Of a DNA stretch of 64,000 nucleotides, positions 1-64,000 are shown piece after piece. The notes below the pieces were generated by a model, which had not been told where the DNA came from, made no database searches, and worked only from the letters and a program-made list of their open reading frames with translations. The DNA lies in the NCBI GenBank assembly GCA_003034855.1, contig PZKD01000100.1, positions 1 through 64,000 on the forward strand. The letters are read 5' to 3'. The DNA is from an archaeon SCG-AAA382B04. Its GTDB lineage: Archaea > Halobacteriota > Methanonatronarchaeia > Methanonatronarchaeales > Methanonatronarchaeaceae. Position 1 is the first letter of the stretch. Each line of letters starts with the position of its first letter. The translations under genes and the position numbers were made by a program.

Positions 1-1
1 C

Positions 2-187
2 CTCGTTATCGCAGCATACCAGCAAAGCAAACTGCTGGTAGCCCGGTCACATCAACTCGGTTTGTATATAAGTCCGAGTCAGACATTAGTTGTATATAAA
101 AAAGGAAAGTATAAAAGTATTAGGGTGATTCATCCCCCACCTAAAATCAAAGATTTAAGGAAGGGGATCTCTCACCAAATATGTTAA
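2..187 (+). other. Partial open frame entering from the left edge, unknown
   Basis: One frame is open from the window edge to TAA at 185-187, giving about 61 codons. The first part (LVIAAYQQSKLLVARSHQLG) has protein-like composition. The last 20 codons run through a dispersed hairpin repeat (124-177), so the natural C-terminus may have been replaced by repeat sequence. A hairpin with arms CCAGCA/TGCTGG near 17-39 also overlaps it, so the stretch could instead be non-coding element sequence. I do not recognise a family. Confidence 0.25.
124..177 (+). repeat. Solo hairpin end of a TnpB/IscB-type element
   Basis: The sequence runs GGTGATTCAT, a C-rich arm, a stem AAATC/GATTT, a G-rich arm and TCTCTCACC. 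The same layout (GTGA-CTAC-CCC, variable stem, GGAAGGGG, TCTTCTCACC) recurs at 2579, 24309, 24456 and 43984. It resembles the ends of IS200/IS605- and TnpB-associated elements in archaea. No nuclease gene is next to this copy. Confidence 0.55.
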
Positions 188-224
188 ATGAAAAACTAGA
201 TAAAAGGTAGTTTAACTGTTTAAA

Positions 225-641
225 ATGATTAATAAAAAACTATTCATATATACTGATGGAGCCTCTAGAGGTAATCCTGGTCCAGCCTCACTCGGTTTTG
301 TGTTCACGAACAAAGATGAAGAGATTCTGCTTAGAAAAGCAAAGTTCTTGGGTAATAAAACTAATAATCAAGCCGAATATTTAGCTGTTCTAAATGCAAT
401 TAAAGAAGTGAAAAAGCGTTATAAAAAGCCAATTACCCTATATTCTGACAGTAACTTATTAGTTAACCAATTAAACGATGAATGGAACGTAAAAGACTCT
501 GAACTAAAGAAATATTACAAAAAGATTAAAGAAGAAATTAAAGATCTTGAAATTGAAATAAAACATGTTCCTAGAGATAATAAATTCACGGAAATAGCCG
601 ATAGCTTGTGTAATAAAATATTAGACCAAGAAAACCACTAA
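225..641 (+). CDS. rnhA: Ribonuclease HI
   Basis: This 138-residue protein is a complete RNase HI fold that cleaves the RNA strand of RNA-DNA hybrids during primer and R-loop removal. The acidic metal-binding residues are visible: D11 in YTDGASRG, E51 in NNQAEYLAVL, D75 in LYSDSN and D126 in IADSLCN. The length matches short archaeal and bacterial type 1 enzymes without an N-terminal hybrid-binding domain. It stands alone, downstream of a solo element end and convergent with the methyltransferase gene. The start is the first ATG after the repeat, and no other in-frame start is better placed. The family call is firm; in vivo importance relative to RNase HII cannot be judged here. Confidence 0.92.
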   Translation: MINKKLFIYTDGASRGNPGPASLGFVFTNKDEEILLRKAKFLGNKTNNQAEYLAVLNAIKEVKKRYKKPITLYSDSNLLVNQLNDEWNVKDSELKKYYKKIKEEIKDLEIEIKHVPRDNKFTEIADSLCNKILDQENH

Positions 642-659
642 GATAGTGTCCTTGAATAA

Positions 660-1259
660 TTAACCAAGCCTTTTAGCTACGATGACACCTACTTCTGGAT
701 GAATCTTTATTAGGTCTATAATGACATATCCAGCATCTATTAATGATTTAATTAAGTAGCTAACTCTAGCTGGATTATCTACTTCAGCATCATAAAATGG
801 TTCTTCTTTGTCTATATCCTCAAAAAACATTAAATCGCCTATCACAATTTTTTGTGGATTAATGTTTGAAATTTTTTTCATAGCCCTTTTTTTGTCTTTA
901 TCAGTTAGGTGATGCATTGCAAAATTGGTGACCACAATATCAGCTTTTTCTATATTGGGCTCAAGAAAACTTCCTCTTTTAAATTCCACATTTTTAATTC
1001 CTTTTTTCTTTGATTTTTCCCTCGCTTCTTGCAACATTCCTTCACTTATATCTCTACCTTTTACTTTTTTAGCCTTTTTTGCTAATTCGAGAGCCAGGGC
1101 TCCTGTGCCTGTTCCAATATCCGCAACTATATCATTTTTGCTTGGATTAGCTTCTTTTATGGCGTTTATGAGTGCTTTTTTATATTCTTCACTCTTATCT
1201 TCATCATATCCTGATGCGATTTCATTAAACCTCTCCGCATGATCCTTGTATTTATTCAT
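660..1259 (-). CDS. Class I SAM-dependent methyltransferase
   Basis: The 199-residue protein has the Rossmann methyltransferase core. Motif I is DIGTGTGALALELA at about residues 47-60, an acidic motif II follows near residue 70 (GRDISEGML), and VTNFAMHHL is the post-core motif typical of UbiE/ArsM-like small-molecule methyltransferases. The substrate cannot be read from sequence. No extra N- or C-terminal domain is present. It is convergent with rnhA, 18 bases away, and transcribed in the same direction as the EamA transporter upstream, with about 80 bases between them. Confidence 0.8.
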   Translation of the reverse strand: MNKYKDHAERFNEIASGYDEDKSEEYKKALINAIKEANPSKNDIVADIGTGTGALALELAKKAKKVKGRDISEGMLQEAREKSKKKGIKNVEFKRGSFLEPNIEKADIVVTNFAMHHLTDKDKKRAMKKISNINPQKIVIGDLMFFEDIDKEEPFYDAEVDNPARVSYLIKSLIDAGYVIIDLIKIHPEVGVIVAKRLG

Positions 1260-1338
1260 TATATCAAATTCGTTAATTGTTCTAACAACTCATTTTATCA
1301 ATTAATTTTAAAAAACTTCTCATCTCAAGTCTATAATT

Positions 1339-2241
1339 TCAAAGGCTTATTTTTTCTATTTCTCTTTTTATTTGATCTCTTTTTAGTAAAAAGAAACCTA
1401 GAAATATCATTAATAATGCGATTCCAGATATTATTCTAATTTCTTCATCTAAAAACAAAATCCCTATTATTGTTGCTACTATTGGTGCTGAATAAGAAAC
1501 CAAATTAACTTCTATTGGTCCAAGATCTTGTAATAGATTAAAGTAAATCAAAAATCCAATTGAACTGGAAAAGAGAGCTAGGTAAGAGAGAGCTAATAAG
1601 GCATTTATTGATATATTTATACTTAATAATGGTTCATTTATGCTGTAACTAATTACTAACATAAATAAGGCTCCAATAATCATTGACCATGCTTCCATAG
1701 CCTCTATTTCAAGATCCGAATCTAAGAACCTGGTTAAAACACTACCAATAGCAAAAGAAGCTGCTGCTAATAATATCATTATCCTAAAAAGGTCAATTGA
1801 GAAAATATCACCAGAGCTGGGTGAAAGAAGTAATAAAATACCTAAGAATCCGACGCCCAAACCAATTAATCCAACTTTGTCCAACCGCTCCTTGGGCAAA
1901 ATAACCCTCGCAAAGCCGGTTGTCAACACTGGGCTCATACTAACTATGATGGAGGCTATTCCACTTTCAACTCTTAGTTCTCCTATGAATAAGAGAGTAT
2001 GATATACTGTTATCATAAAAAAACCAGCTACTAAGATTTGTAAAAATTCATTATAGTTCTTAGGTAGGATGCGTTGAGTTACTAGGGTTGCATATGTTAT
2101 CATAATGGCCCCAGCTAAGATGTATCTCAATGAGGCAAATAAAACAGGTGGAAAATAATTCAGCCCTATTTTTATAGCGTTAAAGGCTGATCCCCACGCA
2201 ATGGATAACAAAACAAACAAAATCAGGTTTTTATACCTCAT
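1339..2241 (-). CDS. EamA/DMT-family transporter
   Basis: A 300-residue membrane protein with about ten hydrophobic helices in two EamA repeats, the normal size of a drug/metabolite transporter. The N-terminus (LSIAWGSAFNAIKIGLNYFPP) and the second repeat (SYSAPIVATIIGILFLDEEI) are characteristic of the superfamily. These are 10-TM exporters or importers of metabolites and amino acids; the substrate is not predictable. The start ATG at 2241 is preceded by an AT-rich promoter-like stretch and then by element debris at 2325-2370, so its upstream region may have been reshaped by insertions. Confidence 0.85.
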   Translation of the reverse strand: MRYKNLILFVLLSIAWGSAFNAIKIGLNYFPPVLFASLRYILAGAIMITYATLVTQRILPKNYNEFLQILVAGFFMITVYHTLLFIGELRVESGIASIIVSMSPVLTTGFARVILPKERLDKVGLIGLGVGFLGILLLLSPSSGDIFSIDLFRIMILLAAASFAIGSVLTRFLDSDLEIEAMEAWSMIIGALFMLVISYSINEPLLSINISINALLALSYLALFSSSIGFLIYFNLLQDLGPIEVNLVSYSAPIVATIIGILFLDEEIRIISGIALLMIFLGFFLLKRDQIKREIEKISL

Positions 2242-2324
2242 TGATTTATCCCACTCTAGAATATGTCACAATCTTTATCTCTTTAGTCTAATCACTAAAA
2301 ATACTTTTTTATTTTATAGGTTTA

Positions 2325-2370
2325 GAAAACCTCCTTCTAAATCGATGATTTAGGGAGGAGTAGTTCACGG
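2325..2370 (+). repeat. Hairpin repeat related to the element ends
   Basis: Arms CTCCT-CTAAATC (2331-2343) and GATTTAG-AGGAG (2347-2360) form a near-perfect hairpin, followed by TAGTTCACGG, the reverse complement of the GTGAACTA edge seen in other copies. The unit is therefore inverted relative to the copy at 2579. The intervening 2380-2480 holds AT-rich sequence with a short direct repeat (TTTAAAAAAGAAGTTT twice) and no recognisable gene. Confidence 0.5.
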
Positions 2371-2480
2371 AGTTTATTCCAATCTTGGTTATAAGATAAA
2401 AGTAGGAGGATATTTCGTCAAATATTTAGGTTTAAAAAAGAAGTTTAAGTTTTAAAAAAGAAGTTTTTATTAACTCCTAT

Positions 2481-2579
2481 TCACACTTTTGGTAGATAAA
2501 CATCGAATCTTGCTCCACCTAACTCCGAATCCCCCACCTCAATTCTTCCACCATACTCTTTTATTATCCTTTCCACAAA
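2481..2579 (-). pseudogene. Remnant of a histidine kinase C-terminus
   Basis: Translated on the minus strand, this segment ends the ATP-binding domain of a sensor histidine kinase: FVERIIKEYGGRI, then VGDSELGGARF and VYLPKV before the stop. This matches the usual last stretch of HATPase_c (KRIVEEYGG, E.GGA.F...LP). The frame is cut upstream at about 2579, exactly where the hairpin repeat at 2579-2629 starts, and no other kinase part is found nearby. It is a roughly 32-codon scar, most likely left when an element insertion and deletion removed the rest of the gene. Confidence 0.65.
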
Positions 2580-2629
2580 GTGAACTACCCACTACCTACT
2601 CAAAGATTTAAGAAGGTGTTTTCTTAACC
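2579..2629 (+). repeat. Solo hairpin end of a TnpB/IscB-type element
   Basis: It begins GTGAACTACCC and ends with a TTCTTAACC edge, with a central stem reduced to TACCT/AGAAGGT. It directly abuts the kinase remnant. The following 2630-2726 is AT-rich and I see no gene in it. Confidence 0.5.
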
Positions 2630-2726
2630 AGAAAGATAAATCCCTATACTTTTTAAATTTTATTTAAAATCTCTCTTTTTCTACTCTTCTCTCTTCTTCT
2701 ATTCTTAGCACGTTAAAAGTAGGTTC

Positions 2727-3608
2727 TTATTTTTCTATAACAAAAACAAAAATAGAGCCTATTAAGAAAAAGATTATAGTTGAGGAAATTGTTACTATGT
2801 TCCATTTGAAATTTATTTTTTGAAATATTTGTTCTGCATAAATTAATTTTGAACCTGGAAGTCTTAGGGCACCTATCATTAAACCGGTCAAGAAAGCTAG
2901 AGTTTTTCTTTTGTATTTTTTTAAAATAAAAGAAAGAGCATCCGTAAAAGCAAATAGAGATAATATTGCACCAAAAACAAACAAAGATGCCTCTAAGAAC
3001 CTCGTAGAAAGATTATGTAAGGTGTTTAGCATGTATTCATATTGACCAATTATTAAAAGAATAAATGACCCTGAAATACCTGGTAAAACCATGGCTAAAA
3101 CCGCTAGAGCACCAGAAAAGAAGATAATTATGGGAGTATGTAATAGACCTAACTTTTCTAATCCAGTAACTAAAAAAGCAAAAACGATGCCAATTATCAA
3201 AAACAAGATGGGATAAAATCCTTTTTGACCATCTATTCTCTCATATATCTTTATTGCCGAAACTAAGATTAAACCAAAAAAGAAAGAATATGTATACGTT
3301 GGAAAAAAATTTAAAGCATATATTATTAACTTAGATGCTAAAAAAATCGCTATAATTATTCCTAAACCTAAATTAATCAAAAAAACTAATTCGATTTTTG
3401 TTAACAATTTTTTAAATCTATCAAAATCTCTCTTAACAAGACTAGATAAAATTGCGATAGGTTCTATTGAGTTTATAGAAAAAATGAGGTCTTCATAGAT
3501 CCCTGTGATCAATGCCATTGTGCCTCCTGAAACCCCGGGAACTATATCTGCTAAACCCATAAGAACGCCCTTAGAAAAAAGTAATACCTTCGGATAGAGT
3601 TTACTCAT
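2727..3608 (-). CDS. DUF368 polyprenyl-phosphate transporter family protein
   Basis: A 293-residue polytopic membrane protein with the DUF368 signature near the N-terminus (KGVLMGLADIVPGVSGGTMA) and its internal repeat (MVLPGISGSFILLIIGQYEYML). About eight hydrophobic segments are visible and the length is normal. DUF368 proteins are implicated in recycling undecaprenyl phosphate across the membrane; in archaea the substrate would be dolichyl phosphate, which is inference. The ATG lies only 7 bases from the end of the IsrB element. The usual promoter spacing is therefore missing, and a plausible original promoter and GGTGAT ribosome-binding site lie on the far side of the element (about 5037-5070). 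Expression may now depend on read-through from the element. Confidence 0.88.
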   Translation of the reverse strand: MSKLYPKVLLFSKGVLMGLADIVPGVSGGTMALITGIYEDLIFSINSIEPIAILSSLVKRDFDRFKKLLTKIELVFLINLGLGIIIAIFLASKLIIYALNFFPTYTYSFFFGLILVSAIKIYERIDGQKGFYPILFLIIGIVFAFLVTGLEKLGLLHTPIIIFFSGALAVLAMVLPGISGSFILLIIGQYEYMLNTLHNLSTRFLEASLFVFGAILSLFAFTDALSFILKKYKRKTLAFLTGLMIGALRLPGSKLIYAEQIFQKINFKWNIVTISSTIIFFLIGSIFVFVIEK

Positions 3609-3614
3609 CTTATA

Positions 3615-3660
3615 TGGCGAAGAAGACTCCCTGCTTTAGCGGGGGGAGGAATTCGCCTTA
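3615..3660 (-). repeat. Right-end hairpin of the IsrB element
   Basis: Minus-strand sequence GGCGAATTCCTCCCC, GCTAAAGC, GGGAGTCTTCTTCGCC can fold into a hairpin with outer GGCGAA/TTCGCC pairing. This is the familiar terminal palindrome of IS605/IscB-type elements. It overlaps the isrB stop codon (3658-3660) by a few bases. Confidence 0.7.
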
Positions 3661-4683
3661 GTTCACCTCCTTGGATTTTACCATTAATCCTGTGTTTCTG
3701 TTGATTAAGTGTGTTTTGGATTTGACGAACTGGCCCAAGCGATTCCAGTCAAAATCCGAGACCGAGATACGGTTCTTGGTATAGCCTGAGACCCAGCCCC
3801 TAACCGTCTTATCTCCTTGCCTAGCTTCTACATAATCTCCTTTCCTATACTTAGATTGGGTAGTTGTACCACCATATCTTCTCCTAACTCCTCCTTTAGA
3901 TGGTTGCTCTAGGTGAAGTTTTCTTCTTGAGTATTTGGGCCTTGTAACTATATTGAAAGAAAAATCTGTTAGTTCTATATTCTCTAGAGCTAGGGAGCAT
4001 AGGGCTATGGCGTCGTGGGCGTGAGACTTGGGTGTTTTCTCCGCCTTATCACTGGTTTTTTCCAAACCCAATTCTTCTCTTTCCCTGGAGGTCTGCCATC
4101 CCTGGAATAACCTTACTGGTGCAATCTCTTTTAGCTCAGAAACTAACCAGTTTTTCCCTACTTCCACTTGACTAAAGTAACTTCCTTCCATGTGTTGGTA
4201 ATGGTTATAGGATACATCTTCTACCACGATTTGGGATATGGGAAAAACCTTGGACAGTTCTCTAACAACCCTTATCTCCAATTCCTTTCTTGCTTTGATA
4301 GAAGGAGCTAGCCAGTGCCCGCTTCGGTTATCAAATCTCTTTTCTCTCCTCCTGGTTTTTCTGTATCGCCTATTTCTTCTTCTTTCTCTGCGCTTATCCA
4401 TTCTCTCGCTAACTTGTTGAGGAAGCTCTAGGTTCAAGCCAATGAGTATAGCTTCCTTGGAAACTACTGCCACTCCAGAGAACTTGCTCCCAGGGTCCAG
4501 GCCTATTGCAATTTCTTGCTTTTCTCTGCCCATAGGCTCTTCCACTAACTGAACAGCAAACACACATAGCTCTGTCCTCACTGGCTCTGCCTTACCTCCT
4601 TTTAACCATCTTCTAGCCCTCTGTGGCTTGGTAGGCATCAGTGGTTCTCCATCAGGAGCTAATACAGGAACCCTCTCACACAT
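3658..4683 (-). CDS. isrB: IsrB-like RNA-guided nuclease without HNH domain
   Basis: The 341-residue protein has the IscB/IsrB order: an N-terminal PLMP domain (VLAPDGEPLMP at residues 7-17, then RARRWLKGGKA), RuvC-I with GLDPGS (D63), an Arg-rich bridge helix at about 96-118, RuvC-II with IVVEDVS (E155), and RuvC-III with SHAHDAIAL (D224). A Lys/Arg-rich C-terminal domain follows. Only about 65 residues separate RuvC-II and RuvC-III. They contain no HNH or zinc motif, but do contain the ELGLEKTSDKAEKT segment that precedes RuvC-III in this family. That makes it IsrB, a nickase in characterised members, rather than IscB. All three RuvC acidic residues are present, so it may be active. ATG at 4683 follows directly from the omega-RNA region, as in known loci. 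Confidence 0.85.
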   Translation of the reverse strand: MCERVPVLAPDGEPLMPTKPQRARRWLKGGKAEPVRTELCVFAVQLVEEPMGREKQEIAIGLDPGSKFSGVAVVSKEAILIGLNLELPQQVSERMDKRRERRRNRRYRKTRRREKRFDNRSGHWLAPSIKARKELEIRVVRELSKVFPISQIVVEDVSYNHYQHMEGSYFSQVEVGKNWLVSELKEIAPVRLFQGWQTSREREELGLEKTSDKAEKTPKSHAHDAIALCSLALENIELTDFSFNIVTRPKYSRRKLHLEQPSKGGVRRRYGGTTTQSKYRKGDYVEARQGDKTVRGWVSGYTKNRISVSDFDWNRLGQFVKSKTHLINRNTGLMVKSKEVN

Positions 4684-5036
4684 TTCTTATCTCCTTCTCT
4701 TTCTTCTTCTTCCTTCTTTCGTTTTTGTTTTATGGGGGTTTTGTTTGGGAGATAATCCCTTCAGCACTCCAGAGCTGGTGTTTGCCTTGTTTAGGCGTCC
4801 CCTCGCCAATGCCAATGCTAATGTAGTGGAGAGTGTGTCTCTCCCATAGTGGGGGCCCTCCAAGCCAGGGTTGGAGGCTTACAGAGCCTGGGACTGGGGA
4901 GGCACCCACAGGGTGTTTGTCTCTCCACGGCGTAGTCCTTAACTATCCTTTTTGGACGGGCTCAGGCTAGTCAACTCTTAGTTGGAGCCCTGGCTCTCCA
5001 AGCTCCTTCCTTCAGGGAGAAGAAGTTGACAAAATC
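4684..5036 (-). ncRNA. omega-RNA (guide RNA scaffold) of the IsrB element
   Basis: About 350 bases upstream of isrB contain no credible gene but many paired segments, and are much richer in GC than the surroundings. On the minus strand the blocks GGGTGCCTCCC (4907-4897), CCCAGGCTCTG (about 4892-4882) and ATTGGCGAGGGGA (about 4810-4798) recur in the same order at 19403, 19420 and 19506, upstream of another IscB-type gene. IscB/IsrB guide RNAs are encoded here, with the guide taken from the sequence just outside the left end. The predicted guide is therefore the minus-strand flank from roughly 5052 down to 5037. The exact RNA ends are not visible from sequence. Confidence 0.72.
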
Positions 5037-5119
5037 ACCAGATAAATCTCTAATCTTGTTTATATATTACTTAACTTCATAATTAATTTACCTTCAAAAA
5101 AATAATTAAGCAACTAAAG
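5037..5119. promoter_or_regulatory. Divergent promoter region, cut on the left by the IsrB element
   Basis: TTTATATATTAC around 5059-5070 provides TATA-like sequence on both strands. On the minus strand a TATATAAA box is followed after about 20 bases by TCTGGTGATTTT, where GGTGAT looks like a ribosome-binding site, and then by the element edge. This arrangement fits the original leader of the DUF368 gene, now 1.4 kb away. On the plus strand the same AT-rich stretch would serve the winged-helix gene at 5120. Confidence 0.45.
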
Positions 5120-5314
5120 ATGCCTCTGAAAAAAAATGTACTCAAGTTACTTGAAAACCAAGATAAAAAAACGCCAGTATCTGTTGATTTGATATCCCAA
5201 AGACTTGGTTATTCAAGAAGAGAGGTTAAGGATGCACTTAGAGAATTAGAAAAAAAGGGAAAAATAGAAACAGTTTCCGGGCAAAATCAACTTCTTTTTT
5301 TTAAAAAAGATTGA
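5120..5314 (+). CDS. Small winged-helix DNA-binding protein
   Basis: A 64-residue protein consisting of one helix-turn-helix unit: a first helix (NVLKLLENQDKKTPVSVDLI), a recognition segment (QRLGYSRREVKDALRELEKKGKIE) and a short beta wing (TVSGQNQLLFF). This is the MarR/ArsR-like winged-helix pattern found in many tiny archaeal regulators. It has no effector domain. It is divergent from the displaced DUF368 promoter and convergent with the isochorismatase-like gene 14 bases downstream. The target is unknown. Confidence 0.7.
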   Translation: MPLKKNVLKLLENQDKKTPVSVDLISQRLGYSRREVKDALRELEKKGKIETVSGQNQLLFFKKD

Positions 5315-5328
5315 AAAACCCTTTATCT

Positions 5329-5841
5329 TTAAATCACTTCAGCTCCTAAAACATTCTCCATTTGATTTAAGGCAAATTCATTTATTTTTTTATTATTCGT
5401 CGTAACACAATCTCTAGGTACTTTAACTTCGTAATCTCTCATTCTAGCATCTGCTGTTGTGTATAACACACAAATATTTGTCAGTATACCTGTAATTATT
5501 AATTCACTAATATTATTTTCCCTAAGAGTTAAGTCAAGATCAGTCCCATAAAAAGCAGAAAATCTCCTCTTTTCTATAATAATGTCCTCTTCTTTAGGTG
5601 ACAACTCATCAATTATCCTAGCTCCTTCTGTTCCTTTTATTGCATGAGGAGGGTATTGACTAAATTCTTTATCGTTTTTTCTATGTCTATCAGCTACATA
5701 GATAATTTTATTGTCTTTTTTTCTGTGCTGCTCGATGAGAGTTTTTATATTTTCTGTTATTTCTCTAGCAGTTGGAACTTCGAGAGGAGCATCTTTTTTT
5801 ACAAAATCATTCAGCATATCTATGACTAAAACTGCTTTCAT
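5329..5841 (-). CDS. Isochorismatase-family cysteine hydrolase
   Basis: The 170-residue protein has the family triad layout: an Asp in AVLVIDMLNDF near the N-terminus, a Lys in EDIIIEKRRFSAFYGT, and the nucleophilic Cys in ITGILTNICVLYTTADA. The size and ADARMRDYEV segment are typical of nicotinamidase/isochorismatase-like enzymes. Members hydrolyse nicotinamide, isochorismate or carbamoyl compounds. Nicotinamidase would feed NAD salvage, but the substrate is not settled by these motifs. It is a single gene with a short AT-rich upstream region. Confidence 0.85.
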   Translation of the reverse strand: MKAVLVIDMLNDFVKKDAPLEVPTAREITENIKTLIEQHRKKDNKIIYVADRHRKNDKEFSQYPPHAIKGTEGARIIDELSPKEEDIIIEKRRFSAFYGTDLDLTLRENNISELIITGILTNICVLYTTADARMRDYEVKVPRDCVTTNNKKINEFALNQMENVLGAEVI

Positions 5842-6004
5842 TTTCTAATTAGATAATTGATACTAGTAGTTTAATTTTTTTCCACAAAAAACTTGAATGA
5901 TTTAGGTCAATAGGATATTATTTATTTAAATTTGATAGTCTTAACAAATAAAAATTTTCTTGGATTAATTAAAAAAATAAGTTGGAATTGAATAGTTGGT
6001 CTGG

Positions 6005-6961
6005 TTATATTCTTGAGACTCTTTTAAATCCAGATAATTCCATTACTTCTAGATCAAATTCTTGTATGGCTTTATCCATCAGGAGGTTAATGCCAAGTGA
6101 ATCAGAGGGCATGTGGCCTGCTGAAACTACATTTATGTTTTGTTCACCTGCTTCATCTACTTGTGATTGGGACATGTGCATTGCTACTATTGTGTTTATT
6201 CCTGATTGAGCCATTTTTTCTAATCTATCTTTGTTGAGTTCGGTTCCCCCAGTCATATCATAAGCTATTTTACCTACTCGGTTTTCTTCATCTCCGTTGA
6301 ATATTGTTGGCCCCATACCATATTCTAGTGACCAAGCAAATTCAGGGAGTTCTATCAACGAATCCATCAAATCTTTAAGGGTATAGGGGTTTTCGTTTTC
6401 TAGATAACTTTTTAGGAACTGGTGAGCGTGATTATCTGCAACAGTATGAAGACACATATATGGGAAATCTAATAATTCAGCTGCTTTAGGTGTTCTTGAT
6501 AAGTTTCCTCCATGAACTCCTCGCATCACTTCCTTTACTCTACCTTTAACTACAGCTTCTGCTTGTGATATTGGAACTCCTGCATTTTCTAGAACATCTA
6601 TTTGTAATTTCATAACTTCATAAAGATTTGATAGTGCTCTACCATCTGGATGATGAGTTATTACTGCGTCAATATTTTCTTTATTTTTATTTAATTTATC
6701 TAATAATAAAAGATCTTGTGTTTCAATGTCGATTCCAAATGCAATCTTTTGGACATCTGCATCTGGCTTATTAAGAACTTTTGAGTCATCAAAAGGATTT
6801 TCTAGTTTGTTTTCATCGAATTCTTCTTTTCTAACGCCTTCAAGATCCTCGAATTCTTCTTTTCTTTTCTCTAGTTGATTTTCTATTTGTTCTTGATCTC
6901 TTGGATCTTGTTTTATGCCTTCCTGAACAGCAAATTCATGTAATTTTTTTAATTTAACCAT
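6005..6961 (-). CDS. NIF3-like metal-binding protein
   Basis: The 318-residue protein shows NIF3/GCH-I-type-2 features: an N-terminal half ending in AVITHHPDGRAL, whose His pair is a metal ligand, a central MCLHTVADNHAHQFL with further His ligands, and a C-terminal half with VAMHMSQSQVDEAGEQNINVVSAGHMPSDSLG. It is an archaeal long form with a Lys/Glu-rich N-terminal helix (residues 1-60) not found in the shortest members. The family binds di-metal centres; its cellular role remains unclear. It is divergent from the 7045 gene. Confidence 0.82.
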   Translation of the reverse strand: MVKLKKLHEFAVQEGIKQDPRDQEQIENQLEKRKEEFEDLEGVRKEEFDENKLENPFDDSKVLNKPDADVQKIAFGIDIETQDLLLLDKLNKNKENIDAVITHHPDGRALSNLYEVMKLQIDVLENAGVPISQAEAVVKGRVKEVMRGVHGGNLSRTPKAAELLDFPYMCLHTVADNHAHQFLKSYLENENPYTLKDLMDSLIELPEFAWSLEYGMGPTIFNGDEENRVGKIAYDMTGGTELNKDRLEKMAQSGINTIVAMHMSQSQVDEAGEQNINVVSAGHMPSDSLGINLLMDKAIQEFDLEVMELSGFKRVSRI

Positions 6962-7044
6962 CTTTATCGTTCCTTATTTTGCTCTTAAACCATATTACTT
7001 TTTTTATAAACAAATTTTTTAATCAAATAGGGATAAATTAATGT

Positions 7045-7779
7045 ATGTCTGATTTATTTGATATAGAAAAAATTGAGGACTTAGATACTCTTAAAAAACA
7101 TCTCAGGCGTTCAATTTCATTGGAATCTAATTTTGAAAACAAAAAAGCTTTAAAAGGACAAAAAAAATACGAAAAACACAAAGAAACACTTGAGATACTT
7201 ATTGATGAATCTTCTAGACATAAAGAAATGCTTCAAAACCTCACAGATAAAATAGAGGGGATCGGAGAACTTGAAATCGAAAAAGTTGAATTAGCGTTTG
7301 AAGAAAATGATTTTCTTAATACATTATTTAAAATTGAAGTTCTAATGGAGAAAAATTACGAAAAATTGCTAAACCAAACTAGTGAACAATTAATCAAAGA
7401 CCATTGGAATAATGGTAGTTACAAAGAGTTTTATACTCAGATTGAAAATATTAGGAATGATGAGATCAATCACCAAAATCTACTTGATGATATTATAGAT
7501 GAAGACTTATCAAAAAACATTTTTATAGAAGATAAAGTTTTAAAAACTAAAGTAAAAGGAATAAAGCTAATTGAGAGGGTAGAAGAAGAGTTAAAAGACA
7601 AACTCGATTTCAATGCTAAAAGAATCATCATCTTAGAATTCGATAACGAAAATGAATACAACAAATTTTCTAAGGAGATCAATGACAAAAGAAACATTGA
7701 AATTAAGGAAATAACTTATATAGGGGATAATATTAAAACCGAGGTTATTATTAGGCCTGAAACTCATCGAAGTTTCTAA
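7045..7779 (+). CDS. Helical protein, possible ferritin-like fold, unknown
   Basis: I do not assign this 244-residue protein. Residues 1-160 are almost entirely helical and charged, with acidic/His pairs (IDESSRHKEML near 60-70, RNDEINHQNLL near 140-150) and a Glu-rich helix between them. That spacing faintly recalls ferritin-like di-iron proteins, but the full E/ExxH set is not convincing. The C-terminal 85 residues look like a separate alpha/beta domain (RIIILEFDNENEY). It is divergent from the NIF3-like gene with about 80 bases between, and there is no signal peptide. Confidence 0.5.
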   Translation: MSDLFDIEKIEDLDTLKKHLRRSISLESNFENKKALKGQKKYEKHKETLEILIDESSRHKEMLQNLTDKIEGIGELEIEKVELAFEENDFLNTLFKIEVLMEKNYEKLLNQTSEQLIKDHWNNGSYKEFYTQIENIRNDEINHQNLLDDIIDEDLSKNIFIEDKVLKTKVKGIKLIERVEEELKDKLDFNAKRIIILEFDNENEYNKFSKEINDKRNIEIKEITYIGDNIKTEVIIRPETHRSF

Positions 7780-7844
7780 AAAATTTTAAGCTTAAAGACC
7801 TGAAAATTTGTTTTTAGGAGAAATTAGTAATCTAATGAAGTCTT

Positions 7845-8414
7845 ATGATCGCAGAAATAATGAAAATATATGAAACGATCTTTTCCCCTATCTTTGTTTC
7901 TGGTTCTATTTTACTCTACATTTCTTTTAAGAATAATGGCTTTAATAGGTTTAAGGAAGAATTTAAGATTCTGTTAATTTCTTTTTTACCAGTCTTGATG
8001 AGTTTAATACTTTACTTATATCTAGTTCCCAAAAATCCAGAGTTCTTAAAAGATGTTGTAGTTGCTTCTAGTTTCCTTTTTTCTTTTGGAATTGTTAAGA
8101 CAGGTTACTACGAGGAGAGATTAAGTAAAGAGGTTTTTGATTATCTATTAATTATTTTTATAGCTAGTGTGCCTTTCGTTCTAATTTCCCCTTTTTGGAA
8201 TATCTCTGGTCATGTCTTATTTTCAACGGTGCCTATTTTTTACTTAGTTCTTCGAAAAAGGGGATCTTTTCTTTTGATAATTATCCCATTTATAATGGTT
8301 TATAATCGGCCTTTTCTTAATGAACATACCTGGTTTCAATCTATTTTCACTTTACTGTTTTCTTTATTGATAGTAGGTCTCAAATCCAAGAGTATACCAC
8401 ATAGAGGAAAATAA
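7845..8414 (+). CDS. Polytopic membrane protein, unknown
   Basis: The 189-residue protein has about six hydrophobic helices connected by short loops and no recognised motif. A Lys/Arg-rich tail (KSKSIPHRGK) ends it. It is 65 bases downstream of the helical protein gene and its last 35 bases overlap the antisense end of the cation exchanger gene. I see no conserved charged residues in membrane segments that would suggest transport, so its function remains open. Confidence 0.6.
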   Translation: MIAEIMKIYETIFSPIFVSGSILLYISFKNNGFNRFKEEFKILLISFLPVLMSLILYLYLVPKNPEFLKDVVVASSFLFSFGIVKTGYYEERLSKEVFDYLLIIFIASVPFVLISPFWNISGHVLFSTVPIFYLVLRKRGSFLLIIIPFIMVYNRPFLNEHTWFQSIFTLLFSLLIVGLKSKSIPHRGK

Positions 8415-9351
8415 AATAACTTATTAACATTATAATTCCTTCTAGGCGGCTTAGTCTTTTTCCTGTGAACATAAATATAGCTAAAACCAATCCCGATAAA
8501 AGCATTACCAGAGAGACTATCCGAACACTAGTGCTTATCGCTAAAGGAAGAAACAAAGAACATATCCCAATAACAAAAAGTATATTAAACGTATTTGAAC
8601 CTATTATATTCCCCAATAATATATCTGATTCTGATTTATAAGCCGCAGATGCCGAAGCCGCCATTTCAGGTAGTGAAGTTGATATAGAGACAATAGATAA
8701 CCCAACAAAACTTTGAGTTAAATTAAATTCCTCTAAATAAAATATTGATCCCTTGATAAGTAATTGTGAACCTAAAATAACTAAAAATAAACTTATAAAT
8801 ATCATAAAAACCTCATTTTTAAATTCAAAATCACTTATATCTACATATCTCTCATCGCTAATTTCTTTTTCTAATTTGGTTCTATCTTCACTCTTAAGAG
8901 CTAATTTTCCAAAAATGAATAAATAAGCCAAAAAAAAGATTAGTAAAAATATTCCATCTAATAAGTTTACAGTTTCTCCAGTAAATAAGACGAAAAGGAA
9001 AGCAATAAATACTAAGATCATTATAGGTATCTCTCTTTTAAATATTCCATCCTCCAAATCAATTGGATTGATCACTGAAGTTAAACCAAGAACCAATAGA
9101 ACATTAGCTATATTTGAACCTATAACATTTCCTAGTGAAATCCCTGATTTTTCGATTAATGTAGCGTTTAAACTTGAAGCTAACTCTGGTAAGGAAGTTC
9201 CTAAGGCAACCAAAGTTAATCCTACTATAATAGTGGGAACTCCAAAATATCGAGCTGCTCTACCGCTAGAATCCACCAACATATCTGCTCCTTTCACAAG
9301 AATAGCTGTTCCAACAACGATAGCTGATGTCCAAAAAATTATTTCAAACAT
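8380..9351 (-). CDS. Calcium/sodium antiporter (CaCA family)
   Basis: A 323-residue integral membrane protein with the two inverted alpha-repeats of the Ca2+/cation antiporter superfamily: GLTLVALGTSLPELASS followed by GNVIGSNIANVL, and GLSIVSISTSLPEMAAS followed by GNIIGSNTFNIL. The Glu residues in both TSLPE motifs bind the cation. Ten hydrophobic helices and the length match YrbG/NCX_Mj-type exchangers, which extrude Ca2+ against Na+. The start lies 7 bases downstream of the previous gene's stop, so the two minus-strand genes are probably co-transcribed with the small membrane protein ahead of them. Confidence 0.92.
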   Translation of the reverse strand: MFEIIFWTSAIVVGTAILVKGADMLVDSSGRAARYFGVPTIIVGLTLVALGTSLPELASSLNATLIEKSGISLGNVIGSNIANVLLVLGLTSVINPIDLEDGIFKREIPIMILVFIAFLFVLFTGETVNLLDGIFLLIFFLAYLFIFGKLALKSEDRTKLEKEISDERYVDISDFEFKNEVFMIFISLFLVILGSQLLIKGSIFYLEEFNLTQSFVGLSIVSISTSLPEMAASASAAYKSESDILLGNIIGSNTFNILFVIGICSLFLPLAISTSVRIVSLVMLLSGLVLAIFMFTGKRLSRLEGIIMLISYFIFLYVVYSWI

Positions 9352-9358
9352 CTTAAAA

Positions 9359-9718
9359 TCAAACTAAAAAGATTAGATGTAAATGAAACAATATTACGAT
9401 AACCAAAACTATTAATAAAATAAGTGCAGACCAAAATCTAGTTGACTTACGCTTTGGCTTGATTCTATAAAACTCAGTCCACTCATAATATCCATCTTTT
9501 TTTACTTTAGCTGCTTTTGATTGAATCTTACTTCTAACTGACCAAAATTCTCCTGTTAAAGCCTCATCAACACCTACAAAGTCGAAATCACAATCCAATT
9601 CCTCCTCAATTTCAACTTCAGAAACCCAATCCCCATTTTTTTCTTTAATATACTCTAAGACTTTATTCTTTATTTCGGTTTTTTTCTTTTCATATTTTTT
9701 AAGATCTTTAGTAGACAT
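9359..9718 (-). CDS. Small membrane-anchored protein with helical N-terminus
   Basis: This 119-residue protein has a charged helical N-terminus (residues 1-30), a compact domain with GDWVSEVEIEEELDCDFDF that reads like a winged-helix start, a basic segment (KPKRKST) and one C-terminal transmembrane helix (ALILLIVLVIVILFHLHLIFL). It lies in a run of minus-strand genes between a 56-residue membrane protein and the cation exchanger, with only short gaps, so co-expression is likely. It could be a tail-anchored regulator, but no family is recognised. Confidence 0.6.
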   Translation of the reverse strand: MSTKDLKKYEKKKTEIKNKVLEYIKEKNGDWVSEVEIEEELDCDFDFVGVDEALTGEFWSVRSKIQSKAAKVKKDGYYEWTEFYRIKPKRKSTRFWSALILLIVLVIVILFHLHLIFLV

Positions 9719-9725
9719 TTTTCAT

Positions 9726-9896
9726 TCACCTCAATATTGAAGCCACTAAAAACAGAACCCCTATTGTTCCCACTAGACTAGAAAAATAAGCTCTAGAGGG
9801 TACCCCCATCCCAAAAATTGCTTCAAAGACAAATATCAATAAAGGTGAAACAACAAATACCAATCCAAACACAAAAAAATCTTCCGATGTAAGCAT
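9726..9896 (-). CDS. 56-residue membrane protein
   Basis: A short minus-strand frame begins ATG at 9896 (MLTSEDFFVFGLVF) and ends with TGA at 9726-9728. It has two hydrophobic helices (residues 8-29 and 40-54) separated by GMGVPSRAYF. A ribosome-binding-like GGTGAAAGG precedes the start, and AGGTGA at its own stop sits just ahead of the next gene's ATG at 9718. That spacing suggests translational coupling and supports its being real. No family is recognised. Confidence 0.5.
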   Translation of the reverse strand: MLTSEDFFVFGLVFVVSPLLIFVFEAIFGMGVPSRAYFSSLVGTIGVLFLVASILR

Positions 9897-9944
9897 TCCT
9901 TTCACCTGATTGAATTAGAGGTGTATGATTTATATTTTTTTCCA

Positions 9945-10283
9945 CTAATACCTCTTAGCAGCCTCCAAAATTTCTTCATATCCACTCCTTTCAAATGAAA
10001 GCTTACGAGGTAATTCTTCAAAGAATTCAATTCCAAACTCCTCATTAGCACCTAACTGATCTCCAACTTTTCCCTTATAAAAAAACCCGCTATTTTTCTC
10101 TTCAACTAGCTTAACTTTTTCTAATTTATATCCAGTTTCTTCAAGAAATTCTCTTTTCACAGCATCTTTAGGACCTTCATTCTCCCTAATTTTCCCACCA
10201 GGAAACTCCCATCCTCTTTTTTTGTGGTTAACTAATAAAAAAGAGTTATTTTTAAACGCTATTGCAGCTACAAAATCACTCAT
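9945..10283 (-). CDS. NUDIX hydrolase
   Basis: The start is taken as ATG at 10283 (MSDFVAAIAFKNNSF), because the longer frame would run far into the upstream gene. This gives 112 residues with the NUDIX box GGKIRENEGPKDAVKREFLEETGY, where the REFLEETG glutamates bind Mg2+. The enzyme hydrolyses nucleoside diphosphate derivatives; the substrate is not specified, and 8-oxo-dGTP or related clean-up is one possibility. It overlaps the stop of the DUF1922 gene by 8 bases, forming a PolB - DUF1922 - NUDIX operon. Confidence 0.85.
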   Translation of the reverse strand: MSDFVAAIAFKNNSFLLVNHKKRGWEFPGGKIRENEGPKDAVKREFLEETGYKLEKVKLVEEKNSGFFYKGKVGDQLGANEEFGIEFFEELPRKLSFERSGYEEILEAAKRY

Positions 10284-10494
10284 TTTCTTTATATCTCCCA
10301 AAAAAAGGTTCACCATATTCCTTCTCTTGTAATTTCCTAACAATTTCCCCAGCTTCTTTTCCGTTTTGGACCTCAGTGATTTTTTTGGCTTTTTTTATCT
10401 TAACAACTTTCCCACATGGACACTTTCTAGTTTTGTTACTCTCCTTTGTATACAGAAACCGTCCACAATCGGTGCATCTAAAAACCACATACAT
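10276..10494 (-). CDS. DUF1922-type zinc-ribbon protein
   Basis: The 72-residue protein carries a zinc ribbon with CTDCGRFLY and CPCGKVV, followed by a basic stretch and a helix. It matches the DUF1922 family found in methanogens and relatives, for which no function is established. It is directly downstream of the DNA polymerase gene (2-base gap) and overlaps the NUDIX gene. The operon position hints at a role linked to DNA maintenance, but that is only context. Confidence 0.75.
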   Translation of the reverse strand: MYVVFRCTDCGRFLYTKESNKTRKCPCGKVVKIKKAKKITEVQNGKEAGEIVRKLQEKEYGEPFFGRYKENE

Positions 10495-10496
10495 CT

Positions 10497-12950
10497 CTAT
10501 TCACCAAAATCACCAAACGTTTTTTGATGAGGTTCGCCCTTTAATTCATTTCTCGAATATCCAAAATAACTTAAAATCCTCAATACAGCAGGAAGAACTT
10601 GATTATCAATATAATAATTCTTGTCTATTGAGTGTCTTCCACCTAATTCCTCAATCTCGACCTTTCCGTTTTTGTAGCTATTTATCATCTCTGTTGGATA
10701 AGCTTTCTCTCCAACAGTTTCACCTCTCCTTTCTATAACTAAAAAACCTACTTTTCCTCCTGGTGTTATCTCATAGCCAGATTTTTTTGCTTTCTGAGCA
10801 GCTTTGACATGGGCTTGTTTAGATTTGTAGTTTTCAATCTTTTTTTTCAGAGTTTTCCTTATTATCAGATTCTCATAGGGAATTTTGCCTTTTTTTATTT
10901 CATTAATAGTTTTTTGAACAATCTCTACAGCTGATTCAGGATCTTTGTTTCTTAATATTTCACCAATAACCTCTTTTTGAATCTCTTTGGCTAACTGACA
11001 CCAATCCCCTCTCCTAACCTCTAAACCCCGAATATAGATATCCCCATTTGCCTTCAGGCCTGCATATCTTTTCTTTTTTTCAGTAAAGAATATCGTTTCA
11101 AAAAAGTCTTCAAGTTCTAATAAAAGAGGTAGATTTTGTGTTAATTCCTTAGCCAATTGCTTGGATTTTTTTTCAGTATCGCCTTCTCCCATGTATTTCA
11201 CGAAAATTGAATCTGTATCAGAGTACAAAACCTCAAAGTTTTTGTCTTTAGCAGCTTCTATGGATTTTTTAATCATTTCTCTCCCCCAAGCTGTTGTGGC
11301 TTCAGCACACTCTTTCTTATACCATCGAGCTGCATTCCATCCAGTATAGCCATAAAAACTATTTGTTAACGTCTTAAGAGCCTTTTGTCGTATATTCAAC
11401 AATCTTTTATCCTGATTCAATTCAGAATTCTTTATTTTCTCCTTTATGTCATTTCTTCTATCGATTAAATTACTTAAAATACTCTTAAAAAATCCTTCTG
11501 GTTCTTTCTTAAACTTATGACCAACTTCTGGAGCTTCATAATATTGATCCTTACTTAATTCACTTAATTCATCTTTAGAAACAAGTGTATCGGGAGAAAT
11601 GTTATAAGAAACCATTAAGGAGGGATACATCGAACTAAAATCCAAAGAAACTACATTTTCATGAAGACCTCTTTTGGGTTCTAATACAAATCCACCTAAA
11701 TAACTCTCTTGAGCCCTTTTAGCATAATTTCCTTTATTTGGGATGAGTTCATTTTCAGAATAAGCTTTTGACATTAAATACCACTCTACTTGGCTACCTC
11801 TCCCCATCTTAGAAACTTTATCCAAAAACTGTTTATTCATCCTAGAAATTTCAAGTTGATTTGGAACTAATTCCTTTGCGATACCTAAAGTGCTTTTAAC
11901 ATCATCTTTTGAATACTCTAATAATTCATCTCTTTTTTCCTCATTTTCCCAATATTCGCCAATTCTACTCCCCTCAATATTACATCTTTGGTTCTCTGAC
12001 ATAACTCCCAGATAATCAGCAACTTGCTCAAGCGACATCATCTGAACATCTCCAATATCTCTTTCAGCTACTCTATACAAATCCACATTAAGTCTTCCTC
12101 TCACTGAAACCTTTTGCCTTGAACCTCCATGCCAATTAGGTGTTGTATTATCTCTACCTACTCTTAAGGAAATGCCATGTTCCTCCGCTCTATCCCTTAA
12201 ATATGGCCAATCAAAATCATCACCATTGAATGTAACAATTAAATCAGGGTCATTTTCCTCTATACACTCTATAAATTGATTTATAATCTTTGAGTCATCC
12301 ATATCATCCGCTATAAAGAGTTTTGGTTGATTATCGTCAACCTGTGTGGATATTATTACAATAGGATCTCTGTCAGAATTAGGAGTTCCCCCTTCATTAT
12401 ACATCTCACAATCAAAGGCTAGTGTTTTTAGGGGGATTTTTTCTTCACTATCCACTGACCTAATCTCTTGTTTTTTTATTCCAAAATCTGCTTTTTCAGT
12501 TTCAAATTTTTTTCCCTGAACATCTATTTTATTTGAAGGGGTTAATCCTTTATCTATGATATATCTATTAATGAACGGTATATCCGCTTCTCGAACCTCT
12601 CTTACACCCTTAATTTCAGAGATGGATTTTCTTAAAGAGGGAACATGTTGAGGATGATTTGCTGTTATTTTCAAAACTTTTATGGGATCTCCAAAATCCT
12701 TCTTCTCTATGACTCTAATCTTTTTAGGTGTAATTTTTTCTTTATATCTAGTGGTTTCTACTTGGGAAATTATTTCTTTTAAATCCTCTATATTGGTTTC
12801 ATCACCAAGAACTGCATAAAAGTATGGTTCAAAATTTGGGTCATGAATTAGTCCAATATGCCCTTTTTTATCTTTAACCCACAACCTGATTACCGGGGAA
12901 TTATTTTTTGTTATATAGTCTCCAGTTAATAGCCATGCTTCTTTTCTCAT
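10497..12950 (-). CDS. polB: Family B DNA polymerase
   Basis: The 817-residue replicative-type polymerase has an N-terminal domain, then the 3'-5' exonuclease motifs Exo I (LAFDCEMYNEG), Exo II (VTFNGDDFDWPYL) and Exo III (YSKDDVKSTL). Polymerase motif A is SLDFSSMYPSLM, motif B is KALKTLTNSFYGYTG and motif C is YSDTDSIFV, followed by KKRYAGL. All catalytic Asp residues are in place, so both polymerising and proofreading functions should be active. Length and domain order match archaeal PolB3-type enzymes, and no intein interrupts motif A or C. It heads the operon with the DUF1922 and NUDIX genes. Confidence 0.96.
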   Translation of the reverse strand: MRKEAWLLTGDYITKNNSPVIRLWVKDKKGHIGLIHDPNFEPYFYAVLGDETNIEDLKEIISQVETTRYKEKITPKKIRVIEKKDFGDPIKVLKITANHPQHVPSLRKSISEIKGVREVREADIPFINRYIIDKGLTPSNKIDVQGKKFETEKADFGIKKQEIRSVDSEEKIPLKTLAFDCEMYNEGGTPNSDRDPIVIISTQVDDNQPKLFIADDMDDSKIINQFIECIEENDPDLIVTFNGDDFDWPYLRDRAEEHGISLRVGRDNTTPNWHGGSRQKVSVRGRLNVDLYRVAERDIGDVQMMSLEQVADYLGVMSENQRCNIEGSRIGEYWENEEKRDELLEYSKDDVKSTLGIAKELVPNQLEISRMNKQFLDKVSKMGRGSQVEWYLMSKAYSENELIPNKGNYAKRAQESYLGGFVLEPKRGLHENVVSLDFSSMYPSLMVSYNISPDTLVSKDELSELSKDQYYEAPEVGHKFKKEPEGFFKSILSNLIDRRNDIKEKIKNSELNQDKRLLNIRQKALKTLTNSFYGYTGWNAARWYKKECAEATTAWGREMIKKSIEAAKDKNFEVLYSDTDSIFVKYMGEGDTEKKSKQLAKELTQNLPLLLELEDFFETIFFTEKKKRYAGLKANGDIYIRGLEVRRGDWCQLAKEIQKEVIGEILRNKDPESAVEIVQKTINEIKKGKIPYENLIIRKTLKKKIENYKSKQAHVKAAQKAKKSGYEITPGGKVGFLVIERRGETVGEKAYPTEMINSYKNGKVEIEELGGRHSIDKNYYIDNQVLPAVLRILSYFGYSRNELKGEPHQKTFGDFGE

Positions 12951-13088
12951 TAATCAATCATTTTAGTTTTACCAAAAATTAATTTGGGCATCTTAATTTG
13001 GAACACCTAAATCTCTTAATAAATCTCTTGAAGTAAATCTAACGGTATTAGCTAAGGAAAAACAGGAATAATTATTAATTTTTGGTTT

Positions 13089-13421
13089 TTATTCTTCTTC
13101 GCTTCCTACTTTTTGCCTTATTTCTTTTTTAATTTCTTCTTTGGATTTGCCTTCAGTATCTATTCCTAGGTCATCTGCAATTTGTTTGTAATCAGTTTCT
13201 TCTGACTCTGGATCACTTTCTATTGCTTCATATTTTGCTTTTCTTGCTTCTTGTTCTGCTTTAGTTCTGGCTTTTTTGAATTCACCCATCGCTTGCCCCA
13301 TTGAACTAGCTAATTTGGGTAACTTGCTTGCTCCGAATAATAATACAATTGCAAGGAGGATTAGTATCCATTCACTTCCTCCCATTCCTCCAATTCCACC
13401 TACTAATAATGGAAGCACCAT
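13089..13421 (-). CDS. tatA: Twin-arginine translocase subunit TatA
   Basis: The preferred start is ATG at 13421 (MVLPLLVGG), giving 110 residues; the longer frame adds an unlikely leader that covers the divergent promoter. The protein shows one transmembrane helix (SEWILILLAIVLLFGASKLPKLASS) followed by an amphipathic helix (MGQAMGEFKKARTKAEQEA) and an acidic, disordered tail. This is the canonical TatA layout, which forms the pore for folded-protein export. The acidic tail (ESDPESEETDYK) is typical of salt-adapted archaea. The gene is divergent from the zinc-ribbon gene at 13501. Confidence 0.9.
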   Translation of the reverse strand: MVLPLLVGGIGGMGGSEWILILLAIVLLFGASKLPKLASSMGQAMGEFKKARTKAEQEARKAKYEAIESDPESEETDYKQIADDLGIDTEGKSKEEIKKEIRQKVGSEEE

Positions 13422-13500
13422 ATCTATTACACCCTTACCATAAAGTACCTCTTCACTAAAATAAATATTTCGTAAAATAAATAGATTTAGTAAGGTTAGT

Positions 13501-13689
13501 ATGTCCAAGAAAAAAGTCAAAGTTTGTCCAAGATGTGGAAGTAAATCTATAACCCCAGTTCTGGGGACAATTACTGGACAACTATATAAGTGCCCAAACT
13601 GTGGATATTATGGACCTTTCATCATTGAAGCTAATGAGGAGATGATTGAAGAAATTAAAGATGATTATGAAAAGAATTCTAAAGAGTAG
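13501..13689 (+). CDS. Small zinc-ribbon protein
   Basis: The 62-residue protein has one zinc ribbon (CPRCGSKSI and CPNCGYYGPF, residues 9-38) followed by an acidic helical tail. Similar short ribbons occur widely in archaea as nucleic-acid or protein interaction modules without a known partner. The 79-base divergent spacer with tatA contains AAATAAATATTTCG, which likely serves as promoter sequence in both directions. It converges on the OapC-like gene with a 1-base gap. Confidence 0.7.
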   Translation: MSKKKVKVCPRCGSKSITPVLGTITGQLYKCPNCGYYGPFIIEANEEMIEEIKDDYEKNSKE

Positions 13690-13690
13690 G

Positions 13691-14149
13691 TTATTCATTC
13701 AAAAATGATTCCAAATCTATCACATATCTCCCATCCTCTCCAATTGATATTATTATTCCTTCATTTTCAAAAAGAGATTTTAGGTTAATCTCATAAGACC
13801 CGTCTTTTTTTAATCTAAAAGACTCTATATCGTCTTCTGATATTTCCTTGTCTTTATTTATTATTTTAGAGCCTAATTTTTCAATTTCTTCTAGTTCTTC
13901 TAGAGATAACTTTGATTCTTTATTTCCTTCCCAAGAAAAGCCTGCTTTTTCAAGTAGTTTCTCCTTTTTGGATCTTATTTCCTTTGGTTCTTGATCTAAC
14001 TTCTCCCCAGTTTTTTCGTCCTTTTCTTCTACCTGAGGTTGTTTTGAAAAATACTTGAACTTATTCCATCCACATTCTGGGCAACCGGACAAAATCTTTT
14101 CGGACCCATCAGGGAATGTTTTTCCACAATTAGTACATTTATGAGGCAT
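13691..14149 (-). CDS. oapC: OapC-like zinc-ribbon protein (DUF2072)
   Basis: The 152-residue protein has an N-terminal zinc ribbon (CTNCGKTFPDGSEKILSGCPECGWNKFKY), a charged middle and a C-terminal pair of similar short segments, YEINLKSLFENE and YVIDLESFLNE. This matches the DUF2072 protein encoded with a GTPase and a DUF2073 protein next to replication origins in haloarchaea (OapA-B-C). The three genes here have the same order and tight spacing (12 bases to OapB). The function of OapC is not established. Confidence 0.78.
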   Translation of the reverse strand: MPHKCTNCGKTFPDGSEKILSGCPECGWNKFKYFSKQPQVEEKDEKTGEKLDQEPKEIRSKKEKLLEKAGFSWEGNKESKLSLEELEEIEKLGSKIINKDKEISEDDIESFRLKKDGSYEINLKSLFENEGIIISIGEDGRYVIDLESFLNE

Positions 14150-14161
14150 AAATTTTTTTCC

Positions 14162-14533
14162 TCATTCTTTGAAGCTCACGAAAGCTTCTATCATATCTTT
14201 ATTCCTTTTTATTGTTTTTAATTTATCTGCGGGCCCTATAACTGTTAATCTATTTTTATGAGTTTTTCCCAGCAATCTGTCTAAAAAGGAAGGATTTTCA
14301 TCTTTTTCGGGATATGTTTCTATCTCTATTCCATTGAACTCATCATGATCTATTTCGTTCATTGTTGTCTGGATCAATTTGGCTTGTTCTTTGGGCTCAA
14401 GACCTGATTCTAAGATGACTATTTCCCCTTCTTTGATGTGTTTTAATATAAAGTTTATCTTTTCGGTTTTTCCAAAAGATGAAATTCTATTATCGGAGAC
14501 TAGGGTTAGTTGTATTCCTTCCATAGTAATCAC
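14162..14533 (-). CDS. oapB: OapB-like protein (DUF2073)
   Basis: The 123-residue alpha/beta protein contains GIQLTLVSDNRISSFGKTEKINFILKHI-type features of DUF2073 (for example ISSFGKTEKINFIL and GEIVILESGLEPKEQAKLI). It is the middle gene of the OapA-B-C-like operon. Its start overlaps the OapA stop by 4 bases in an ATGA arrangement, which indicates translational coupling. Work on Haloferax named these genes for their position beside origins; the biochemical role is unknown. Confidence 0.8.
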   Translation of the reverse strand: MITMEGIQLTLVSDNRISSFGKTEKINFILKHIKEGEIVILESGLEPKEQAKLIQTTMNEIDHDEFNGIEIETYPEKDENPSFLDRLLGKTHKNRLTVIGPADKLKTIKRNKDMIEAFVSFKE

Positions 14534-15171
14534 CCAAAATTGTCTATCATCTTATTGTATAACTCGTTTACGTTTTCTCCTTCTAATGCGGAAATTGCTA
14601 CAACTGGATGGTCTGAAAAAGCTTCTCTTATTTTATTTGGATTTGATCCCTCTTTATCAACCTTGTTTGCTACAATTATAAAAGGAATGTTTCTTGCTTC
14701 CATATTTCCAATCATTGTAACATTAACTTGATTGTAAGGGTCCTTTGTAGAATCCATTATTAACAAAATAGCATCTACATCGTCTAACCAATCAATTGCC
14801 TCTACAACACCTTTAGTTGCTTCTCTGGCCCTCCTTTTTGCTTCATCTTGTTCCAAATCATATTCATTTAAGAAATCTTCAAAATCTACTTTTGTAGCTA
14901 TCCCTGGAGTGTCAACAACATCTAAACCAAGTGATGCACCATTTGCCTCAATCTCAACTCCTTCTTCTAATCTTGCTTTTCTTGTCTCATGAGGAATCTC
15001 TGAAACTGGCCCCATCACATCACCAGACCAATCTCTTATTATCTGATTAGCTAAAGTGGTTTTACCTGCATTTGGAGGGCCATACAAACCAATTTTTGCA
15101 TTTTCTTTACTGAATAACTTGTTTAACCAAGATGAAAGACTTCTTTTATAGAACCAATCCAATAATCCCAT
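14530..15171 (-). CDS. oapA: OapA-like GTPase (Era/Der type)
   Basis: The 213-residue GTPase has G1 GPPNAGKTTLANQ near residues 31-43, G3 DVVDTPGIATK, and G4 ANKVDKEGS, with G5-like VVAISALEGENV. An amphipathic N-terminal helix with WFYKRSLSSWLNKLF precedes the G domain. It is the first gene of the OapA-B-C-like operon, which suggests a role near DNA replication or chromosome maintenance. No Orc1/Cdc6 gene is present in this window, so the link to an origin cannot be confirmed. It is divergent from the first CBS gene. Confidence 0.82.
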   Translation of the reverse strand: MGLLDWFYKRSLSSWLNKLFSKENAKIGLYGPPNAGKTTLANQIIRDWSGDVMGPVSEIPHETRKARLEEGVEIEANGASLGLDVVDTPGIATKVDFEDFLNEYDLEQDEAKRRAREATKGVVEAIDWLDDVDAILLIMDSTKDPYNQVNVTMIGNMEARNIPFIIVANKVDKEGSNPNKIREAFSDHPVVAISALEGENVNELYNKMIDNFG

Positions 15172-15289
15172 ATTTTCCCTTCAATTTTCTTTTTCATATT
15201 AATTTTCAGTCAACCACCATTAACTTTACTATGTGGGTAATGAAAAGGTATAATTATTTTTAGATTCCAATGAAAAATGGTGAATTAAA

Positions 15290-15841
15290 ATGGAAACAAG
15301 GGTTCCAGTTAAGGAGATAATGACTCGTGATGTAAAATCCATATCACAGAACAAGAATGCTAGGAAAGCTAGTGAAATAATGCTTGAAGAAAATGTTGGT
15401 AGTCTCGTGGTGCTAGATGAGATAGATAATCCTATTGGAATTCTAACTGAAAAGGATTTGGTTAGAAAGGTAATATCTAAAAACAAATCACCTAGCGAAG
15501 TTATTGTTAACGAAATAATGACTAAACCTCTTGTAACAATCCCTCCTAATACTGATTTAAATGAAGCAGTTAGAAAAATGAGTGATTTGAATATCAAAAA
15601 ATTTCCCGTGGTTAAAGACAATGAGTTATTAGGTATAGTCACAGAAAATGATGTGTTAGCCGTTTCTCCCGCTTTGAATGAAATCCTTGAGGAGATAGCT
15701 AGGATAAATCAAGATACAGGGCCTACAGCTGAAGAAAGTTGGACAGATACAGGTATTTGCCAAAATTGTGGAACTTATTCTAAAAACCTTACAGAAGTTG
15801 GTGGAAATCTTATTTGTGAGAAATGTAGAGAAGAGTTATAA
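15290..15841 (+). CDS. CBS-pair protein with C-terminal zinc ribbon
   Basis: The first gene of a tandem CBS array. The 183-residue protein has two CBS modules (VKEIMTRDVKSISQ near residue 7 and VNEIMTKPLVTIPP near 72) that usually bind adenine nucleotides or SAM, then a zinc ribbon (CQNCGTYSKN and CEKCREEL). The ribbon suggests contact with nucleic acid or another protein, so it may be a ligand-sensing regulator. ATG is preceded by an AT-rich promoter region shared with the divergent OapA gene. It is 15 bases ahead of the next CBS gene. Confidence 0.85.
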   Translation: METRVPVKEIMTRDVKSISQNKNARKASEIMLEENVGSLVVLDEIDNPIGILTEKDLVRKVISKNKSPSEVIVNEIMTKPLVTIPPNTDLNEAVRKMSDLNIKKFPVVKDNELLGIVTENDVLAVSPALNEILEEIARINQDTGPTAEESWTDTGICQNCGTYSKNLTEVGGNLICEKCREEL

Positions 15842-15856
15842 CTTGAGGAATAAATT

Positions 15857-16645
15857 ATGAAAGTTGGAGAAATAATGGATAGATCACCTTTAATAGTTAG
15901 GGAAAACGATTTTTTGACACATGCTAGACAAGTTCTTAGAGATAACGATCTAAGAGCAATTCCAGTTTTAAACAAAAATGATGATGTTGAAGGTGTTTTA
16001 ACTACAAAAGACGTTCTCAACATCACCTCTAGTAAGTCAAATGTAGAGATTAGGGGGTATATACAGAATTCTCCAATTATTACACCTCAACCATCGGTAA
16101 AAGAAGTTGGTAGAAAAATGATTCAAGCTAACTTAGGATCATTACCTGTTGTCTCTTCCCATCACGATTTGAGTTTAGAGGGAGTTGTAAATATTATTGA
16201 TATATTTAATTCCTTAGAAGATTTAGATGTAGAGTCAAATGAAGTTGCAGAAAAAGTTATGAGTCAAAATGTCGAGACAATCAAAAACGATGTTCCAGTT
16301 CAGCGATGTTGGAAAAAGATGCTTAACACAGGTTACTCTGGATTCCCAGTTGTAAAAAATGATTCACTGGTAGGAATAATCACTAGAACCGATTTATTAG
16401 AAGCAGGTTTTGCTAGATTTAAAAGAGAAGATGATTCACAGAAATCTGGAAACAATAGTCCAGCGGTAGAAAGACTGATGACTACACCAATAAAAAAAAT
16501 CTACAAAACCACTCCAGTTAGTGAAGCAAGAAAAATTTTATCAAAAAAAGACATTGGAAGATTACCAGTGGTTTCAACTAAAAATGAAAATAAGATTGTT
16601 GGTATTGTTGATAGATATGATATATTAGATTCCTATTTGAGGTGA
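15857..16645 (+). CDS. Four-CBS-domain protein
   Basis: The 262-residue protein is built only of CBS modules. Motif starts are visible at VGEIMDRSPLIV, IRGYIQNSPIIT, VAEKVMSQNVETI and VERLMTTPIKKI. Two Bateman pairs would form a nucleotide-binding disc. No catalytic or DNA-binding domain is attached. It is the second of five adjacent CBS genes with 7-15 base gaps, so the products may assemble with one another. Its ligand is unknown. Confidence 0.83.
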   Translation: MKVGEIMDRSPLIVRENDFLTHARQVLRDNDLRAIPVLNKNDDVEGVLTTKDVLNITSSKSNVEIRGYIQNSPIITPQPSVKEVGRKMIQANLGSLPVVSSHHDLSLEGVVNIIDIFNSLEDLDVESNEVAEKVMSQNVETIKNDVPVQRCWKKMLNTGYSGFPVVKNDSLVGIITRTDLLEAGFARFKREDDSQKSGNNSPAVERLMTTPIKKIYKTTPVSEARKILSKKDIGRLPVVSTKNENKIVGIVDRYDILDSYLR

Positions 16646-16652
16646 TTATATA

Positions 16653-17588
16653 TTGAATAGACAAAATAAACCCGAGAGACATGACTCAAGGTTTGTTAAA
16701 AGATCTTTAGATAGAGGTCCAGTTGAATTCAAAACTAGAATCCCAGAAAAAAGGGGTAGAGTAGAAAAAATTGGAAAAAAAGATGTTGTTACCGTTCCGA
16801 GATCAATGACTATTATTGGAGCCGCTAAATCTATGACCGAATATGGGTTTAGAAGACTACCAGTTGCAGATCCTGGGACAAAAAAACTTGAAGGTATAAT
16901 TACTAGTATGGATATTGTTAGGTTGCTTGGTGGGGGTGATTACTACCAACTAATCAAAAAAAGCCATTCTGGGAATCTCTATTCAGCTATTAATGAGGGT
17001 ATTAGAGAGATCATGAATAAAGAGATATACGCAATAGAGAATGATGACTCAATAGAAAATGCGATTACAACAATCGTATCTACTGGCACGGGAGGAGTTC
17101 CTATTGTAGATAAAAGAAACAGGGTTGTAGGAATTATTACAGAAAGAGATATTGTCAATTACATATCTGGTGTTATAGCTCCCTCTAGAGTAAGAGAACA
17201 CATGAGTCGAGAATTAGTTACTAAGAAAGTTGATTCAAGAATAATAGATGTTACAAAAGCTATGATAGAAGAAGGGTTTAGGAGAATTCCTTTGGTAAGT
17301 AATGGTGAGTTGGTTGGAATAGTAACAGCTACAGATATAGTTAAATATCTGGGTAGTGGGAACATTTTTGAAAAACTAAAAACTGGAGATGTTGAAGAAG
17401 CTTTAGATATTGGAATTGAAGAAATAATGTCCCGTGATCTGGTTACTTTAAATAAAGATGCTGTCCTCAGTGAAGCTGCTAAATTGATGACAGAAAATAA
17501 CATTGGTTCTATCCCTATTCTTGAAGATGGTTTGGTTGTTGGATTGATAACTGAACACGATTTAGTTAAATCAATTGTAGAGGAATAA
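16653..17588 (+). CDS. Four-CBS-domain protein
   Basis: The 311-residue protein starts at TTG (16653), 7 bases after the previous gene; no ATG is better placed. A basic N-terminal extension (residues 1-40, with RHDSRFVKRSLDRG) precedes four CBS modules starting near KDVVTVPRSMTI, IREIMNKEIYAI, VREHMSRELVTK and IEEIMSRDLVTL. Modules 1 and 3 share GFRRLPV/GFRRIPL and a YYQLIKKSHSGN/NIFEKLKTGDVE continuation, which shows internal duplication of a two-module unit. The basic extension could be a nucleic-acid contact. Confidence 0.82.
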   Translation: MNRQNKPERHDSRFVKRSLDRGPVEFKTRIPEKRGRVEKIGKKDVVTVPRSMTIIGAAKSMTEYGFRRLPVADPGTKKLEGIITSMDIVRLLGGGDYYQLIKKSHSGNLYSAINEGIREIMNKEIYAIENDDSIENAITTIVSTGTGGVPIVDKRNRVVGIITERDIVNYISGVIAPSRVREHMSRELVTKKVDSRIIDVTKAMIEEGFRRIPLVSNGELVGIVTATDIVKYLGSGNIFEKLKTGDVEEALDIGIEEIMSRDLVTLNKDAVLSEAAKLMTENNIGSIPILEDGLVVGLITEHDLVKSIVEE

Positions 17589-17590
17589 AA

Positions 17591-18463
17591 ATGAATCTAC
17601 TAGATATTATTAGTGCGCCTATCCATGCTGTTAGTGTTAAAGACCCTCTTTCACATGCTAGAAACGTCATGTTAAAAAAAGACATTAGTAGAGTCCTTGT
17701 CACTAATGAAAAAGATGAACTAGTTGGTGTATTAACAAAAACAGATATTACAAAAAGACTACAACAAAATGAGCCGAAATGGAAAAGGAGACCGATTGAT
17801 CGTATCCCTGTTAGCCGAATAATGACAGAAAATGTCGTGAAAGCAGATTCTTCCTCGGATATATCAGAGATAGCTCAATTAATGATCAAAAATAAGATAA
17901 GCGGTATTCCTATCATTGAAGATGGAACTGCTAACATTACCGAGAAAGGAGATCCAATAGGAATTGTCACCAAATTAGATTTAGTTAAATATCACTCTGA
18001 AACAGTCGATGACCGAAAAGTTAGTGATATATATACAGATGAAGTTATAGCTGTTCACCAATACCACACATTAAACAGAGTTATCGAAAAGATGGAGAGA
18101 AACGGTATTCATAGGATAATCGTTGAAAATGATGACGGCTCACCAACTGGTATCGTAACAAACTCAGACATTACCTTTGCCCATCTTAATAAACCACATG
18201 AAAAAGGATTAGCTGGAAATGATCTCAAGATGGTTAGGAAAAATTCAAAAGGCGGTAGAAAAGAAAAAAGAATAATTAAGAAAAACATGGTGGTTGCAAA
18301 AGATATAATGTCCTCACCTCTTATTAAAATGGAAAAAAACCAAAAAGCATCTGTTGTTGCTAAAACAATGATTAATGAAGGAATTAGTGGAATACCTATA
18401 ACTTCAGAAGATGAATTAGTTGGTATAATTACCAAAACAGATTTTGTTGAGGACTTGTGCTAA
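17591..18463 (+). CDS. Four-CBS-domain protein
   Basis: The 290-residue protein has CBS modules beginning near LLDIISAPIHAV, VSRIMTENVVKA, VSDIYTDEVIAV and AKDIMSSPLIKM. A basic linker (KNSKGGRKEKRIIKKN) separates the third and fourth modules. ATG lies 2 bases after the previous stop, and the next CBS gene's ATG lies 2 bases after this gene's stop, so the genes are probably one transcript. No other domain is present. Confidence 0.83.
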   Translation: MNLLDIISAPIHAVSVKDPLSHARNVMLKKDISRVLVTNEKDELVGVLTKTDITKRLQQNEPKWKRRPIDRIPVSRIMTENVVKADSSSDISEIAQLMIKNKISGIPIIEDGTANITEKGDPIGIVTKLDLVKYHSETVDDRKVSDIYTDEVIAVHQYHTLNRVIEKMERNGIHRIIVENDDGSPTGIVTNSDITFAHLNKPHEKGLAGNDLKMVRKNSKGGRKEKRIIKKNMVVAKDIMSSPLIKMEKNQKASVVAKTMINEGISGIPITSEDELVGIITKTDFVEDLC

Positions 18464-18465
18464 AT

Positions 18466-19270
18466 ATGAAAATTGATAACTATTTATCAAAAACAATAGC
18501 AGTAGACAAAGATGAAAACTTATCATTCGCTATGGAAAAGATGGAAAAGAACAATATACAGGACATCCCTGTAACCAATGAAGGAAAATACATAGGAAAA
18601 CTGTCCTACCTTAATCTAGCTGAAGAACTGGGTTCAATGAGAAAAGGAAATAAGCCAGCATCGCAGCTACATGTTGCCACTGCTTACAGCCAAAATGGTA
18701 GTCTACTCAGCTCTAAAACATCCTTAAAAGCGGCTGCTTCCGAATTAGTTACCAGAAATAGCTCTATTTTATTAGTTAAAGATAAAAAAAAAAAAAATTG
18801 GATCCTTAAAGGCAATTGATTTGTTGGATAAAATAGGCCTAAAGGGACGTGCTAAAGAAATTGTCAATCGAAATTTCACAACCATACCCTCCACTGAAAG
18901 AGTGGTAAACGCTAGAAGAAGAATAATCAATAGGGGAGAAGATGTTTTGGTGATAAGAGAAAATCAAGACATTTTAGGTATCTTAACCCCAAAAGAAATA
19001 GCTGAAGGAATGAATTCATTCAGGAGATTAGTTCCCGATGAAAAACAGGACTCAAGAATACGAAACCTCTTAGTAGAGGACATAATGGAAAATAATTATC
19101 TAAAAATGGATGAGGGCAGTTCAATAACAGATGTTTCTACCAATCTCTACAAAGAAAAAGAGAGACTAACACTAATTTCAGATGATTTAGGTGAAATAAA
19201 AGGATTTATTGATCAACTTGACTTGTTAAAAAAATGGTGTGGTGATGAAAGGTCAACTACCTCTCCCTAA
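18466..19270 (+). pseudogene. Four-CBS-domain gene split by a frameshift in an A14 run
   Basis: The first part (MKIDNYLSKTIAVDK, from ATG 18466) stops at 18819; the second part carries IDLLDKIGLKGRAKEIVNRNF onward to 19270. Between them lies a run of 14 A (18784-18797). With 13 A the frame reads DKKKKIGSLKAIDLL straight into the second part, giving one four-module CBS protein like its neighbours. The last codons (TTSP) lie inside the second omega-RNA element, whose left end is at about 19252, so the natural C-terminus is also lost. The frameshift may be a sequencing error, a slippage-switchable tract or real decay. Confidence 0.75.
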
Positions 19271-19569
19271 CTCACTTCGTTTGTGAGGAAGGGGCTTGAA
19301 AAAGTCTCGTAGAGGGGTGGGAGATTAGCCATATGCGATGTCACTCTAGGGAAGTGGCAAATGAACTACGTTCGGGACTAAAGTGTTTGACATACACCTT
19401 GCGGGTGCCTCCCAAGCCACCAGGCTCTGGAAACCATAGTGGACGACCTCACAGCGTCCTCTTTCCCAGGCTGTGCAACATCACTATGGTCTACGCCTGT
19501 CCCAACATTGGCGATGGGAACCTGACCCACATCTACGCGGAGATGACTCTTACGGGTCGTAAAAAATAG
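19252..19569 (+). ncRNA. Second omega-RNA locus
   Basis: This region begins GTCAACTACCTCTCCC with a hairpin (ACTCACTTCGTTTGTGAG, then GGAAGGGGCTTG), like the left end of the IsrB element (GTCAACTTCTTCTCCC then GGAAGGAGCTTG). It also carries GGGTGCCTCCC (19403-19413), CCAGGCTCTG (19420-19429), CACTATGG and ATTGGCGATGGGA (19506-19518) in the same order as that element. It is GC-rich and ends about 20 bases before a PLMP-domain start codon, the expected position for an IscB-type guide RNA. A 78-codon open frame over it (19333-19569) has no protein character. The guide would come from the flank just upstream of 19252. Confidence 0.7.
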
Positions 19570-19590
19570 TTAAAATAGTTTGTGAGAAAT

Positions 19591-19869
19591 ATGAAGAAAG
19601 TATTCGTACAAGATAAGAATGGAAAGCCATTGGACCCTACGAATCCAGCTAGAGCTAGAAAGCTCCTGGACAATGACAGGGCTAGGGTCGTAGAGAGACA
19701 GCCATTCACCATCAAAATCCTTTCTCAAAATTTAGAAAGAGTAGGAATAGATTCAGAAGCAACCAAAATTAACGAACTAAAAGATGGAAATTATAGAATT
19801 TTTATTGAAAAGCTCAAAAAATCAACCAATGACAAAACAAATTCGCTATTAAACGGAGGATTATGGTGA
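19591..19869 (+). pseudogene. IscB/IsrB remnant: PLMP domain fused to another gene's tail
   Basis: From ATG 19591 the first 45 or so residues ([20 protein letters not shown], then [23 protein letters not shown]) are a textbook PLMP/RRXRR domain. The expected RuvC domains are absent. From about residue 46 ([16 protein letters not shown]) the sequence turns Lys-rich and AT-rich like the host genes and ends 7 bases inside the DHH gene start. I read this as a nuclease gene truncated by deletion and joined in frame to the 3' end of a host gene that was coupled to the DHH gene. The host part is not identified. Whether the chimera is translated is unknown. Confidence 0.68.
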
Positions 19870-21272
19870 GTAAAATCAAAAAAATCCAAAAAAAGGCTAA
19901 CGAAATAAAAGAAGAAATTAAAGATCACAAAAAAGCACTTGTAGTGTCTCATATCGATACCGATGGGTTATGTGCAGCTGGAATTATTTCAAAAACCCTC
20001 AAAAGAGAGAACATTAGACATAATGTTAAATTCGTTAAAAGTCTAGATGAAAAATCAATCAAAAAAATAGGTGAAACAAAAACACCTTTAGTAATCTTTA
20101 CCGATTTAGGTAGCGGAAACTTTGACACACTAACTCAGTTCTCAAAAAACACAGTTATCTTAGACCACCATGAGCCAATATCCCAAAAAACAAATTTAGA
20201 TAACACTTATCAACTTAACCCCCATCTTTTCGGAGTTGATGGAGCAAGCGAATTATCAGGTTCTGGAACAGCCTTCTTTTTCTCAAGAGCCTTTAGTAAA
20301 AAAAATGAAGACTTAGCGGATTTAGCAATAATTGGAGGAGTTGGAGATTTACAAGATTCAAAGTTTGGAAAATTAAAAGGCTTAAACAGAAAAATCCTAA
20401 AAATTGGTTCTCAAAATGATGTTTTAAATTACAAAAAAGACTTAAAAATTTATGGAAAACAAACAAAACCTATCCATAAACTATTAGAATATTCAAGCGA
20501 TCCATACATACCAGGAATAAGTGGAAATGGAAGAGAAAGCTTAGAACTACTAAAAGAGCTAGATATAGATTTAAAAAACGAAAAAGGATGGAGAAAATGG
20601 ATCGATTTAACTAAAGAAGAAAAAAGAAAGATAATATCAAAACTAATGCATTATTGCCTAGTAAATGGAGTTCCTAAAAAAGAAATAGAAAGAATGATAG
20701 GAGAAGTTTATGTGTTAAAAAATGAAGAAAAAGGAACGGAACTGAGAGACGCTAGTGAGTTCTCAACGCTCCTAAATGCTACTGCACGGTACGAAAAATC
20801 AAAAATAGGACTAAAAATTTGCCTAGGAAACAGAAAAGAAGCATATAAAAAAGCTAAAAAATTATTGAGAAACCACAGAAAAAATATTGTTAATGGATTA
20901 TCTCTAATAGAAGAAAATATAGAAGAATATCCCCACCTACAGTTCTTTCATGGAAAAGATAAAATAAGAGATACAATTGTTGGAATTATAGCAGGAATGG
21001 CCTATAACACCCCTCATATAGACAGAAAAAAACCAATCATAGCCTTTGCAAACAAAAACGAGGAAGAAATTAAGGTTTCAGGAAGAGCTACTCAAAAACA
21101 CATAAACAATGGCCTTAACCTAGGTGATATTTTAAGAAAAGCATCTAAAAAAGTAGGTGGATCAGGAGGAGGTCACAACATAGCTGCTGGAGCAACAATC
21201 CCTAAAGGAAAAGAAAAGAAATTTTTATCTATATCAAATAAAAAAATAGAAAAGCAATTAAACAATACCTAA
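19863..21272 (+). CDS. DHH-family phosphoesterase, archaeal RecJ-like
   Basis: The 469-residue protein has the DHH core, with [13 protein letters not shown] near residue 28, TDLGSGN, and LDHHEPI as the name-giving motif near residue 100. The C-terminal DHHA1 domain ends with [16 protein letters not shown]. This is the layout of archaeal RecJ-like nucleases, including the GINS-associated nuclease GAN and its paralogues, which degrade single-stranded DNA or RNA. Which paralogue this is cannot be decided. ATG overlaps the upstream chimeric frame by 7 bases and a GGAGG site lies just ahead. A nuclease-like gene follows 11 bases downstream. Confidence 0.85.
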
Positions 21273-21283
21273 AAGGGTTAGTT

Positions 21284-22303
21284 ATGAAGAAAAAAGAAGC
21301 AATTAATGATCTCTTGGAGGATATTCTAGAAATATATAATCGACCTGTCAATAAGAAAGGTGGAGTAATTACAACTGAAAAAAAAAGACCCAATTACCCA
21401 ATAATCCTAAAAGAAAAAACCATAGATTATAAAAACCTAGATAACTTGGTAGAGAGATTTGGTGGGAGATTTTTAGTAATTTCTTTAGATGGTTTTACTA
21501 GAGGAGCTATAGAATTAGCAAAAGAAGTTGGAATAGACCTATGGGACCAAAAAAAATTAGAAAGAGAGATTGGAAAAGCCGTTCTATCTGAAGTGGGTAT
21601 AGAAAACAAGATTGACCTAAACCGTCCTGAAAACCTAGAGTTGTTAGAAAGAAATCTTGAAAACAATGACTACGAGAATAGTGATCTTTTAGCTGAAAAA
21701 AAATCTCCTGACACAATTGAACCCTCAAAGGATAAAACAAAAAGAGAACCCAAAAAAGAAAAATTTTTCACCCTTAACATAGACAAAAAAAATGCTCTTG
21801 ATGAATCAAGCATTAGAAATCCAAGTATCCATATTCTCACACTAAAACCCTATTATGAAATACAATACTCTTGTAATTCAGAATTTGAACATAAAAAGAA
21901 TAAATACAAAATCCAAGAAAATGGGGCTTGTTACTTAAATGCTATCAATGGTGAAATAAAAGACTTTGAAGTTCAAACTAAATCTAATAATTTAAATTCC
22001 AATAATATTTCAATAGATAAAAGAGAAAAGAAAATTCAAAAAGAAGAAGCAACCAAAAAGGCTAAAAAAAAATTAAAGGAAAAGTTAGCAATCGAAAAAA
22101 ATTGGGGAAAAAACAAAAGAGAAAGCATAGTTTTTGAAACTAAAAAAATAAAACCCAGTAAAGAAGATATAAAAATCGACAACAAAGGAATTGTTTATCG
22201 ACCTATCTGGGATATAAGGAACTCACAAAGATCAACTAAAATAGATGGTGTTGATGGAAACGTAGTACCTGGGAATACTGAAGAAGGAGCCGAATTTCTT
22301 TAA
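21284..22303 (+). CDS. Restriction-endonuclease-like protein, unknown
   Basis: The N-terminal third of this 339-residue protein (residues 45-110) reads GGRFLVISLDGFTRGAIELA then VGIDLWDQKKLEREIGKAVL. This resembles the nuclease-type alpha/beta fold of Mrr-like proteins, in which a final ...IDLWD..KLEREIG element is common. The catalytic PD-(D/E)xK residues are not clearly present. The rest is Lys/Glu/Asn-rich with a YEIQYSCNSEFEHKKNKY block near residue 200. It is likely co-transcribed with the DHH phosphoesterase, suggesting nucleic-acid processing. The function is not assigned. Confidence 0.55.
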   Translation: MKKKEAINDLLEDILEIYNRPVNKKGGVITTEKKRPNYPIILKEKTIDYKNLDNLVERFGGRFLVISLDGFTRGAIELAKEVGIDLWDQKKLEREIGKAVLSEVGIENKIDLNRPENLELLERNLENNDYENSDLLAEKKSPDTIEPSKDKTKREPKKEKFFTLNIDKKNALDESSIRNPSIHILTLKPYYEIQYSCNSEFEHKKNKYKIQENGACYLNAINGEIKDFEVQTKSNNLNSNNISIDKREKKIQKEEATKKAKKKLKEKLAIEKNWGKNKRESIVFETKKIKPSKEDIKIDNKGIVYRPIWDIRNSQRSTKIDGVDGNVVPGNTEEGAEFL

Positions 22304-22351
22304 TCGTGGTCGTAAAACAAAAGAATTAAATAATTAAAAAATCAAAAAAAC

Positions 22352-22363
22352 CTCGCTATATTT
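22352..22363 (+). promoter_or_regulatory. TATA box of the tRNA-Gln gene
   Basis: GCTATATTTAAG lies about 25 bases upstream of the tRNA 5' end, matching archaeal TATA-box spacing for a tRNA transcribed with a very short leader. Confidence 0.5.
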
Positions 22364-22384
22364 AAGTTTTCTAGGTAATTATTT

Positions 22385-22457
22385 AGCCCCGTAGGGTAGC
22401 GGTCAATCCTATCGGGTTTTGGACCCGGCGACGGCGGTTCGAATCCGCCCGGGGCTA
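22385..22457 (+). tRNA. tRNA-Gln (UUG anticodon)
   Basis: The acceptor arms AGCCCCG (22385-22391) and CGGGGCT (22450-22456) pair over 7 bases with discriminator A. The anticodon arm TCGGG-TTTTGGA-CCCGG has anticodon TTG in positions 3-5 of the loop. The T arm is GGCGG-TTCGAAT-CCGCC. CCA is not encoded. No intron is seen. On the opposite strand an RHH reading frame runs through the gene, which makes the tRNA 3' end a candidate element attachment site. Confidence 0.93.
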
Positions 22458-22719
22458 TCTCTATTAGAGTAGTTTTTGTTGTGTCTATTTCCCGATTATC
22501 ATCATTAACCTGTAGATTGAATTCTCCATTTTCAGGATTTTTAGAACTTTTATTTTGCAAAGAATGAGTATTAGGGACAAATTTAAAATTTAAAACATCT
22601 TCTCTTGTCATTTTCTCAATTAAAGCGTGTTCTATGTATCTTGAAAAATTGTCGGTTCTTTGTTTAGCCCTTTTTGCTACCTCTTCCGATAGGGTTATGC
22701 TGTATCTCTTGGTTCCCAT
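22457..22719 (-). CDS. Ribbon-helix-helix protein, 3' end running into tRNA-Gln
   Basis: The protein starts at 22719 with a ribbon-helix-helix domain: a beta strand (KRYSITLSEEV) and two helices (AKRAKQRTDNFSRYIEHALIEKM), residues 3-40. A polar low-complexity tail follows. The frame formally continues antisense through the tRNA to 22342, where it reads APGGFEPPSPGPK, a translation artefact typical of tRNA antisense. The natural stop is therefore probably lost, and I end the entry at the tRNA border. It resembles CopG-type antitoxins or element-borne repressors. A palindrome just upstream suggests self-regulation. Confidence 0.55.
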
Positions 22720-22731
22720 AATATTACCTTA

Positions 22732-22751
22732 ATACATACTATAATATGTAT
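22732..22751. promoter_or_regulatory. Palindromic operator upstream of the RHH gene
   Basis: ATACATA (22732-22738) and TATGTAT (22745-22751) form a 7-bp inverted repeat with a 6-base spacer, 13 bases upstream of the start codon and overlapping AT-rich promoter sequence. RHH dimers bind such short palindromes, so autorepression is a reasonable inference. Confidence 0.5.
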
Positions 22752-22954
22752 AATATTTAAGAATTTGGGGAGTTAGTGAAAAATAGACTCCAAAATCCCT
22801 CTCTTCATTTTTTGTCATTAACTCTATTTATTTATCAAACCCGAAAATAGACACCTAATCGATATAATAATTATCGAAAAATATATTATTCCTAAATTTT
22901 TTGAGACTTCTTTTATAAGTAAAAGGGGGGTTTCGGCTTTGGGACAGAATTAGC

Positions 22955-23116
22955 TCAATCTTCCTTTAGAATGATGACCAGTGCCTTCCGGCCTATGTAC
23001 TTCTTGTAGCACCCGATTTTGGCTGAGGTGCCGAAGGGTGTGACTTCCTTCTCGTAGATGGTTTCCACATCCTCGGTTAGGATGACCTTATTGTCAGTTA
23101 GTTCGATCTCCCCCAT
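22955..23116 (-). CDS. DUF2080 transposon-encoded protein
   Basis: The minus-strand frame from ATG 23116 to TGA 22955 gives 53 residues (MGEIELTDNKVILTEDVE, then VTPFGTSAKIGCYKKYIGRK and ALVIILKED). The F-G-x-S-A-x-I segment followed by K-x-x-I-G-R-K-A and a hydrophobic strand is the DUF2080 pattern, an AbrB-like small beta protein carried by archaeal transposons. It probably binds the element's own promoter or ends. It is transcribed divergently from the transposase across a 53-base spacer with tandem repeats. Confidence 0.75.
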   Translation of the reverse strand: MGEIELTDNKVILTEDVETIYEKEVTPFGTSAKIGCYKKYIGRKALVIILKED

Positions 23117-23169
23117 ACCTATAGATATCTATAGATATCTTTATAAAGCTTGGGTTCCAATATAAAGGT
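23117..23169. promoter_or_regulatory. Divergent IS promoter with tandem ATAGATATCT repeat
   Basis: ATAGATATCT is present twice in direct succession (about 23120-23140), each copy containing the palindrome AGATATCT. TTTATAAAG follows as a TATA-like box for the transposase. The repeats are a good candidate operator for the adjacent DUF2080 protein. Confidence 0.5.
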
Positions 23170-24155
23170 ATGCGAATCACCAAGAAGAAGGCGAGGGAAC
23201 TCTACGAGGTCTTAGATCAGGAGCGGGAAAAGATTCGTGAAGAGAACGAGGAGGAGGGAGAGGATGTACCTTCCTCCACCCTCTGGGAGCGAGAGAGGAA
23301 GAAGGTTGTGGAGAGGCTTCAGAAGCTGCCTGACCTAGTGAAGGAGGCTGCCTCTCGTTTAACGGTGGAGCGTGGCCGCGGAAGAAAACCTAAACTGGAT
23401 CCCGAGGAGAAGACGATGCTGTTCCTGTTCGCTCGCCTTAACGATAAAAGCAACAGGGATATGGAGGCAACGCTTGCTTTTCTTGGTCCCGCATTTGATG
23501 TGGACATAAGCTACAAGACCATTGAAAGATTGTACTCGGATGAGGAGGTGAAGCTGGTGCTTCACAACCTGTTCGTTCTTCTACTGGAAGAAGAGGACGT
23601 GTCCGGGAACTGCTCCGGTGACGGAACCGGTTATTCCCTCCAGACGGGAAACATTACCGCTCCGACTCCAAGGAGGATGACTCAAAGGAGAATGGGAAGA
23701 GCTACAGATACGTGTTCCGCCTAGTGGATCTAGAGACAGGGATGTACGTGGCCTATGGCTACTCCGGTCAGTCGGAGAAGCAGGCCTTCAAGAAGGCTCT
23801 GACCTTCCTGAGGCGGGAGGAGATTCCCCTCAAATCGGTTCGCCTGGACAAGTATTACTCGAACAGAAAGAATCTGCAAAGGCTGGGGAAGGATGTAGAG
23901 AAGTTCGTTCTCCCCAAGAAGAACCTCTCAACCTTCGGGGCGGAGTGGTACCGTGTCCTTAACAGAATTGCCGAAGACCCATATGGCTACCTAAGACAGT
24001 ATTTCAAGCGTGAACTCTCCGAGAGCTACACTGCAGCGGACAAGGAACGTTTTGGAGGAAAAATCAGGCAGCGTCGAGAGGACAGAAAAGAGATGGCGTG
24101 TCTTGGTACAGCCGTTCTACACAACCTCTTCAGCGTGCGAATATCCCTAAATTAA
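23170..24155 (+). CDS. DDE-type transposase in two frames joined at GGGAAAC
   Basis: The first frame (23170-23724) carries a helical DNA-binding region (KKKARELYEVLDQEREKI), a conserved helical block with DKSNRDMEATLAFLG, and the start of the catalytic core (SGDGTGYSLQTG). The remaining core (YRYVFRLVDLETGMYVAYGY, then VRLDKYYSNRK and GTAVLHNLF) continues in the -1 frame to 24155. The frames overlap from 23622 to 23724. Within the overlap lies G GGA AAC (23646-23652) in the zero frame, a classical -1 slippery heptamer; slippage there gives ..GNHYRSDSKEDD.. without loss. This may be programmed frameshifting, as in many IS, or a simple indel. ATG 23170 follows the TATA-like box. Confidence 0.75.
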
Positions 24156-24269
24156 TTCTGTCCCAATGCCATTATGGGAATATAAGTAAAATTTAGTTAT
24201 TAATTATCTCCTTGATTTTATAGAAAAGGCGGTTATTTATTACTTAAAAATAAGAGGAGGTAGGTTATT

Positions 24270-24310
24270 ATGAAAAATAGGTGGTTGGGTAATGCTTGCT
24301 TGGAAGTTGT
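24270..24310 (+). pseudogene. Stub of a metallo-beta-lactamase-fold gene
   Basis: After a GGAGG ribosome-binding site (24256-24260), ATG 24270 opens MKNRWLGNACLEV. This resembles the first strand of UPF0173-type metal-dependent hydrolases (M-x-x-x-WLGHACFEI). The frame then enters a solo element hairpin at 24309 and no later MBL motif follows. The fragment is short, so the identification is tentative. From 24361 to 24455 and 24522 to 24593 I see no gene beyond the promoter of the rubrerythrin gene. Confidence 0.35.
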
Positions 24311-24360
24311 GACTTCCTCCCCTACCAAAATTAAAGATCTTGGAAGGAGTTTTCTCAACC
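24309..24360 (+). repeat. Solo hairpin end of a TnpB/IscB-type element
   Basis: GTGACTTCCTCCCCTACCAA, a short loop, TTGGAAGGAGTTTTCTCAACC. The inner stem CCAA/TTGG and outer CTCC/GGAG differ in sequence from other copies but pair in the same way. It abuts the MBL-like stub. Confidence 0.5.
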
Positions 24361-24455
24361 ATTAAAGATAAAATGAGAAAAAATGACTTTAGAAGTGAAA
24401 TAGTTGAGATTGAAGAAATAATTCAATTAAGTAATTAGAGCAGTTATTTAGAAAA

Positions 24456-24521
24456 GTGAAGTGACTCCTACCTAACCTCACATTCGTCTCACATTCGTTC
24501 GGTGAGGAAGGGGTCTTCTCC
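24456..24521 (+). repeat. Solo hairpin end of a TnpB/IscB-type element
   Basis: GTGAAGTGACTCCTACCTAAC, then the stem CCTCACATTCG...CGGTGAGG (with an internal duplication of TCACATTCG), then AAGGGGTCTTCTCC. It is the second copy within 200 bases. Confidence 0.55.
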
Positions 24522-24593
24522 AATGATGAAGATAAAAAAAAAAATGTCCTTTTAAAAAATTTTAAAGGTTCATAACATTTAGATATAATAACT

Positions 24594-25115
24594 ATGTTAA
24601 TCGCTTATAGATGTAGGGTATGTGGAGAAACATACCTAGGAGAAGAGAAGCCAAAAGATTGTCCTTACTGTGGTGCCGACAAAATTTATCTCCAACAAGT
24701 TGAAGAATACGATAGATTAAAACCTGATAGTATTTCAAAAAAATCTGAAGGAAACATCAGAAAAGCAATTAATTTAGAAATAGACAACGCAAAATTCTAC
24801 GTCTGTGCTTCTAAAAAAACTAAGGATGAGAAAGAAAGTGCAATTTTTAAGAGATTAGCTAAAATAGAAGCAGAACATGCTGAAGCTCTTGCTGAATTAT
24901 TAGAAATTGAAGAAAAAGACATCCCTGATTATAAAGAGTGTTCTGAAGATGCTATTGAAAACTACCAAGAATCGCATAATAGAGAAGAAAGAGCTATAGG
25001 GCATTATAAGAAATTCGCAACGGAAGCGGAAGAAAAAGATTTAGAGGTCTTTTTCAATGCTATTGCTAAGATAGAGAGCGATCACCTTGAGTTATCTGAA
25101 AGTAAGTTAAGTTAA
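24594..25115 (+). CDS. Rubrerythrin with N-terminal rubredoxin-like domain
   Basis: The 173-residue protein opens with a rubredoxin-type metal site (CRVCGETYLGEEKPKDCPYCGA, residues 7-28). A ferritin-like four-helix bundle follows with di-iron ligands in EIDNAKFY, EAEHAEAL, EERAIGHY and ESDHLELS. The domain order is the reverse of classical rubrerythrin, as in methanogen and clostridial reverse rubrerythrins, which reduce peroxide in anaerobes. This supports an anaerobic lifestyle. The stop is directly followed by the argB ATG, so the two may share a transcript. Confidence 0.88.
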   Translation: MLIAYRCRVCGETYLGEEKPKDCPYCGADKIYLQQVEEYDRLKPDSISKKSEGNIRKAINLEIDNAKFYVCASKKTKDEKESAIFKRLAKIEAEHAEALAELLEIEEKDIPDYKECSEDAIENYQESHNREERAIGHYKKFATEAEEKDLEVFFNAIAKIESDHLELSESKLS

Positions 25116-26003
25116 ATGATGAAGAATAGAGCAAATATCCTTATAGAGGCATTACCTTACATAAAAAATTTTTATGGCTCCACTATAGTCATAAAGCTAG
25201 GAGGACACGTGGTTGTCCAAGAAGAATTATTGGAGCATATAGTCAGAGATGTAGTTTTGCTTAAGTATGTTGGAATGAAGCCGGTAATAGTTCATGGTGG
25301 AGGCCCAGAGATTTCTCGAGTAATGGAAGAGATGGGGATTAAACCAAAGATCGTGGATGGTTTGAGAGTTACCGATGAAAAAACCATTGAAGTAGCTAGG
25401 ATGGTTTTAATTGGTAATGTTGGAACGAAGATAGTTTCCATGATTGGGCAGGAAGGTGTTAAAGCCATCGGTCTTTCTGGAAAAGATGGCAAGCTCTTTA
25501 CAGCCAAGAAAAAAGGGACTAAAAGAATTACTGTAGAAGGAGAGAAAAGAGAGATAGACCTTGGTTTTGTTGGTGAAATAGAAGAGATTAATCCAGAGAT
25601 GATTGAAATTGTTACTGAGAAATCACTGATCCCTGTTATTTCACCAATAGGAATTGATAGCGATGGTAATTCCTTAAATGTAAATGCTGACACAGTGGCT
25701 GGAGAGATGGCGAATAAATTAGGTGCTCAAAAACTCATTATGATGACTAATGTTCCTGGGGTTCTTAGAGATACAAATGATGAAGATTCACTAATCTCTC
25801 AGATATCTCCACAAAAAGCTCAAGAATTGATTAAGGAAGATATCATTAAGGATGGAATGATTCCTAAAGTCAAAGCATGTATAGATGCATCTAAAGATAG
25901 AGTTGAAGAGTCTCACATAATCAATGCAAAAAGAGAACATTCACTTCTTTTAGAAATCTTCACCGATGAAGGAGTTGGAAGTATGATCAAAAAAGATAAT
26001 TAG
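25116..26003 (+). CDS. argB: Acetylglutamate kinase
   Basis: A 295-residue amino acid kinase that phosphorylates N-acetylglutamate in arginine biosynthesis. Visible signatures are TIVIKLGGHVVVQEELL (phosphate-binding Lys and GG loop), VIVHGGGPEISRVMEEMG (substrate loop), NVNADTVAGEMANKLGAQKL and the C-terminal KDGMIPKVKAC motif. The length is normal for the non-regulated form. ATG at 25116 or 25119 are both possible. The ornithine cyclodeaminase gene two genes downstream makes this a small arginine/ornithine neighbourhood. Confidence 0.95.
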   Translation: MMKNRANILIEALPYIKNFYGSTIVIKLGGHVVVQEELLEHIVRDVVLLKYVGMKPVIVHGGGPEISRVMEEMGIKPKIVDGLRVTDEKTIEVARMVLIGNVGTKIVSMIGQEGVKAIGLSGKDGKLFTAKKKGTKRITVEGEKREIDLGFVGEIEEINPEMIEIVTEKSLIPVISPIGIDSDGNSLNVNADTVAGEMANKLGAQKLIMMTNVPGVLRDTNDEDSLISQISPQKAQELIKEDIIKDGMIPKVKACIDASKDRVEESHIINAKREHSLLLEIFTDEGVGSMIKKDN

Positions 26004-26079
26004 CGAAGATTTTAAGTATTCTCTTAATTAAAAAATGGGTAGCTTGGGAAAACAAGCAAATATATGAGGTGTTTAAATT

Positions 26080-26289
26080 ATGAGTGAAGACGCGAAAACC
26101 CCTCCTACTCCGGTTGATGTCGGTGAAACATATGAAGTTGAAATTGAGGATACAGGCAAAGAAGGAGATGGAATAGCCAGAATAGATAATTTTGTTGTAT
26201 TTATTCCAGATGCTGAGGTAGGAGAAGAAGTTAAGATAGAAATAAAGACTGTTAAGCACACATTCGCAGTTGGAGAAATAGTAGAATAA
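26080..26289 (+). CDS. TRAM-domain RNA-binding protein
   Basis: The 69-residue protein is a stand-alone TRAM domain: YEVEIEDTGKEGDGIARIDNF and VVFIPDAEVGEEVKIEI. Archaeal single-TRAM proteins act as RNA chaperones, with cold-shock-like function reported in methanogens. The acidic N-terminal extension (SEDAKTPPTPVDV) is short. A leader of about 75 bases precedes it with TTAAGTATT-type promoter sequence, and an AT-rich gap separates it from the next gene, so it is probably its own transcription unit. Confidence 0.9.
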   Translation: MSEDAKTPPTPVDVGETYEVEIEDTGKEGDGIARIDNFVVFIPDAEVGEEVKIEIKTVKHTFAVGEIVE

Positions 26290-26343
26290 ATTAAAAAAAT
26301 TATTATCTAATCAATAAACCTCTATTTTTATTTTAGAATTGAA

Positions 26344-27552
26344 ATGCCAATCAGAGAAATAGAGTTAGAGGGACATATTATAGACTCTGGAGTTCTCCCA
26401 AAAGTTTTCAACACTATCCTAGACAAGGGAGGAGACTTTGAGGTCCTTGAATTTGACATAGGTAAAAGAAAAAAGGACAAGAGCTATGCTAGACTCAGAG
26501 TTGAAGGAGACGATGAAACTCATTTAGACAAAATTATTAGTCAGATACACAGGCAAGGAGCAAGATTACCTGAAATAGAAGAAGTTGATCTAAAAGAAGC
26601 TAAATCAGATCAAACACCTCCTAGAAATTTCTATACAACAACGAACCACAAAACATGGATCAGATATAACGATATCTGGAAAAAAGTCAAAAAAATTGAA
26701 ATGGATTGTGCAATAGTTCTAGAAGACGGGGAGGCATATTGTAAACCTATCAATGAAATAAAAAAAGGTAATAAAGTAGTTGTAGGGGAAAACGGAATTA
26801 GAGTTGTTCCACCAGAGAGACCTAGAGAGAAATCGGTTTTTGAATTCATGGGAAGTCATGTTTCTCCTGAAAAACCATCCGAAACTATAATTCAACAATT
26901 AGCCGAAAAGATGAAAGAGATTAAAGAGAAAGGTGGAAAAATAGGGTTCGTTTTAGGTCCAGCAGTTATACACACGGGGTGTGCTGAAGAAGTTGCAGAA
27001 CTCGTTAAAAACGGTTTTATTGATGTTTTATTAGGAGGGAATGCAATTGCTGCTCATGACATCGAAAGAGCAATGTATGGAACTTCTTTAGGCATCAACT
27101 TAGAAAAAGTAGAACCTGAAACTAAAGGACACAGAAACCACTTATATGCTATTAGCGAAGTAATGAGGTCAGGATCCATAAAAGAAGCTATTGAAGATGG
27201 TAAAATTAAGGAAGGCATAATGTATGAGTGCATTCAAAACGATGTTGAATATGTTCTAGCAGGTTCAATAAGAGATGACGGTCCTCTACCTAAGGTGATT
27301 ACGGATACTCAAAAAGCTCAACATAAAATGCGAAAAGCTGTCCGAGGTGTTGATTTAATGATAATGATGGCGACTACTCTACATTCCATCGCAACAGGAA
27401 ATATCTTACCATCGTATGTTAAAACGGTTTGTGTTGATATAAGTCAATCTACAGTTACAGAATTAACTGACAGAGGTAGCGCACAAGCTATGGGAATAGT
27501 TACTGATGTTGGAACATTCATACCTATGTTAAACGATAAGCTTTTTAACTAA
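26344..27552 (+). CDS. Archaeal ornithine cyclodeaminase (LOR/SDH-type, TIGR00300)
   Basis: The 402-residue protein matches the archaeal family once named LOR/SDH bifunctional enzyme: an N-terminal domain ([20 protein letters not shown]), a middle part with [17 protein letters not shown] and [20 protein letters not shown], and a C-terminal NAD-binding domain with [19 protein letters not shown] and [16 protein letters not shown] methanogen member has ornithine cyclodeaminase activity, converting ornithine to proline. That fits the argB gene nearby and the lack of a classical proline pathway in many methanogens. The assignment rests on the overall family pattern. Confidence 0.88.
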
Positions 27553-27587
27553 ACTCTTGTATATAATTAAGGACTAAGAGGGTTTAA

Positions 27588-27758
27588 ATGGAAAGAAAAT
27601 ATTATGTCCTTGGTATTGTTTTTGTTGTGGCTGTGAGTATAATATTAGGTGCGGCTTTTCTACTGGAAGGTGATATGATAGCTTTTCTGGTTATTTCTCT
27701 GCCTTTTTTAGTTTTATTTGTAATCGCAGCTTATTTGTTAACCTTCAAACACAATTGA
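27588..27758 (+). CDS. 56-residue membrane protein
   Basis: ATG 27588 opens a frame with two hydrophobic helices (YVLGIVFVVAVSIILGAAFLL and MIAFLVISLPFLVLFVIAAYL), ending at TGA 27756-27758. A ribosome-binding-like GAGGG precedes it. The last 14 bases overlap the convergent RaSEA gene. It is small but has coherent membrane-protein character. The family is unknown. Confidence 0.5.
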   Translation: MERKYYVLGIVFVVAVSIILGAAFLLEGDMIAFLVISLPFLVLFVIAAYLLTFKHN

Positions 27759-28797
27759 TTGAAGTAGTAATGTTGTGTGATCTATTTTCTTTTTCTAATA
27801 TCTTTTTCCATTCTTCTTTACATCCACAATAGTCAACTTCTAGTTCTCTGGGCTCTTGAGTTTTAGTGAATTTCTTTATTTTTTTAAGAATTCTTTCATC
27901 ACATCTTTGGCAGTTATGTATCCCTCTTTCTTTTCCAGCTGCTACGGGATCGGTAATAATGTCTGTATCAAGTTTAGTGGTTTGTCTTAAAACTCTAATT
28001 AGGCTCCAAAGCCAAGGTGGACTATATTCGTTTTGTTCGTATAGTTCTTCTACTATTGTTCCTCTTTGAATATTACATGGATTTATCGAAATTTTTGATG
28101 ATCCTAATTTAGAAGCTTTTTTTGCTGATTTTATTGAGTCTTTTATTGAGTCTTTTTCTGATAAAAAAGGGGGTTTGAGTAATAAGTAGGTTTTAACTTC
28201 TACATCATTCTCTAAAGAGGTTAGTAGTGAACTTTTGTATTCATCAAAAGAAAAACCCTTGTTTATGCATTCCTCTCTAATTTCATCACTTGCAGATTCT
28301 AATCCTATACCAATAATTAGTTCATTTATTTTTTCTCTGATATTGGATAATTTTTTTCTTTCTACAAACTCAGGGCGGGTCTCTATACTTAAACCTCTAA
28401 AATTTTGCCTTTGATTTAACTTATGTATTATTTTGTTCCTTGTTTTTTTTGAAATTTCTTTGTTATCTAAAAATGATCCTGAAGTAAATATCTTTACATA
28501 GAATTCATCTTCAAACTCATAGTTATTTAAAACCTCATTAAATTGATTTATTATGTTTTTTTGATCAACAGAGGGGGTTGCATCATGGAAATACCCACAC
28601 ATACTGCATCCTCCCTTTTTAGCCCACCTACATCCTTTTGTCCTTAAAATTATAGTTAAGGAATCAAATGTTTCCCCATTTATTAGGATTTCATCTTTCC
28701 AGGAGCTAATTGGTTGATTAATTTGTTTAGATTTCTCTTTCTCTATCTGTTTTTTTCGTATTTTCCTAGCCCAATTATTTATTGGTTCAATTGTCAT
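27745..28797 (-). CDS. raSEA: RaSEA, radical SAM partner of archaeosine synthase
   Basis: The 350-residue radical SAM enzyme has its Fe-S cysteines in GCRWAKKGGCSMCGYFHDATP near residue 55, and SGSFLDNKEI, SIETRPEF and GLESASDEI as later core motifs. A Cys-rich tail (CQRCDERI and CGCKEEWKKI) is present. It is the archaeosine RaSEA family, which converts the lysine-modified base made by ArcS into archaeosine in tRNA position 15. It overlaps the arcS stop by 4 bases, consistent with the known ArcS-RaSEA complex. Confidence 0.9.
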   Translation of the reverse strand: MTIEPINNWARKIRKKQIEKEKSKQINQPISSWKDEILINGETFDSLTIILRTKGCRWAKKGGCSMCGYFHDATPSVDQKNIINQFNEVLNNYEFEDEFYVKIFTSGSFLDNKEISKKTRNKIIHKLNQRQNFRGLSIETRPEFVERKKLSNIREKINELIIGIGLESASDEIREECINKGFSFDEYKSSLLTSLENDVEVKTYLLLKPPFLSEKDSIKDSIKSAKKASKLGSSKISINPCNIQRGTIVEELYEQNEYSPPWLWSLIRVLRQTTKLDTDIITDPVAAGKERGIHNCQRCDERILKKIKKFTKTQEPRELEVDYCGCKEEWKKILEKENRSHNITTSINCV

Positions 28798-30593
28798 GTT
28801 TGAATCTCCTTTACATGTCTTGTTTTAATGGCTATTCCTCTATCCGATTCTTCCATTTCAAATCCGCTCATCTTAGCTCTCCCAACTCCGAACGCTTTTT
28901 CTCCATAAAATATTACCTCATCATTCGGACGGATTTTTTCTGATGCTTGTATAACTCCAGGAGCTAAAACCGATCCTTCAGGATAAAAAGATCCAATCTT
29001 TACCTCATAATTTGAAGTGTTTATTTTCTCCGCTCCTCTTATCGTTAACGATAAAGCTCCATATTGAGGAGATATTGCTGCAAGTTGTTTGTTATTTGCG
29101 TGTAGTATTAATTTAGGATATCTTCCTCGTATCTGAGTGTCTTTTATAAAACTCTCTCCTTCTTGATCACCAAATTGGTAATTGCATAATGATCTAATTG
29201 TTTCTCTTTCACTATTTATTCCATTAAAACCATTAATCTCTTTCTTTAGTTGTTTTAGAGATTTTCTAGATCTTGGATCCCTATTCTTTGAAGTGAATTT
29301 TGGTTCCATCCCTAATTGATTAAATATTTTTTTAATTGGTCCTAATAACTCTCCATCTAAATGAACAATTATTTTTTCAAACCTATTTTTGGAGAAATAA
29401 TTTTTAATTAAATTTTTAATCATTTTTTTCTCATCGTCAAACCACTCCCCAATTACTGGTATATCATAATGTTGAGCAGGGTAAGTAATCTCTAATTCCC
29501 GTGGAACGAGGCCAAGGGGTGAAGTGACAATCATTTGATTACCTATATCTCTAAGTGCACTAGAGATTATTCGATGTGTCTTTGACCTAGAATAGGGTTT
29601 TTTGGCAGAACAAGGTAATAAAACTGCTATATCTGAAGTTGGAGGAGAATATCTTTCCAATACTCTCTCTCTAAATCTCTTAATTTGTGGCCTATTTAGA
29701 GAATCTACTGTGTTTGCTAAAACTCTTGTTTGTTCAAAAGTTGGAGTTCTCTTTTCTAAATAATCATAATGTATTTTATCTAAATTTCTTAATCCAGCAG
29801 TTAAGTAGGGAGTACTTCTTACATTTTTTTCAACATATTCTCTAAACTCTTCTTTTTTTATATAATTCCTAATTGTTTTTATCTCTTGATTTAAGATGTT
29901 CTTATTATGTTTTTCTAGTAATTTCGTTCTTTTTTGTTTTTCTTTGGCCCTTATTTGTTCTATATCCAAATTAGAACAGATTGGACAACAACATGTTAAC
30001 TCTTTTAAGTAATTTAAAGGCTCTGAACCATTTTTAGTTAAATATATGTCTCTACTTGCTTCTAATGAAGCTAGTGTTGAATCAAATAGATCTATCCCAA
30101 GATAAACAAAAAAGGAGAGATTTTGAGGGGTGGCAATTCCTGGAGCAAATATAGCTGTATTTTCATTAACAGTTTCTCTTATTTTTGAAATAATCTTTAT
30201 AAACTCATCTTGAACTCTTAATTTTTTTAGACTTTCTATAGTTATAATTTCAGACTTAGGTGCATTATCCGCTAACTTCTTTCTTAAATCAGGCCAATTT
30301 CCACCACCGATAACGGGTGAAATAATTCTTTTCTCATCTAAATTGGATTCTATTTTGATGTTTTGCTTTCCAAAGTATTCAGCTACATCTTCAGGGACAT
30401 AATTTGGAGAAGTCTTACTAGGCAGAATATTGATTTCTTTTTTAGGGGATTTAGAAGAAAACCATAAACTCTCTTTGTCATTAATTTCAACAGCTTCATC
30501 TATAATACAAGGAGTTTCGATTTCTTTTTTTCCAGTTTCAAGAACTCCGATTCGAGCTGGTCCTCCCCTTTTTTTTGATTCAAAATAAACCAT
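28794..30593 (-). CDS. arcS: Archaeosine synthase ArcS
   Basis: The 599-residue protein is a Tgt-like paralogue: an N-terminal TGT barrel with LGIDLFDSTLASLEASRDIY, a zinc site with CCCPICSNLDI, the ArcS signature LLPCSAKKPYSRSKTHR near residue 345, and a C-terminal PUA domain (IRPNDEVIFYGEKAFGVGRA). ArcS adds lysine to preQ0 at tRNA position 15. The conserved core needed for this is present. It is co-directional and overlapping with raSEA; tgtA lies nearby, beyond the ahbD gene. Confidence 0.92.
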   Translation of the reverse strand: MVYFESKKRGGPARIGVLETGKKEIETPCIIDEAVEINDKESLWFSSKSPKKEINILPSKTSPNYVPEDVAEYFGKQNIKIESNLDEKRIISPVIGGGNWPDLRKKLADNAPKSEIITIESLKKLRVQDEFIKIISKIRETVNENTAIFAPGIATPQNLSFFVYLGIDLFDSTLASLEASRDIYLTKNGSEPLNYLKELTCCCPICSNLDIEQIRAKEKQKRTKLLEKHNKNILNQEIKTIRNYIKKEEFREYVEKNVRSTPYLTAGLRNLDKIHYDYLEKRTPTFEQTRVLANTVDSLNRPQIKRFRERVLERYSPPTSDIAVLLPCSAKKPYSRSKTHRIISSALRDIGNQMIVTSPLGLVPRELEITYPAQHYDIPVIGEWFDDEKKMIKNLIKNYFSKNRFEKIIVHLDGELLGPIKKIFNQLGMEPKFTSKNRDPRSRKSLKQLKKEINGFNGINSERETIRSLCNYQFGDQEGESFIKDTQIRGRYPKLILHANNKQLAAISPQYGALSLTIRGAEKINTSNYEVKIGSFYPEGSVLAPGVIQASEKIRPNDEVIFYGEKAFGVGRAKMSGFEMEESDRGIAIKTRHVKEIQT

Positions 30594-30697
30594 CTTTCCA
30601 CAGTCAAGTAAATTTCAGTTTTTATTCCTGTAAAATTATTCCAAACAATCTTAAATGAATTCAAGAATAATTTTTGTTAAAATAAGTTGTGTGAAAA

Positions 30698-31717
30698 ATG
30701 AAGAGATTTAGACCTAGGTTAGTTGCTTGGGAATTAACTAGAGCTTGTAACTTAACATGTAAACATTGTAGAGCTTCTTCGATAAAGGAACCAGAAAAAG
30801 AGGAATTATCGACGGAAAAGATTAAGGAGATTACTGATGAGATTGCTGATATTGGTAATATATTAATCCTTAGTGGTGGAGAACCATTGATGCGTGATGA
30901 CATCTATGAAATTGCTGATTACGCTGACAAACAGGGGCTGAGGGTTGTTTTAGCAACGAATGGAACACTTTTCACTGATGAAAATGTTAAAAAACTAAAA
31001 GATGTTGGAATTCAGCGTGTTAGTATAAGTATTGATGGAGCTACAGCTGAATCACATGATGAATTTAGGGGCGTTGATGGCGCTTTCGAAGATGTAATGG
31101 AGGGCATTGAGGTCTTAAAAAGAAATGAAATGCCTTTTCAGATTAATACAACGATAACTAAGAAAAATGTCGATCAGATGGAAGATATCTTAACACTATC
31201 TCAAGATTTGGGTGCTGTTGCTTTGCATATATTTCTATTAGTTCCAACTGGTCGAGGGGAAGAACTTGAGGACCAAGAGATCACTCCTCAAAGGTATGAA
31301 GAAGTGCTAAATTGGTTCTATGACAAACAAGATGAAGTTGACATGGAATTCAAAGCCACCTGTGCTCCACATTACTATAGAATAATGGCTCAAAAAGGCG
31401 GCGAGTTCGGTGAAAAGGGATTAGATGCTAAAACAGGAGGTTGTTTGGGTGGTAAAGCATTTTGTTTTATCTCAAGAACAGGAAAAGTTTATCCATGTGG
31501 TTACTTACCTGTTGAAGCTGGTGATGTAACAGAAAATAGTTTCAAGGATATCTGGAGAGAATCAGAGGTATTTAATAATCTAAGACAGCCTGATAGACTG
31601 AAGGGTAAATGCGGAGAGTGTGAATACAAACTGATTTGCGGTGGATGTAGAGCTAGAGCCTACTCAGAAACTGGTGGTTACTTAGAAGAAGAACCTTACT
31701 GTATCTATCAGCCATGA
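30698..31717 (+). CDS. ahbD: AhbD-like radical SAM heme synthase
   Basis: The 339-residue radical SAM/SPASM protein opens [20 protein letters not shown], with the cluster Cys in CNLTCKHC. The SPASM-type C-terminal sites are [23 protein letters not shown] and [20 protein letters not shown]. These match AhbD, which decarboxylates iron-coproporphyrin III to heme in the siroheme-dependent pathway of archaea and sulfate reducers. AhbC is the closest alternative, but the C-terminal pattern favours AhbD. It sits between arcS and tgtA on the opposite strand and overlaps the tgtA 3' end by 10 bases. Confidence 0.82.
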
Positions 31718-33165
31718 TTCTTTGAATAATTATCTCTAGCTTCTTCTCTTTCAATTTTCTCTATTTCTTTAATTCTAAACTCTCCAACTGTTTTTATTTC
31801 CTCAAATTCATCTTTCTCATTTTCCAAGAAATCTTTTATTAATTTTTTCGATATATCTAATCTCTTTTCGTTATTCAAATCAGCGATTATGGATTGGCCA
31901 AAGGGATAAGTTCTTTTTAATTCTTTTGGGAACACAAAAGGAGGTTTAACTTTAAAAACCGCTACTCCTTGTTTTTCCTCTATCTCGAAATCTTCCTGAG
32001 AAATTAAAAGTGTTTGTTCCTCAAAATCCATATCCAATAATCTCTTTAGGTTCCTTTTTATTTCAGGTCTATATAGTGACTCTTCCCCTTGATAGAAAAA
32101 GGCATTCTTCTTTGATCTTGGAGTGATTTTTTCGAAGAATTCTTTACCTTTTCCCATAGCTATTTTTAATCCATCTATTAGTTCTGGATGAGTCCTAGAT
32201 CTCTCAAAGGCTAACTCAAATAACTCTCCTCTTCTTATAGCTTCTTTTATTGTTTTTATCTCTTCAAATGTGCTATATAGATTATGTTTAGCTAATTTTG
32301 TTTTATTTTCTAATAAATCATTTATGTTGTTCTTTTGGCAAATTGGACAACTACAAGGCAAATAATTCATCTCATTCATATCCCAAGTTCCCCTATTAGT
32401 CAAATATTTATCCCTCTTAGCAAAAAGAGCATAAGCTGCTGAATCAAAGAGATCGCAGCCTAAAAGTGTCGCTAAGGCAAACGTCATTGGGTGGCCCGCT
32501 CCAAATAAATGAATTGGTGACTTTAGAGAGAGATTTTTTTTAGAAGCAACAATTGATTTAGCAAGTTCACTGAAATCATAAGACTCCATCATTGGAACTA
32601 CCCCTCCAATACAGTAAAGGTCAAAACCTAAATCACTAACCTCCTTCGCAGACCTTTCTCTCAAATCAAAAAAACTAGATCCTTGAACAGGTCCTGCAAA
32701 GTTACGTTCATCAAGTTCAATCTGTCTAAGTCTCTTATTTGTCTCTTCTAGGTCCTTTCTAGCTTTTTCCTTACTCGCCTCTTGAGGGGTTGGTATATCC
32801 AAAGGAACAATAATATCTGACCCTATCTTTTTTTGAAAATCAATTATCTCTTCTGAAGAAACATCAACATCCCCATAAACCGAAAGCTGATAGGCACCTG
32901 AATCAGTCATTATAGGTCCATCAAAACCAATTAAATCATGCAAACCTCTAGAAAGAGCTTTTTCTCGGAGTTCTAGATTTTTAAAAATTATGTATGAATT
33001 AGTTATAACAATTTGAGCACCCATCTCCTTGAGTTCATCAACATTAATAGTTTGTAAATTAGGATTTATAACAGGCAATATAGTAGGAGTTTCTACTACA
33101 CTACGCCCAATCTCTAATTTACCAATTCTTCCCGCAAAATCTTTTCTTTTTATTTCAAATTCCAC
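31708..33165 (-). CDS. tgtA: tRNA-guanine(15) transglycosylase
   Basis: The 485-residue enzyme inserts preQ0 at position 15 of tRNA in archaeosine biosynthesis. The TIM barrel shows [30 protein letters not shown] (catalytic Asp region), [30 protein letters not shown] and the zinc ligands CSCPICQKN. Compared with full-length archaeal TgtA (about 580 residues including C-terminal PUA) it is short, ending in an Arg/Glu-rich tail with little sign of a PUA domain. The missing RNA-binding part may be supplied by another protein. The beta-CASP gene ends 9 bases upstream. Confidence 0.92.
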
Positions 33166-33174
33166 AAAAACACC

Positions 33175-34806
33175 TCATTTTAATCTAAATGAATCCAAAT
33201 TTTTAGGGCAATTAGAATTCCAATTAAGTTTTCTCTTAATTGAATCCGAAAAGTCTTTGGACTTTGATTCCTCTCCGTGAATCACAAAGCATTGGGGGTT
33301 ACCTTTAATATTATGTAAAAAATTCCATAAATCGGAGTGATCTGAGTGGCCAGAAAATCTCAATATATATGTTTGTAGTTTCAGGTTTAGTTCGTTTCCT
33401 GCTATTTCAATTTGCTTGTTTCCTTCCTGTAGCTCTCTGCCAGGTGTTCCCTCGGCTAGATATCCTGGAAGTATTAAAGAACTATTTTTGTCTTTTTCTA
33501 ATTTATCTAGATAATATTGAACGGCTCCACCTGTTAACATCCCTGAAGTTGTTAATACTAAACTGTTTGATTTGGTTATAGCTTCTTCTCTGTCTTCCTG
33601 ACTATAGACATGGTTGATTTTTTGATTCAACCTTTTTTTCAAAAACGAAGGATATGAGGAAACAATTTTGGTAGCTTCTCGGATCATCCCGTCCAGATAA
33701 ACCTCTAACTCAATTTCAAATTCTTCTAAAATAGATAAGATCTCTTGTGCCCTACCTATTGCAAAGGTTGAGATTATTGGGGTTCCGCCTCTCTCTAATG
33801 TTTCTTTTATTATATTCACTAATTGTTTCTCACCTTTTTTTCTGCTAGGTATTTCCTCGTAAGCATATGTTGATTCCATAATAAGGGTGTCTAAATCTTT
33901 TAATTCAAACTCTGATGGAGGTAAGAGCTTAGAGTTTCTTGTATCAAAATCACCTGTATAAAAGAGTTTATGGTTATCTCCAATTTTAAGGTATATTCCA
34001 GCACTACCGGGGAGATGTCCTGCATTTAGAAAAGTTGCAGTGACGTCATTTGTAACATCAACTTCTTCTCCGTAATCAACAGGTATGGAATGTTTAATCG
34101 TTTCATCGATATCTGAGTGAGAATAACCAATTTTTCTATCTTGGGATTTCGCTATCTTATATGCATCTTTTTTTAATAACCGACTCAAGGTAATTGTGGG
34201 TTCAGTAGCATATACTGGACCTTTGAATCCTTGCTTATAAAGAGAAGCTATTTTTCCAGAATGATCAAGATGTGAATGGGTGAGTAATACACAATCTAAC
34301 TCATCTAAATCTAATTCTGGTGCTCTGATGGGTGGAATTTTATCTTCCATTCTAATTCCATGATCTAGAAGGATTCTTGAATTGTTCGTTTGCAATAAAA
34401 TTAAATTCCTTCCAACCTCTCTACATCCTCCCTGAAAACTTAATCTTATCCATCTTACCTCATTTTGGTTTGTTTTTCTAATATCTCTAGAAATCTTTTT
34501 TAGAAATTTGTGTCTGCCGTCAGCTTCGTGCATGAGTTTTCTTGTTTTTTCAACCATACCAGAAGAGGTGGGTCTCTTTATTTCAGGTTTCCATCCAGTT
34601 TTTTCAAAAATCTGTTTTTTATTGTTTCTAAATGTGCCTGTTCTTTTAGTTTCCAAAATTATTTTTCCATAGGCTTCGTCCCAATAAATTTTTTTAAAAC
34701 TTCCTATTTCTTTTAGAAAAGATTTTGCTTCCTCTTTTGGTTCCCTGTTTAGCTTTTTTTCTCCTCTTAGTTCGAGTTTGGCTGGACCGATGAACTCTTT
34801 AGTCAT
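33175..34806 (-). CDS. Archaeal CPSF-like beta-CASP ribonuclease
   Basis: The 543-residue metallo-beta-lactamase/beta-CASP protein has an N-terminal KH-like part (residues 1-110), VLLTHSHLDHSGKI (zinc motif 2), LNAGHLPGSAGIYL (motif 3), LFYTGDFD (motif 4), a beta-CASP insert with TFAIGRAQEILSIL and TTSGMLTGGAVQYYL, and FSGHSDHSDLWNF and FVIHGEESK at the end. It is an exo/endonuclease of the aCPSF family, involved in 3'-end formation and transcription termination. It is shorter than classic aCPSF1 (about 636 residues), so a paralogue such as aCPSF1b or aCPSF2 is possible. Confidence 0.87.
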   Translation of the reverse strand: MTKEFIGPAKLELRGEKKLNREPKEEAKSFLKEIGSFKKIYWDEAYGKIILETKRTGTFRNNKKQIFEKTGWKPEIKRPTSSGMVEKTRKLMHEADGRHKFLKKISRDIRKTNQNEVRWIRLSFQGGCREVGRNLILLQTNNSRILLDHGIRMEDKIPPIRAPELDLDELDCVLLTHSHLDHSGKIASLYKQGFKGPVYATEPTITLSRLLKKDAYKIAKSQDRKIGYSHSDIDETIKHSIPVDYGEEVDVTNDVTATFLNAGHLPGSAGIYLKIGDNHKLFYTGDFDTRNSKLLPPSEFELKDLDTLIMESTYAYEEIPSRKKGEKQLVNIIKETLERGGTPIISTFAIGRAQEILSILEEFEIELEVYLDGMIREATKIVSSYPSFLKKRLNQKINHVYSQEDREEAITKSNSLVLTTSGMLTGGAVQYYLDKLEKDKNSSLILPGYLAEGTPGRELQEGNKQIEIAGNELNLKLQTYILRFSGHSDHSDLWNFLHNIKGNPQCFVIHGEESKSKDFSDSIKRKLNWNSNCPKNLDSFRLK

Positions 34807-34845
34807 TTAATTTTGATAAATTTGAGAAGTAGTTAATTGTTTTGT

Positions 34846-35322
34846 TCAGGCGCGGGCTTTTTGTTCGATTCTATCTATTCCTCTTTCTTTTGCTTCTTCA
34901 CTTAGCTTGTATTGTCTTTCTACTCGATTTCCTTTCTTCACTAAAAAGTCATCTCTGGCCATTCTTGAGAGATATGTGGATACTGTTGATAACCCTATGT
35001 CTTCGTTATATGCTCTGTTGTAATTTTTTCGAACTTTTTTGGAGGTAAACCATTTCTCTCTAAATTCAAAATAAATAAAAAGTTTTAGTCTCTCTTTGAT
35101 TGTTAATTCATCAAACTTGTCAGTTGAGATATTTTGAAGGGATTTTCTCTGTTTTGATTGATTTTTTGAAAAATTAGGTGCGCCGGATGAAGGTTTTGCC
35201 GGAGTGGTTGAAGGAAAATCAAAAGCCTCAATGAAGTTTATGATTCTATCTTTTGATATGTCTCCTGTGAACTCCACTGAGGTTTTTTCATCCCCTTCAA
35301 CTATCTCCAACTTGACCTTCAT
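34846..35322 (-). CDS. Winged-helix protein with N-terminal beta domain
   Basis: The 158-residue protein begins with a strand-rich segment (KVKLEIVEGDEKTSVEFTG), has a Pro/Ser/Lys linker (TTPAKPSSGAPNF), and ends in a winged-helix domain (KLFIYFEFREKWFTSKKVRK, then YNEDIGLSTVSTYLSRM and ARDDFLVKKGNRVERQYKL). Similar small proteins are widespread in methanogens and haloarchaea without known function. It precedes the beta-CASP gene by 39 bases on the same strand. Confidence 0.6.
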   Translation of the reverse strand: MKVKLEIVEGDEKTSVEFTGDISKDRIINFIEAFDFPSTTPAKPSSGAPNFSKNQSKQRKSLQNISTDKFDELTIKERLKLFIYFEFREKWFTSKKVRKNYNRAYNEDIGLSTVSTYLSRMARDDFLVKKGNRVERQYKLSEEAKERGIDRIEQKARA

Positions 35323-35724
35323 CCTATTTCACCTTTGAGTATCCCATCCCCCCCAGGATGTGAATACTACTTTGTGAACACAACTTTAAGTTAACATGTG
35401 AATAGTGTGTTTTCCCCCATATATAAAACTTTAGGATAATCTACTTGTTTACATCTGTTTTAAAGTTCATTAACAAGTTAATTACATACTTAATTAAAAA
35501 ACTTTTGATTAAATTAGTCAAAATTTTATTCAATTAATCAAGCATTCACAATAAATAGCGAAAAAATATTTCAATAACCAATTATATAGCCAGTTAGTAG
35601 TTATAATCACAATAAAAAAGTTTAAAACTTAAAAAAATTTATTAAAATATTTCAATAAACAAATAAAAATTAATAAATCATTATTAAAATAAACTATTAA
35701 CAAAAATAGTTAACAAATCAAAGG
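35323..35724. other. 400-bp extremely AT-rich intergenic region
   Basis: No gene is seen. 35400-35724 is nearly pure A/T with scattered TTAA and AATATTTCAATAA (twice, about 35568 and 35647). 35335-35420 carries short C runs with a CCCCCC and the promoter of the 34846 gene. The rest could include the upstream region of neighbouring genes, a melting region or simply relaxed sequence. No inverted-repeat array or origin-recognition box is convincing. Confidence 0.4.
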
Positions 35725-36111
35725 TTAATAATTCCTCAAAATATCTCTCGCACTCAAGATACCAACTATCTCCTTCTTATCCTCATTCTTTTCAACAACC
35801 GGTAGTCTCCAAATGTTGGCATCCGCTAATTTCTTAGCAGCCTCCTCGACATCCAAATCTTGATCGATAACCAATAAACGAGGAGTCATAACATCTTCAA
35901 CTAAAACATCATCCCCAAACTCTTCACTACCAATTAGTTTTAATATATCATAAGTAGTGACAATTCCTATCATTTTACCCTGATCTTCCACGAGCAAGCT
36001 ACCTACCCCTTCCTCATTCATTCTGTCCAATGTATCTCGAATCCTCGCTTCTTTATTGATCGTTAAAATCTCCCTAGACATTACATCAGAAACTTTCATT
36101 ATTTTGACCAC
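35725..36111 (-). CDS. CBS-pair protein
   Basis: The 128-residue protein has two CBS modules and nothing else: VSDVMSREILTINKEA (module 1) and VEDVMTPRLLVIDQD (module 2), with GIVTTYDILKLIG and GILSARDILRNY at the ends. Paired modules usually bind adenine nucleotides or SAM. It is a separate unit, 20 kb from the CBS array. The start is placed at the first ATG (36111); a second in-frame ATG (36099) is also possible. Confidence 0.85.
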   Translation of the reverse strand: MVKIMKVSDVMSREILTINKEARIRDTLDRMNEEGVGSLLVEDQGKMIGIVTTYDILKLIGSEEFGDDVLVEDVMTPRLLVIDQDLDVEEAAKKLADANIWRLPVVEKNEDKKEIVGILSARDILRNY

Positions 36112-36172
36112 ACACCATTTTAAGACATCACTTAACTTATTTTTAATTGTATATTAGTATTTTTTTTTTATA

Positions 36173-36766
36173 TTAACTCAGTTCTTTCCAAACTATCAGC
36201 GATCTTTGAAGAGCAGTTATATTAGAAAACACCGCAAGCACTAAAAACATCCAATCTAACAAATACCTTGAATAGACCCTTTGAGAATAAAACAAAGTTA
36301 ATATTGCACCTAAGGATATTAAAAAGAAAATATCTGGTCTAGAAACAATTCCTCGATAAACCCTGTCCTCACCGATTGCTTGTGCTTGAGTTCCAACATA
36401 CCCTGTCATAAGAACACCTATTATAGCTAAAAAACCTATTTCAATACCTACAAATTTAGAAAATGATAAACCCAATAACACCAAAGCATCTGCCACTCTA
36501 TCTACCGTATGATCTAAAAAATCTCCTTTTTTAGAATGTATATCTTTATATCTAGCCACCAACCCATCAAAAACATCAAAAAAAGCTACTAAAAGTGCTA
36601 AAAAAACACCTAGAGCCAAATGATTTAATGAAAAACTCAAAAAACAGATGAATGAAAATACTAAGGAAGCAAAAGAGAGTTGATTTGGAGAGAAAAATCT
36701 ACCTAAAAATAAGGCTACTCCCTTGACTCGTTTTCTAACGATCTTTTGTTTCCTCTCAAGAACCAT
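36173..36766 (-). CDS. CDP-alcohol phosphatidyltransferase family enzyme
   Basis: The 197-residue membrane protein contains [30 protein letters not shown] near residues 63-92 (given here as the family pattern DG-x2-AR-x8-G-x3-D-x3-D, all residues present). About six transmembrane helices are visible. Archaeal members make archaetidylserine, archaetidylglycerol phosphate or archaetidylinositol phosphate. The long N-terminal basic stretch and DHTVDRVAD resemble inositol-phosphate enzymes, but the headgroup is not certain. It is divergent from pdxS with about 70 bases between the real starts. Confidence 0.87.
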
Positions 36767-36836
36767 ACAAAAACAACTTAATATTAAAAGAATAAATATC
36801 TTTAGAAGTTTTTACCAGAAACTGGAGAAGCACACC

Positions 36837-37736
36837 ATGGTTGATTTTGATAATTTGAAAAACGGAACAGAACTAGTGAAAAGAGGTTTTGCTCAGATGC
36901 AAAAGGGTGGAGTTATTTTAGATGTAACTACACCTGAAGAAGCTAAAATAGCTGAAGAGGTAGGAGCTGTTGCTGTTATGGCATTAGAAAAAGTTCCAGC
37001 AGATATACGGGATAAGGGAAATGTTGCAAGAATGGCAGATCCTGCCGTAGTAGAAGAAATTATGGATGCTGTAACTATTCCTGTTATGGCAAAGTGTAGG
37101 ATTGGTCATACAATGGAGGCACGGATTTTAGAAAGTGTCGGAGCTGACATGGTTGATGAATCAGAAGTTCTAACCCCTGCAGACCCTCAGTATCATGTTG
37201 AAAAAGAAAAATTTGATGTTCCATTCGTTTGTGGTTGCAGAGACTTAGGAGAAGCTCTAAGAAGAATAGATGAAGGAGCTGCGATGATCAGAACTAAAGG
37301 TGAAGCTGGAACAGGAAACGTAATGGAAGCAGTTAGACATATGAGAGCTGTAATGGGAAAAATTAGAGAACTAAAAGGAAAAAGCAATGAAGAACTTAAA
37401 AATGTATCAAGAGAAATTGAAGCTCCTTATTATTTAGTAAAAGAAGTGGCTAAGCTTCAAAGACTTCCTGTGGTCAACTTTGCCGCTGGTGGTATAGCTG
37501 GTCCTGCTGATGCAGCATTGATGATGAACATGGGAGCAGATGGTGTATTTGTCGGGAGTGGGGTCTTTAAATCAGAAAACCCAGAAGAAAGAGGAAGAGC
37601 CATAGTTGAAGCAGTCAATAGTTATGCTAAACCAGATATTTTAAGCGAGATCTCTAAGAACTTAGGTAAACCAATGAGTGGTATTGACATAGAAGAAATG
37701 GATGAAGATGAAAAATTACAAAATCGAGGTTGGTAG
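36837..37736 (+). CDS. pdxS: Pyridoxal 5'-phosphate synthase subunit PdxS
   Basis: ATG 36837 ([17 protein letters not shown]) gives 299 residues, the normal length; the longer frame upstream overlaps the divergent lipid gene and is not used. Motifs are [30 protein letters not shown] with the substrate-binding Lys, [16 protein letters not shown] with the second active Lys, and [19 protein letters not shown] with VFVGSGVF phosphate binding. It makes PLP from ribose 5-phosphate, glyceraldehyde 3-phosphate and ammonia from PdxT, which is encoded 38 bases downstream but frameshifted in this sequence. Confidence 0.95.
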
Positions 37737-37774
37737 CTACCTCCTTTCTTTTTTCTTTTTTAAGTGATCCAGAT

Positions 37775-38351
37775 ATGAAGGTAGGGATTATAGATCTCCA
37801 AGGAAGTGTAAAAGAACATTATTTTTCTGTTTCTAAATTAGTGGGGGGAAAAAAATGTTTATAGAATTAGCGATAAAGGAAAAGTGCCACTGATGGATAA
37901 AATAATTATTCCTGGAGGAGAAAGCACTACATTATGTAGGTTATTAAACGAAACAAGCATTTCTAAAGAAATAAAAAAAGCTGGAAAACAAGGTAAACCT
38001 ATTTTTGGGACATGTGCTGGTTTAATTACTCTAGCAAAAAAGGGAGGAAAAAAAGTAGATAAAGCTAATCAAAAATTATTAGGTCTGATGGATATATCAG
38101 TAGATAGGAATGCCTTTGGTAGACAAAAAAAATCATTTGAGACTAATTTGGATCTTTCTTTTTTGAAAAAACCATTTCCTGGTGTTTTTATTAGAGCACC
38201 TGTCATAACGGACGTTGGAAAAAATGTTTCTATCCTAGGGAAACACCAAAATAAGATAATAGCATGTCAACAGCATAACTTATTAGCAACCGCTTTTCAT
38301 CCAGAACTCGTTGAGGACAATAGAGTCTATGATTATTTCTTAAGTATTTAA
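37775..38351 (+). pseudogene. pdxT: PdxT glutaminase gene with a frameshift in GGGGGGAAAAAAA
   Basis: ATG 37775 opens MKVGIIDLQGSVKEHYFSVS, the PdxT N-terminus. The frame stops soon after G6A7 (37842-37854). Removing one base there gives GGKNVYRISDKGKV leading into PLMDKIIIPGGESTTLCRLL, FGTCAGLITLAKK with the nucleophilic Cys, and AFHPEL with the His-Glu pair. The rest of the gene is complete to 38351. PdxT supplies ammonia to PdxS. A single extra base in a homopolymer may be a sequencing error, slippage or real loss. Confidence 0.8.
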
Positions 38352-38367
38352 TCAGTTACTTTCACCC

Positions 38368-38893
38368 TTAGTTTTGAGAATCTTCAGTGATTTTTAAGTT
38401 GTAATCCACTTCTGTTAAGGTATTCTTAAGAAGTTGTTTAATGAATTCTTTACTTTCTTTAGAATTTAATAATAATGTAAATTCGTTGGATTATGTTTCT
38501 TGCATATTAAAGAAGTTACAGGCCTCTATTCTCTTTAAATAATCTTTTGGACTATTTATATTTTCTTTTAATTGATCTGCATAGCTTTTAGCTACTTTCG
38601 ATAGCTCTTTCCAAAATTCACTATCTTTAGGTAGTTTATCTAGGTATTTGAAAAAAAGTGTCAAGTGATCGACATCTAATATAATGTGTTCTCCTGAGGA
38701 AAGCATTTTTGTGTAGAAATTTAATTTTTCTTCACCATCATCTTCTATGAGTTCGTGTTTATCATAATAAAAGGTTAGTACTTCCCTAATAACTTGACTT
38801 TGGTTTTCATCAAATTCTTTTTTTTAATTCTTCTAGTAATTTTATTGTTTTTTCATCTAAAGCTACAGTTATTCTTTTTGGTGAATTGGACAT
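38368..38893 (-). pseudogene. Degraded ribbon-helix-helix regulator gene
   Basis: ATG 38893 opens MSNSPKRITVALDEKTIKLL, an RHH strand plus helix. The frame breaks in an A8 run near 38825; with one A less it continues EFDENQSQVIREVLTFYYDK and then KMLSSGEHIILDVDHLTLFF, a larger C-terminal ligand or dimer domain. A TAA in codon context ..NMQET-stop (about 38491) is followed by another 40 coherent codons (SNEFTLLLNSKESKEFIKQL) to TAA at 38368. So there are a frameshift and a nonsense change. It was an archaeal RHH regulator of the larger type. Confidence 0.65.
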
Positions 38894-38896
38894 TAT

Positions 38897-40090
38897 TTAC
38901 TCCTCAAGAATTTTTTTAATTTTAATTTTACCTTTCAATTTATTTGAAACTAAGTTTTCGATGTTTTTTCTTGTATTTTTTACGTTTTTCTTTTTTCTTT
39001 CTAATTTATCTTCGATTTTTTGTTTTTCTTTTTTAAGGTTATTTAATTTATTTTTATGATCTTCTTTATCTCTTTTTTTACGCCTCTTTTTATCTTCTCT
39101 CTGTTCTTTTAATTCCTTTATTTTTCTCTTATTTTCCTCTAACTCTCGATTAATATCTTTTAATTTAATTACTTTATTTTTTAGTTCTTTGAAGTTATTT
39201 CTTAGCTTATTTATTCTCTTAATTTTTTCATTATTAATTTCAATTTCATCATTTTGATAGAGATCCTTTACTTTATCCAAAATGTTTTTGAAAGAGTTTG
39301 GGGAATTAATTAATTCTTCATATGGTGTTTCAATTTCTTTATTAGTTACATATCCATATTTTCTAAATATTCTAGGCAAAAAACCTACTTTTGATTTTAT
39401 CTTATTCTCTAATTCATCTTTATTATCTTCAAGGCTTCTTAATTGAGTTTCTAGTTTTTTAAATTTATCAGAGGGGGCAATATTGTCTATTTCTTCTCTT
39501 AAATTGTCAATTAAATCTCTTTTTTCTTCAATTTTATGAATTAGTTTTTGTTTTTCTTCCTCTAAATATTTTATTTCATCTAAATCTTCTTCTATATCTT
39601 TTTTATAATCCTTGAGTGTTTCAAAATCTCTTTTTATTTCTAATTTATCGTTTATCTCTTCTAATTTAGCTATTGCTCTCTTTAAATGTACCCTAGCTTC
39701 TTTCATTTCTTCTTCAAAAAAATGAGTAATATACTTTGAAGCTCTTCCGCTAGGATAGCATCTCTTTAACTTTTGATAAAAACTTAATACATCTTCTTCT
39801 GGATCAAAATTTTCCTCGAAATCATCAAGTAAATTATCTATTTTCCTACAATAATCATCCTTAGCATTCTCTGCTGTTTTTCCCAACTTATCAGGAGTTT
39901 CAGAATCTTTTAAACAATTTATTTCTTCTTTAAATTTTTGAATCTCTGAGAAACAACTATCTCTTAATTCTTTAATTTCTTTTTTCTTATTTTTCCTTTC
40001 TTCTTCTGTAACATTCTCAAATTTTTCTACTGCCTCGCTAAGACCGTACTCAACTTCTTTTTTTCCTAATAATTTCTTAATAAATGACAT
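38897..40090 (-). CDS. Long coiled-coil protein, unknown
   Basis: The 397-residue protein is dominated by coiled coil (residues 1-260 and 290-395) with one globular-looking insert (VGFLPRIFRKYGYVTNKE near 240-257). Lys/Glu content is very high and no ATPase or membrane motif is seen. It is 3 bases downstream of the RHH gene start on the same strand, with that gene following it, so the two are likely co-transcribed. It could be a chromosome- or cytoskeleton-associated spacer. There is no family assignment. Confidence 0.55.
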   Translation of the reverse strand: MSFIKKLLGKKEVEYGLSEAVEKFENVTEEERKNKKKEIKELRDSCFSEIQKFKEEINCLKDSETPDKLGKTAENAKDDYCRKIDNLLDDFEENFDPEEDVLSFYQKLKRCYPSGRASKYITHFFEEEMKEARVHLKRAIAKLEEINDKLEIKRDFETLKDYKKDIEEDLDEIKYLEEEKQKLIHKIEEKRDLIDNLREEIDNIAPSDKFKKLETQLRSLEDNKDELENKIKSKVGFLPRIFRKYGYVTNKEIETPYEELINSPNSFKNILDKVKDLYQNDEIEINNEKIKRINKLRNNFKELKNKVIKLKDINRELEENKRKIKELKEQREDKKRRKKRDKEDHKNKLNNLKKEKQKIEDKLERKKKNVKNTRKNIENLVSNKLKGKIKIKKILEE

Positions 40091-40157
40091 TCAGTATTAA
40101 TAATAAAGTACATTAGCGACATAATTATTTTTCCCATACTCGAAAATATTTTAAGGC

Positions 40158-40242
40158 TATAAATATGATTAAGCGATGGCCCTTTAGGGCATTACTCAAT
40201 TGGCTCATACCAGAGCCACAACAAAACGTATAAACTGGAGGT
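40158..40242 (+). promoter_or_regulatory. Promoter and structured leader of the Alba gene
   Basis: TATAAATA (40158-40165) with an upstream TTTTAAGGC BRE-like element is a strong archaeal promoter. The leader contains two short hairpins, GCCC-TTTA-GGGC (40179-40190) and GGCTC-ATACCA-GAGCC (40202-40217), and ends in the ribosome-binding site GGAGGT (40237-40242). An abundant chromatin protein with a leadered mRNA fits this arrangement; the hairpins may affect stability. Confidence 0.55.
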
Positions 40243-40248
40243 AACAAA

Positions 40249-40533
40249 ATGCCAGAAGTATCAGAAGATAATGTCGTATATGTAGGAAACAAAGATGTAA
40301 TGAGCTACGTACTAGCAGTGACCACACAATTCAATGAAGGATCTAGCGAAGTTGTAGTAAAAGCCCGAGGAAGAGCTATCTCAACTGCAGTTGACACCGC
40401 CGAAGTAGTTAGAAACAGATTTCTTGAAGACGTTGAAGTTGAAGACATAGATATTTCCACTGAAACACTAGAAAACGAAGAAGGTGGAGAATCAAACGTT
40501 TCATCAATGGAAATAACATTAACAAGGGAATAA
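40249..40533 (+). CDS. albA: Alba chromatin/RNA-binding protein
   Basis: The 94-residue protein is an Alba-fold DNA/RNA-binding protein. The N-terminal strand [17 protein letters not shown] is the Alba motif (usual IGxKPVMNYVLA), and [20 protein letters not shown] with the following [13 protein letters not shown] completes the fold. The lysine acetylated in Sulfolobus Alba (K16) corresponds to K13 region. The tail is acidic ([10 protein letters not shown]), in line with a salt-adapted host. It is a single gene with a strong promoter. Confidence 0.93.
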
Positions 40534-40569
40534 ATCAATTCCCTTTATTTTCTTAATTTTTTATTTTTC

Positions 40570-41583
40570 TTATCCAAATTTTAATGTTCGTTGATTCTTC
40601 TCTATTTTTACACCTGAACCTTGTCTAATCTCTCCAATTACCTCAGCTCTAAATCCAAAATCGTTGATTTTTTCGATAATTTCGTTAGAATCTTTTTCTT
40701 CTGTAATCAAACTATATCCTATTCCCATATTGAAGATATTATACATTTCCTTTTGATCTATCTCTCCACATTTCTTAATGAAATCAAAAATTTCTGGAGG
40801 TTCTAAGGGATTATTGATTAAATATTGATAATCTCCTAATCTTGTCAGATTAGTTAATCCACCACCAGTTATGTGGGCTAATCCTTTTATATTGAAGTCT
40901 TCAATCAGTCCTAAAATAGATTTGACATAAATTCTTGTTGGTTTTAAGAGTTCTTCTCCAATTAGGTTATTTTGATTAAATTTATCGTGATAGTTGTATC
41001 CAGCATTTTTTATTGATTCTCTAGCCAAGGTTAATCCATTGCTATGGATTCCATTGCTCTTAATTCCAATTATTTTATCTCCCTCAGTTATATTTTTACC
41101 TAACATCGCTTCATCTGCTATGCCAACGCAAGTTCCTGCTATGTCAAAATTATTTATTATTTCAGTGAGGGTTGCAGTTTCTCCTCCAAGAACATTTACA
41201 TTAGCCCTTTCAGCCCCTTTTTTAATTCCCTTTCCTAATTGCGCACTAATTTCCGGTTTAGGATCTTCAAATGCCAGATAATCTACAAATGCTAATGGTT
41301 CAGCTCCTACTGACAATACATCATTTACATTCATCGCCACACAATCGATACCTATACTCTCATATTCCTCCATTTTATTAGCTACCAAAAGTTTTGTTCC
41401 TACCCCATCTGTAGATATAGCTAATTGCTTGTTTTTTAAGGACATTAAACCTGCAAAATGTCCTCCCGTATCTATTTTCTTTTTATCATCCTTTCTAGAA
41501 TAAACTGCTTGTTTTGCAAGAGCCGAAATAGTCTTTTCTTCTTTATCTAAATCTACACCAGCTTTTTCGTAATCCATTCCCAA
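40570..41583 (-). CDS. purM: Phosphoribosylaminoimidazole synthetase
   Basis: The 337-residue AIR synthetase converts FGAM to AIR in purine biosynthesis. Motifs are LAISTDGVGTKLLVA, IDCVAMNVNDVLSVGAEPLAF, LGGETATLTEI, SNGIHSNGLTLARE and HITGGGLTNL. The length and order match the family. It starts 3 bases after mch ends on the same strand and is probably co-transcribed with it, DRG and the Cys-rich gene. Confidence 0.95.
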   Translation of the reverse strand: MGMDYEKAGVDLDKEEKTISALAKQAVYSRKDDKKKIDTGGHFAGLMSLKNKQLAISTDGVGTKLLVANKMEEYESIGIDCVAMNVNDVLSVGAEPLAFVDYLAFEDPKPEISAQLGKGIKKGAERANVNVLGGETATLTEIINNFDIAGTCVGIADEAMLGKNITEGDKIIGIKSNGIHSNGLTLARESIKNAGYNYHDKFNQNNLIGEELLKPTRIYVKSILGLIEDFNIKGLAHITGGGLTNLTRLGDYQYLINNPLEPPEIFDFIKKCGEIDQKEMYNIFNMGIGYSLITEEKDSNEIIEKINDFGFRAEVIGEIRQGSGVKIEKNQRTLKFG

Positions 41584-41586
41584 GGG

Positions 41587-42492
41587 TCACATCTCCATGT
41601 TAAATGATTTTTTGAGTATTTTAGGGTTTTTTTCACCAAAATGTTTAATTTCTCCAGTTTCCTTAGAGTTTATAACTACTTCTGCTGGGGCAAAAAAATC
41701 ATCATCTATCTGATAAAAATCAAAATCAGCTTCTTTAAAAACCTCTATCATTAACTTACCATAATCCTTGGAATTTTTAGAGACCAAATTTTGAAATCCA
41801 TCATCCATTTCTTTTACATGGAGAGTTACACTTCCACCATATATGATTGCGTCATTTGTTTTACCCAAAGCCTCTTGATTGGAATCAGACAAAGGGGCTA
41901 TAGGTGCAGTTCCAAATCCATTCTCTATATTGTCTACAGATATATCTAGTCTCTCGACCTTATGAATAGCTGTTTCTATTACCCTAGCAGAAATCTGGAT
42001 ACTTCCCACTAATGAGTTTGTTGGAGCATATAAAATAAAGATATCTTCCTTATTAACTTCACATTCCTCGGATATTTGTTGTATTACTTTTCTATCTGGT
42101 TGTTGGGATGTTTCTAATGCTATTATTGCATAATTTTCATTAGATTTTTTAGTTATTCTATTCTCTTTGTTATTTAAGCATCTTGCTGGACCAGAGCCAA
42201 TTGAGTTTTTTATTTGCCAATCTGCTTTTTGACAATCCAAACAAGCTAAAATAGGAAAGTCAGTATGGACTTGAATCGCTGGAAATTGAATTTCCCCTAT
42301 CTTTTGTTCAGTGAATCCTACGGTTCCTAATCCCCCCATACATACCTCAGAAAATAAGGCTCCAGCATTATAGCCTCCATCAGAGCAATCTAATATTGTT
42401 GTATTATTTTTTTCAATTATTCTTATGCCTAATTCTTTGCTCCAGCTTATCATATCTTCTGTTATAGGTAAAACGTTTGAATTAACTTTCAT
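41587..42492 (-). CDS. mch: Methenyl-tetrahydromethanopterin cyclohydrolase
   Basis: The 301-residue enzyme interconverts formyl- and methenyl-tetrahydromethanopterin in the archaeal C1 pathway. Diagnostic segments are CSDGGYNAGALFSEVCMGGLG, IQVHTDFPILACLDCQKADW, GSGPARCL and APTNSLVGSIQISARVIETA. The length is slightly below the 315-320 residues of methanogen enzymes, mainly at the N-terminus. It ties the organism to tetrahydromethanopterin-dependent metabolism, as in methanogens and methane or alkane oxidisers. It lies between purM and the DRG gene. Confidence 0.93.
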   Translation of the reverse strand: MKVNSNVLPITEDMISWSKELGIRIIEKNNTTILDCSDGGYNAGALFSEVCMGGLGTVGFTEQKIGEIQFPAIQVHTDFPILACLDCQKADWQIKNSIGSGPARCLNNKENRITKKSNENYAIIALETSQQPDRKVIQQISEECEVNKEDIFILYAPTNSLVGSIQISARVIETAIHKVERLDISVDNIENGFGTAPIAPLSDSNQEALGKTNDAIIYGGSVTLHVKEMDDGFQNLVSKNSKDYGKLMIEVFKEADFDFYQIDDDFFAPAEVVINSKETGEIKHFGEKNPKILKKSFNMEM

Positions 42493-42508
42493 TTTTTAAT
42501 ACTCCTTT

Positions 42509-43597
42509 CTATATGTTCTTCATTATCAACTGGACAATATCCCCATCTCCTACTTTATGATCCAATCCAACTTGCTGGCCATCAAATTTAGAAGAAGGGC
42601 CCCATACTCTAGCGAATTCAAATTTTTCCTTAAATTCAGTGTGGATTTCCTTGCAAACATCTTCTATTGTTGATCCTTTTTCTAAAATAACAGGTTCTTT
42701 TTTATCTACAGATCCTTGCTGGGGTTTCAAATAAACTCTCATCAAATCCAATTTATCATAAATCTTTTCTTTCAAGTAATCTAGATTAAATCCTTCTTCA
42801 GCTGAAATATAAATTCTATTATTTTTGTCTTTTCTAAGATCCCTATCTATTTTATCAATTTTGTTTACAACAGTTAAGGCAGGTAGGTATACTTTATTTC
42901 CCGAAAGTTCGTCGATTAAATCATCAATAGAAACCTTTTCTCTAAAACTTATTCTCGCATTAGATATCTTATATTCCCTTAAGACTGATTTAATCGTATC
43001 ATATTCGATATTTTGTTCTACTGAACTGGTTATTGATATCCCTCCCTTTTCCTTTTGATTAATAGTTATCTTAGGTGGAGACTTATCTAAGCGAATGCCA
43101 GCATCATATAACTCTTGATTTATGTCCCCTATTTTTTCTATAGAGTCTACATCCACCATTCTTAAAATCAAATCTGCATTTCTAACTACTGATAGAACTT
43201 TTTTTCCACTTCCTTTTCCAGAGGAAGCTCCATGAATTAATCCTGGAACATCAAGAATTTGGATATCAGCACCTTTATATTTAAGCATTCCAGGAACCAC
43301 TTTTAGCGTTGTAAAATCATATTGTGCAGTTTCTGAATCAGCATTGGTTAATTTAGAAAGCAAAGTAGATTTTCCAACAGAAGGATAACCCATTAAAACA
43401 ACTGTCCTATCCCCAGTTTTTGGAACTGAATAACCCTCTCCTCCTGATGAAGAGGATTGTTTTTTTTCTAATTTTTCTTGAAGACTTGATAACTTAGCCT
43501 TTAACCTCCCTATATGTTTCTCAGTTGACTTATTATAAGGTGTTTCTTGAATCTCTTGTTCAATTTCCTCTATCTCCTGTTGAAGTGAATTATTCAC
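42509..43597 (-). CDS. DRG-type GTPase (Obg superfamily) with TGS domain
   Basis: The 362-residue protein has an N-terminal helical hairpin, G1 MGYPSVGKSTLLSKLT near residue 68, G3 DVPGLIHGASSGKGSGK, G4 VVNKIDKI, and a C-terminal TGS domain (VILEKGSTIEDVCKEIHTEF, then GPSSKFDGQQVGLDHKVGDG). This is the DRG family, linked to ribosome and translation factors in archaea and eukaryotes. It is first or second in the minus-strand operon with mch and purM. Confidence 0.92.
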   Translation of the reverse strand: MNNSLQQEIEEIEQEIQETPYNKSTEKHIGRLKAKLSSLQEKLEKKQSSSSGGEGYSVPKTGDRTVVLMGYPSVGKSTLLSKLTNADSETAQYDFTTLKVVPGMLKYKGADIQILDVPGLIHGASSGKGSGKKVLSVVRNADLILRMVDVDSIEKIGDINQELYDAGIRLDKSPPKITINQKEKGGISITSSVEQNIEYDTIKSVLREYKISNARISFREKVSIDDLIDELSGNKVYLPALTVVNKIDKIDRDLRKDKNNRIYISAEEGFNLDYLKEKIYDKLDLMRVYLKPQQGSVDKKEPVILEKGSTIEDVCKEIHTEFKEKFEFARVWGPSSKFDGQQVGLDHKVGDGDIVQLIMKNI

Positions 43598-43642
43598 CTA
43601 ATTTTGCCTCCGAGTTTAGAGAAAAAAGAAACATCAAACATT

Positions 43643-43924
43643 TTAATATATATCATAACCAGGATTGGAATACCCATCATCCAAATATGGATCATCCTCT
43701 ACCAAATTTTCTTCTAAACCTCCAGCATCCCCTTTAATCTTTTCCTGCTGACAATCCTCTAGTTTCTTTACAATCTCTTTGAATTCTTCTTGATCTTGTT
43801 TTCTTTCTGTACATACTTCACATACCCTCTCAGAAATTGCACAAGGTTCTTCAATGCAACTAGCACATTTTTCCACAATACACCCGGCACAAGAATCTGA
43901 ATTGAAATCATATGCACTTGCCAT
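43643..43924 (-). CDS. Small Cys-rich protein, unknown
   Basis: With ATG 43924 (MASAYDFNSDS) the protein has 93 residues. Eight cysteines occur in the first 45 residues (CAGCIVEKCASCIEEPCAIS and CEVCTERK), in CxxC and CxxxC spacing that could bind zinc or Fe-S, but the arrangement is not a known finger. The rest is acidic helix. A longer frame from 44035 translates a solo element repeat and is not used. It precedes the DRG gene and follows NFU on the same strand. Confidence 0.6.
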   Translation of the reverse strand: MASAYDFNSDSCAGCIVEKCASCIEEPCAISERVCEVCTERKQDQEEFKEIVKKLEDCQQEKIKGDAGGLEENLVEDDPYLDDGYSNPGYDIY

Positions 43925-43983
43925 GAATATTTCCTCACTAAAATAAGTGATTCTGAAACTAATAAAAAAGTTTCCAATCAAAA

Positions 43984-44036
43984 GTGAACTACCCCTACCT
44001 AACTCACGTTGTTCGTGAGGAAAGGGACTTCTCACC
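43984..44036 (+). repeat. Solo hairpin end of a TnpB/IscB-type element
   Basis: The best-preserved copy: GTGAACTACCCCTACCTAAC, stem CTCACGTTGTTCGTGAG, then GAAAGGGACTTCTCACC. Outer GTGA...TCAC arms and inner CCC...GGG pairing are both visible. No nuclease gene is adjacent. Confidence 0.6.
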
Positions 44037-44056
44037 TATTAAGTTAAAATAAGATG

Positions 44057-44074
44057 CCGCACAAAATTGTGCGG
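44057..44074. terminator. Perfect 8-bp hairpin, possible terminator
   Basis: CCGCACAA (44057-44064) and TTGTGCGG (44067-44074) pair perfectly and are followed by TTCTTT. The position, between the NFU and Cys-rich genes on the minus strand, could also make it a processing or element-derived structure. The role is not certain. Confidence 0.35.
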
Positions 44075-44112
44075 TTCTTTCAAATTAAACTTGTAGAAAA
44101 AACTTTGAGTGC

Positions 44113-44337
44113 CTAAATTGCTTCTACTTCTTCTACTTCTGGAACTACTGCTTTTAAGTGTTGTTCAACGGTGCTGGACATTGTTATCTGAGACATTGGA
44201 CATCCTGCACAGGCACCTTTTAGCTTAATTTTAACTTTGTCATCTTCTATCCCTACAAATTCCAAGTCCCCTCCATCAACCTGTAATTTCGGGGCAATTT
44301 TTTCATTTAAAACCTTTTTTATTTTTTCTTCATCCAT
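44113..44337 (-). CDS. NFU-domain Fe-S scaffold protein
   Basis: The 74-residue protein is a single NifU C-terminal (NFU) domain: LQVDGGDLEFVGIEDDKVKI and KLKGACAGCPMSQITMSSTV with the cluster-binding CxxC. These proteins carry Fe-S clusters to target proteins. The length is standard for free-standing archaeal NFU. Upstream is a short AT-rich region with promoter-like TAATAACAGAG. The adjacent Cys-rich gene might be a client or partner. Confidence 0.9.
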   Translation of the reverse strand: MDEEKIKKVLNEKIAPKLQVDGGDLEFVGIEDDKVKIKLKGACAGCPMSQITMSSTVEQHLKAVVPEVEEVEAI

Positions 44338-44526
44338 ATTTATCCCATAAATAATAACAGAGTTTCTTATTGATTAATTTAGTGGTTCCTAAAAATAAGT
44401 TAAACAAACTTAAACTTTAAAATAGGTTGATGGTTATGGCTAAAAAAGCAAACTTTAAAGAACACCGAAGAATTGAAAAAGATATAAATAAAGTTATTGA
44501 AAAACATTAAAATTCTAACACTTCTT

Positions 44527-45141
44527 ATGAAAGGAAAAATAATCACTATTGAGGGAATAGATGGGTCAGGAAAAAGCACAATTACTGAGGCATTAGTTGA
44601 AAAATTAAATAGAAAATTGGAAAGAAAAATTATAAAAACAAAAGAACCAACTGACTCGTGGTTGGGTAATTCAGTTAGAAAAGGATTGAGAAAAAATATT
44701 GATCCATTAGCAGAAGCTTTCTTATTCACAGCAGATCACATAGAGCATATTGAAAAAGAAATAAAACCACATCTAGACAAGAAAAGGATTGTGATTTCCG
44801 ATAGATATAGCGACAGCTTCTATGCATATCAAGGAGCTACTTTGGCCCAAAATAGGTCAATAAAAAATCCAATTAAATATTTAAAAAATCTGAGAAAGGA
44901 TTTCACAATAAAACCTGATTTAACTATATTTCTAGATGTTTCTCCCAGAACCGCAATGGAGAGACTTGGAGAAGATAAAATTAAATTCGAAAACCTCGAG
45001 TTCCAAAAAAAGGTTTATGAAAATTTTGAAAGAATAATTGAAGAAGAAAGAGATAGATTTTTAGTAGTAGATGGAGAAAAAGCCAAAGATGATGTTATTA
45101 ATCAAATTATGGATTCAATAGAACTAAAAATTAATTTCTAG
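44527..45141 (+). CDS. tmk: Thymidylate kinase
   Basis: ATG 44527 (MKGKIITIEGIDGSG) is preferred to the upstream GTG/ATG frame because the P-loop GIDGSGKSTI then lies at residues 9-18 as usual. The 204-residue protein has TKEPTDSWLG, the DRYSDSFYAYQGA motif and a LID-like region (RTAMERLGEDKIKFENLEFQ). It phosphorylates dTMP in DNA precursor synthesis. It converges on valS with an 11-base overlap. Confidence 0.9.
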   Translation: MKGKIITIEGIDGSGKSTITEALVEKLNRKLERKIIKTKEPTDSWLGNSVRKGLRKNIDPLAEAFLFTADHIEHIEKEIKPHLDKKRIVISDRYSDSFYAYQGATLAQNRSIKNPIKYLKNLRKDFTIKPDLTIFLDVSPRTAMERLGEDKIKFENLEFQKKVYENFERIIEEERDRFLVVDGEKAKDDVINQIMDSIELKINF

Positions 45142-47740
45142 AGACCACAATTTTTATATCACTATCATCGATATCTAAGATATCAACTTCTTTTCCTTCA
45201 ACATAGGGTTCTTTGATTAACTCTACTGCTTCTGTTGATATTTCTTGTAGTTTTGAATCAATCATAATCTCTATTTTGTCTTTTTCTTGTATTTCTGTGG
45301 GATTTTTACTCTTTATCTTATCAACAACTTCATTAGCTTTATCTTTGTATTTAGGGCCAATTGTGGACATATCAACTGAAATATCTGTTGCTTTTCTTTC
45401 AATATTAGGAGTGGATTCACTAACATTTAATTCCTTAGCCCATATAGTGTTAGATATGGTTTTTGTGTTTTCTTTGAGGTAATTGGGGGCGTTATATATT
45501 TCTACTTTTTCTATTTCTGTGTTTAAAGCAATTCCATTATCCGATTTATATCTTCTTACCTCTTCAACAATCTTTTTTATTACTTCTCCTTTTTCTATAA
45601 TCTCTTCTTCTTCACCGAATATTGGTTTAGGAATTTTTTGTTTATGAACTGTTGGTTTTTCATAGCTCGAATATGCTTCTTCTGCAAAAAATGGCGCAAA
45701 AGGAGCTATCATCTTAATTACTGCATCAATTGATCTAAATAATGCATATTTGGTTGCTTGGTCATCTTTTTGATATAATCTATATTTAATCATTTCTAAA
45801 TAATTATCAGCTAATTCATTCCACAAGAACGCTTTCAATTCTCTCACAGCATTTTGAAAATCAAATTCATCCATGTTTTTGGTGTACTCTTTAATTGTTC
45901 TATCCAATTTAGATAGAATCCATTTATCGATTAAATTAAGTTCTCCTTTCTCTTCAATCGATTTTTGTTCGGTTTGGATTAATGTAAACCTGAGAACATT
46001 CCATATCTTGTTTAGGAATTTCTTACCTGCTTCTACATCATTCCATCTAAATTGGACATCATTTCCTGGAGAGCCACCTGTTGCCGCCCATAGTCTAAAT
46101 GGGTCGGCTCCTTCCTTCTTTATTACCTCTTCCGGTGAGACGATGTTTCCTAGACTCTTTGACATTTTATTTCCGTCTTCTCCAAACACCATTCCATTAA
46201 TCAAAATATCCTCCCATGGTTTCTTGTCTTCTAAAGAAAGTGATCTTAGGATTGTGTAGAAAGCCCATGTTCTAATTATATCATGTCCTTGAGGCCGAAG
46301 TTGAACAGGATAATAGTCTTGGTAATTATCCTTTGGCCAACCGGCAACATGCAGTGCTGAGATAGAAGAATCCATCCATGTGTCTAAAACATCTGTTTCC
46401 GGTTTTAAATTAGGGTTTTCACAATTACATTCCCTAAGAGGTTCTGCTTCGCGAGGATCAATTGGAATTTGGTTCTCTTCAGCAATAATAACTTCATTAC
46501 AATTGGTACAATACCAAACAGGGATAGGTGTCCCAAAAATTCTTTGTCTAGAAATACACCAGTCCCATTCCATCTTTTTGGTCCAATTTTTTAAACGGAG
46601 ATACATGTGCTCTGGGAACCAATTTATCTCTTTAGCCTTTTCTAAGATTTGCTCTTGGTGAACTTTAACGAACCATTGATCCTCAGATAATATTTCAATG
46701 GGTGTATCACATCGCCAACATAAACCTACTCGCTGATCTATTTTTTCTTGTCTATTTAAATAATTTTGATTTTTTAATTCTTCGATTATTTCTTTTTTAC
46801 CTTCTTCAACTGATAACCCTTCAAATTCATCAGCTATTTCTGTTAATTTTCCTTTTTTGTCAAGGGCTTTTCTTAGTTCCAAATCGTATTTATTCCACCA
46901 TTCAACGTCTTGTTTATCTCCAAATGTACATATCATAACTGCACCTGTTCCAAATTCAGGGTCAACTCCTTCATCTTCAATTATTTCTATTTCCTGATCA
47001 AATAATGGAACTCTAGCTTTTTTTCCCACCAACTCTTTAAATCTCTCATCTTCTGGGTTAACTGCGATTGCACCACAGGCTGGTAACAACTCTGGTCTAG
47101 TAGTAGCTATTTCTATTTCACCTTTTTCCGAAATTGGAAAAGTTATATAATTTAATTTTGTTTCCCTATCTTCATGTTCTACTTCAGCATATGCTATTGC
47201 AGTTTCACATCTAGGGCACCAGTTGACTGGATGTTTACTTCGATAAATCTCTTTTTCATCAAACATTTCCAGAAAAGATTTTTGGGTTTTTTGCCAGTAT
47301 TCTGGTTTCATAGTAACATATTCTTGCTCCCAGTCAATGCTGAAGCCAAGTTTCTTCATGGTTGACTTCATCTTCTGGATATTTTTGGTAGTGAGCTCCT
47401 TGCAGTATTGTATGAATTTCTCTCGTGGTATCTCGTTTTTGGTTATTCCCTTCTGTTCTTCTACTTTAACCTCAGTAGGTAATCCATGACAATCCCATCC
47501 TTGAGGAAAACTAACATCTTTACCTCTCATTCTTTTATATCTAGCTACAAAATCTATATAACACCAATTCAAGGCATTTCCAACATGAAAATTGCCTGTT
47601 GGATATGGAGGTGGTGTGTCAACTATATAACTATCTTCTTTAGACCTCTCAAATTTATACACTTCGTTATCTTCCCATTCTCCATACCACTTCGACTCAG
47701 ATTCTTCTTGTTTATATTTCTTCGGAATCATAATCATCAA
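45131..47740 (-). CDS. valS: Valyl-tRNA synthetase
   Basis: The 869-residue class I synthetase has VDTPPPYPTGNFHVGNALNW (HIGH-type motif HVGN), the editing domain with IATTRPELLPACGAIAVNP, DVLDTWMDSSISALH and KMSKSLGNIVSPEEVI (KMSKS loop), then an anticodon-binding helical domain. The editing motif RPELLPAC and catalytic VDTPPPYPTG favour valyl over isoleucyl specificity. Start ATG choices are 47740, 47737 and 47731; MIPKKYKQEE at 47731 fits the family start best. It overlaps the end of the MBL gene. Confidence 0.93.
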   Translation of the reverse strand: MMIMIPKKYKQEESESKWYGEWEDNEVYKFERSKEDSYIVDTPPPYPTGNFHVGNALNWCYIDFVARYKRMRGKDVSFPQGWDCHGLPTEVKVEEQKGITKNEIPREKFIQYCKELTTKNIQKMKSTMKKLGFSIDWEQEYVTMKPEYWQKTQKSFLEMFDEKEIYRSKHPVNWCPRCETAIAYAEVEHEDRETKLNYITFPISEKGEIEIATTRPELLPACGAIAVNPEDERFKELVGKKARVPLFDQEIEIIEDEGVDPEFGTGAVMICTFGDKQDVEWWNKYDLELRKALDKKGKLTEIADEFEGLSVEEGKKEIIEELKNQNYLNRQEKIDQRVGLCWRCDTPIEILSEDQWFVKVHQEQILEKAKEINWFPEHMYLRLKNWTKKMEWDWCISRQRIFGTPIPVWYCTNCNEVIIAEENQIPIDPREAEPLRECNCENPNLKPETDVLDTWMDSSISALHVAGWPKDNYQDYYPVQLRPQGHDIIRTWAFYTILRSLSLEDKKPWEDILINGMVFGEDGNKMSKSLGNIVSPEEVIKKEGADPFRLWAATGGSPGNDVQFRWNDVEAGKKFLNKIWNVLRFTLIQTEQKSIEEKGELNLIDKWILSKLDRTIKEYTKNMDEFDFQNAVRELKAFLWNELADNYLEMIKYRLYQKDDQATKYALFRSIDAVIKMIAPFAPFFAEEAYSSYEKPTVHKQKIPKPIFGEEEEIIEKGEVIKKIVEEVRRYKSDNGIALNTEIEKVEIYNAPNYLKENTKTISNTIWAKELNVSESTPNIERKATDISVDMSTIGPKYKDKANEVVDKIKSKNPTEIQEKDKIEIMIDSKLQEISTEAVELIKEPYVEGKEVDILDIDDSDIKIVVSRN

Positions 47741-48549
47741 TAATTTGTGAGTTTATCTTGTTTGTCTTGAAAATTAATTGTCCTATCAAATTCAATCTTC
47801 ATCCCATCTTCTGCAGCTATACACTTTTGGTTTGTTTCTTCTCGAATAATTTTAACCTGTTCCTCAACTCCTTGGTTAAGCATTTTCATTCCAAAATGAG
47901 TTATTACTGATACTTCTGGATCTACTTCTTCTAATAGCTGAATTGCATCGTCGGTTGAAAGGTGATATGGGATAGAAGCTGCTTTTGGTCTAGTCACATT
48001 CATTATTAGTAATCTCGTATCTGAAAATATTTGGCCCAATTCTTCAAAATATTCTGTATCTGACGTGAAGCCAATATTTCCTTTTTTAGTCTCTAATATC
48101 AATCCTCGGGTACTAGGGTCTGAATGCTTGGCTGGAACAGGAATGACTTTGCTTTGATCTTTGAGGGGAATTTTAGAATTATTGTTTAGGGAGATAATTT
48201 CCCTTGGTAAATCTTTATGATAATCTGAAAGAGTGGGGCCATATTCATCCATTTTTTTTATTCCACTTTCACTAGTCAATACTTTTCCAGTTTTTTGGGT
48301 TCCACCCTTGGTCATAGCTTCGATGAGTACCTCTAAATCGTTATAATGATCGGGATGAGAATGGGTGAGTATTAGTGAATTTAGTTTTTTAGGATCCAAT
48401 CCATTTCTTTTTGATAAGAGTAATGCTCCTGGACCAGGATCTAAATGTATGTGATTTTTTTCATTATCTAACCTTATTCCTCCTGTATTTCTTTTTTGAA
48501 AAATTGTTGTGAATCTTCCTCCACCAGTTCCTAGAAAGGTTAACTTCAT
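47737..48549 (-). CDS. MBL-fold metallohydrolase
   Basis: ATG 48549 (MKLTFLGTGGGRFTTIFQ) gives 270 residues. It has the metallo-beta-lactamase zinc motifs THSHPDHYNDL, VPAKHSDPSTRGLILE, GFTSDTEYF and ITHFGMKM. Overall it resembles RNase Z/PhnP-like hydrolases; archaeal orthologues are often next to aminoacyl-tRNA synthetase genes, but the substrate is unknown. It overlaps the valS start by a few bases, so co-transcription is likely. Confidence 0.85.
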   Translation of the reverse strand: MKLTFLGTGGGRFTTIFQKRNTGGIRLDNEKNHIHLDPGPGALLLSKRNGLDPKKLNSLILTHSHPDHYNDLEVLIEAMTKGGTQKTGKVLTSESGIKKMDEYGPTLSDYHKDLPREIISLNNNSKIPLKDQSKVIPVPAKHSDPSTRGLILETKKGNIGFTSDTEYFEELGQIFSDTRLLIMNVTRPKAASIPYHLSTDDAIQLLEEVDPEVSVITHFGMKMLNQGVEEQVKIIREETNQKCIAAEDGMKIEFDRTINFQDKQDKLTNY

Positions 48550-48652
48550 GAATAAGAATATCATGTTAGTAAAAAACTATAAAATTTGTGTGGATTCAAA
48601 TGGCTAAATAGATTTTCTGAAAATTAAATAAAAAAAATAAAAAAATTTAGGA

Positions 48653-50875
<2,223 letters not shown>

Positions 50876-50896
50876 AATATCACCAATTTTTAAATA

Positions 50897-51526
50897 TCAA
50901 ATTAATTCTTTTTTTCTTAAATTGCTAATAGTTTCAAATATTTGGTTCCTATTAACTTTTAGTTTCTTGGACAGTTCTTCTGGACTTATTTGACCGTTTC
51001 TAAGTATTTCTAGTAGTATTTGTTTTTCTAAAGCGTTTTCTGTTTTTTGGTTAATTTTTCTCTGGGATTTCTCTATTAGGAGATCCAGTTTTTCTCCTAG
51101 AAATCTTTCTGCCATATTTAATTTTTCTAGTTCTGTTTCTATTTCTCTTAGAAGTGAAAATATGTCTTTAAGATTGTTTTTTTGTTTTAATCTTTGATTT
51201 AGTTCTTGTATTTTTGTGAATTCATTTATAATTTCTTTTTTGTCGTTAGTATCTGTTTTTAGGTCTTCAAAGTATATTATTGAATTATTTTTCGATAATA
51301 TTATTTTTAGAACAAAATTGTTTGATATTCTATAGTATTTTCTTTTTCCTTGTTTCTTGCATTCTTCTATGAGGCCATATTCATTCAATAAATCTAGATG
51401 ATCTATTATTGCTTTTCTTCCGATTTTTAATATCTCTGATAGTTCTGTTACATATTTAGGTTCTTTTGAAAGTTCTTTTAGTATTTTTAGTCTGTTTTTA
51501 TTTCCCAATAAGTCCAGAATCTTCAT
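50897..51526 (-). CDS. ArsR-like transcriptional regulator with two winged helices
   Basis: The 209-residue protein has an N-terminal winged helix (LGNKNRLKILKELSKEPKYV, then TELSEILKIGRKAIIDHLDL and ECKKQGKRKYYRIS), a central coiled coil (residues 95-165) and a second C-terminal helix-turn-helix (ILRNGQISPEELSKKLKVNR). This suits a dimeric heat-shock or proteostasis regulator like those in archaea (Phr-type), but the exact orthologue is not certain. Two palindromes in the upstream region are candidate operators. cdc48 follows 21 bases downstream, so the regulator may control cdc48. Confidence 0.8.
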   Translation of the reverse strand: MKILDLLGNKNRLKILKELSKEPKYVTELSEILKIGRKAIIDHLDLLNEYGLIEECKKQGKRKYYRISNNFVLKIILSKNNSIIYFEDLKTDTNDKKEIINEFTKIQELNQRLKQKNNLKDIFSLLREIETELEKLNMAERFLGEKLDLLIEKSQRKINQKTENALEKQILLEILRNGQISPEELSKKLKVNRNQIFETISNLRKKELI

Positions 51527-51606
51527 AGTTACTTAATGTAACTATCAATTTAATCATATATAAATGTTTGGATTTAGATAAAAATAGGGGTGTAACTTAA
51601 AGTTAC
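51527..51606. promoter_or_regulatory. Promoter with two palindromic operator candidates
   Basis: AGTTAC-TTAAT-GTAACT (51527-51543) abuts the regulator start codon and GTAACTTAAAGTTAC (51592-51606) lies by the tfb stop. The half-site GTTAC/GTAAC is shared. Between them TTTATATA (about 51557-51564 on the minus strand) forms a TATA box about 30 bases from the start. A dimeric winged-helix protein could bind both sites and repress its own gene together with cdc48. Confidence 0.6.
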
Positions 51607-52502
51607 TATAATTTTATTCCGAGTTTATCAACCAATTCTTTATACCTATTTCTAATAGTAACCTTACTAATATCAGAAGCATCAGAAATCTGGTCTTGTG
51701 TTATCTTCCTATCCAAATTTTTACCTGCAATATAAATTGAAGCTGCAGAAATACTTATAGGGGATTTTCCACTAATAATCTGTCTTTTTCTCGCTTTTTC
51801 AATGATTCTCATACTTTCCTTCTCAACGTCAGCATCGAATCCTATCTTGCTCTTTAATTTAGGAATAAACAACTCTGGATCCACCGGTTTGAGTGGAATA
51901 CCCAAGTTTTCCACCAAATGCCTTTCAGCTCTAGCTACCTCTATTCTATTTATCCTTGACACTTCTACAAACTCATCAAGTGTTCTAGGTATTTCAAAAA
52001 ACCTAGTAGCGATATATAAAGCTGCTGCAGCAATAGCTTCAATACTCCTCCCTCTAATGAGGTTTTCTTTCGAAGCTCTCTTATATATAACAGAAGCTAC
52101 CTTTTGAACACTGTTTGGTAAAGAAATTTGACCAGACATCCTCCCTATTTCTTGCAATCCCTCAGATAGACTTTTTTCTTTGCCAGTAGACCTTTTAGAT
52201 TGAGAATGCCACTTTCTTAGTCTAGAAAAAAGATTTCTTTTTTCAGGATCCAATTCTTTTCCATATCTATCCCTAAACCCTATTTCAGTACTAAGACCCT
52301 TATCATGTCTTTTAACCGTAGAAGGAGGACCAGCCCTCGCTTTTTCATCTCTCTCCTCAGAAGAAAAAGCCCTCCACTCAGGGCCCCAATCTATATAATC
52401 TTCCTCTAAAACAAGTCCACAATCCTCACATCTAAGTTCATTCTCCTCTTTAACCAACTTACCTCCACATTCGGGACACTTCTTAGACTCATCTTCTGTC
52501 AT
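51606..52502 (-). CDS. tfb: Transcription initiation factor TFB
   Basis: The 298-residue protein has an N-terminal zinc ribbon (CPECGGKLVKEENELRCEDC, residues 9-28), the B-reader/linker with DWGPEWRAFSSEE, and two cyclin repeats (LSEGLQEIGRMSGQI, then AAAALYIATRFFEIPRTLDE; and ISAASIYIAGKNLDRKITQD). It recruits RNA polymerase to TBP-bound promoters. Other TFB paralogues may exist elsewhere. The gene after it (52513) is on the same strand with a 10-base gap. Confidence 0.96.
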   Translation of the reverse strand: MTEDESKKCPECGGKLVKEENELRCEDCGLVLEEDYIDWGPEWRAFSSEERDEKARAGPPSTVKRHDKGLSTEIGFRDRYGKELDPEKRNLFSRLRKWHSQSKRSTGKEKSLSEGLQEIGRMSGQISLPNSVQKVASVIYKRASKENLIRGRSIEAIAAAALYIATRFFEIPRTLDEFVEVSRINRIEVARAERHLVENLGIPLKPVDPELFIPKLKSKIGFDADVEKESMRIIEKARKRQIISGKSPISISAASIYIAGKNLDRKITQDQISDASDISKVTIRNRYKELVDKLGIKL

Positions 52503-52512
52503 ATTACTTCAT

Positions 52513-52893
52513 TCATTCAATCAAAACATCTGCTTCCTTTGCTTTTTTAATTATTTCTCTCAATTTTTCATCATTTAATCGGGTATATTTTATTTCATCA
52601 GGATTTTTTATATTTTTTAAGGCATTTTTACCTGTCCTTATGCCTTTATTAACTAATATAGCTAGTTTAATCTTCCCTTTATCCAATAAAACATAAGAAT
52701 CCTCTAATTCTTCCTCTTTTGGTCCTTTTTCAACTTTTATAAACTTTTGAGTATGAATTATACCTCTAAAGCTACCTCCCTCTTTTAACCCACTTATAAA
52801 TTCTCTAAAATCTACCTCTGACCCATCTAATTCTGTTTGATAATACATGTATTGCATTTTACTTAGCAATTTTTTGATATTCTCATCAGGCAT
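52513..52893 (-). CDS. Unknown 126-residue protein
   Basis: ATG 52893 (MPDENIKKLLSKMQYMYYQT) is preferred, since an earlier start would overlap the upstream gene. The protein is mixed alpha/beta with FRGIIHTQKFIKVEKG, YVLLDKGKIKLAILVNKGIR and a Lys/Glu-rich end. No conserved catalytic pattern is apparent. It is flanked by tfb and another small unknown gene, all on the same strand with short gaps, suggesting an operon with general transcription. Confidence 0.55.
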   Translation of the reverse strand: MPDENIKKLLSKMQYMYYQTELDGSEVDFREFISGLKEGGSFRGIIHTQKFIKVEKGPKEEELEDSYVLLDKGKIKLAILVNKGIRTGKNALKNIKNPDEIKYTRLNDEKLREIIKKAKEADVLIE

Positions 52894-52909
52894 AGTCAAA
52901 GGTATCCTC

Positions 52910-53200
52910 CTATGAGAACTCCATTCCTTCTTTTGACATATCATTCATCTCAAGTGACTTAACTAAATCCGATCCTTTTACATATTCAATTAACGAAGGA
53001 ACTTGGTTTTTTCTTATCATAAAGTAGAGATTACTGGTTAAATCGTTTATTTCTGGTTCTATATTGAATTCATTTTTTATTTCTTTTTTGATCACTTGAG
53101 AAGTAGCTTTATTTTTTTCTTTTGGTACTATGAATATTGGTATTTGTTTCTTCTCAAAGTCAATTTCATATAATCTTGGATCAATTATTTTCTCAGTCAT
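52910..53200 (-). CDS. Unknown 96-residue protein
   Basis: Taking ATG 53200 (MTEKIIDPRLYEIDFEKKQI) gives 96 residues with two beta-rich segments (PIFIVPKEKN and NLYFMIRKNQVPSLIEYV). No family is recognised. It is 16 bases from the next unknown gene and likely part of the tfb operon. A short AT-rich promoter region separates it from the divergent 53377 gene. Confidence 0.5.
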   Translation of the reverse strand: MTEKIIDPRLYEIDFEKKQIPIFIVPKEKNKATSQVIKKEIKNEFNIEPEINDLTSNLYFMIRKNQVPSLIEYVKGSDLVKSLEMNDMSKEGMEFS

Positions 53201-53376
53201 TTTAATTGAAAACAAGTCAAATTTTAGTTAACTACACTTTATTTTTTCTACTATTACTCTAACTTATTTGTTAGTGAATTTTATTTACATATTTTTATAT
53301 TAAATTATAGATAAAACCTTATGGTTTAAGAAATAGTTAAATGTAGCTGCAAAGTAAAGTAATAATAAGACCAACT

Positions 53377-54963
53377 ATGAACTCACTCATCCAAAACCTG
53401 GAAGGTGACAAGAAAACCACCTTATTTGGTGGAAAAGGCCTAAAGAGAACGCTTGACTGGTTAGATGACAATTTTAAAGGTTATTTAAAAATAAACCCCT
53501 CTGAAAAAAATGGAAATTACTATCTGATACTTAAAAATAATGAAATAATTTTATCAGCATCTAAAATTGAAGAAAATTTTTTCTATGGCAATAAAATCAA
53601 AAAAGAGATAAAAAAAGTACTTGAAGATGAAGATACAGTTATCGAAGCTTACACATTAGACAAAAAAGAACTAAACAAAATCATAGAGAAACACGAAGAA
53701 TCACAAAAATCCGAAAAGACCATAGAATCTTTCCAAATAAAAGATGTTACCTTCCCTGAGGGAAACTTTTTCACTAAAGTCGAAACCACAAAAGAGCTTA
53801 GAAAAAAACTTGAATTGAAAAAGATAACTGGCTTTGGAAAATCACTAAACAAAGATTCAGCCATATTAATAGAAGATGGTGAAGTCATTGGAGGAATATA
53901 CAGCGATAAATTTGGCACATTAAAGAGGGATAATTCAATTATTGATATAAAGCAGTCATTTCCCTTTGAAATAGCAACTACAACTCCAAAAAAACTTAGA
54001 GAACCAAAAAAATCAATAAGGTTTCAAGATTCTCAGAAGTTCTGGAGTACTGGTGAGTTTCCAGGTGGCAAAATTCAAGAGGAAAAGCAAAAGATAGGAA
54101 GATTTGAATTATTTGTTAAAAACCAAGAGGGTCAACCAATAGAAGATGCAACAGTTGATATTAGAAAAGAGGGAAAAAAAGTTAGCTTTGGACAAACCAC
54201 TCACCAAGGAAGAATAGAGAAAAAATTACAATTTGACGAATACAAAATTTGGGTTAAAAAAGATGGATACGAACCCAAAGGATTAGATATAAAGGTAGAC
54301 CAAGATACAGTTAAAAAAGAAATAGAGCTTCAAGAAACAGAAAATGTTGACTTAGGAGTTCAAATATTTTCAGCAGAGCAAATACCAATTGAAGATGCTA
54401 AAATTGAGGTTGTTAGGGGAATAGATGATGGTGTCAGTGGAAAAACCAATAAAAAAGGTATCTTTAGGAATAAGATAGCGCCTGGTATCTATAATATATT
54501 GATAAACAAAAGTGGAGAAAAATTCACCTCAAAAATTAAGTTGACTGAAGAAGAAGTAGGAACTGAAAAAAACTTTAGGATAACTATCCCTTCTAATATT
54601 AAAAAGATAATCAAAAAAGAACAGGAAAAAAGGAAAAAAGAAAAGGAAGAGAAAGAAACCTTCAGCTCATACATGAAGAAAAAATTTGGAGGCCTAAAGA
54701 AACGATTAAAAGCCACGGGAAAGAAAGTCAAAAAAACTCCAAAAATACTCTTATCAAAAATTAAGTGGGGAGCACTGTTCATCAAAAATTCAATAATAAA
54801 AACCTACCAATTCATCAAAAATTCAATAATAAAAACCTACCAATTCATCAAAAATTCAATAATAAAAACCTACCAATTCATCAAAAAAATCCCTATCAAA
54901 TTAATTGACATAATAGTTAAAATAAAAAACTCTATTAAAAAACTAGTGATGGGTGGGAAATAA
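53377..54963 (+). CDS. Pilus-cluster accessory protein with carboxypeptidase-regulatory-like domains
   Basis: The 528-residue protein begins the Tad-like cluster. Residues 1-215 form a mixed alpha/beta domain of a type found in other archaeal proteins (SLIQNLEGDKKTTLFGGK, then NNEIILSASKIEENFFYG). Residues 235-320 and 325-415 look like two carboxypeptidase-regulatory/PEGA-type beta domains (NQEGQPIEDATVDIRKEG; SAEQIPIEDAKIEVVRGI). A basic coiled-coil segment and three perfect 11-residue repeats follow, then a C-terminal amphipathic region. There is no signal peptide. Its stop overlaps the ATPase start, which couples the two genes. Confidence 0.6.
   Translation: MNSLIQNLEGDKKTTLFGGKGLKRTLDWLDDNFKGYLKINPSEKNGNYYLILKNNEIILSASKIEENFFYGNKIKKEIKKVLEDEDTVIEAYTLDKKELNKIIEKHEESQKSEKTIESFQIKDVTFPEGNFFTKVETTKELRKKLELKKITGFGKSLNKDSAILIEDGEVIGGIYSDKFGTLKRDNSIIDIKQSFPFEIATTTPKKLREPKKSIRFQDSQKFWSTGEFPGGKIQEEKQKIGRFELFVKNQEGQPIEDATVDIRKEGKKVSFGQTTHQGRIEKKLQFDEYKIWVKKDGYEPKGLDIKVDQDTVKKEIELQETENVDLGVQIFSAEQIPIEDAKIEVVRGIDDGVSGKTNKKGIFRNKIAPGIYNILINKSGEKFTSKIKLTEEEVGTEKNFRITIPSNIKKIIKKEQEKRKKEKEEKETFSSYMKKKFGGLKKRLKATGKKVKKTPKILLSKIKWGALFIKNSIIKTYQFIKNSIIKTYQFIKNSIIKTYQFIKKIPIKLIDIIVKIKNSIKKLVMGGK
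54778..54876 (+). repeat. Three perfect 33-bp tandem repeats in coding sequence
   Basis: Three identical 33-base units (54778-54810, 54811-54843, 54844-54876) encode FIKNSIIKTYQ three times, with a partial fourth (FIK). The perfection at DNA level implies recent expansion. Confidence 0.85.
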
Positions 54964-56864
54964 TGTCTGATGATGTTGAGTTAGATACTAAAGCAGTGAT
55001 TTGTGAGAAATGTGGAGAAAAATTCGATGAAATAAAAAAACTTGAAAATCACAAAAAACAAAAACATAATTCAAAAGACAAAACTTCAAAATTAAGGCAA
55101 TTATCTAAAGAAGAAAAACTGAAATTAGGTAAAAATGTAGAAGTTGATTACACCTTATTCGAAGACAAATATAAAAAACGAAAACTAGAGAAACAAGCAA
55201 AAACACAACAAGGATTTATCGAAATATCCGCAGAAGAAGTCGAAGAATTCAAAGAAACCAAAGGAACAAAAGAAAAAGGGTTAAGTCAAAAAATAAAAGG
55301 CTTATTCAGTCGCTCTAAAAAGGAAAGAGAAAAATATTCTCCCGAGAAACATGGTCCCTTAGTCGATTTAGAATTACCCGAAGAGACTGATTATGAAGAA
55401 GTAGAAAAATATGCCGTAAACGAACCCTATGCCTTCGTTAGGATAACTTACAACCCTGAAACCCACACCTATAAGTACAGAGTTCTCGAACCAGAGCTAA
55501 CTGATGCGGAACAAGAAATCTTCGAGGAATTGAAGGAGAAAATGACAGAAACACTAGAAGTTGACTTAAATAAAATAGAAGAAGATCCTGAAAAACACCT
55601 AAGAGAAAAAACTACCCAACTATTAGAAGAATTCGGAATAAGGCTAAACCCCAAACAAAGAGAAAAAATACTATATTATTTAGTTAGAGATTTCCACGGA
55701 TACGAAAGAATTGATCCACTCATAAAAGACCCAAAAATAGAAGATATATCATGTGATGGCCCAGAGATTCCTATATACATTTATCATCAAAAATACGAAT
55801 CAATTGAAAGTAATGTAAAATTCGAAAACGAGAACACTCTCGACTCATTCGTTATAAAACTAGCACAAAGATCTGGTAGACACATCTCCATAGCTGATCC
55901 CTTACTTGATGCAACTCTTCCAGATGGATCAAGAATCCAAATATCCTTAAGTAAAGAAGTAACCACAAAAGGAAGCACATTTACAATAAGAAAATACAGA
56001 GAAGATCCATTCACACCACCAGATCTAGTAGATTTCGGAACATTCTCATCTCAAATGATAGCTTACTTTTGGTTAGCAGTTGAAAACGGAAAAAGCGCAA
56101 TATTTGCAGGTGGAACAGCATCAGGAAAAACAACCAGTCTAAACGCAATTTCCCTATTTATACCTCCAGAGATGAAAATAGTAACCATCGAGGATACGAG
56201 GGAATTAAACTTACCTCATCCGAACTGGATTCCAGGAGTTACAAGACAATCATTTGGAGGGGGAGAAGGAACAGAAATAGGAATGTATCAACTGCTAAAA
56301 TCAGCTCTCCGACAAAGACCAGAATATGTTGTCGTAGGAGAAGTGAGAGGAGAAGAAGCCTATGTATTGTTCCAAGCAATGTCAACAGGACATACAACAT
56401 TCTCTACTATGCATGCGGATTCAATAGAAACAGTTGTCCATAGACTCGAAAACCCACCACTAAATGTTCCTAGAGCAATGATGGAAGCACTAGATATAGC
56501 CTCCATCCAAATATTAACCAGAGCTGGAGGAGAAAGAGTAAGAAGATGTAGAAACATAGTCGAAGTCGTTGGACTCGACCCTTACTCAGAAGAACTAATC
56601 ACAAACAATGTTTTTTCTTGGATACCATCAAGAGATGAATTCCGATATTCTGGAACCTCACATCTATTCGAAGAAATCATGGAAGAAAAAGGAATGAGTG
56701 AAGATGAAATAAAAGAAGAATTAGAAAGAAGACAAGAAATCGTAGAATGGATGAGAATGAAAGACGTTAGACACTATGAAGACGTAGCGAAAATTGTTGT
56801 AGGTTACTACAGAGAACCTAAAAAAACAATGAAAATTGTTAAGGACGAGCTCTATGAAGATTAG
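54963..56864 (+). CDS. Type II/IV secretion-system ATPase with N-terminal C2H2 zinc finger
   Basis: The 633-residue ATPase has VirB11/PilB/TadA-type core motifs: Walker A AGGTASGKTTS near residues 381-391, Walker B/Asp box VTIEDTRELNLPH, and VVVGEVRGEEAYVLFQAMST with the His box GHTTFSTMHADS. This powers assembly of archaeal type IV-like filaments. Residues 13-35 form a C2H2 finger (CEKCGEKFDEIKKLENHKKQ followed by KH), unusual for the family. A Lys/Glu-rich linker leads to the N-terminal half (residues 110-280). It overlaps the gene ahead by 1 base and the TadC-like gene by 11. Confidence 0.9.
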   Translation: MSDDVELDTKAVICEKCGEKFDEIKKLENHKKQKHNSKDKTSKLRQLSKEEKLKLGKNVEVDYTLFEDKYKKRKLEKQAKTQQGFIEISAEEVEEFKETKGTKEKGLSQKIKGLFSRSKKEREKYSPEKHGPLVDLELPEETDYEEVEKYAVNEPYAFVRITYNPETHTYKYRVLEPELTDAEQEIFEELKEKMTETLEVDLNKIEEDPEKHLREKTTQLLEEFGIRLNPKQREKILYYLVRDFHGYERIDPLIKDPKIEDISCDGPEIPIYIYHQKYESIESNVKFENENTLDSFVIKLAQRSGRHISIADPLLDATLPDGSRIQISLSKEVTTKGSTFTIRKYREDPFTPPDLVDFGTFSSQMIAYFWLAVENGKSAIFAGGTASGKTTSLNAISLFIPPEMKIVTIEDTRELNLPHPNWIPGVTRQSFGGGEGTEIGMYQLLKSALRQRPEYVVVGEVRGEEAYVLFQAMSTGHTTFSTMHADSIETVVHRLENPPLNVPRAMMEALDIASIQILTRAGGERVRRCRNIVEVVGLDPYSEELITNNVFSWIPSRDEFRYSGTSHLFEEIMEEKGMSEDEIKEELERRQEIVEWMRMKDVRHYEDVAKIVVGYYREPKKTMKIVKDELYED

Positions 56865-57807
56865 TTTCTATCAAAAGATTGGACACAAGGTTTTTGGAAA
56901 CTATTTCAATAAAAATAGAGACAATTATCATCACATCAAAAAAAACATAGATAAAGCCAGAATGAGCATTCCAATTGATTATTGGATGTCATCAGCAGCT
57001 CTCTCCGGGCTTTTAACAACTATAACCATGTTAACCGTTTCTATTATCCTAATGATTTTGATGGGAAATCTTAACATAGTTTCATATCCTTCATTATCTC
57101 TAACAGAATTATTCAATAATACTAATCAGTTTATTAATGAAATCATTGTAAATCTCAAGGGTTTCATTTTAATTTTAGTAGGAATAGGTGGCCCAATAAT
57201 CCTTGGATTTATAATTTATTTCTTGTTTCAATTAATCCCTAGAATAAAGGCTAGTGGAAGAGCCAGAGAGATAGATGCATTACTTCCCTATGCAATTAAC
57301 TACATATCAGCAATGGCGGGTGCTGGGGTAACTCCTGTTGAGACATTCAAATTATTAGCAAGCTCCAAAGATATTTATGGAGAAGTTAGTGTAGAAGCAA
57401 AATACTTAATTAGAGACACTGAAATGTTTGGCAAAGACATAATATCTTCAATGAGGTCTATATCAAAAACCACTCCCTCTGGAAATTTTCAAGACTTCTT
57501 ACAAGGAACAATAACCACAATAACTTCGGGAGGGAATCTGGAAACCTACTTTAAAAGTAAAGCCGATCAATTTATGAGAGAAAATCGGAGAACACAAAAA
57601 GAATTCTTAGAAACACTTGGTCTAATAGGAGAATCATATGTAACTGCATTTGTAGCTGGACCGCTTTTTATAATCGTAATGGTTGTCGTTATGTCTATGA
57701 TGGGTGGAGCCAGTTTGATAATACTTTATTTAATAATTTATGGTGGGATACCATTTGGAAGTGTAATATTTGTTCTCTTGGTTGACATTATATCGCCTGA
57801 GGTCTAA
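56854..57807 (+). CDS. TadC/PilC-like membrane protein of the pilus cluster
   Basis: ATG 56854 (MKISFYQKIGHKVFGNYFNK) overlaps the ATPase stop by 11 bases; a longer start is possible but would double the overlap. The 317-residue protein contains the T2SF domain, with ALLPYAINYISAMAGAGVTPVE and SLRD-like ARDTEMFGKDIISS, and two terminal membrane helices (AGPLFIIVMVVVMSMMGGAS; LIIYGGIPFGSVIFVLLVDI). It forms the platform on which the ATPase acts. Together with the next gene it is a two-gene platform as in Tad and archaellum-like systems. Confidence 0.87.
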   Translation: MKISFYQKIGHKVFGNYFNKNRDNYHHIKKNIDKARMSIPIDYWMSSAALSGLLTTITMLTVSIILMILMGNLNIVSYPSLSLTELFNNTNQFINEIIVNLKGFILILVGIGGPIILGFIIYFLFQLIPRIKASGRAREIDALLPYAINYISAMAGAGVTPVETFKLLASSKDIYGEVSVEAKYLIRDTEMFGKDIISSMRSISKTTPSGNFQDFLQGTITTITSGGNLETYFKSKADQFMRENRRTQKEFLETLGLIGESYVTAFVAGPLFIIVMVVVMSMMGGASLIILYLIIYGGIPFGSVIFVLLVDIISPEV

Positions 57808-57809
57808 AA

Positions 57810-58760
57810 ATGTCAGAAAAAATGTTTGAAAACAAAGAAGAGGAAGAGGAGCGAATTAAAAAACAATTTGAGGATCATCAAAAAACTTCCTTATTTGAGT
57901 TATTATTTAAATCACCTATCTCTGTGATTAAGAAAAAACCTCTATATTCATTTTTATTCACAGCTCCGATGGGAATAATATTTGCATTGATTGGTTCATT
58001 CTTTTTTGTGCCCCAAAATTTCTGGTTAATTGATGATATAATCCTGTTTAGTATTTTAATAGTGATAACTCCTCCAGGAATTCTAACTTATGTAAGAAAT
58101 AGAAAAATTAAAAAGATTGAATCGGAGTTCCCTGATTTCTTGAGAGATGTAGCTGAATCAAATAGTTCCGGAATGACTCTAACGAAAGCCGTTCAAACAG
58201 CTGCTCAAGGATCATATGGTCCCTTAACCCCTCAGATTACAAAGATGAATGATCAAATCTCTTGGGGGATTTCATTTAACGAAGCACTAAAAAGATTCTC
58301 AAATAGAATAAAAACTCCATTGATAAAGAGGGCCGTTTCCCTTATAACAGAAGCTGAAAGAGCAGGAGGAGATGTCACCGAAATACTAAATGCAGCTTCA
58401 ACAGATGCAAGAGAAATTAAGAAACTAGAATCAGAGAGAAAAGCTAACATGGCCATGTATGTTGTAATCATATATGTTTCCTTTTTTGTTTTCCTTGCAG
58501 TAATCTTGATTCTATATAATTCATTTATCCCTGTAATGGCTAGAGCATCTTCTGCATCTGCCGGAGGAGCAACAGGTGGATTAATCGCTGGTGACTTTAA
58601 TCCAGAGTTATATAAAAGAGTGTTTTTCCATGCTTCAACTATTCAAGGATTTGCCTCAGGACTTGTGGCAGGTAAGATGGGTGAAGGAAGATTAGATGCT
58701 GGATTAAAACATTCATTTGTTTTATCCATAATCTCTTATTTAATATTCTTCTTTATCTAG
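57810..58760 (+). CDS. Second TadC/PilC-like membrane protein
   Basis: The 316-residue protein has a cytoplasmic N-terminus, T2SF signatures (EFPDFLRDVAESNSSGMTL, then KAVQTAAQGSYG and LITEAERAGGDVTEIL) and membrane helices (YVVIIYVSFFVFLAVILILY, SFVLSIISYLIFFFI). It starts 2 bases after the previous gene and presumably pairs with it. Its 3' end converges on hisS with a 4-base overlap. Confidence 0.88.
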   Translation: MSEKMFENKEEEEERIKKQFEDHQKTSLFELLFKSPISVIKKKPLYSFLFTAPMGIIFALIGSFFFVPQNFWLIDDIILFSILIVITPPGILTYVRNRKIKKIESEFPDFLRDVAESNSSGMTLTKAVQTAAQGSYGPLTPQITKMNDQISWGISFNEALKRFSNRIKTPLIKRAVSLITEAERAGGDVTEILNAASTDAREIKKLESERKANMAMYVVIIYVSFFVFLAVILILYNSFIPVMARASSASAGGATGGLIAGDFNPELYKRVFFHASTIQGFASGLVAGKMGEGRLDAGLKHSFVLSIISYLIFFFI

Positions 58761-59974
58761 AGTCTTTCTTTTATTTCTTTTATTGCTTTATCTAAAGACA
58801 ATTTCTCTTGGTCACCGGTTTCCATATCCTTCAATGAGATCTTATTTTCTTCAATTTCTCGCTCACCCAGTAGAATCACAAAGGGAGTGCTTATTCTATT
58901 AGCGAAGGACAATTGATCACCTATTCCTCGGCCTTTTAGATCTACTTCGACAGAAAAATGTTTACGCAATTTTTTTGTTAGTTCTATTGCTTCTTTCCTA
59001 AATTTCTCTGAAAGAGGAGCCACATACACTTGGGATCGAGGTGAAACAGTGGGAATCTTGTTTTGTTCTTCCATAGCCTGTATTATCCTATCGAAGCCTA
59101 ATCCAAAGCCAGATGAGGATATGTCTTGTTTGGTTAATTCAGGGAATTTGTATGTTCCTCCACCACAGATCTGGTTTTGAGCTCCGAGACCATCAGCATA
59201 AATCTCAAAGACGGTGCCAATATAATAATCTAAGCCTCGGGTAACGCTTAAATCAATTTTATAATCACTTATTCCAAAACTCTTCAAATAGTCTATTGTA
59301 TTTTCAAATCTTTTAATTGGTTTAATTGATATATCTAGTTCTTTAAATTGCTTTTCAGCTTCTTCTATCGGAGAAGAGGAGTTTTTAATTACTATTAAAT
59401 TTTGAATTAATTCACTATCTAACCCTATTTCTTCCAAGGAAGTTTTTAGGTTTTCTTGTTCTTTGTCTATTTCTGATAGCACCTTGTCTTGTTTTTCCTG
59501 CTCGATATCATAGTAATTCATTAATGAGCGAAGTATTGCTATGTTACCAATCTTGAATTCAAAATCAAGTTCCAATGAACCTATAATCTTATTGGCAAGA
59601 GTCATTATCTCAGCTTCAACAAATTCTCTTTCACCGCCAATTACTTCTGTTCCAAATTGCCAGAATTCCCTATATCTACCTTTTTGAGGCCGTTCATATC
59701 GAAAACAATTTCCAAAATAAAACAATTTAAGAGGCTTGGGATGAGCTCTTAATTCTTTAGAATAAAACCTCATTACAGAAGCTGTTAATTCTGGCCTAAG
59801 AGCTAACTCACGTTCTGATTTATCTTTAAATTCATATATCTCTTCTATAATTTCTTCACCTGATTTAAGTTCAAACAACTCAAGAGACTCAAATGTAGGA
59901 GTTGCTATCTCTTCATACCCCCAATTCTCACAAATCTCCCGAATCTTTTCTTCTACACTTCTTCTAATTTTCAT
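58757..59974 (-). CDS. hisS: Histidyl-tRNA synthetase
   Basis: The 405-residue class II synthetase has motif 2 (RYERPQKGRYREFWQFGTEV), histidine-binding motifs SVTRGLDYYIGTVFEIYADG and QICGGGTYKFPELTKQDI with GFGLGFDRI, and a C-terminal anticodon-binding domain (YVAPLSEKFRKEAIELTKKL). It lies antisense to and between genes of the pilus cluster and the HARP gene. The length is typical. Confidence 0.95.
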   Translation of the reverse strand: MKIRRSVEEKIREICENWGYEEIATPTFESLELFELKSGEEIIEEIYEFKDKSERELALRPELTASVMRFYSKELRAHPKPLKLFYFGNCFRYERPQKGRYREFWQFGTEVIGGEREFVEAEIMTLANKIIGSLELDFEFKIGNIAILRSLMNYYDIEQEKQDKVLSEIDKEQENLKTSLEEIGLDSELIQNLIVIKNSSSPIEEAEKQFKELDISIKPIKRFENTIDYLKSFGISDYKIDLSVTRGLDYYIGTVFEIYADGLGAQNQICGGGTYKFPELTKQDISSSGFGLGFDRIIQAMEEQNKIPTVSPRSQVYVAPLSEKFRKEAIELTKKLRKHFSVEVDLKGRGIGDQLSFANRISTPFVILLGEREIEENKISLKDMETGDQEKLSLDKAIKEIKERL

Positions 59975-60024
59975 TTGTTTCGGCGAGAAATCTCTAGTTC
60001 CTTTGGGTTTTTGGATCTTAATCG

Positions 60025-60720
60025 TTATTCCTCCTCTTCAATTTTCTTTTGTTTGCTTAGATATTCCTTGATCATTTGGGGAAAAGAACTGGAGCGTACA
60101 AACCTTAATCCAAGTCTTTCAGCCCATTTTTCTATACCATCATCAGCCCCAACTACAGCAGCATCTAATTCTTTAGCTAATAATAAGACATCGATGTCTG
60201 GTGCACTGTCGAGTATTCCATATCTTAGAGCATCTCTATATTTATCTCTAAAGTCGCTAACGGTTCCTCCAACCATCTCTCGCTTTACCTCTTTTTCAAT
60301 TTCTTCATCACTCAAATTCTCGGCATCAGTATCTAAGCAAGCCATTGAAGCTTCCCAAATAGCGTCTTCAGCGACATTCATTCCTTTGTTTATTCTTCCA
60401 CGCATATAGTCAACATATTCATAAAATATACCGGCCGGGATATCTACTTCGTATCTATTAGGGGTTTTTTTAACTAGCCATGTATCAACTTTTGCTTCAA
60501 CTTCCTCTCCACACTCATATCTGTTTATAAATTCAGTTATCTCTTTATAAACAGTTGGATAGGGAACATAACAACTAATATTTAGTTTTAATCTAGCTTG
60601 AGAAATTAAGTCTAATATTTCACTCATTCCTTCACACAAGGAATCATAGCCTTCTTTTTTACGAGTTTCAACATCCGTTAATGCTGTTGTATCTAAAACA
60701 AAGTATTGCCTTTCTACCAA
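60025..60720 (-). CDS. HARP-type protein-only RNase P (RNA ligase partner family)
   Basis: The 231-residue PIN-domain protein matches the family once annotated RNA ligase partner: [20 protein letters not shown] near the start, a helical insert ([20 protein letters not shown]), and [33 protein letters not shown] with the acidic PIN residues. Homologs of Aquifex RNase P (HARP) cut tRNA 5' leaders. Archaea usually also carry the RNA-based enzyme, so its role here is unclear. The stop is 50 bases from hisS, same strand. Confidence 0.88.
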
Positions 60721-60787
60721 ATTCCTTCACCCTAAAAATTATTTGTTCCTAATTCCTTAATAGATTTTATTAAATAATCTAAACAAA

Positions 60788-61501
60788 ATGAAACACGAAA
60801 AAATACTTGTGAATCTAAAGGCTATTGAAAGTAGAGCATTGAAATTATCTAAAAACAATAAAGGCCAAATAAGCATTGACTTTTTAACAGCTATATCAAT
60901 ATTTTTAATTACATTCTTCTTCGTTATTTACTCTCTTTCAGGTGCAGCTATCACATACAGAACACAAGAAACGACTTACCCTGCTGCAGAGAGATTATCC
61001 AACTTACTCGTTAAAAACCCAGGTTTAAAAAAAAATATAGACACTGGATGGGAGGAATGGTGGCACAAAAATAGCTCTAAAATCGCAAGAATTGGATTAT
61101 CTACACATCTAGAAGACAAACTCCCAAAAAACTATACCACCAATGATACCCCAGCCCATTATGTCTTATCTTTCCATAAAGTAGATGGAAAATACAATTC
61201 AAATCTTGATACCGAAGGCCTATTGAAAAGACATGGTAACAACACCTCTACCTACTGGTGGAGTTTTGGTGAAGCAACAAATGAAACCGAGTATAATAGC
61301 TATAAAAGAGCTATGGATCTAAGCCCAAAATACAACACATATATACAGATTAGGCCTTTGAACACAACCTTATCAATGTCTTTCCCCAACCAAGAAGCGA
61401 GAACTGCCTTGCCAGACAAAAAAACCATAGAAAAAGTCGAAAAAATAGTTTATATCAAAAGATACTCACCTTTAACACTTTTTCTTTTATTTGTGCTATA
61501 A
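60788..61501 (+). pseudogene. Prepilin-like gene interrupted by an IS (5' part)
   Basis: The N-terminal region has a class III-type segment: KGQISIDFLTAISIFLITFF, with a charged pre-sequence ending in KG and a hydrophobic helix. A cysteine-free secreted domain follows. Such proteins follow ATPase/TadC genes in haloarchaea. After KRY (61465) the frame enters the IS, reading about 12 foreign codons to the stop at 61501. Removing the IS and one copy of AAGATA (61459-61464) restores the frame into 63323-63410, giving 254 residues ending KYSFLLWMW. The natural protein is therefore split, and the truncated product may still be made. Confidence 0.75.
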
Positions 61502-63316
61502 AAGCTTTAGGATGTTTCTCCCTCCATTATGTATAGGCGAAATATAGGCAAAAAACCTATAAATTTATAAGGGAGGAGACCATTTGTGTATATATGCACC
61601 TGAAGAAAGTGACCAGCAAATACAAGGATAAGACCTACGAATACGCCCAGATAGTCAAGTCAGTCAGGAGAGAAGACGGAAAATCCTCCATCAAAGTCGT
61701 CAAAAGCCTTGGCAGAATAGAGTCAGAAGAAGACTGGAAGAAAGCTAGGAAGATCAAGGAGGCAATGGAAAAGGACGAGGAGGTTGTAAGGCTCAAGGAC
61801 ATCAAGATCAAGCAACAGTTTGAACTCGGCCTATGTTGGGTTTCTCGGGAGCTGTGGGAACGGTGCGGGATAGGGAAAGCCCTCCAGGAGAGCTTGAAGG
61901 ACAGGAAGCCCGAGTTCGATCCGAAAGAGATCATCTTTCTATTAACAGTTAATCGGCTGTACAGACCCGGCTCCGACCTCTCCGCCTACCGCTGGATCCG
62001 GGACAGGGCGTGGCCAAGAAAGGAGATCAAGCCACAGTGGATTTACCGGACCCTGGATCTACTGGCCGAGGAGAAAGAACAGATAGAGGAAAAGTTGCTT
62101 GAAAAACTAGAGAAGGAGCTTGATCTGGACCTGGGTCTTGTCTTCTACGACCTAACCTCTAGCTACTTCGAGGGCAGAGGCCCTGAGCTTGCTGAGTTCG
62201 GCTATTCGAGAGACCACAGAAAGGACAGGAAGCAACTGGTTCTCGGCGTGCTAATGGCCGACGGAATCCCCATAGCCCACCGACTCTGGCCCGGGAACAG
62301 GAAGGATGAAACGACCTTAAGAAAAACTGTCGAGGATCTCAGAGAGAGGTTCGGGATCCAAGAGGTCGTCTTTGTTGCTGATCGGGGAGTGATCAGCAAG
62401 GACAACCTTGAGGAGCTGGAGCAGAACTTTGACTACATCCTCGCCACCCCTCGCAGGAAGAGCAAGCTTTCGAAGGAACTTCTCAGGAAAGAAGTTCCAG
62501 GCTCTAGAGAGCAGAGAGCCAGGGAAGTCCACCAAGAGAGAGAAAAAGGGAAGAGATGGATCCTCTGCCTTAACGAGGACAGGAGGGAGAAAGACCTGCA
62601 AAGGCTGGAGGAGGCGGTTGAGGAGGGAAAGAAGATGCTTCAGGATCTAGAGAAGCGGTACGAGTCCAAGGGACGTGGACGCCCCATGTCCCAAAAAGGT
62701 GTGTGGAAAAGAATCGAGAAAAAACTTGGAAGGAACCAGAGGTTGTTCGAGGTAGAGGCAAAGGACCAGGGAACCAGGGAGCTCAGCTGGGAGCTGGACC
62801 AGAAAGCTTTAAAGTTCGAGAGATCGATCCAGGGGAAGTTCCTCTTGGTCACCACAAGCGATCTGGAGCCGGTTAAGGTGGTGGAGGAGTACAAGAACCT
62901 AGAGGACGTGGAGCGTGCGTTCGACGACTTGAAGAACCTGCTGAAGGTTAGGCCGATCTACCATCAAACGGAAAAGAGGACGAGAGGGCATCTGTTTGTA
63001 TCCATTCTCTCCCTTCTCCTAGAGAAGCTTATGGAGAGAGAGACGAACAGAACCTTTAGAGACCTGAAAGAGGAGATGGAGTCCCTGAAAGTCAACCGAA
63101 TCGGGGTTTGTGGAGAAGAAATCTACAAAAGGAATTCCCTGGATTCGGAGCAGGAGAAAATACTGGAAGGCCTCGAGACTGAAAAGCCACCGAAAATACT
63201 GGCAAATGTATAGGCAAAAAATAGCTTCTTAAAAAGAACAGTCTAAACACCTATTTTAAAAGAAAAAAGCCTTCTCCAGCCCAAAATCTTAATAAATCAG
63301 AAGTGTTAAAGATGAG
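61465..63316 (+). mobile_element. IS1634-type insertion sequence
   Basis: Inverted repeats CTCA(C/T)CTTTAACACTT lie at 61465-61480 and 63301-63316 with one mismatch in 16. A direct repeat AAGATA flanks them (61459-61464 and 63317-63322), the 6-bp size usual for this family. Length is 1852 bp. The single gene is the 539-residue transposase. GC-rich codon use contrasts with the host. TATAGGC occurs twice near the left and once at the right, next to the gene stop. Confidence 0.88.
61594..63213 (+). CDS. IS1634-family DDE transposase
   Basis: The 539-residue transposase has DDE regions LVFYDLTSSYFEGRGPELAE (first Asp), VVFVADRGVISKDNLEELEQ (second Asp) and EDVERAFDDLKNLLKVRPIY with the ERAF-type Glu region and RTRGHLFVSILSLLLEKLM at the end. 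The insertion of about 180 residues between the second and third is normal for the family. ATG 61594 lies 22 bases after the TATAAATT element of the left end. No frameshift or stop is seen, so it may be active. Confidence 0.92.
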   Translation: MHLKKVTSKYKDKTYEYAQIVKSVRREDGKSSIKVVKSLGRIESEEDWKKARKIKEAMEKDEEVVRLKDIKIKQQFELGLCWVSRELWERCGIGKALQESLKDRKPEFDPKEIIFLLTVNRLYRPGSDLSAYRWIRDRAWPRKEIKPQWIYRTLDLLAEEKEQIEEKLLEKLEKELDLDLGLVFYDLTSSYFEGRGPELAEFGYSRDHRKDRKQLVLGVLMADGIPIAHRLWPGNRKDETTLRKTVEDLRERFGIQEVVFVADRGVISKDNLEELEQNFDYILATPRRKSKLSKELLRKEVPGSREQRAREVHQEREKGKRWILCLNEDRREKDLQRLEEAVEEGKKMLQDLEKRYESKGRGRPMSQKGVWKRIEKKLGRNQRLFEVEAKDQGTRELSWELDQKALKFERSIQGKFLLVTTSDLEPVKVVEEYKNLEDVERAFDDLKNLLKVRPIYHQTEKRTRGHLFVSILSLLLEKLMERETNRTFRDLKEEMESLKVNRIGVCGEEIYKRNSLDSEQEKILEGLETEKPPKILANV

Positions 63317-63322
63317 AAGATA

Positions 63323-63410
63323 CACTCAAAAAAATGGTGGAGAATGGGTATACTTACACGATAAAAACGAAGAAGTGATTAAATACTCATTTTTATTATG
63401 GATGTGGTAA
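63323..63410 (+). pseudogene. 3' part of the IS-interrupted prepilin-like gene
   Basis: This segment codes TQKNGGEWVYLHDKNEEVIK and YSFLLWMW before TAA 63408-63410. It joins exactly in frame with 61464 when the IS and one target repeat are removed. As it stands it lacks a promoter and start of its own. Confidence 0.7.
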
Positions 63411-64000
63411 AATTGAATCAGAAAGGAGCGGCCTTAACGATGGAATCAATTATTGCAGCTCTCGTTTTAATCGGAGCCATTTCATTCCTAGCTGTCTCCT
63501 TTCCCATCCAATTTAATCAAAAAAACCAATATTCACAGGTTCAACTAAAAGAATATGGAAAAAACTTCATTCATTCCGCAGCCCATAAAGCTCTTGAAAG
63601 TGGAAAAATAGCCTATAATCTGTTTCGAGAATATAGTCCAAGAGAAGAAGGAGTAAATGGAGGTGAACCAGGAAATAAATGGTATTACGATAATTTAAGC
63701 AGCGAAAACATTTCAAAAACAGATTATGAGGGTACAATATATGATTGGACAACTCATCAATTAGTCATTGATCACGACGATGAAATCTGGCCCGAGGATG
63801 GGGATTATCAAGAAAACCTAACGATAAATTTTTTGGCTGAATACAATCCTGGAGCAAATTTCCTTTATCCAAAAAACAATGGAACATTGTATTTGATGAC
63901 TCCCTTTAATAAATCCGGAGAAGAGGGGGGGATTTTCCACTATACCAATACTAACTCAATCAAAGTAAACCATGAGTCAAATAAATTTGATTCATCCTAT
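63398..64000 (+). CDS. Second prepilin-like secreted protein (incomplete)
   Basis: ATG 63398 (MDVVKLNQKGAALTMESIIA) overlaps the preceding gene's stop by 13 bases. The first 40 residues are a short positive segment ending in KG followed by a hydrophobic helix (AALVLIGAISFLAVSFPIQF), the class III prepilin pattern also seen in the gene ahead. The remaining 160 residues are a polar, Tyr/Asn-rich extracellular domain, open to the window edge. It likely forms part of the surface structure built by the ATPase and TadC-like proteins. Confidence 0.7.
   Translation, partial: MDVVKLNQKGAALTMESIIAALVLIGAISFLAVSFPIQFNQKNQYSQVQLKEYGKNFIHSAAHKALESGKIAYNLFREYSPREEGVNGGEPGNKWYYDNLSSENISKTDYEGTIYDWTTHQLVIDHDDEIWPEDGDYQENLTINFLAEYNPGANFLYPKNNGTLYLMTPFNKSGEEGGIFHYTNTNSIKVNHESNKFDSSY

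What the first reader, a model, noticed from the sequence alone, without database searches (positions are those of the whole stretch)
3615..5036. Apparently intact archaeal IsrB OMEGA element without HNH domain
PLMP, RuvC-I/II/III and the bridge helix are all present with D63, E155 and D224, while the HNH position holds only about 65 unrelated residues. A GC-rich structured upstream region and a terminal hairpin complete the unit. IsrB nickases are less often described than IscB or TnpB and are mostly known from bacteria and phages, so a complete archaeal copy is notable.
Basis: partly seen in the sequence, partly recalled or inferred. Interest (0 to 1): 0.75.

Follow-up and report, generated by a model that had tools for sequence, protein, structure and literature searches.

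The report
Archaeal IsrB guided-nickase mobile element
This is a real, intact copy of a small mobile element carrying an RNA-guided DNA-nicking enzyme (IsrB) and its guide RNA in an archaeal genome; it is a good example of a known kind of system that turns out to be widespread in archaea.

Summary
ORF 4683-3658 (-) is a full-length IsrB: phmmer to DtIsrB (8dmb) E=3e-79 over residues 3-336; AlphaFold model (pLDDT 81) with 8dmb as top fold (Z 30.6). RuvC residues D63, E155, H221 and D224 are invariant or nearly so among 25 relatives, and no HNH fold lies between them. An omega-RNA (Rfam HEARO, 71.6 bits, E=6e-14) lies at 5030-4791; the biochemically proven DtIsrB locus scores only 56 bits. The right end is a hairpin (3657-3616) followed 7 nt later by ATGA. 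NTGA follows this hairpin in 15 of 18 IsrB elements against 18% background, matching the measured DtIsrB target-adjacent motif. The genome holds about four IsrB copies under purifying selection, true IscBs with HNH, and omega-RNA mini-elements. The element has no transposase; three Y1 transposases are encoded elsewhere. The novelty claim is weaker than stated: I found IsrB in Alkanophagales, Archaeoglobales, Methanoperedens, Borrarchaeota, Sifarchaeum, Bathyarchaeota and Thermoplasmata, and a 2025 paper reports IsrB as abundant in archaeal Borgs. It is a new member of a known kind. Guided nicking, guide use and benefit to the element remain inferred.

The parts
3658..4683 (-). IsrB protein, 341 aa (PLMP, RuvC-I D63, bridge helix, RuvC-II E155, RuvC-III H221/D224, C-terminal TAM-interacting domain)
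4791..5030 (-). omega-RNA scaffold (Rfam RF02033 HEARO, positions 1-211 of 211); the transcript probably runs on to the Shine-Dalgarno just before 4683 (inference)
5031..5050 (-). presumed guide-encoding flank (outside the element, immediately 5' of the scaffold)
   Evidence: copies lose similarity upstream of GTCAAC at 5030; guide position and length inferred from IscB/IsrB biology
3616..3657 (-). right-end hairpin GGCGAA...TTCGCC
3605..3608 (-). ATGA, predicted target-adjacent motif (fits NTGA); overlaps the start codon of the neighbouring PF04018 gene (2727-3608, -)
   Evidence: TAM of DtIsrB from PMC9581776

Best explanation
A non-autonomous IS200/IS605-type (OMEGA) element encoding IsrB and its omega-RNA. 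The scaffold starts at the left end, so the host sequence just outside (about 5050-5031) becomes the guide. The IsrB-RNA complex should recognise the vacated insertion site (guide match followed by NTGA, here ATGA) and nick its non-target strand through the single RuvC centre, which would favour recopying of the element after excision by a Y1 transposase. Shown here: protein family and fold, omega-RNA homology with covariation, element ends, NTGA at the right junction across relatives, multicopy state, purifying selection. Inferred: transcription, guide use, nicking, benefit to element retention, and mobilisation in trans by one of the Y1 transposases elsewhere in the genome.
For: phmmer to DtIsrB E=3e-79 over 3-336; fold match to 8dmb, Foldseek E=2.9e-37 and Z 30.6 over 322 residues, IscBs at Z about 19-23; conserved catalytic residues; HEARO E=5.8e-14, sister copies 86.9 and 86.8 bits against gathering 83, HEARO at the same place in 11 of 12 relatives including DtIsrB itself; 31 of 68 predicted RNA pairs with a kept change on both sides; NTGA 4-11 nt after the right-end hairpin in 15 of 18 elements against 18% background; about four copies; dN/dS about 0.13-0.27 for unsaturated pairs; Y1 transposases elsewhere.
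Against: No expression or activity data. The window copy's HEARO score (71.6) is below Rfam's gathering score (83). No empty site in a close relative was available, so the exact ends (a few bp) are inferred from copies, and one sister copy (C40) has ATTA rather than NTGA at the junction. A TATA-like stretch at about 5070-5061 (read by eye) could start transcription at about 5038 and so give a guide shorter than 20 nt.
Confidence: 0.9

Rival explanations
1. A recent internal-deletion derivative of one of the host's own IscB elements that lost its HNH domain, rather than a true IsrB.
For: The genome also has IscB with HNH (C89, C78, C111) and IscB-type omega-RNAs.
Against: The protein is about 40% identical to DtIsrB along its whole length, including the region between RuvC-II and III, but matches the host IscB only over the N-terminal half (42%, residues 6-166). 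In the tree the IsrBs are separated from the IscBs by a 100/100 branch.
Confidence: 0.02
2. A decayed element: the ORF is still open but the omega-RNA or protein no longer works.
For: Other omega-RNA loci in the same genome are degraded (window 19252-19728).
Against: Full length, all catalytic residues kept, dN/dS well below 1 against sister copies, covarying RNA pairs.
Confidence: 0.05
3. The protein has been taken over by the host as a regulator or defence factor rather than serving the element.
For: The copy sits directly before the start codon of a PF04018 gene, where it could affect that gene.
Against: Multicopy, defined element ends and copies at unrelated sites indicate ordinary mobility; catalytic residues kept.
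Confidence: 0.03

Closest known systems
DtIsrB of Desulfovirgula thermocuniculi (PDB 8dmb; PMC9581776)
   Same: Domain order, size, RuvC residues, HNH linker, upstream HEARO omega-RNA, right-end hairpin followed by NTGA
   Different: About 40% protein identity; bacterial host; another branch of the IsrB tree
IsrB of Candidatus Alkanophagales (L077, QMVQ01000019.1)
   Same: 68-69% identical over residues 4-340, same layout, right junction ATGA; sister to the window copies (100/97)
   Different: Different archaeal lineage; uncharacterised itself
IscB (OgeuIscB and others)
   Same: PLMP, RuvC, bridge helix, HEARO-type omega-RNA
   Different: IscB has an HNH domain and cuts both strands; HNH is absent here
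IsrB of Borg elements (PMC12660748)
   Same: IsrB carried in several copies by archaeal genetic elements
   Different: Sequences not compared here

Membership tests
IsrB (OMEGA nickase) | about 350 aa protein with N-terminal PLMP domain and split RuvC | tested here: met
   341 aa, RRXRR/PLMP, full-length DtIsrB match
IsrB (OMEGA nickase) | catalytic RuvC residues D, E, H/D | tested here: met
   D63, E155, D224 invariant and H221 nearly invariant in 25 sequences
IsrB (OMEGA nickase) | no HNH domain between RuvC-II and RuvC-III | tested here: met
   no HNH in the Pfam scan; the model built on 25 sequences shows no HNH fold; aligns to DtIsrB without an insert
IsrB (OMEGA nickase) | structured omega-RNA directly upstream of the ORF, guide at its 5' end | tested here: met
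   HEARO at 5030-4791 just before the ORF; the guide itself is inferred
IsrB (OMEGA nickase) | NTGA-type target-adjacent motif | tested here: met
   ATGA at the right junction; NTGA in 15 of 18 elements; sequence evidence only, other IsrBs have other TAMs
IsrB (OMEGA nickase) | RNA-guided nicking of the non-target strand | not testable with these tools
   needs biochemistry
IscB | HNH nuclease domain inserted in RuvC | tested here: not met
Autonomous IS200/IS605 transposon | own Y1 transposase inside the element | tested here: not met
   Y1 matches only at C41 (two) and C89, none on C1

The most novel reading that the evidence does not exclude
The IsrB and IscB proteins of this archaeon are served by protein-less mini-elements (omega-RNA with end hairpins, some keeping only the PLMP domain), which act as a dispersed guide-RNA bank working in trans.
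Probability: 0.1. Interest if true: 0.5.

Novelty: new member of a known kind. Interest (0 to 1): 0.27.

Why it matters
It adds a complete, multicopy archaeal IsrB that is only about 40% identical to the one IsrB with a solved structure, with predicted guide, ends and TAM that can be tested directly. The distribution shows that IsrB is a regular resident of several archaeal phyla, useful for tracing how HNH-less and HNH-bearing relatives of Cas9 are connected. It does not open a new kind of system.

Tried and rejected
Single-sequence AlphaFold gave a useless model (pLDDT 38) and was replaced by one with 25 relatives. Single-sequence scans of named genomes and viral contigs found nothing; alignment-based scans worked. 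A search for a second copy of the guide plus TAM in the genome gave only partial matches, 16 against 6 for the reversed control in an AT-rich genome, and no exact one. The bacterial-type promoter and terminator scan is uninformative for an archaeon. Host identification: same-phylum genomes G117 and G227 appear to be the Alkanophagales and Archaeoglobales records found by name, so the host is an archaeon of that phylum; it has no methyl-coenzyme M reductase match, although one same-family genome has one; the exact lineage was not settled. Altae-Tran 2021 and Kapitonov 2016 are not in the library, so their archaeal content was not checked.

Full report
Observation. The ORF at 4683-3658 on the minus strand encodes 341 aa without interruption. 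Pfam gives RRXRR (E=1.2e-50, residues 5-161) and no HNH. NCBIfam gives a sub-threshold IscB match only (154 against 175 bits). Against the sequences of solved structures the top hit is DtIsrB, PDB 8dmb, E=3e-79 over residues 3-336; IscBs follow at E=5e-18 and weaker, mostly over the N-terminal half. PHROG 32617, of unknown function, matches at full length (E=1.4e-82), so relatives occur in phage or virus genomes too.

Protein anatomy. In an alignment of 25 IsrBs, D63, E155 and D224 are invariant and H221 nearly so. AlphaFold2 with that alignment gives pLDDT 80.9 and pTM 0.79; between E155 and H221 it shows helix 172-185, strand 190-194 and helix 195-205, with no HNH fold. Foldseek ranks 8dmb first (E=2.9e-37), and the second aligner gives Z 30.6 over 322 residues for 8dmb, about 19-23 for IscBs and 16 or less for Cas9s. 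In the DtIsrB paper the corresponding place is taken by a short HNH linker that is needed for nicking (PMC9581776).

Guide RNA. Rfam finds HEARO, the family that covers IscB/IsrB omega-RNAs, over its whole length at 5030-4791 (71.6 bits, E=5.8e-14; gathering score 83). Two sister copies in the same genome score 86.9 and 86.8. HEARO lies at the same place in 11 of 12 relatives scanned, and the biochemically proven DtIsrB locus scores 56.2 bits, so the window copy's sub-gathering score is no sign of weakness. Across six omega-RNAs, 31 of 68 predicted pairs show a kept change on both sides.

Ends and TAM. The genome carries about four IsrB copies: the intact one here, left halves on C45 (two) and C56, and right parts on C52, C54 and C40, all broken at contig ends. 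Left ends share sequence from GTCAAC (5030) inwards; right ends share a hairpin followed by AATAAG-ATGA or ATATAAG-ATGA in three of four, with ATTA in C40. Over IsrB relatives, NTGA follows the right-end hairpin in 15 of the 18 elements that a script could anchor, against 18% for random placements; two of the three misses (L084, L090) look mis-anchored on inspection. DtIsrB's own locus has TTGA there, and its measured TAM is NTGA/TTGA. Here ATGA (3608-3605) overlaps the start codon of a PF04018 undecaprenyl-phosphate-translocase-like gene. Joining the flanks gives CTGGTGATTTT-ATGAGT, a plausible ribosome-binding site and start codon; this fits clean insertion without target duplication, but is inference.

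Selection and mobility. dN/dS between copies is about 0.13-0.27 where synonymous sites are not saturated. The element has no transposase; Y1 transposases lie on C41 (two) and C89, two of them beside TnpB-like ORFs (read by eye), so mobilisation in trans is inferred.

Distribution. An alignment-based scan of named genomes found 32 loci: Alkanophagales (69% identity, the closest), Archaeoglobales, Methanoperedens, Borrarchaeota (several copies), Sifarchaeum, Bathyarchaeota, Thermoplasmata and an unnamed archaeon, beside Bacillota and a few other bacteria. The tree separates IsrB from IscB at 100/100 and places the window copies with the Alkanophagales copy (100/97); archaeal IsrBs do not form one group. 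In a sample of 392 genomes of the host's phylum, full-length or nearly full-length IsrB occurs in six genomes beside the host. [quoted passage not shown]

Mechanism. By homology with DtIsrB, the RNP should bind a target matching the guide next to NTGA and nick the non-target strand (PMC9581776). Because the guide comes from the flank of the insertion, the natural target would be the site left empty after excision, or the allelic empty copy; nicking there would promote repair from a copy that still carries the element. This last step is inference: what a nickase, as opposed to the double-strand-cutting IscB and TnpB, does for its element is not settled by anything tested here.

Verdict. A correctly recognised, intact archaeal IsrB element, ordinary for its kind; interest is modest.

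Noticed in passing
window 19252-19728 (+): A second omega-RNA (HEARO, 37 bits) followed by an ORF (19582-19869) that has only the PLMP part (residues 7-54) fused to what Pfam sees weakly as the C-terminal tail of a Pab1020-type ligase: apparently a truncated IscB relic between a CBS gene and a DHH gene.
   Followed up: partly
L115 (G000:C1:73900-75300), matches at 74400-74870 (-): Mini-element with omega-RNA, a PLMP-only ORF of 81 aa and a right-end hairpin followed by AAGATGA directly at the start of the next ORF; no RuvC.
   Followed up: partly
L116 (C1:144677-144956) and L117 (C54:6193-6434): Omega-RNA-only mini-elements with end hairpins and no protein; right junctions read AGATAAA and CTATAAA, like the NTAAA TAM of some IscBs. 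Possible trans-acting guide RNAs.
   Followed up: partly
L001 (C89), L005 and L006 (C78, C111): The same genome has IscB with HNH (open frame of 414 aa at C89) and damaged IscB copies beside IsrB. Right ends of IscB and IsrB elements here share an AAGAT-like terminal stretch.
   Followed up: no
L096 (Methanoperedens DYGR01000001.1), 778-1991: An IsrB element whose omega-RNA (2266-2475) lies about 275 bp from a CRISPR array of at least 17 repeats.
   Followed up: no
L015 (C45 end): One sister IsrB copy appears inserted in a PIN-domain-like (VapC-type) ORF, judging by eye from the frame upstream of its left end.
   Followed up: no

Follow-up and report, generated by a model that had tools for sequence, protein, structure and literature searches.

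A PLMP–RNA ligase chimera beside an omega-RNA in the archaeon SCG-AAA382B04, a probable scar of IscB element insertion and deletion

Among the systems closest to the locus studied here are IscB/ISC (OMEGA) elements with their HEARO omega-RNA, for one of which (OrufIscB) an ATAAA-type target-adjacent motif (TAM), NTAAA, was measured (PMC13180657), and the Rnl3/Pab1020/MthRnl type of ATP-dependent RNA ligase (TIGR01209, PF18330; solved relatives 5D1O and 2VUG). In the window, i.e., the whole analysed stretch of 64,000 nucleotides, one locus combines parts of both. With the IscB elements it shares the left end, the omega-RNA fold, the PLMP domain and a predicted ATAAA-type motif, but it has lost RuvC, bridge helix, HNH, TAM-interacting domain and right end by deletion. 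With the ligases it shares the place between a CBS-domain gene and recJ as well as the last 48 residues, including the retained STNDKT and GGLW motifs; it lacks, however, the nucleotidyl-transferase domain and most of Lig_C, and cannot be a ligase. The chimera is very probably the scar of two events, insertion of an IscB element into the ligase gene and a later deletion, and thus debris rather than a captured regulator; this reading is drawn from a single assembly, fragmented into 132 contigs, and from one genome of the genus.

The locus begins with the upstream CBS-domain gene (18457–19251, + strand; assigned from its ORFs, a CBS Pfam match on the second ORF and the gene order of a relative), which is present as two ORFs broken by a run of 14 A at 18784–18797 (sequencing error, slippage or pseudogene). 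The CBS reading frame enters the element and terminates with ...GDERSTTSP at 19270. The left end of the element and the omega-RNA occupy 19252–19590 (+), up to the PLMP start codon. In agreement with the preliminary description of a full-length omega-RNA, positions 1–211 of the HEARO model (RF02033) match 19252–19526 (+) in cmscan (37.2 bits, E 6.1e-6). This score falls below the gathering score of 83, as do those of its siblings beside IscB genes of the same genome, which are equally low (25–55 bits); 11 further HEARO matches in this genome score 22–87 bits, some of them adjoining IscB genes.

The chimeric ORF starts with ATG at 19591 (alternatively with GTG at 19582) and encodes a product of 92 amino acids. 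Its first 44 codons (19591–19722, +) represent the PLMP domain of IscB: PF14239 (RRXRR/IscB) matches approximately the first 48 residues (E 5e-13), and NF040563 (guided_IscB) matches at its N-terminal model positions 1–47 (about 1–48). After PLMP codon 44 the sequence is that of the ligase, and the RuvC and HNH nuclease domains are missing. The end of the Rnl3/Pab1020-type ligase gene, its last 48 codons plus the stop codon (19723–19869, +; identified by tblastn and TIGR01209), follows in frame, and the stop at 19869 overlaps the start at 19863 of an intact archaeal RecJ-family (DHH) gene (19863–21272, +; NF053576, 605 bits). A possible Shine-Dalgarno sequence of recJ, GGAGG at 19855–19859, falls within the ligase tail. 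The PLMP-only protein, its in-frame host tail and its coupling to the DHH gene, all proposed beforehand, are thus borne out by the profile matches and by the overlap at 19863–19869.

The tail is identified by several matches to the ligase C-terminus. Residues 44–92 of the chimera align without gaps to residues 329–377 of the 377-aa RNA ligase of Ca. Methanohalarchaeum thermophilum HMET1, a member of the same family (24 of 49 residues identical, E 1e-14), and positions 319–373 of the 375 in TIGR01209 match as well (E 4e-5). Of Lig_C (PF18330) only profile positions 66–125 are matched, with 20–22 bits and thus under the 25-bit cut-off. A tblastn search of the genome with the HMET1 ligase yielded a single match, residues 330–377 at 19723–19866 (50 % identity, E 1e-9), and no other ligase remnant, so that a ligase moved to another place in this genome was not found. 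Neither the chimeric ORF nor the genome contains the RNA_ligase nucleotidyl-transferase domain (PF09414), which the HMET1 ligase possesses. Since the tail matches the ligase C-terminus and the genome retains only residues 330–377, the missing N-terminus is, as judged from sequence, that of the Rnl3/Pab1020-type ligase gene and not that of the DHH gene. The latter is full length, which rules out the tail as its lost N-terminus.

The comparison with related loci suggested in the preliminary description points to the same gene. In HMET1, a CBS gene, the intact ligase gene and a DHH gene follow one another with overlapping ends, and in a third member of the class Methanonatronarchaeia, to which the window belongs, CBS and ligase genes adjoin. 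Adjacency of ligase and DHH genes as a conserved trait was not found in wider archaea, HMET1 being the only case. The deletion is read indirectly, the ancestral order being that of HMET1 and not of this species' own pre-insertion allele.

The parent elements are to be sought among HNH-type IscB elements of the same genome. The omega-RNA had been thought to parallel most closely the intact element within the window, a separate IsrB-like element at 3658–5030 (−; omega-RNA 4791–5030 plus a 341-aa ORF). The two omega-RNAs are only 79 % identical, whereas identity to the HNH-bearing IscB elements on contigs C78 and C111 reaches 95.7 %, which rules out the IsrB-like element as parent. Apart from a frameshifting one-base insertion in C78/C111, the PLMP protein of the chimera equals theirs, and all four nucleotide differences to C78 in this domain are synonymous. 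Window and C78 agree through ...ACCATCAAAATCCTT (19722); thereafter C78 continues into RuvC/HNH and the window into the ligase. A third element (C89) encodes an intact 404-aa IscB with RRXRR and HNH domains, its omega-RNA being 91 % identical to that of the chimera locus. Continuation of the PLMP segment into ordinary element sequence, which had been named as an observation that would speak against an unusual locus, is accordingly found within the same genome, where C78, C111 and C89 all proceed from PLMP into RuvC/HNH. As a configuration the locus is ordinary transposon debris. Missing from it are PLMP codon 45 through approximately ligase codon 329. No right end of the element was recognised downstream of the junction above shuffled sequences (score 24 versus a shuffle mean of 22), by which a MITE-like element with its own right end was ruled out.

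Both C78 and C111 encode HNH-type IscB in frameshifted form. They are near-identical copies that carry the same frameshifts at different sites, suggesting that a broken copy moved in trans. The left end of the C89 element (2373, −) lies at the 3' end of a PCNA-like gene; as with the CBS gene at the chimera locus, the left end of the omega-RNA now supplies the final codons (STTSP) of that gene.

The siblings at C78:57805 and C111:21014 are identical from GTCAAC onward and diverge exactly in the base before it, which places the left end of the element at 19252. The element thus begins seven bases into the ligase ORF (ATGAAAG|GTCAAC), leaving two codons and one base of the ligase 5' end (ATGAAAG, 19245–19251, +). 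The window sequence to the left of the element, ...GTGATGAAAG, can be aligned to the beginning of the HMET1 ligase gene, ATGCAAGACAAATGG; by-eye alignment sets ATGAAAG beside ATGCAAG|ACAAATGG (MQDKW...) of HMET1. In both C78 and C111, ATAAAA follows the right end, and the same motif occurs in mini-elements of the family. If the ancestral codons 3–4 were GAT AAA (Asp-Lys; GAC AAA in HMET1), the pre-insertion site would have been ATGAAAG|ATAAATGG, and the uninserted site with intact ligase is predicted as ATGAAAGATAAA(TGG).

From these boundaries, a sequence of events may be reconstructed. An HNH-type IscB OMEGA element would have inserted seven bases into the Rnl3 ligase gene of a CBS–ligase–RecJ cluster, immediately in front of an ATAAA sequence predicted to be its target-adjacent motif. 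A later deletion would then have taken out the rest of the element, PLMP codon 45 through the right end, along with the ligase codons up to approximately 329. The junction would have come to lie in frame by chance, giving the present order of omega-RNA, PLMP, 48 ligase codons and recJ. The order of the events and the pre-insertion ATAAA site are inferred, whereas the analysis showed what each half is, how the genes are ancestrally ordered, as seen in a relative, where the element begins on the left, that the rest of the ligase is gone and that parent elements exist in the same genome. The chance of an in-frame junction is one in three, which is mildly suggestive of something more and counts against the scar reading. 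Apart from providing the context in which recJ is translated, the 92-aa product presumably lacks a function. The omega-RNA can probably still fold and may be part of the operon transcript, with no nuclease in cis.

A consensus structure derived from 11 related omega-RNAs comprises 60 pairs, of which 12 show compensatory changes. The chimera-locus copy keeps 60 of 60 pairs (C78 57, C89 56), a count that favours this copy since it was part of the consensus alignment. Over about 300 nt it shows a single private substitution, located in a variable loop. This one substitution and the exclusively synonymous PLMP differences suggest that the scar is young, and nothing in it appears to call for a function. 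Youth explains the intactness of the omega-RNA, which consequently needs no selection, and selection read from that intactness is unsupported with one private substitution only. The synonymous differences most simply reflect selection on the intact parents rather than on the chimera.

Against this background, three other readings were weighed. The orphan omega-RNA might be loaded in trans by the intact IscB of C89 and direct cutting of ligase-positive alleles entering by recombination, which would be compatible with the scar. Its guide, AAATGGTGTGGTGATGAAAG, found nowhere else in the window, would match the CBS/ligase allele that lacks the element, with the predicted ATAAA motif coming right after the match. 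The complete set of consensus pairs, the uniqueness of the guide and the presence of an intact 404-aa nuclease whose own omega-RNA is 91 % identical argue for such a role; youth alone, however, accounts for the intact omega-RNA, and the target in ligase-positive conspecifics is inferred. We regard this reading as unlikely, and slightly more so the consequence that, by cutting incoming ligase alleles, the defunct element would prevent its host from regaining the gene that it had destroyed.

While debris fits the scar evidence, the alternative of a captured regulatory RNA, also raised beforehand, found no positive support. In its most specific form, the PLMP–ligase-tail peptide would bind the 3' hairpins of the omega-RNA and thereby tune translation of recJ. 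The PLMP domain of IsrB is known to contact terminal omega-RNA hairpins holding a Shine-Dalgarno sequence (PMC9581776), the chimera keeps the PLMP core and itself overlaps the RecJ start, and for the 92-aa product the best structure model reaches moderate confidence (pLDDT 78, pTM 0.54). Four other models reached a pLDDT of only 63–67, so the structure is weakly supported; moreover, no trace of selection is seen, the locus is too recent and PLMP-only remnants elsewhere look like debris. Regulation of this kind is very improbable. Equally improbable is a misjoining of two repeats during assembly: multiple copies of the element are present in the genome, and the assembly consists of 132 contigs, but the junction lies inside a 215-kb contig, is in frame and places the ligase tail at the syntenic position. 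The missing ligase part is on no contig, and the copies differ often enough to be distinguished.

PLMP-only leftovers appear, by sequence, to recur (C1:74.4 kb of this genome and the genomes G251 and G236), these cases being too few to define a recurrent break as a class. The locus at C1:74.2–74.9 kb (−) has a second omega-RNA, a PLMP-only ORF (approximately 70 aa) and an apparent right-end hairpin followed by ATGA. In G251 (contig C24), a strong HEARO match (145 bits) accompanies a 42-aa PLMP ORF, with an IscB-like C-terminal part in an ORF of its own, representing another internal deletion from the PLMP boundary. A 277-aa ORF of genome G296 (contig C9) starts with a PLMP-like N-terminus and continues as a long non-nuclease stretch, with no HEARO match beside it. 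Omega-RNA-only mini-elements (C54, C67 and C1:144.7–145.0 kb in this genome; C1:290 kb in HMET1) resemble the chimera locus in having an omega-RNA without nuclease. With their right-end hairpin and ATAAA, they have the appearance of complete non-autonomous elements, whereas the chimera locus has kept the left end and lost the right one; the mini-elements are apparently mobile derivatives of IscB elements.

The value of the scar lies in the gene that was broken and not in the configuration. HARP, a protein-only RNase P, is reported to co-occur with this ligase: 89 % of HARP genomes carry the ligase, and all ligase genomes carry HARP (PMC12153264). The HARP (RNA ligase partner protein) gene of this genome is intact (60025–60720, −; TIGR03875, 285 bits). 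Among 60 relatives sampled, HARP matches over the cut-off and an intact Lig_C coincide in 19 of 19 genomes; the present genome is the sole exception, i.e., the one of 20 HARP-positive genomes without an intact Rnl3 ligase. That loss of the ligase is tolerable follows from the knockout in T. kodakarensis, which grows normally while circular C/D box RNAs are lost (PMC9014305). The genome is therefore probably a naturally arisen, recent ligase knockout that retains HARP, a setting in which to ask for the roles of HARP and of C/D RNA circularisation without the ligase, and a fresh natural test of the HARP–ligase link proposed in PMC12153264. The locus also illustrates the way in which OMEGA elements erase genes, leaving behind orphan guides that are still able to fold.

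Two transposase-like genes, judged by reading, are present elsewhere in the window, one split between two frames (23170–24155) and a second, apparently full-length ORF at 61594–63213.
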